A stretch of 12,193 nt of DNA from an uncultured Sphingorhabdus sp. (GTDB taxonomy: Bacteria; Pseudomonadota; Alphaproteobacteria; Sphingomonadales; Sphingomonadaceae): contig CALMYW010000450.1 of assembly GCA_937873665.1 (NCBI GenBank), forward strand, positions 1 to 12,193, read 5' to 3'. Shown here one piece after another: positions 1 to 12,193 of this stretch. A model generated the notes under the pieces. That model did no database searches and was not told where the DNA came from. It saw only the letters and a list, made by a program, of their open reading frames with translations. Each line of letters starts with the position of its first letter. The first letter of the stretch is position 1. The translations under genes and the position numbers were made by a program.

Positions 1-488
1 CAGTAGGGCTCCGGCCCGCGCTCGACGAACCACGACTGGCCGAGCTCGAAATCGGCACTCGCAGAGACCAGCGGGCCGTCCGGAGCCTCCGCCACATAGG
101 GCGACACCAAGTCCTTGCGGCGTACGCGCGAGCGGCTGAGCCAGGCCGCAGTCCGACCGCGCGCCTTCAGGATTGCCATCAACCAGTCCATCGCCTCGGC
201 CATCTCGACCACGCCGCGCCCGGCGAGGCAGTAGTAGATGGCCCGCTGGAAATCGTCGCACGAGTTGCTGAGGATCGCGGCGAGCTTGGCCCGCCCGCCG
301 GGCGCATTTTCATGCACGAGAGACACCGCCTCGCGCAGTTCGCGCACCGAGAAGTAGGCGTCATCGACCCCGACCCCGATGCTCAGTGCCGCAATCGCGC
401 GGCGGGCGGGCAGAACATTGAGGTCGCACGAGGCATCGCGCAACTCGATGTTGAGATCGAAATGGTCAGTGTGGGCACCGATGGGCAT
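1..488 (-). CDS. Hypothetical protein, 3' end beyond the left edge
   Basis: An open frame runs from an ATG at 488 to the left edge without a stop, giving the first 162 residues (MPIGAHTDHFDLNIELRDAS at the N-terminus). The start is supported by an AAGGA ribosome-binding site about 8 bases upstream, although that site overlaps the perfect palindrome GGAAATTTCC. Composition looks like a real soluble protein: strong G/C third positions, an alpha-helical middle (VRELREAVSLVHENAP, then a helix with MAEAMDWLMAILKARG) and no signal peptide or membrane segment. I do not recognise the family. The gene is divergent from the DUF3768 unit, so the two may share a control region. A shorter minus-strand frame at 179-364 is an out-of-frame shadow of this gene. 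Confidence is good that it is coding; nothing can be said about function. Confidence 0.75.
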   Translation of the reverse strand, partial: MPIGAHTDHFDLNIELRDASCDLNVLPARRAIAALSIGVGVDDAYFSVRELREAVSLVHENAPGGRAKLAAILSNSCDDFQRAIYYCLAGRGVVEMAEAMDWLMAILKARGRTAAWLSRSRVRRKDLVSPYVAEAPDGPLVSASADFELGQSWFVERGPEPY

Positions 489-489
489 C

Positions 490-577
490 GGAAATTTCCT
501 TTCGAGAAAGAACGTAGCGTGAACGCTCAAGCGCCGTCAATCGGCAGGTGGAGGGGAGGGGGAGCGCATCGTACGAT
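490..577. promoter_or_regulatory. Divergent spacer with three short palindromes, candidate operators
   Basis: The spacer between the left-edge gene (starts at 488, minus) and the DUF3768 gene (starts at 597, plus) contains three perfect inverted repeats: GGAAATTTCC at 490-499, AGCGTGAACGCT (5-base arms, 2-base gap) at 516-527, and ATCGTACGAT at 568-577. A purine-rich G-tract lies at 548-564. The third palindrome lies directly upstream of the AAAGGAGAG ribosome-binding site of the plus gene. The first overlaps the ribosome-binding site of the minus gene. These positions would suit repressor sites, but no clear -35/-10 pair was found and short palindromes also arise by chance. Confidence 0.3.
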
Positions 578-596
578 CACTGCAAAGGAGAGTTAG

Positions 597-1004
597 ATGT
601 CCCAGCTTGCCACAACGGCCCTTGCCGAAATTGACCACACCTCCGAAATAGCCGCGCTGAACGATGCCGCCCGTGCGGGATCGCTCGTGACCTCGAAGAC
701 CGTGTTCACGCGTGCGCTCGCGGATATTCTTGCCGGTGAGGACGCCGATCCAGGTACGCGTCAGCTCAATCTGATGATGGGTCAGCGCGCCCTGCGGCGG
801 TTGATCAACGAGACGACGATCGATCCCGGTAACGATCCGCATGGCGAGCGCGACTTCGGGGCCATCGAATATCAGGGCCACAAGATCTTCTGGAAGATCG
901 ATGTCTACGCCAATGACGGGACGTTCTCCTGGGGATCGGAGGTGCCCTGGGACGCTCAGCAGAGCTTCCGCGTCGTGACCATCATGTTGGCAAGCGATTG
1001 GTGA
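597..1004 (+). CDS. DUF3768 domain-containing protein
   Basis: This 135-residue protein matches DUF3768, a small family of unknown function common on alphaproteobacterial plasmids and integrative elements. The recognisable core is the C-terminal half: the segment NDPHGERDFG (about residues 78-87), then a beta-rich stretch with FWKIDVYAND (about 98-107), then the ending VVTIMLASDW. The family usually shows the order NDPHGEHDFG, FFWKIDYYD, RVLTIMLA. The N-terminal half contains the short motif IAALNDAAR, typical of the family's first helix. The start at 597 has a strong AAAGGAGAG site 5 bases upstream. There is no signal peptide or membrane helix. The next gene begins 4 bases after the stop, so the two form one unit. 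Biochemical role is unknown; presence suggests mobile or accessory DNA. Confidence 0.85.
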   Translation: MSQLATTALAEIDHTSEIAALNDAARAGSLVTSKTVFTRALADILAGEDADPGTRQLNLMMGQRALRRLINETTIDPGNDPHGERDFGAIEYQGHKIFWKIDVYANDGTFSWGSEVPWDAQQSFRVVTIMLASDW

Positions 1005-1008
1005 TACG

Positions 1009-1281
1009 ATGAGCCGGTATTCGTTGAAGCCGCTGCCTCACCGTAGCGATGTGTTCGAGGTGGCGGTGGGCTGGGATGCGAGCCTAGGCACCTACTTTGC
1101 CATCGTGTTTGGGGCTCCAGAGATTGCCTGCGAGCCTGATGTGTTGCTTTGGCGTGGCCGGACGTTCGGCGAGATCGACGGAGTTGAGGAACTGCTCGAC
1201 ATCGTGCTGGAGTTTGCCGAAGTGGTTGGAGAATTACGAGGCCGATTGGATACCGACCGAAGCGCCTCACCAAATATCTAA
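1009..1281 (+). CDS. Small hypothetical protein downstream of DUF3768
   Basis: This 90-residue acidic protein starts 4 bases after the DUF3768 stop codon and has no strong ribosome-binding site of its own, so translation is probably coupled to the upstream gene. The N-terminal half looks like beta strands (DVFEVAVGWDASLGTYFAIV). The C-terminal half is predicted helix (VEELLDIVLEFAEVVGELRG, about residues 58-77). There is no signal peptide, membrane segment or metal motif. I do not recognise a named family. Tight coupling, codon use like its neighbour and a coherent fold pattern support a real gene. A second frame at 1097-1285 is a shadow of it. Confidence 0.7.
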   Translation: MSRYSLKPLPHRSDVFEVAVGWDASLGTYFAIVFGAPEIACEPDVLLWRGRTFGEIDGVEELLDIVLEFAEVVGELRGRLDTDRSASPNI

Positions 1282-1285
1282 CTAA

Positions 1286-1304
1286 GGCAACCCGCTGAGT
1301 TGCC
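1286..1304. terminator. Stem-loop after the DUF3768 unit, weak terminator candidate
   Basis: GGCAAC and GTTGCC form a perfect 6-base stem around a 7-base loop, starting 5 bases after the stop of the 90-residue gene. No U-run follows on either strand, so it is not a canonical intrinsic terminator. Its position between convergent genes is the main argument. Confidence 0.3.
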
Positions 1305-1330
1305 CCACTTCTGGATGTTTCGTCGCAATT

Positions 1331-1365
1331 CGAGTGGTAGGTTCCCTCGAAAAACCGGACACTCG
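1331..1365. terminator. Second stem-loop in the convergent spacer
   Basis: CGAGTG (1331-1336) pairs with CACTCG (1360-1365). After a 3x3 internal loop, GGTT (1340-1343) pairs with AACC (1353-1356) around a 9-base apical loop. It lies 21 bases beyond the gajB stop and could end transcription of the minus-strand defence operon or act in both directions. A clear T-run is missing, so support is positional and structural only. Confidence 0.3.
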
Positions 1366-1385
1366 CAAGTCTGGTAGGCTGGGTA

Positions 1386-3152
1386 TCAGAGCACCAGCGC
1401 CTCGATAGTGTCCGCACCGAACCAGTTCTCGAGCGTGTGGAGCGCCCCCGGAGACAGATGCTGTGTAAAAAGAAGCGCCAAGCGCTGCTTTGGCCGCGAA
1501 CAGGCCACATAGAAAAGATTGCGATTGCGTTCAAAAGCTGCCTGCCGCGCCGCCGGAACTGCGGCGGACCCGGCGAGCTCTAGCATCTCGTTGAAGTTGT
1601 AGAGGTTCCAACCACGCCCAACGATTACCAGCACGTTTTCGAACTCGGCGCCTTTGACGCCGTGCTTGGTTTCGAAGGGCGATGATCCGTTGAGATAGCG
1701 CCGCAGCGCCGAAATTTCCGCAAAAGAGACCGCATGGAGCCGCTCGATTTCCGCCAGCACCGGCGGCATTTCTTCCTGCCCCTCCCGGTCAAACTCGGAA
1801 AGCTCTCGTTCCCGATCAGTTATCGCATCGGGCAAGCGCGGGCGGCGTGCGGCCTTCAGGTGACCCAGCACGTCGGCGACCGAGCCGTTGGCCCGTAGTT
1901 CGGCAAGTGCCTGCATCGAGGCTGACCAAGCCTCTTTGTCGAACGGTCGGCGGAGATGCGGCACTCCGGATCCCAGAGCCTCGAACATCGCCCCATAACG
2001 GTGCGCGGCGAACGCTTCGCATGCTGGCTCAAACATTTCGACCAACCAGGAAATGTAGGGGTGTTCCTTTCGCGTGAATGACTCGTTGAATCGAAAGGTA
2101 GCGGGCAGGCTTGCGTAGCCTTGCTCCGTGGCTAGCACGCGATGGGTAAGCATCAGAATTTTGGTGTGTTCGGGCGTGATGTTCCAGCCACCCGCCTCGA
2201 GTCGGGCTCGCACTTGTTCTATCGCTTGATGCGCCTCGGGCCCCGGCAAGTCGCCCCCCCAATGGCCGCCTGTTTGTCGCTGACCGGCCCATTCATTGGT
2301 GTGGAAGACATGGACCTCGCCCCGCACTTCGGGGTCCTCGACGAATTGTGGAAGGGCAGGCCGCATAGCATTGAGGACGTCAACCACCGCCTGGACCGAA
2401 CGAAAATTGGCGCCCTTGTCGATCTCTTCGACGGCAGGATGTTCGAGCTTGCCGCAGCCATTGCCGTAGATTTTCTGCCAATGGTCGCCGAAAAAGCCGA
2501 ACAATGGAGCCCCGGGGACACCCAAGAAATGCTGCTTGATTGCGGCTACCCAGTTGGCATCAGTGTCTTGGTACTCGTCGATCAATATGATTGGGTATCG
2601 CTGGGCGACGAGCCGACGGAACTTGGCGTGCTCCATCAGCGCGATCGTCAGCGGCAAGATGTCGTCGTGATGCAGCGAAAGCGTTTGTTCGCGGATCGAG
2701 CGATGGCCCAGGCTATACTCGATGCTGCGTTCGCCGATACCGCCGGCTTCTTCGAGCCGCTCCTGCCAAGCGGGCATCGCTGCGACTTGCTCGCGCAGCT
2801 GGCGCTGGAAGCCGCCGATTAGCGACCAGCAGAAGCCATGATTGGTATCGCAGCAGATGATTGGGTGCTTGTCGGTACGCGCCTCGATCTCGTCGCGCGC
2901 AACATTGGTATAGGTGATACAGGCGACCTGTTGGCCGCGTCGCGGCATGTCTCGCGCATGCTTCTTGATCAGATATTCGAGCGCCTTGATCAACGAGTAT
3001 GTCTTGCCCGCACCCGCGCCGGCTTCGAGCCGGAAGCTCCGCCCCTCGGCGAGCGCCGCATAGACGCGCTCGAGCGCGATACGGCTTGCTTGCTCGGCGG
3101 GGGTCTCAGGCACCGGCGGCTCCATCAATATCCGCGACGACGTCTGCTGCAT
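1386..3152 (-). CDS. gajB: Gabija GajB-like UvrD/Rep-family helicase
   Basis: A superfamily 1 helicase of about 588 residues. Motifs, counted from the ATG at 3152, are in order: Walker A AGAGAGKT (44-51), motif Ia TYTN (about 80-83), Walker B DEYQD (192-196), motif III GDHWQ (222-226), motif IV NFRS (249-252), motif V KHGVKGAEF (496-504) and motif VI NLFYVACSR (545-553). The protein is longer than the roughly 490 residues of Bacillus GajB. In Gabija, GajB pairs with the GajA nuclease and is thought to sense DNA ends or nucleotide changes during phage replication; that role is from the literature on the family. The frame overlaps the gajA stop by 47 bases, as expected for coupled subunits. Starts at TTG 3164 (GGAGG 3 bases upstream) and ATG 3125 are also possible. 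A plain UvrD helicase unrelated to defence is less likely given its partner. Confidence 0.87.
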   Translation of the reverse strand: MQQTSSRILMEPPVPETPAEQASRIALERVYAALAEGRSFRLEAGAGAGKTYSLIKALEYLIKKHARDMPRRGQQVACITYTNVARDEIEARTDKHPIICCDTNHGFCWSLIGGFQRQLREQVAAMPAWQERLEEAGGIGERSIEYSLGHRSIREQTLSLHHDDILPLTIALMEHAKFRRLVAQRYPIILIDEYQDTDANWVAAIKQHFLGVPGAPLFGFFGDHWQKIYGNGCGKLEHPAVEEIDKGANFRSVQAVVDVLNAMRPALPQFVEDPEVRGEVHVFHTNEWAGQRQTGGHWGGDLPGPEAHQAIEQVRARLEAGGWNITPEHTKILMLTHRVLATEQGYASLPATFRFNESFTRKEHPYISWLVEMFEPACEAFAAHRYGAMFEALGSGVPHLRRPFDKEAWSASMQALAELRANGSVADVLGHLKAARRPRLPDAITDRERELSEFDREGQEEMPPVLAEIERLHAVSFAEISALRRYLNGSSPFETKHGVKGAEFENVLVIVGRGWNLYNFNEMLELAGSAAVPAARQAAFERNRNLFYVACSRPKQRLALLFTQHLSPGALHTLENWFGADTIEALVL

Positions 3153-5184
3153 CTGCGGCAGCAAGAGCCTCCGCGAGGACTGGATCGGCGGGGGGGATGT
3201 CGTCGGCGGCGAGCCAGACGATGCCGTCGGTAAGGTAACGCGGCGCGACCCAATCCTTGTCCTCGATCGCGTAGGTCATTGCGAAGTCGGACTTCTTGAA
3301 TTCGCTTGCCTTGGCGCGCGCTGCAATTTCGAGTGCCCCGTGATCTGCGCCGCCGATCCCAAACTTGTGCGCATTGGCGAGAATGAATGCATCCTCGAAG
3401 GTCCGCCCGCAAGGGCCGCCGGCCACTTCCGGACATTGATAGGCGATGCGCATTGAACCCTTGTGCTTGGCGGAATCGTCCTTCGCCAATATGGCGGCAA
3501 GTGTCAGAGGATCGTCGTCGTACCAACTCTTGATGCAGCCGTTGCTCGTCGCAGTCCCCTGATGGACTGGGCACGCTTGCCCTCCAGGAATGAGGGTCGC
3601 GTCGAGGTCGGTAATGATCAGGGTCCGCAACTCGAGAAACTCGAGCAGGTCTGTGAAGCGGTGCGCAAATGCGCCGCCTACTTCGATAATCGAGGTGTAT
3701 TGCGTCGACAGCTTGGTCGCTTCGGGGTCCGCGGCTTCGAACATCTCGGTCACCACAGGCAGCATTAACCGCTCACTCAGGCCTTCAACGAGGATCGCTT
3801 TGTCGGCAAAGAACAGGTCGCACCGCGTCAACGTCATATATTGATGGAGGAAGCGCTTCTCAGCCTCAGGCTTGCCGGCCAACCCAGTGCGCAGGTCCTT
3901 GATCTTCGTGCGCCGCACGCCGGCCGGCGCTGCCGGGGCGGCGGCGGACAGGAAATAGCGGATGCTCTCGAAGCCGGCCGCATTGGCGATGTGCGACGAA
4001 TGAGTCGAGACCACGAACTGCACTGGCCAAACTGCGGCATCCTCAGAGTCATCGACAAGCTGCTGAGCGATATTCGCCAATTGGCGGATGAACACTTCCT
4101 GCATCTGCGGGTGGAGATGAGCTTCGGGCTCCTCAATGAAGATCAGGTGGACCCCAGGCGCGGTCGTCTCGGCGCGGTAGGATTTGTAGAAGCCGACGAG
4201 CTGCAAGAGGATGAAGATCAGATTGCGCACGCCGAGACCGTTATAGGATTCGGGCAACGGCACTCCACCGAACCCGGCATAGCGAACCTTGGTAAAGTTC
4301 GAGAGTAGCCGCTTTACATCGAGCACTGTTTCGGTCTGGAGGTCTTGGCCGCCAAGCCCAGGATAGCCGAAGCTCTTCAGCGTCGGCAGCAGCTTGGCGA
4401 GTTGGTCGGCGAAATTTTCGTCAAGCTGGTTCTGGATGTCCTCGACTGCCGCCGTCAACGCCGCGGCGATCGCCTTGTCGCTGGCATCAGCCGCATCGGA
4501 ACTCGCGGTGGAGAACATGTTCTCGAGCACCTTCGCGAGAACATCAGACTCGCGTGACGTGACGTCATCGAGGCCGCGCTGGGCGTTAATGAAACCGGTC
4601 TTCACCAGATGGCGCAAAGATGCGGGCGGCATTTCTCGGACGTTGGTCGCGTCATTTGGGTCCTCGGCGCGGATCACCAATCCATAATGCTTGGGCACGC
4701 GCTCTCGCATCAGGCGCAGGAAGGCGAAGCGCGTCGCCTCGGTGAGAGGCTCAGCTGGCGCATCGGCAAAGAAGGCCGCGATTGCCCCATCTTTTAACTC
4801 GTAGCGCAGAACCACAAGCGCGTGCAGGCAGGCAGGATCGAGGTCGATCACGAACGGCGCAAGCGGACCGAAATCGGGAAGGTCAGCATCATAGCTGAAG
4901 CGGATCCGCATCTCGATCACGGGCAACGCGGAGCGCACAGCCTCGTCGCTGGCGGCGCCATTGCGGGCTTCTAGCGCCTCGCAGAAGCTGGCGTAGCAAG
5001 CGCTTGAGAAGTCCTCGAGGTGGAAACTCGCATTAGCGTCAGTCAGTAACCGCTTCATGATCTCTGATAGCGAGGTCTTGCCGCTGTTGTTGCGCCCGAC
5101 AATGACCGTGGTCTGATCTTCGAGCGCGAGCGCGGTGTCGGCAAGCAGCCGGAAATTACGAATATTTACAGAGTCTATGCGCAT
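3106..5184 (-). CDS. gajA: Gabija GajA-like OLD-family ATPase with TOPRIM nuclease
   Basis: A 692-residue protein with an N-terminal ABC-type ATPase and C-terminal TOPRIM domain, the layout of class 2 OLD nucleases. ATPase motifs: Walker A GRNNSGKT (30-37), signature-like YNGLGVRN (314-321), Walker B LIFIEEPEAHLHP (347-359), H-loop STHSSH (393-398). TOPRIM motifs: ILVEGLSE with E467 and E471, TDLDA with D526 and D528, then TSNGC, GRTFEDAF (593-600, E597) and KSDFA with K631, which fit metal-dependent DNA cleavage. GajA in Gabija is a sequence-specific DNA nickase controlled by nucleotides (family knowledge). It is longer than Bacillus GajA (about 578 residues), with an alanine/aspartate-rich tail that overlaps the start of gajB. 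AGGAAAAG lies upstream of the ATG. A lone OLD nuclease is the alternative, but the helicase partner makes Gabija much more likely. Confidence 0.9.
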   Translation of the reverse strand: MRIDSVNIRNFRLLADTALALEDQTTVIVGRNNSGKTSLSEIMKRLLTDANASFHLEDFSSACYASFCEALEARNGAASDEAVRSALPVIEMRIRFSYDADLPDFGPLAPFVIDLDPACLHALVVLRYELKDGAIAAFFADAPAEPLTEATRFAFLRLMRERVPKHYGLVIRAEDPNDATNVREMPPASLRHLVKTGFINAQRGLDDVTSRESDVLAKVLENMFSTASSDAADASDKAIAAALTAAVEDIQNQLDENFADQLAKLLPTLKSFGYPGLGGQDLQTETVLDVKRLLSNFTKVRYAGFGGVPLPESYNGLGVRNLIFILLQLVGFYKSYRAETTAPGVHLIFIEEPEAHLHPQMQEVFIRQLANIAQQLVDDSEDAAVWPVQFVVSTHSSHIANAAGFESIRYFLSAAAPAAPAGVRRTKIKDLRTGLAGKPEAEKRFLHQYMTLTRCDLFFADKAILVEGLSERLMLPVVTEMFEAADPEATKLSTQYTSIIEVGGAFAHRFTDLLEFLELRTLIITDLDATLIPGGQACPVHQGTATSNGCIKSWYDDDPLTLAAILAKDDSAKHKGSMRIAYQCPEVAGGPCGRTFEDAFILANAHKFGIGGADHGALEIAARAKASEFKKSDFAMTYAIEDKDWVAPRYLTDGIVWLAADDIPPADPVLAEALAAADAADVVADIDGAAGA

Positions 5185-5238
5185 CGCTTCGTCTTTTCCT
5201 GCCCTGCCCGACGTGACGATCAGGAGCTAGGGCGCTCC

Positions 5239-5267
5239 GCTGAATTCAGCAACGACGATATTCAGCA
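5239..5267 (-). promoter_or_regulatory. Direct repeat and palindrome upstream of gajA, candidate operator
   Basis: In the 123-base gap between sngC and gajA, read on the minus strand, TGCTGAAT occurs twice at 16-base spacing (5260-5267 and 5244-5251). The second copy overlaps the perfect 12-base palindrome GCTGAATTCAGC (5239-5250). A further short hairpin, GGAGC/GCTCC, lies at 5223-5238. This is the only sizeable non-coding gap in the minus-strand block, so a separate promoter or operator for Gabija is plausible. No convincing -35/-10 pair could be assigned. Confidence 0.35.
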
Positions 5268-5307
5268 TTCCCGCTCATCCGCTTCGTGTAACCGACCGGG
5301 TTCCGGC

Positions 5308-7545
5308 TTAGTCGGATGGCATGCCTGATAGCTCACGAATTAATTGACGCATCGGTTCACGAAGAGGTTCGTGTCGACGAACCCAAACCCGGCGCAGGAG
5401 ATCTTCCGGCACATAAGCGTCGTATTTTTCAACCATGAGATTCTCCACGAACCGTCCGAGGTCCTCAATTGGAGGGCAGCCATCGATTGATGCGATCACA
5501 TCGGAAGCGGCGTCGATTGGACAGCCCGTCAAAGTGATTCCGACGTCGAATGTCTCGCAGGCGAAACCCATAGACGTGAGCAATACCGCGAGCAGGGAAT
5601 TTGCTGATGTACCTCGCCAAGTAAGGACGTGCGTGGCGGAGCCCGCATCGATGAAGCGGGCACGTTCCAGGCCGAGTTCGGCGAAGGCCGAGCGGCCCGC
5701 AGCCAAGAGCTCCTTGGCGTTTTCGTCGAGATAGTCTGGAAGATCCTCGCTCATCAAGACAGCCAGCATTTTAGCTGTAAGGCGGTCATGGATTGGCTCC
5801 TGACCAAGGCGATCAAACTTTGGCACACGTCCTGCGTTATGTGCGACGACCTCAACGACCTTCGCTCGGTCGTCCACACCGGTCGCGCGCCAACGACGTC
5901 CCGCAAATCCAATTATCGATCCGACAACAAGCGCGTTTACGATTGGCAGTGTCCCGAGTGTCCGTCCTGAATGGACTAAGCGCCATTCCTCGTCGGTCGA
6001 GAAGTTCGCATAAAAGTCTCGTGATGCAGTTAGCTTTTCCCCTTCAGGGCCGAGCATCAGCGAACCGTCAGGTGCTTGCTCTATCAATGCCGTCTCCCCA
6101 CTGCCCATGCCTCGGAGCAGATCGACGAAATCGGCTTTCTTGAGAGCTGCAAATGGTCCTTGCCGACACAATGCTGCGTAGAGGGCCCCGGCGCTCATCG
6201 CACCCAATTGGACTAGCAGTGACAGAATTTGGTGGACACTAACCGACAGCAGAGCTGGGTCAGTTCCAGGTGGTTCAACGAACTTCAAGCGTAGCAGGTT
6301 AAGCGCCGCGACGGCCTGGACTACGGGCAAGTGCAATTTGTCCAGCGGATCAGCGTCGGCAACAGGATAAGGTTCACGCAAATAATTCCGGAAGATCGCG
6401 CTGGATCCCTCTCGACGACCGGACCGGCCTAGCCGTTGCCGTAATGATGCGAGCGAGCGTGGCGCGCCAAGCTGCGACACTGCAACGACGGAACCTATAT
6501 CAATACCGAGCTCCAGCGTGGTCGTCGCAACTGCCGTTGTTGGCAAGCGGCCGTCCTTCAGTCGCAACTCGAGTTCTTCTCGCAGGCCTTTGCTCAGACT
6601 ACCGTGATGAGGAAAGAACTCGTTTGGTACTTGGGCTTCTTCGCAGATCGTGCGGAGGCGGTCGGCCAGGGTTTCGACATTGGCCCTAGAACCGGCAAAA
6701 AAGAGGTTATTGCTCCCGCGAAGAGCTTCAAATGCGTGTTGAGCGATCTGAGCCAATGCCGATCCAGCTTGCGGATCATCAAGCATCGTATCGCTGCCCG
6801 GATGGCTTTCAGGTGGTTCGACATAGTCGCGAACCTGGACTTTGAGCGGTGGGGCACCGCCCGCCACTGCAATGATCTTCGTTGGTTTGGGCGTGGTTTC
6901 GCTCAACCATCGCGCGGCGAATTCGAGGTCGCCTATTGTAGCTGACAATCCCACTCGGCGCGGCCGCCGATCGTTCAGCACCTCGATCCGATACAACAAG
7001 CTCGAAAGGTGAAGACCTCTTGGTCCTTGGAGGAAGGAATGAAGCTCGTCGATTATGATTGCATCAAGCGCACCAAAAAGGGCTTCGGCAGTCGCCGGTC
7101 GCCGCAACAGCATTGCCTCGATAGATTCCGGAGTGATCAGGACCACACCGGCGGGCGCCCTGATGATCTTGGTCTTAGGCCCTTGGGGGGCGTCACCATG
7201 CCAACGAACCAGCGGTAATTCGAGCATGTCGCACAGATCTTCAAGCCGACGGAACTGATCGTTGATCAATGCCTTGAGCGGAGCGACGTAAAGAATTGAG
7301 ATGCCAGGCTGCTCCCGTGTCGCTGAGGAACCAAGGAGCGGCAAGAAAGCAGCTTCGGTCTTGCCGGCTGCAGTCGCGGCTGAAATCAGGACATCCTCGT
7401 CGCTGCCACAGATTGCCGCAATCGCCTGCTCTTGCACATCTCGCAGACGCGACCAGCCCTGCTGTCTGACCCAGCGTTGGATCTGCGGATGAAGCAGATC
7501 GAACCCGGAACCGCCTTCAGAGCTCGAACGTGGCAAGCTCATCAT
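5308..7545 (-). CDS. sngC: Shango SngC-like DEAD/H helicase, Lhr-related
   Basis: A superfamily 2 helicase of about 745 residues. It opens with the Lhr/Ski2-type Q-motif region (FDLLHPQIQRW, then DVQEQAI). Counting from ATG 7545, motifs are Walker A ATAAGKT (57-63), motif Ia APLKAL, TPES, DELH as motif II (166-169), SAT (201-203), TTTLELGIDIG (341-351) and QRLGRSGRR (370-378). The part after the helicase core resembles the Lhr winged-helix and beta-barrel region, including a GTLPIVNA segment followed by GRRWRATGVD. No nuclease motif is visible. Shango needs a TerB protein, an ATPase and a helicase, and all three are here in order. The start overlaps the sngB end by 29 bases; ATG 7587 and GTG 7599 are alternatives. 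A housekeeping Lhr would normally be longer and not in this operon. Confidence 0.85.
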   Translation of the reverse strand: MMSLPRSSSEGGSGFDLLHPQIQRWVRQQGWSRLRDVQEQAIAAICGSDEDVLISAATAAGKTEAAFLPLLGSSATREQPGISILYVAPLKALINDQFRRLEDLCDMLELPLVRWHGDAPQGPKTKIIRAPAGVVLITPESIEAMLLRRPATAEALFGALDAIIIDELHSFLQGPRGLHLSSLLYRIEVLNDRRPRRVGLSATIGDLEFAARWLSETTPKPTKIIAVAGGAPPLKVQVRDYVEPPESHPGSDTMLDDPQAGSALAQIAQHAFEALRGSNNLFFAGSRANVETLADRLRTICEEAQVPNEFFPHHGSLSKGLREELELRLKDGRLPTTAVATTTLELGIDIGSVVAVSQLGAPRSLASLRQRLGRSGRREGSSAIFRNYLREPYPVADADPLDKLHLPVVQAVAALNLLRLKFVEPPGTDPALLSVSVHQILSLLVQLGAMSAGALYAALCRQGPFAALKKADFVDLLRGMGSGETALIEQAPDGSLMLGPEGEKLTASRDFYANFSTDEEWRLVHSGRTLGTLPIVNALVVGSIIGFAGRRWRATGVDDRAKVVEVVAHNAGRVPKFDRLGQEPIHDRLTAKMLAVLMSEDLPDYLDENAKELLAAGRSAFAELGLERARFIDAGSATHVLTWRGTSANSLLAVLLTSMGFACETFDVGITLTGCPIDAASDVIASIDGCPPIEDLGRFVENLMVEKYDAYVPEDLLRRVWVRRHEPLREPMRQLIRELSGMPSD

Positions 7546-8821
7546 CGCCGTCAATTGCAGTGGCAACGTCCTCGCCAGGATCGTCATCCACCGAAACACT
7601 CCCGATCAAGGTTCGCCAATCGAGAGCAGGGTTCTGCTCCAGGATTGCAAGGAGCTGGACGAAGGCCTTGATGGTGTTACGCGGCGTCCTGAAATAGGCT
7701 TCGCCAATGCGTTGGCTGCAATGCGCCATGAATGCGTCGAGTGCTTCATCGGGTACGAGATGGTTCGCCGGGTCACCTAAAGCGAAGATCGCACGGATGT
7801 TGCCTAACAGGATCAAAAATTCTTCAGGCGAAAGGTTCTGCAAACGCACAACCGGTCCGCTCAGGTCGACTAACCCGGGTGCGGCAAACTGGTTTTCTGC
7901 AAGCCGGGATTGCAGGGCCTCATAGCTGTAGAGCCCGCGACGGCTGTCCATGAGGAATTCAGGCGTGCCACCAAAAACAAAGCCGAGCCCTTCGGAATTG
8001 CCCTGGAGCATATCGTTGACCATGCGCAGGATCTGCTCGAAATTCTGGTTTCGTGCCTGGGAGCTCTGCAATTTGTAAATGTTGACCATCTCGTCGAACA
8101 CGACAAGCAATCCGGTGTAGCCAGCGAGACGAGTGAAGCGAGCAAGGAGCTTCAGGCTGTCAAATATATCGGCGTCGTCGATTATCGAACGGACCCCTAG
8201 AGCTTGGCGTGCCTCAGTTTTCGTCGGAAACTCAGCGCGCAGCCAACGCAGTGCCGAAGCCTTCAAAGCCTCGTTACCATCCTCGCTGCCCTGCCAGTAG
8301 GACTTGAGCACATGCGCAAAATCATGGCCGCCCACCAGCTCTTGGATCGAAGCGAGGCGATCATCGATGACCTGTTCAACGGGCCTCTTATCGGCATGCG
8401 CCACCTTCACGCATTCGCTGATGAAGCGTTCGACAACGCTTGGTAGTGCGCCGCCGTCCGGTTTGGTCCGTGTCGCCATGTTGCGGATCGCCTCAGCATA
8501 AAGCCCGCGCGCCTGACCGCCGGTCGCATGAATGCGACGATCGGGAGCCAGGTCGGCGTGAATGGTAACGCACCGACGTTCCAGCGCGATTAGCCGTACG
8601 AGGCTCAGGAAGAAGGTCTTACCAGCACCGTATTCGCCGATAACGAACCGGCACGATGAACCGCCGTCGGCGATCCGGTCTATGTCCTTGACTAAGGCAC
8701 CGACCTCGAGCATCCGCCCGACTTGGATGTGCTGCAAGCCCACCCGCGGGACAACGCCAGCAGCGAGCGCTTGAACTATCGTGTCGCGGTCGCGAAGCCG
8801 GATTGGTGTACGCTCGGTCAT
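7517..8821 (-). CDS. sngB: Shango SngB-like P-loop ATPase (BrxD/DUF2791-related)
   Basis: A 434-residue AAA-type ATPase. Visible motifs are Walker A GEYGAGKT (62-69), Walker B LLVVFDEM with D243 and E244, a sensor-like strand FVFGGTPEF (281-289) and an arginine-rich element YFRTPRNTIKAF (about 377-388) near the C-terminus. This pattern is that of the DUF2791/BrxD group, P-loop proteins found in some BREX types and in TerB-helicase operons. No BREX methylase, PglZ or BrxC gene is in view, so Shango SngB fits better. The ATG at 8821 shares ATGA with the sngA stop (4-base overlap), with AGGAG about 12 bases upstream, so longer starts up to 8920 are not needed. The acidic C-terminal tail overlaps the sngC start. 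It presumably powers loading or regulation of the helicase; this is inference. Confidence 0.87.
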   Translation of the reverse strand: MTERTPIRLRDRDTIVQALAAGVVPRVGLQHIQVGRMLEVGALVKDIDRIADGGSSCRFVIGEYGAGKTFFLSLVRLIALERRCVTIHADLAPDRRIHATGGQARGLYAEAIRNMATRTKPDGGALPSVVERFISECVKVAHADKRPVEQVIDDRLASIQELVGGHDFAHVLKSYWQGSEDGNEALKASALRWLRAEFPTKTEARQALGVRSIIDDADIFDSLKLLARFTRLAGYTGLLVVFDEMVNIYKLQSSQARNQNFEQILRMVNDMLQGNSEGLGFVFGGTPEFLMDSRRGLYSYEALQSRLAENQFAAPGLVDLSGPVVRLQNLSPEEFLILLGNIRAIFALGDPANHLVPDEALDAFMAHCSQRIGEAYFRTPRNTIKAFVQLLAILEQNPALDWRTLIGSVSVDDDPGEDVATAIDGDDELATFEL

Positions 8822-11800
8822 GCGGCAGCCATGCTCCTGATTTTGTCGATGAGGTGCGGTTGAATCGAAACAATGTCTTCGCATTCGATCGCGATGTCGT
8901 CGAGGGCGTCGAATGCCCAATCGTTTATGGTTTCAACGGCTCCATCGGGGAGCAGTCGGTGCTCGCGGCAAAGGGTCTCGAACGTATCGGCCTCAACCGG
9001 CTGTTCCGAAAGCTTCAGAAGCACGTGCGAATGTGCGGCATCAAGACCAGGCAGGCTCCGCTCATCGGGCTGAGTTTGGGCAGAAGGTTCTGTCGAGGCC
9101 AATTCCTCTTCGCGAAAAATGCTTGAGAGCATGGTCGCGACAGCAGTTGTCTCCCGCCGAAGCCGCTCCAACCTCTCGCCATCAACGACGTGGGTTGGCT
9201 GGTTCTTGCCAGTGCTTTGCGATCGTGGGCTGTCTTCACCCGCGTGCAGTCGCGCATAAACCTCGTCCTGCGACTTCCCGAGGGACTTGTAGAGCCCTTC
9301 CAGAAAGCGGACTTCGGAAGGCAATACGCGTTGATCAGCAAGGATTGCGCGAACGGCAGTGGTCAGTACCCGATCCTTTTCTTCGTCGGGCAACGCCAGC
9401 AGCCGATTGGTCGCCGCTCGCATTTTTGAAGGATTCAATGCCAACGCCTGTGCATGAGCGCGCAATCTATGATGGTCGTTCGATTCCAGCCCTGCAATCT
9501 GTGCGACCTCGTCGAGGATCACGCTCATCTCAGCGTCGACGACCTTATCGTCTGCCTTGGCGGCCAGAACCGCAATCTCGATCATCGTGCGGGCCGAACG
9601 GTACTCATCACGGTCGTGATGCGGCTTGATCGACTTACCCATCTCGAACAGGCACAAAATTGTGTCGTTGCTTAAAGTGGGGACAGGGCCGTACCGCTTG
9701 TCTGGCTCAAAGCCGATATGCATTGCATCGAGGATTTCGGGCAGACGCTTGAACAAGAATGCCCTTCGGTCTGCGGCAAGCGGCCCCGGTTTCCCCGCCA
9801 GAACTTCCAATACCTGACCAAGAGGCTTCTGCGCCAAACCGTCTTTGCTGTCTCCGTCAAATAGACAAGTTCGCGCTGCCGCAAGAAGCGTCTCGGCCCG
9901 ATCATCCAGCGCCTCGGCCGGACAAAGTGCAGCAGCGAGCAATGTCGCGCGTTCTTCGGGATTTCGGCCCAGGAACCGACTAAGCGGGTCGAGTGCCGCA
10001 GTACATTCCGTCAGCAAGGCCTCCAACTTGGTCACAGGCCCCGCGATGGCACCAATATCGGGCAAGTCTTCCAATGCGGCATGAACATTGAACTCGCCGC
10101 TCGCTGCTCGATAATTGAATTGCAGACGCGTTTTGCCCCCGCGAACCTTGATGCCGTCGGGGAAGCGTTCGGCGAAGCGATAGCGCCACAACGCGCAGAA
10201 CTGATCAAAGCAGCGGCTAACGGCGGTTCGCGGATAGAGCTGCGGATGCGTCAAAGCCCAGCACAAGGCGTCATCGGTATCTATTGCTGTCCCGTCACGG
10301 ACTTTGCGTCCAAGCCGCACCCGGATGCCAATGGGGATTTCCCAACCTCGCCGCATGTCGAGCGAGATTGCATTGCCAGTGGGTGCGATGTCGAAGATCA
10401 ACTCGCCGGCCTCAATCAGCGCGCCACAGTAATTACGGAATGAGTGGTTATCGCCATAGATATCCAGCAGGCGTCGCGCTTCCACGAGGATCGCGCGAGC
10501 ATCCTTCTCGCTTTTCTCCGCGATCAAGCGACGTTCGAGCCCATAGAAATAGACGAAAATATACCCGATGGGTGCGTTCGGCGCACAACGCCCGGAAGCC
10601 AGCCACTCCAGATATGCTCGACGTGCTGAGGGCGCTAACTCGCTATAGTTCGGCCAGTAACCCAGAGTGGTCCCGAGCGAGTCTGCATCGAATGCAACCG
10701 ACAGCGTCGGGTCCACAAGTGCACGATGGCTCGAGCGTCGATCGGATTTTCCGTAGTAAAGCAGCTCCCCTTGAAATTCGATACCGGCCACCTCCACCGT
10801 GGTTGGCTCGGAAATCCAACGTGCAGCTGGCACAGGAGCGAATGGTTTGGCGAGCTTGGCGATGAAGCTTTGAGGAGCTTCCCTTCTCGGGGCGGAAAAT
10901 GACGGGGACTGCGGCGTCGAAACTGGCCGATGACTGTAACCAACGGCCGCCCTGCGCGCATCCTCAAGCTTGGCATGGGCATACCCACGAACGTAAAACT
11001 GACCATCCCTGCCCAGCTTGATTCCAGGTTCGATTTCGGCCCAGCTCTCTTTGGGCCCACTGTACGTCGCGGGCTGGGGAGGGTTGTCGGAAAAGCCAGC
11101 GGTTGGCCCGTTTGAGCCAATGACCGACGAAGGCGCGGCCGTTCCTCGCCGCCGTTGCGCATAATTCTCAGCTTGTGCCCTCGTAGTGAATGTATAGCCG
11201 CCGGACATGAAGCGACCATCTGAGGTCGGAGTGACCTCGTATTTGTCAGCCCCAGTGCTCATCGACGAGCCAGGATTTTCTGAGGCGTTCTCCCTTGAGG
11301 CTGGATCCAGCACCCCTTTGATAGCAGCGTTCCTCCGCTCACCGTCGTTCTCTTCACTTGATCGCCGCGCTGACCGTCGATTCTCGGTGAGGCCGAACTG
11401 ATAGGCTTCCTTGTAACTGGCGAAGGCCAATCCGACGCATTCGAATGTGCCGTCCGGCAAACACAACACACCATGCTGGTCGCGGGTTGGTTGCTCGCTG
11501 GTAGTCTGGATGTCATCTTCTGACGATGCGCTGACCGGGTCGCAACCCGCATTGGCCACCTCGGGTGTTTCGCCATATCGGTTCCTCCCCCGTTCGCCCC
11601 GCGGCGCCATGAGACCAAGAGAAATTGCCAGTAAGGCCATGCCTGCCAACGGTTGGATGAAAAGCGCCGAATAGCCAGCGATGTTGATCGAAACGAGCCA
11701 ACCACTCCTACCTTGGTCATGCAGGCGGCGCGCCTGCAGCGCAAACCATGGCACTGCCGTAACTGCCCACCAGAAAACGTATGCCAGTGCCCAAGTCGGA

Positions 11801-11955
11801 GTAGCTTTGGCAGCGGTCTGCGTGCTGACACCGGTAAGAAAGACGGTGATGACTAATACAGCAGCCGAAAGTGCAAAGAACCACCAGAACTCGCGCGGAC
11901 TCGCACGTCCGGAGAAGTCCGAGTACTTTCGAAAAGGCATTAACGCGTTGTGCAT
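8818..11955 (-). CDS. sngA: Shango SngA-like TerB protein with N-terminal DUF805 membrane domain
   Basis: About 1045 residues from ATG 11955 (AGGTGA 11 bases upstream; GTG 11970 and ATG 11940 are alternatives). Residues 1-131 look like DUF805: YSDFSGRASPREFWWF, two to four hydrophobic helices up to about residue 116, RRLHDQGRSGW at about 76-86, and NRYGETP at the end. Residues 132-365 are a polar, probably disordered linker with three copies of a D-G-x-F-x3-G module (168-188, 246-266, 317-337). TerB_N follows (about 380-595; VEVAGIEFQGELLYYG, LGYWPNYSELAP, IGYIFVYFYGLERR). A central TerB fold (about 785-905) carries acidic ADDKVVDAE, and TerB_C (about 915-1045) ends the protein. TerB domains bind metal and associate with membranes in ter stress systems. 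The role in Shango is probably sensing or scaffolding. The DUF805 fusion is unusual to me. Confidence 0.85.
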   Translation of the reverse strand: MHNALMPFRKYSDFSGRASPREFWWFFALSAAVLVITVFLTGVSTQTAAKATPTWALAYVFWWAVTAVPWFALQARRLHDQGRSGWLVSINIAGYSALFIQPLAGMALLAISLGLMAPRGERGRNRYGETPEVANAGCDPVSASSEDDIQTTSEQPTRDQHGVLCLPDGTFECVGLAFASYKEAYQFGLTENRRSARRSSEENDGERRNAAIKGVLDPASRENASENPGSSMSTGADKYEVTPTSDGRFMSGGYTFTTRAQAENYAQRRRGTAAPSSVIGSNGPTAGFSDNPPQPATYSGPKESWAEIEPGIKLGRDGQFYVRGYAHAKLEDARRAAVGYSHRPVSTPQSPSFSAPRREAPQSFIAKLAKPFAPVPAARWISEPTTVEVAGIEFQGELLYYGKSDRRSSHRALVDPTLSVAFDADSLGTTLGYWPNYSELAPSARRAYLEWLASGRCAPNAPIGYIFVYFYGLERRLIAEKSEKDARAILVEARRLLDIYGDNHSFRNYCGALIEAGELIFDIAPTGNAISLDMRRGWEIPIGIRVRLGRKVRDGTAIDTDDALCWALTHPQLYPRTAVSRCFDQFCALWRYRFAERFPDGIKVRGGKTRLQFNYRAASGEFNVHAALEDLPDIGAIAGPVTKLEALLTECTAALDPLSRFLGRNPEERATLLAAALCPAEALDDRAETLLAAARTCLFDGDSKDGLAQKPLGQVLEVLAGKPGPLAADRRAFLFKRLPEILDAMHIGFEPDKRYGPVPTLSNDTILCLFEMGKSIKPHHDRDEYRSARTMIEIAVLAAKADDKVVDAEMSVILDEVAQIAGLESNDHHRLRAHAQALALNPSKMRAATNRLLALPDEEKDRVLTTAVRAILADQRVLPSEVRFLEGLYKSLGKSQDEVYARLHAGEDSPRSQSTGKNQPTHVVDGERLERLRRETTAVATMLSSIFREEELASTEPSAQTQPDERSLPGLDAAHSHVLLKLSEQPVEADTFETLCREHRLLPDGAVETINDWAFDALDDIAIECEDIVSIQPHLIDKIRSMAAA
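10945..11454 (-). repeat. Three degenerate protein-level repeats in the SngA linker
   Basis: The linker between membrane and TerB_N regions codes three 21-residue units: DGTFECVGLAFASYKEAYQF (11454 down to 11392, first 20 residues shown), DGRFMSGGYTFTTRAQAENY (11220 down to 11158) and DGQFYVRGYAHAKLEDARRA (11007 down to 10945). All fit D-G-x-F-x3-G-[LY]-x-[FH] followed by a short helix with a conserved alanine. Spacers of about 57 and 50 residues are rich in S, P, N and R. The DNA copies are diverged, so this is an old duplication of a small beta-hairpin-helix module and not a recent tandem repeat. Confidence 0.7.
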
Positions 11956-11993
11956 GCAGCTGAAATTCACCTATGTGACGGATATGTCAAACA

Positions 11994-12193
11994 TCACTGC
12001 AATCGTGACTCTATGACGCTTCCATTCACTCTTTTTCGAACACTGAAGCCATTGGGGACAGCCTGCTGAACCATCGGTACGTGAGAAATCAATCCGACGG
12101 ATCGGCGTTCGCCAACGATGTCTTGCAGGACCTGCAACACCTGATCCAGCGTGCCAGCGTCGTTCTCGGTATCCAAACTGCCGAAACCTTCAT
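11994..12193 (-). CDS. SbcC/SMC-type exonuclease ATPase, C-terminal fragment, rest beyond the right edge
   Basis: Only the last 65 or so residues are inside the window. In frame they begin DEGFGSLDTEN at the very edge, which is the Walker B to D-loop region of SbcC/Rad50/SMC ATPases. They continue with a helix and then VGLISHVPMVQQ (the H-loop segment of SbcC, usually IISHV), and finish with a beta-rich tail that ends at TGA 11994. SbcC with SbcD processes hairpins and double-strand ends; many phage-defence operons also use SbcC-like ATPases. The stop lies 38 bases from the preferred sngA start, on the same strand, so co-transcription with Shango is likely. Whether this is housekeeping SbcC or a defence-specific homologue cannot be told from the fragment. 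An ATG at the edge (12193) is in another frame and is not the start. Confidence 0.85.
   Translation of the reverse strand, partial: EGFGSLDTENDAGTLDQVLQVLQDIVGERRSVGLISHVPMVQQAVPNGFSVRKRVNGSVIESRLQ

What the first reader, a model, noticed from the sequence alone, without database searches (positions are those of the whole stretch)
8818..11955. Membrane-anchored variant of the Shango TerB subunit (DUF805 fused to TerB_N-TerB-TerB_C)
The N-terminal 130 residues carry DUF805 hallmarks (YSDFSGRAS, REFWWF, RRLHDQGRSGW, NRYGETP) and several hydrophobic helices, directly in frame with the three TerB regions. The TerB subunit of Shango is known for the TerB domains; I am not aware of a described variant with its own membrane domain. 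The fusion would place the ATPase-helicase partners at the inner membrane, where they could meet incoming phage DNA. The idea fits earlier reports of TerB-family association with membranes.
Basis: partly seen in the sequence, partly recalled or inferred. Interest (0 to 1): 0.72.

Follow-up and report, generated by a model that had tools for sequence, protein, structure and literature searches.

The report
Shango defence protein with membrane anchor
In a group of sphingomonad bacteria the TerB protein of the Shango anti-phage system begins with a four-helix membrane domain (DUF805), and comparison with its relatives suggests that this is one of several interchangeable membrane anchors on that protein, which points to Shango working at the inner membrane.

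Summary
The gene at 8818-11955 (- strand) encodes a full Shango SngA with an in-frame N-terminal DUF805 domain (Pfam E=3e-20), followed by sngB and sngC. The fusion is not chance: 65 of the 120 listed homologue clusters carry it, the window's own included. DUF805 is nearly as conserved as the TerB domains, the linker is not, and a tree of SngA cores needs a single gain.

The interpretation needs correcting. DUF805 is rare among SngA (2 of 25 in an SngB-anchored survey), but a membrane anchor is not: 16 of those 25 have a hydrophobic N-terminal segment, as has E. coli SngA. One Shango locus read has a leader, a peptidoglycan-binding domain and one helix instead. Membrane attachment thus looks widespread in Shango, and DUF805 is the sphingomonad version of a replaceable anchor.

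Two extra findings: an unnamed ~33-residue beta-beta-beta-alpha mini-domain (1-4 copies) between anchor and core, and SbcD-SbcC directly upstream in the six close relatives whose upstream is held. Most likely mechanism: SngA tethers the SngB ATPase and SngC helicase to the inner membrane, where phage DNA enters. The tether is well supported; the DNA step is inferred.

The parts
8818..11955 (-). sngA: DUF805 - linker with three mini-domains - TerB_N - TerB - TerB_C (1045 aa)
   Evidence: Pfam and PADLOC; AlphaFold model
11569..11925 (-). DUF805 domain (aa 11-129)
   Evidence: PF05656 E=3e-20
11608..11898 (-). four predicted membrane helices (aa 20-42, 53-80, 85-100, 102-116)
   Evidence: AlphaFold secondary structure; Kyte-Doolittle finds the regions of helices 1 and 4 only
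11374..11472 (-). linker mini-domain copy 1 (aa 162-194)
   Evidence: HMM built from 16 copies, this one included, E=2e-11; folded in the model with pLDDT about 90
11140..11238 (-). linker mini-domain copy 2 (aa 240-272)
   Evidence: E=1.9e-14 (copy is in the HMM); own model beta-beta-beta-alpha, mean pLDDT 81
10927..11025 (-). linker mini-domain copy 3 (aa 311-343)
   Evidence: E=7e-11 (copy is in the HMM); pLDDT 74-83
10222..10806 (-). TerB_N domain (aa 384-578)
   Evidence: PF13208 E=6.5e-44
9262..9576 (-). TerB domain (aa 794-898)
   Evidence: PF05099 below cut-off; Foldseek hits of the whole model to 2h5n and 2ou3
8836..9222 (-). TerB_C domain (aa 912-1040)
   Evidence: PF15615 E=5.2e-24
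7517..8821 (-). sngB: BrxC/D-type ATPase; its ATG overlaps the sngA stop (ATGA)
   Evidence: PADLOC SngB 2.3e-175; junction read
5308..7545 (-). sngC: DEAD-box helicase (start uncertain: ATG 7587, 7545 or 7542)
   Evidence: PADLOC SngC 8.3e-239
11994..12193 (-). C-terminal tail of sbcC, cut by the window end; 38 nt before the sngA ATG
   Evidence: NCBIfam sbcc 1.3e-7 (under its cut-off for the whole protein); full SbcD-SbcC upstream of sngA in L001-L006

Best explanation
This is the SngA subunit of a Shango anti-phage system from a sphingomonad-type bacterium. Its membrane anchor is a DUF805 four-helix domain with both ends predicted on the cytoplasmic side, so the TerB_N-TerB-TerB_C core would hang in the cytoplasm on a long, mostly disordered linker carrying three small folded mini-domains. 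Shown by sequence: the domain order, conservation of DUF805, one gain of DUF805 on the tree, and that most other SngA examined have a different N-terminal hydrophobic segment. Inferred: that SngA tethers the SngB ATPase and SngC helicase to the inner membrane, so that the helicase meets phage DNA as it enters, in the manner of the membrane-placed systems Zorya, Kiwa and SNIPE. On this reading DUF805 is an exchanged anchor, not a new function.
For: DUF805 plus TerB domains in one ORF; 65 of the 120 listed homologue clusters have both. In 24 relatives of 42-57% overall identity, DUF805 is 43-63% identical to the window, TerB_N 51-69%, TerB_C 45-58%, linker 15-28%. Tree of 100 SngA cores: DUF805 needs 1 change, SH-aLRT 90; all four anchor states together 12 changes. 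SngB-anchored survey over alpha, gamma, Chloroflexota and Sphingomonadaceae genomes: of 25 readable SngA N-termini, 16 pass Kyte-Doolittle 1.6, 2 are weaker, 7 have none. Of 37 homologue clusters, 26 pass; random core stretches of equal length pass in 141 of 1650 draws and shuffled N-termini in 312 of 1650. In 34 of 48 non-DUF805 SngA with a helix, net charge is higher after it than before (5 equal, 9 lower), as expected for a cytoplasmic core. L012 has a leader (read by eye), a PG_binding_1 domain (E=2.6e-16), a helix and then the core, next to sngB and sngC. Zorya, Kiwa and SNIPE as membrane-placed systems: passages of PMC12904381.
Against: No experiment seen places any SngA at the membrane. 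7 of 25 surveyed SngA, including the three nearest sisters of the DUF805 clade (L118-L120), show no membrane helix, so an anchor is not needed everywhere; 7 of 37 clusters lack one too, some of them named Micromonospora or Phycicoccus. Hydropathy over 19 residues is a crude predictor, and shuffled N-termini pass it in 19% of draws. In the five more distant DUF805 rows of alignment A1 (P0060-P0065), DUF805 keeps 34-38% against 47-49% for TerB_N. The survey sets contain near-copies (L116 and L121 are identical in the core). No interaction between SngA, SngB and SngC was tested. The claim that phage DNA is met at entry is analogy only.
Confidence: 0.72

Rival explanations
1. DUF805 is more than an anchor: it senses a change in the membrane (or opens it) when a phage injects, and switches the SngB-SngC machine on or kills the cell.
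For: DUF805 is conserved nearly as well as the TerB domains, more than a bare tether would need. The kinds of anchor differ and some have a peptidoglycan-binding part; [quoted passage not shown]
Against: Many SngA make do with one short helix and almost no residues outside (E. coli P0115), which leaves little to sense with. Membrane helices are often conserved for packing alone (general knowledge).
Confidence: 0.2
2. The membrane segment matters for a housekeeping or stress role of TerB proteins and not for phage defence.
For: TerB domains also occur in tellurite and stress systems (recalled).
Against: 26 of the 27 genome-contig loci with a readable SngA N-terminus have sngB and sngC frames beside sngA; L005 keeps only a piece of sngB and no sngC, and sngC of L006 and sngB of L028 are split. 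The PA14 Shango operon was shown to protect against phages (PMC10250203, passages).
Confidence: 0.07
3. The fusion is an assembly or frame artefact.
For: None found.
Against: Same architecture in 65 of the 120 listed clusters, in 9 of 30 genome-contig loci and in the complete plasmid pSWIT02 of Rhizorhabdus wittichii RW1, whose record calls the gene 'protein of unknown function DUF805'.
Confidence: 0.01

Closest known systems
Shango (SngA-SngB-SngC) of E. coli and P. aeruginosa PA14
   Same: Same three genes in the same order in the E. coli chromosome read; the core scores as PADLOC SngA. E. coli SngA also has an N-terminal hydrophobic helix.
   Different: E. coli SngA (767 aa) has one short helix and a short linker; here a four-helix DUF805 and a 240-residue linker with three mini-domains. 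Matches to PADLOC's SngA profile (528 positions) begin after the anchor (at profile positions 12-30), so it seems blind to this part. The PA14 protein itself was not read.
Zorya (ZorA-ZorB-ZorC-ZorD)
   Same: A membrane component, with a peptidoglycan-binding domain in ZorB and in some SngA, plus a DEAD-box helicase partner in type I (PMC11890865 passages).
   Different: No MotA/MotB-like motor here; the window's SngA and SngB hit no Zorya model in PADLOC at E 0.01. Resemblance of plan, not kinship.
Kiwa (KwaA-KwaB)
   Same: An inner-membrane protein that brings a DNA-binding partner to the injection site (PMC12904381 passages).
   Different: The window's SngA and SngB hit no Kiwa model in PADLOC. 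In Kiwa sensor and DNA binder are two proteins; here anchor and TerB core are one chain and the partners are an ATPase and a helicase.
Stand-alone DUF805 proteins (E. coli YhaH type; the name YhaH comes from labels)
   Same: Same Pfam domain, over the family's cut-off.
   Different: Apart from the SngA frames and one overlong frame, DUF805 matches in 8 genomes lie in open frames of 155-386 aa; here it is fused to a 900-residue defence protein.

Membership tests
Shango | sngA with TerB-type domains | tested here: met
   PADLOC SngA E=1.8e-83; TerB_N and TerB_C over Pfam cut-offs, middle TerB below it
Shango | sngB ATPase next to sngA | tested here: met
   PADLOC SngB E=2.3e-175 at 7517-8821, 4-base overlap with sngA
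Shango | sngC DEAD-box helicase | tested here: met
   PADLOC SngC E=8.3e-239
Shango | protects against phages | not testable with these tools
   shown for the PA14 operon in PMC10250203 (passages), not for this one
DUF805 (PF05656) | profile match over the curated cut-off along the whole domain | tested here: met
   73.2 bits against 25.7, profile positions 1-111 of 111
DUF805 (PF05656) | several membrane helices | tested here: met
   four helices in the model; two regions by hydropathy alone
Zorya | ZorA/ZorB motor pair | tested here: not met
   no Zorya model among PADLOC hits of window SngA and SngB at E 0.01; for SngC only 25 of 55 hits were shown and none was Zorya
Kiwa | KwaA and KwaB | tested here: not met
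   no Kwa model among PADLOC hits of window SngA and SngB at E 0.01

The most novel reading that the evidence does not exclude
Shango is an envelope-triggered DNA-targeting system. SngA is a membrane-bound receptor whose outer or membrane part (single helix, helix hairpin, DUF805, or leader plus peptidoglycan-binding domain plus helix) is swapped between lineages to read phage entry, and whose cytoplasmic TerB core releases or recruits the SngB-SngC motor onto incoming DNA, in one sphingomonad clade together with a neighbouring SbcCD nuclease.
Probability: 0.3. Interest if true: 0.82.

Novelty: new variant of a known kind. Interest (0 to 1): 0.55.

Why it matters
How Shango works is listed as 'Unknown' in a 2026 review (PMC12926258, passages). 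Another review names Zorya, Kiwa and SNIPE as DNA-targeting systems with membrane-embedded sensors (PMC12904381, passages). If SngA is a membrane protein with exchangeable anchors, Shango would join them, and the question of its trigger becomes testable in E. coli, where 458 of 5,426 complete genomes hold a match to an E. coli-type sngA, 438 of them over at least 80% of the gene. Matches to the PADLOC profile begin after the anchor, which may be why this has gone unremarked in what I could search.

Tried and rejected
A second DUF805 fusion suspected in a Caulobacteraceae genome (G004, 696-aa frame) was rejected: reading the frames shows only a long open stretch; no partner domain was searched for in it (the attempt to do so failed). 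The mini-domain as a known family: Pfam gave nothing consistent at E up to 10 (best 0.032, five families, at most 2 of 16 copies), and Foldseek on its own model gave nothing better than E 0.47, mostly pieces of SH2 domains. A likeness to AP2-type DNA-binding folds came to mind from the motif; no call supports it, so it is not claimed. The mini-domain outside SngA: of 199 Sphingomonadaceae genomes, matches lay in SngA of three and, weakly (E 4e-5 to 8e-4), in small frames of 79-87 aa in three others; not followed. SngA against solved structures by sequence gave three weak hits, of which 2h5n fits TerB. SbcCD as an obligate Shango partner was weakened: none of the other 24 genome-contig loci shows it within the fetched flanks, though L023-L025 hold no upstream and L008, L010 and L014 under 3 kb; and one genome has WYL-SbcD-SbcC with no Shango gene found in the 17.5 kb read (L146).

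Rows dropped before counts. SngB-anchored survey: 28 places with SngB over 300 bits; 3 dropped (L097 no start codon ahead of the core, L109 contig end, L110 no SngA found). Genome contigs: 30 loci; L023, L024, L025 dropped as cut. The helix of L010 and L011 lies ahead of the first ATG and rests on a non-ATG start; L019 passes 1.6 only in the stop-to-stop frame (1.71; 1.53 from ATG); all three are counted as having a helix in the 27. In one search, 335 of 354 proteins had a full core; 33 of 37 clusters entered the control. In one search, 101 rows were aligned out of the proteins and loci held; L097 was then left out of the tree.

Full report
What is there. On the minus strand the window reads, in order: the last 65 codons of an sbcC gene, sngA (8818-11955), sngB (7517-8821), sngC (5308 to about 7545), gajA (3106-5184) and gajB (1386 to about 3125). 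PADLOC names sngABC and gajAB with very strong scores. SngA has DUF805 (E=3e-20), TerB_N and TerB_C above Pfam's cut-offs and a middle TerB just below it; the model of the whole protein matches TerB-like structures, with weak E-values. sngA and sngB overlap by ATGA, so the fusion sits inside a tight gene row.

Is the fusion real and kept? Of 209 homologues found with the whole protein, the best 120 are listed and 65 of these, the window's own cluster included, have DUF805 with TerB domains. Nine of 30 loci from genome contigs have it, in records named Novosphingobium, Sphingobium, Sphingopyxis, Sphingomonadales or (two MAGs) plain Pseudomonadota/Proteobacteria. The complete conjugative plasmid pSWIT02 of Rhizorhabdus wittichii RW1 carries it too, annotated as 'protein of unknown function DUF805', followed by a hypothetical gene and a DEAD/DEAH helicase. 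In 24 relatives (P0013 to P0056 in alignment A1), DUF805 keeps 43-63% identity to the window while the linker keeps 15-28% and TerB_N 51-69%. In five more distant rows (P0060-P0065) it keeps 34-38% against 47-49% for TerB_N. So the domain is under constraint, somewhat less than TerB_N.

How the model looks. AlphaFold with 44 sequences gives mean pLDDT 78.5 (pTM 0.51): four helices in DUF805, three small folded units at about 163-195, 242-270 and 306-338 separated by stretches under pLDDT 50, then a mostly confident core. One unit modelled alone is beta-beta-beta-alpha (mean pLDDT 81.3). An HMM from 16 copies finds 1-4 copies per protein in 83 sequences, all SngA, among 237 homologous proteins and the frames of 60 aa or more of 55 loci. 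Pfam and Foldseek give the unit no name.

Is membrane attachment special to this variant? No. To avoid choosing by the window's own N-terminus, I searched genomes for SngB and then read the neighbouring SngA. In 289 alphaproteobacterial, 369 gammaproteobacterial, 201 Chloroflexota and 298 Sphingomonadaceae genomes (the sets overlap a little) there were 28 places with SngB over 300 bits. I read 25 SngA N-termini: 16 pass Kyte-Doolittle 1.6 over 19 residues, 2 reach 1.0-1.6, 7 have nothing. DUF805 accounts for 2 of the 16. In the 27 readable genome contigs SngA, a set biased towards the window, 9 have DUF805, 15 another hydrophobic segment, 3 none (two of the 15 rest on a non-ATG start and one on the stop-to-stop frame). 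Among 37 clusters of homologous proteins at 60% core identity, 7 have DUF805, 19 another segment, 4 a weaker one, 7 none. Random core stretches of the same length pass in 141 of 1650 draws and shuffled N-termini in 312 of 1650. E. coli SngA has the helix at residues 1-19 followed by four lysines (P0115; L135), beside annotated ATPase and helicase genes in the chromosome read. In 34 of 48 non-DUF805 SngA the net charge is higher after the last helix than before; 5 are equal and 9 lower.

Kinds of anchor. Seen are one short helix (E. coli, Alteromonas), two hydrophobic segments (Pseudomonas, Microbulbifer), a longer hydrophobic stretch (Caldilineaceae), DUF805 (sphingomonads), and a leader plus PG_binding_1 plus helix (Aerophototrophica L012 with sngB and sngC beside it; P0077, P0092, P0103 and P0113 have the same domain but their neighbours were not read; in P0113 the helix scores only 1.52). 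Leaders were judged by eye. On a tree of 100 SngA cores, DUF805 is one side of a branch (SH-aLRT 90) inside an alphaproteobacterial group. Its sister (L118-L120) has one mini-domain but no helix, and the next branch (Caulobacteraceae type) has one helix and mini-domains. The mini-domain is thus probably older than DUF805 in this line. The four anchor states need at least 12 changes. This was a quick tree without bootstrap, with some long branches.

Surroundings. In the six close relatives whose upstream is held (L001-L006) a WYL-domain regulator on the other strand is followed by sbcD, sbcC and sngA; four of the six (L001-L004) go on with unbroken sngB and sngC frames, L006 has a split sngC, and L005 keeps only a piece of sngB. 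L023 and L025, also close, begin inside or after sngA. In the window 38 nt separate sbcC and sngA. None of the 24 other genome-contig loci shows SbcCD or WYL within the fetched flanks, some of them short. Two of these genomes had no second copy of this SbcC. But WYL-SbcD-SbcC also occurs with no Shango gene in the stretch read (L146), so SbcCD may be a neighbour and not a part. In L003 and L004 the left flank with DUF3768 follows Shango directly, so the window's Gabija looks like an added cassette.

Mechanism. Best supported: SngA is an inner-membrane protein with a cytoplasmic TerB core, and here the anchor is DUF805. Inferred: it holds SngB and SngC near the place where phage DNA enters. Zorya, Kiwa and SNIPE are described as membrane-placed (PMC12904381, passages; for Zorya also PMC11890865, passages). 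Shango is not a member of those families; the likeness is of plan.

Literature seen. PMC10250203 (passages): Shango as TerB, ATPase and helicase, modest protection on plates; the word membrane occurs once, about gasdermin. In the passages seen, PMC10952713, PMC11096173, PMC12278908, PMC12926258 and PMC11680222 mention Shango without a membrane role. Searches for DUF805 with TerB (none), Shango with transmembrane and TerB (one unrelated paper), SngA/SngB/SngC (five papers, two of them read in passages), Bunzi with Shango and membrane (one), DUF805 with phage and membrane (two, unrelated by title) and Shango/TerB/membrane/ATPase/helicase (12 of 83 listed) gave no description of a membrane-anchored SngA in what I saw.

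Noticed in passing
window 11994-12193; L001:2900-7959: An sbcD-sbcC pair and a divergent WYL-domain regulator lie directly upstream of sngA in the 6 close relatives whose upstream is held (window shows only the sbcC tail). No nuclease was seen among the Shango genes, so SbcCD could supply one; but the WYL-SbcD-SbcC set also occurs with no Shango gene in the 17.5 kb read (L146).
   Followed up: partly
window 10927-11472: An unnamed beta-beta-beta-alpha mini-domain of about 33 residues, 1-4 copies per protein, found clearly only in SngA of one alphaproteobacterial group.
   Followed up: partly
window 1386-5184: A complete Gabija (gajA, gajB) follows sngC on the same strand; in L003 and L004 the DUF3768 flank follows Shango directly, so Gabija looks like an extra cassette here.
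   Followed up: partly
L012:7290-10094: SngA of Aerophototrophica with leader (by eye), PG_binding_1 domain, one helix and TerB core, beside sngB and sngC.
   Followed up: partly
L005:11036-14848: In this close relative only a piece of sngB follows sngA and about 3.5 kb of other sequence stands where sngB and sngC would be.
   Followed up: no
L006:7986-15753: A relative lacks about 70 residues in frame including mini-domain 1, and its sngC is split by about 1.3 kb.
   Followed up: no
L126, L127, L128: Small frames of 79-87 aa in three sphingomonad genomes weakly match the mini-domain.
   Followed up: no
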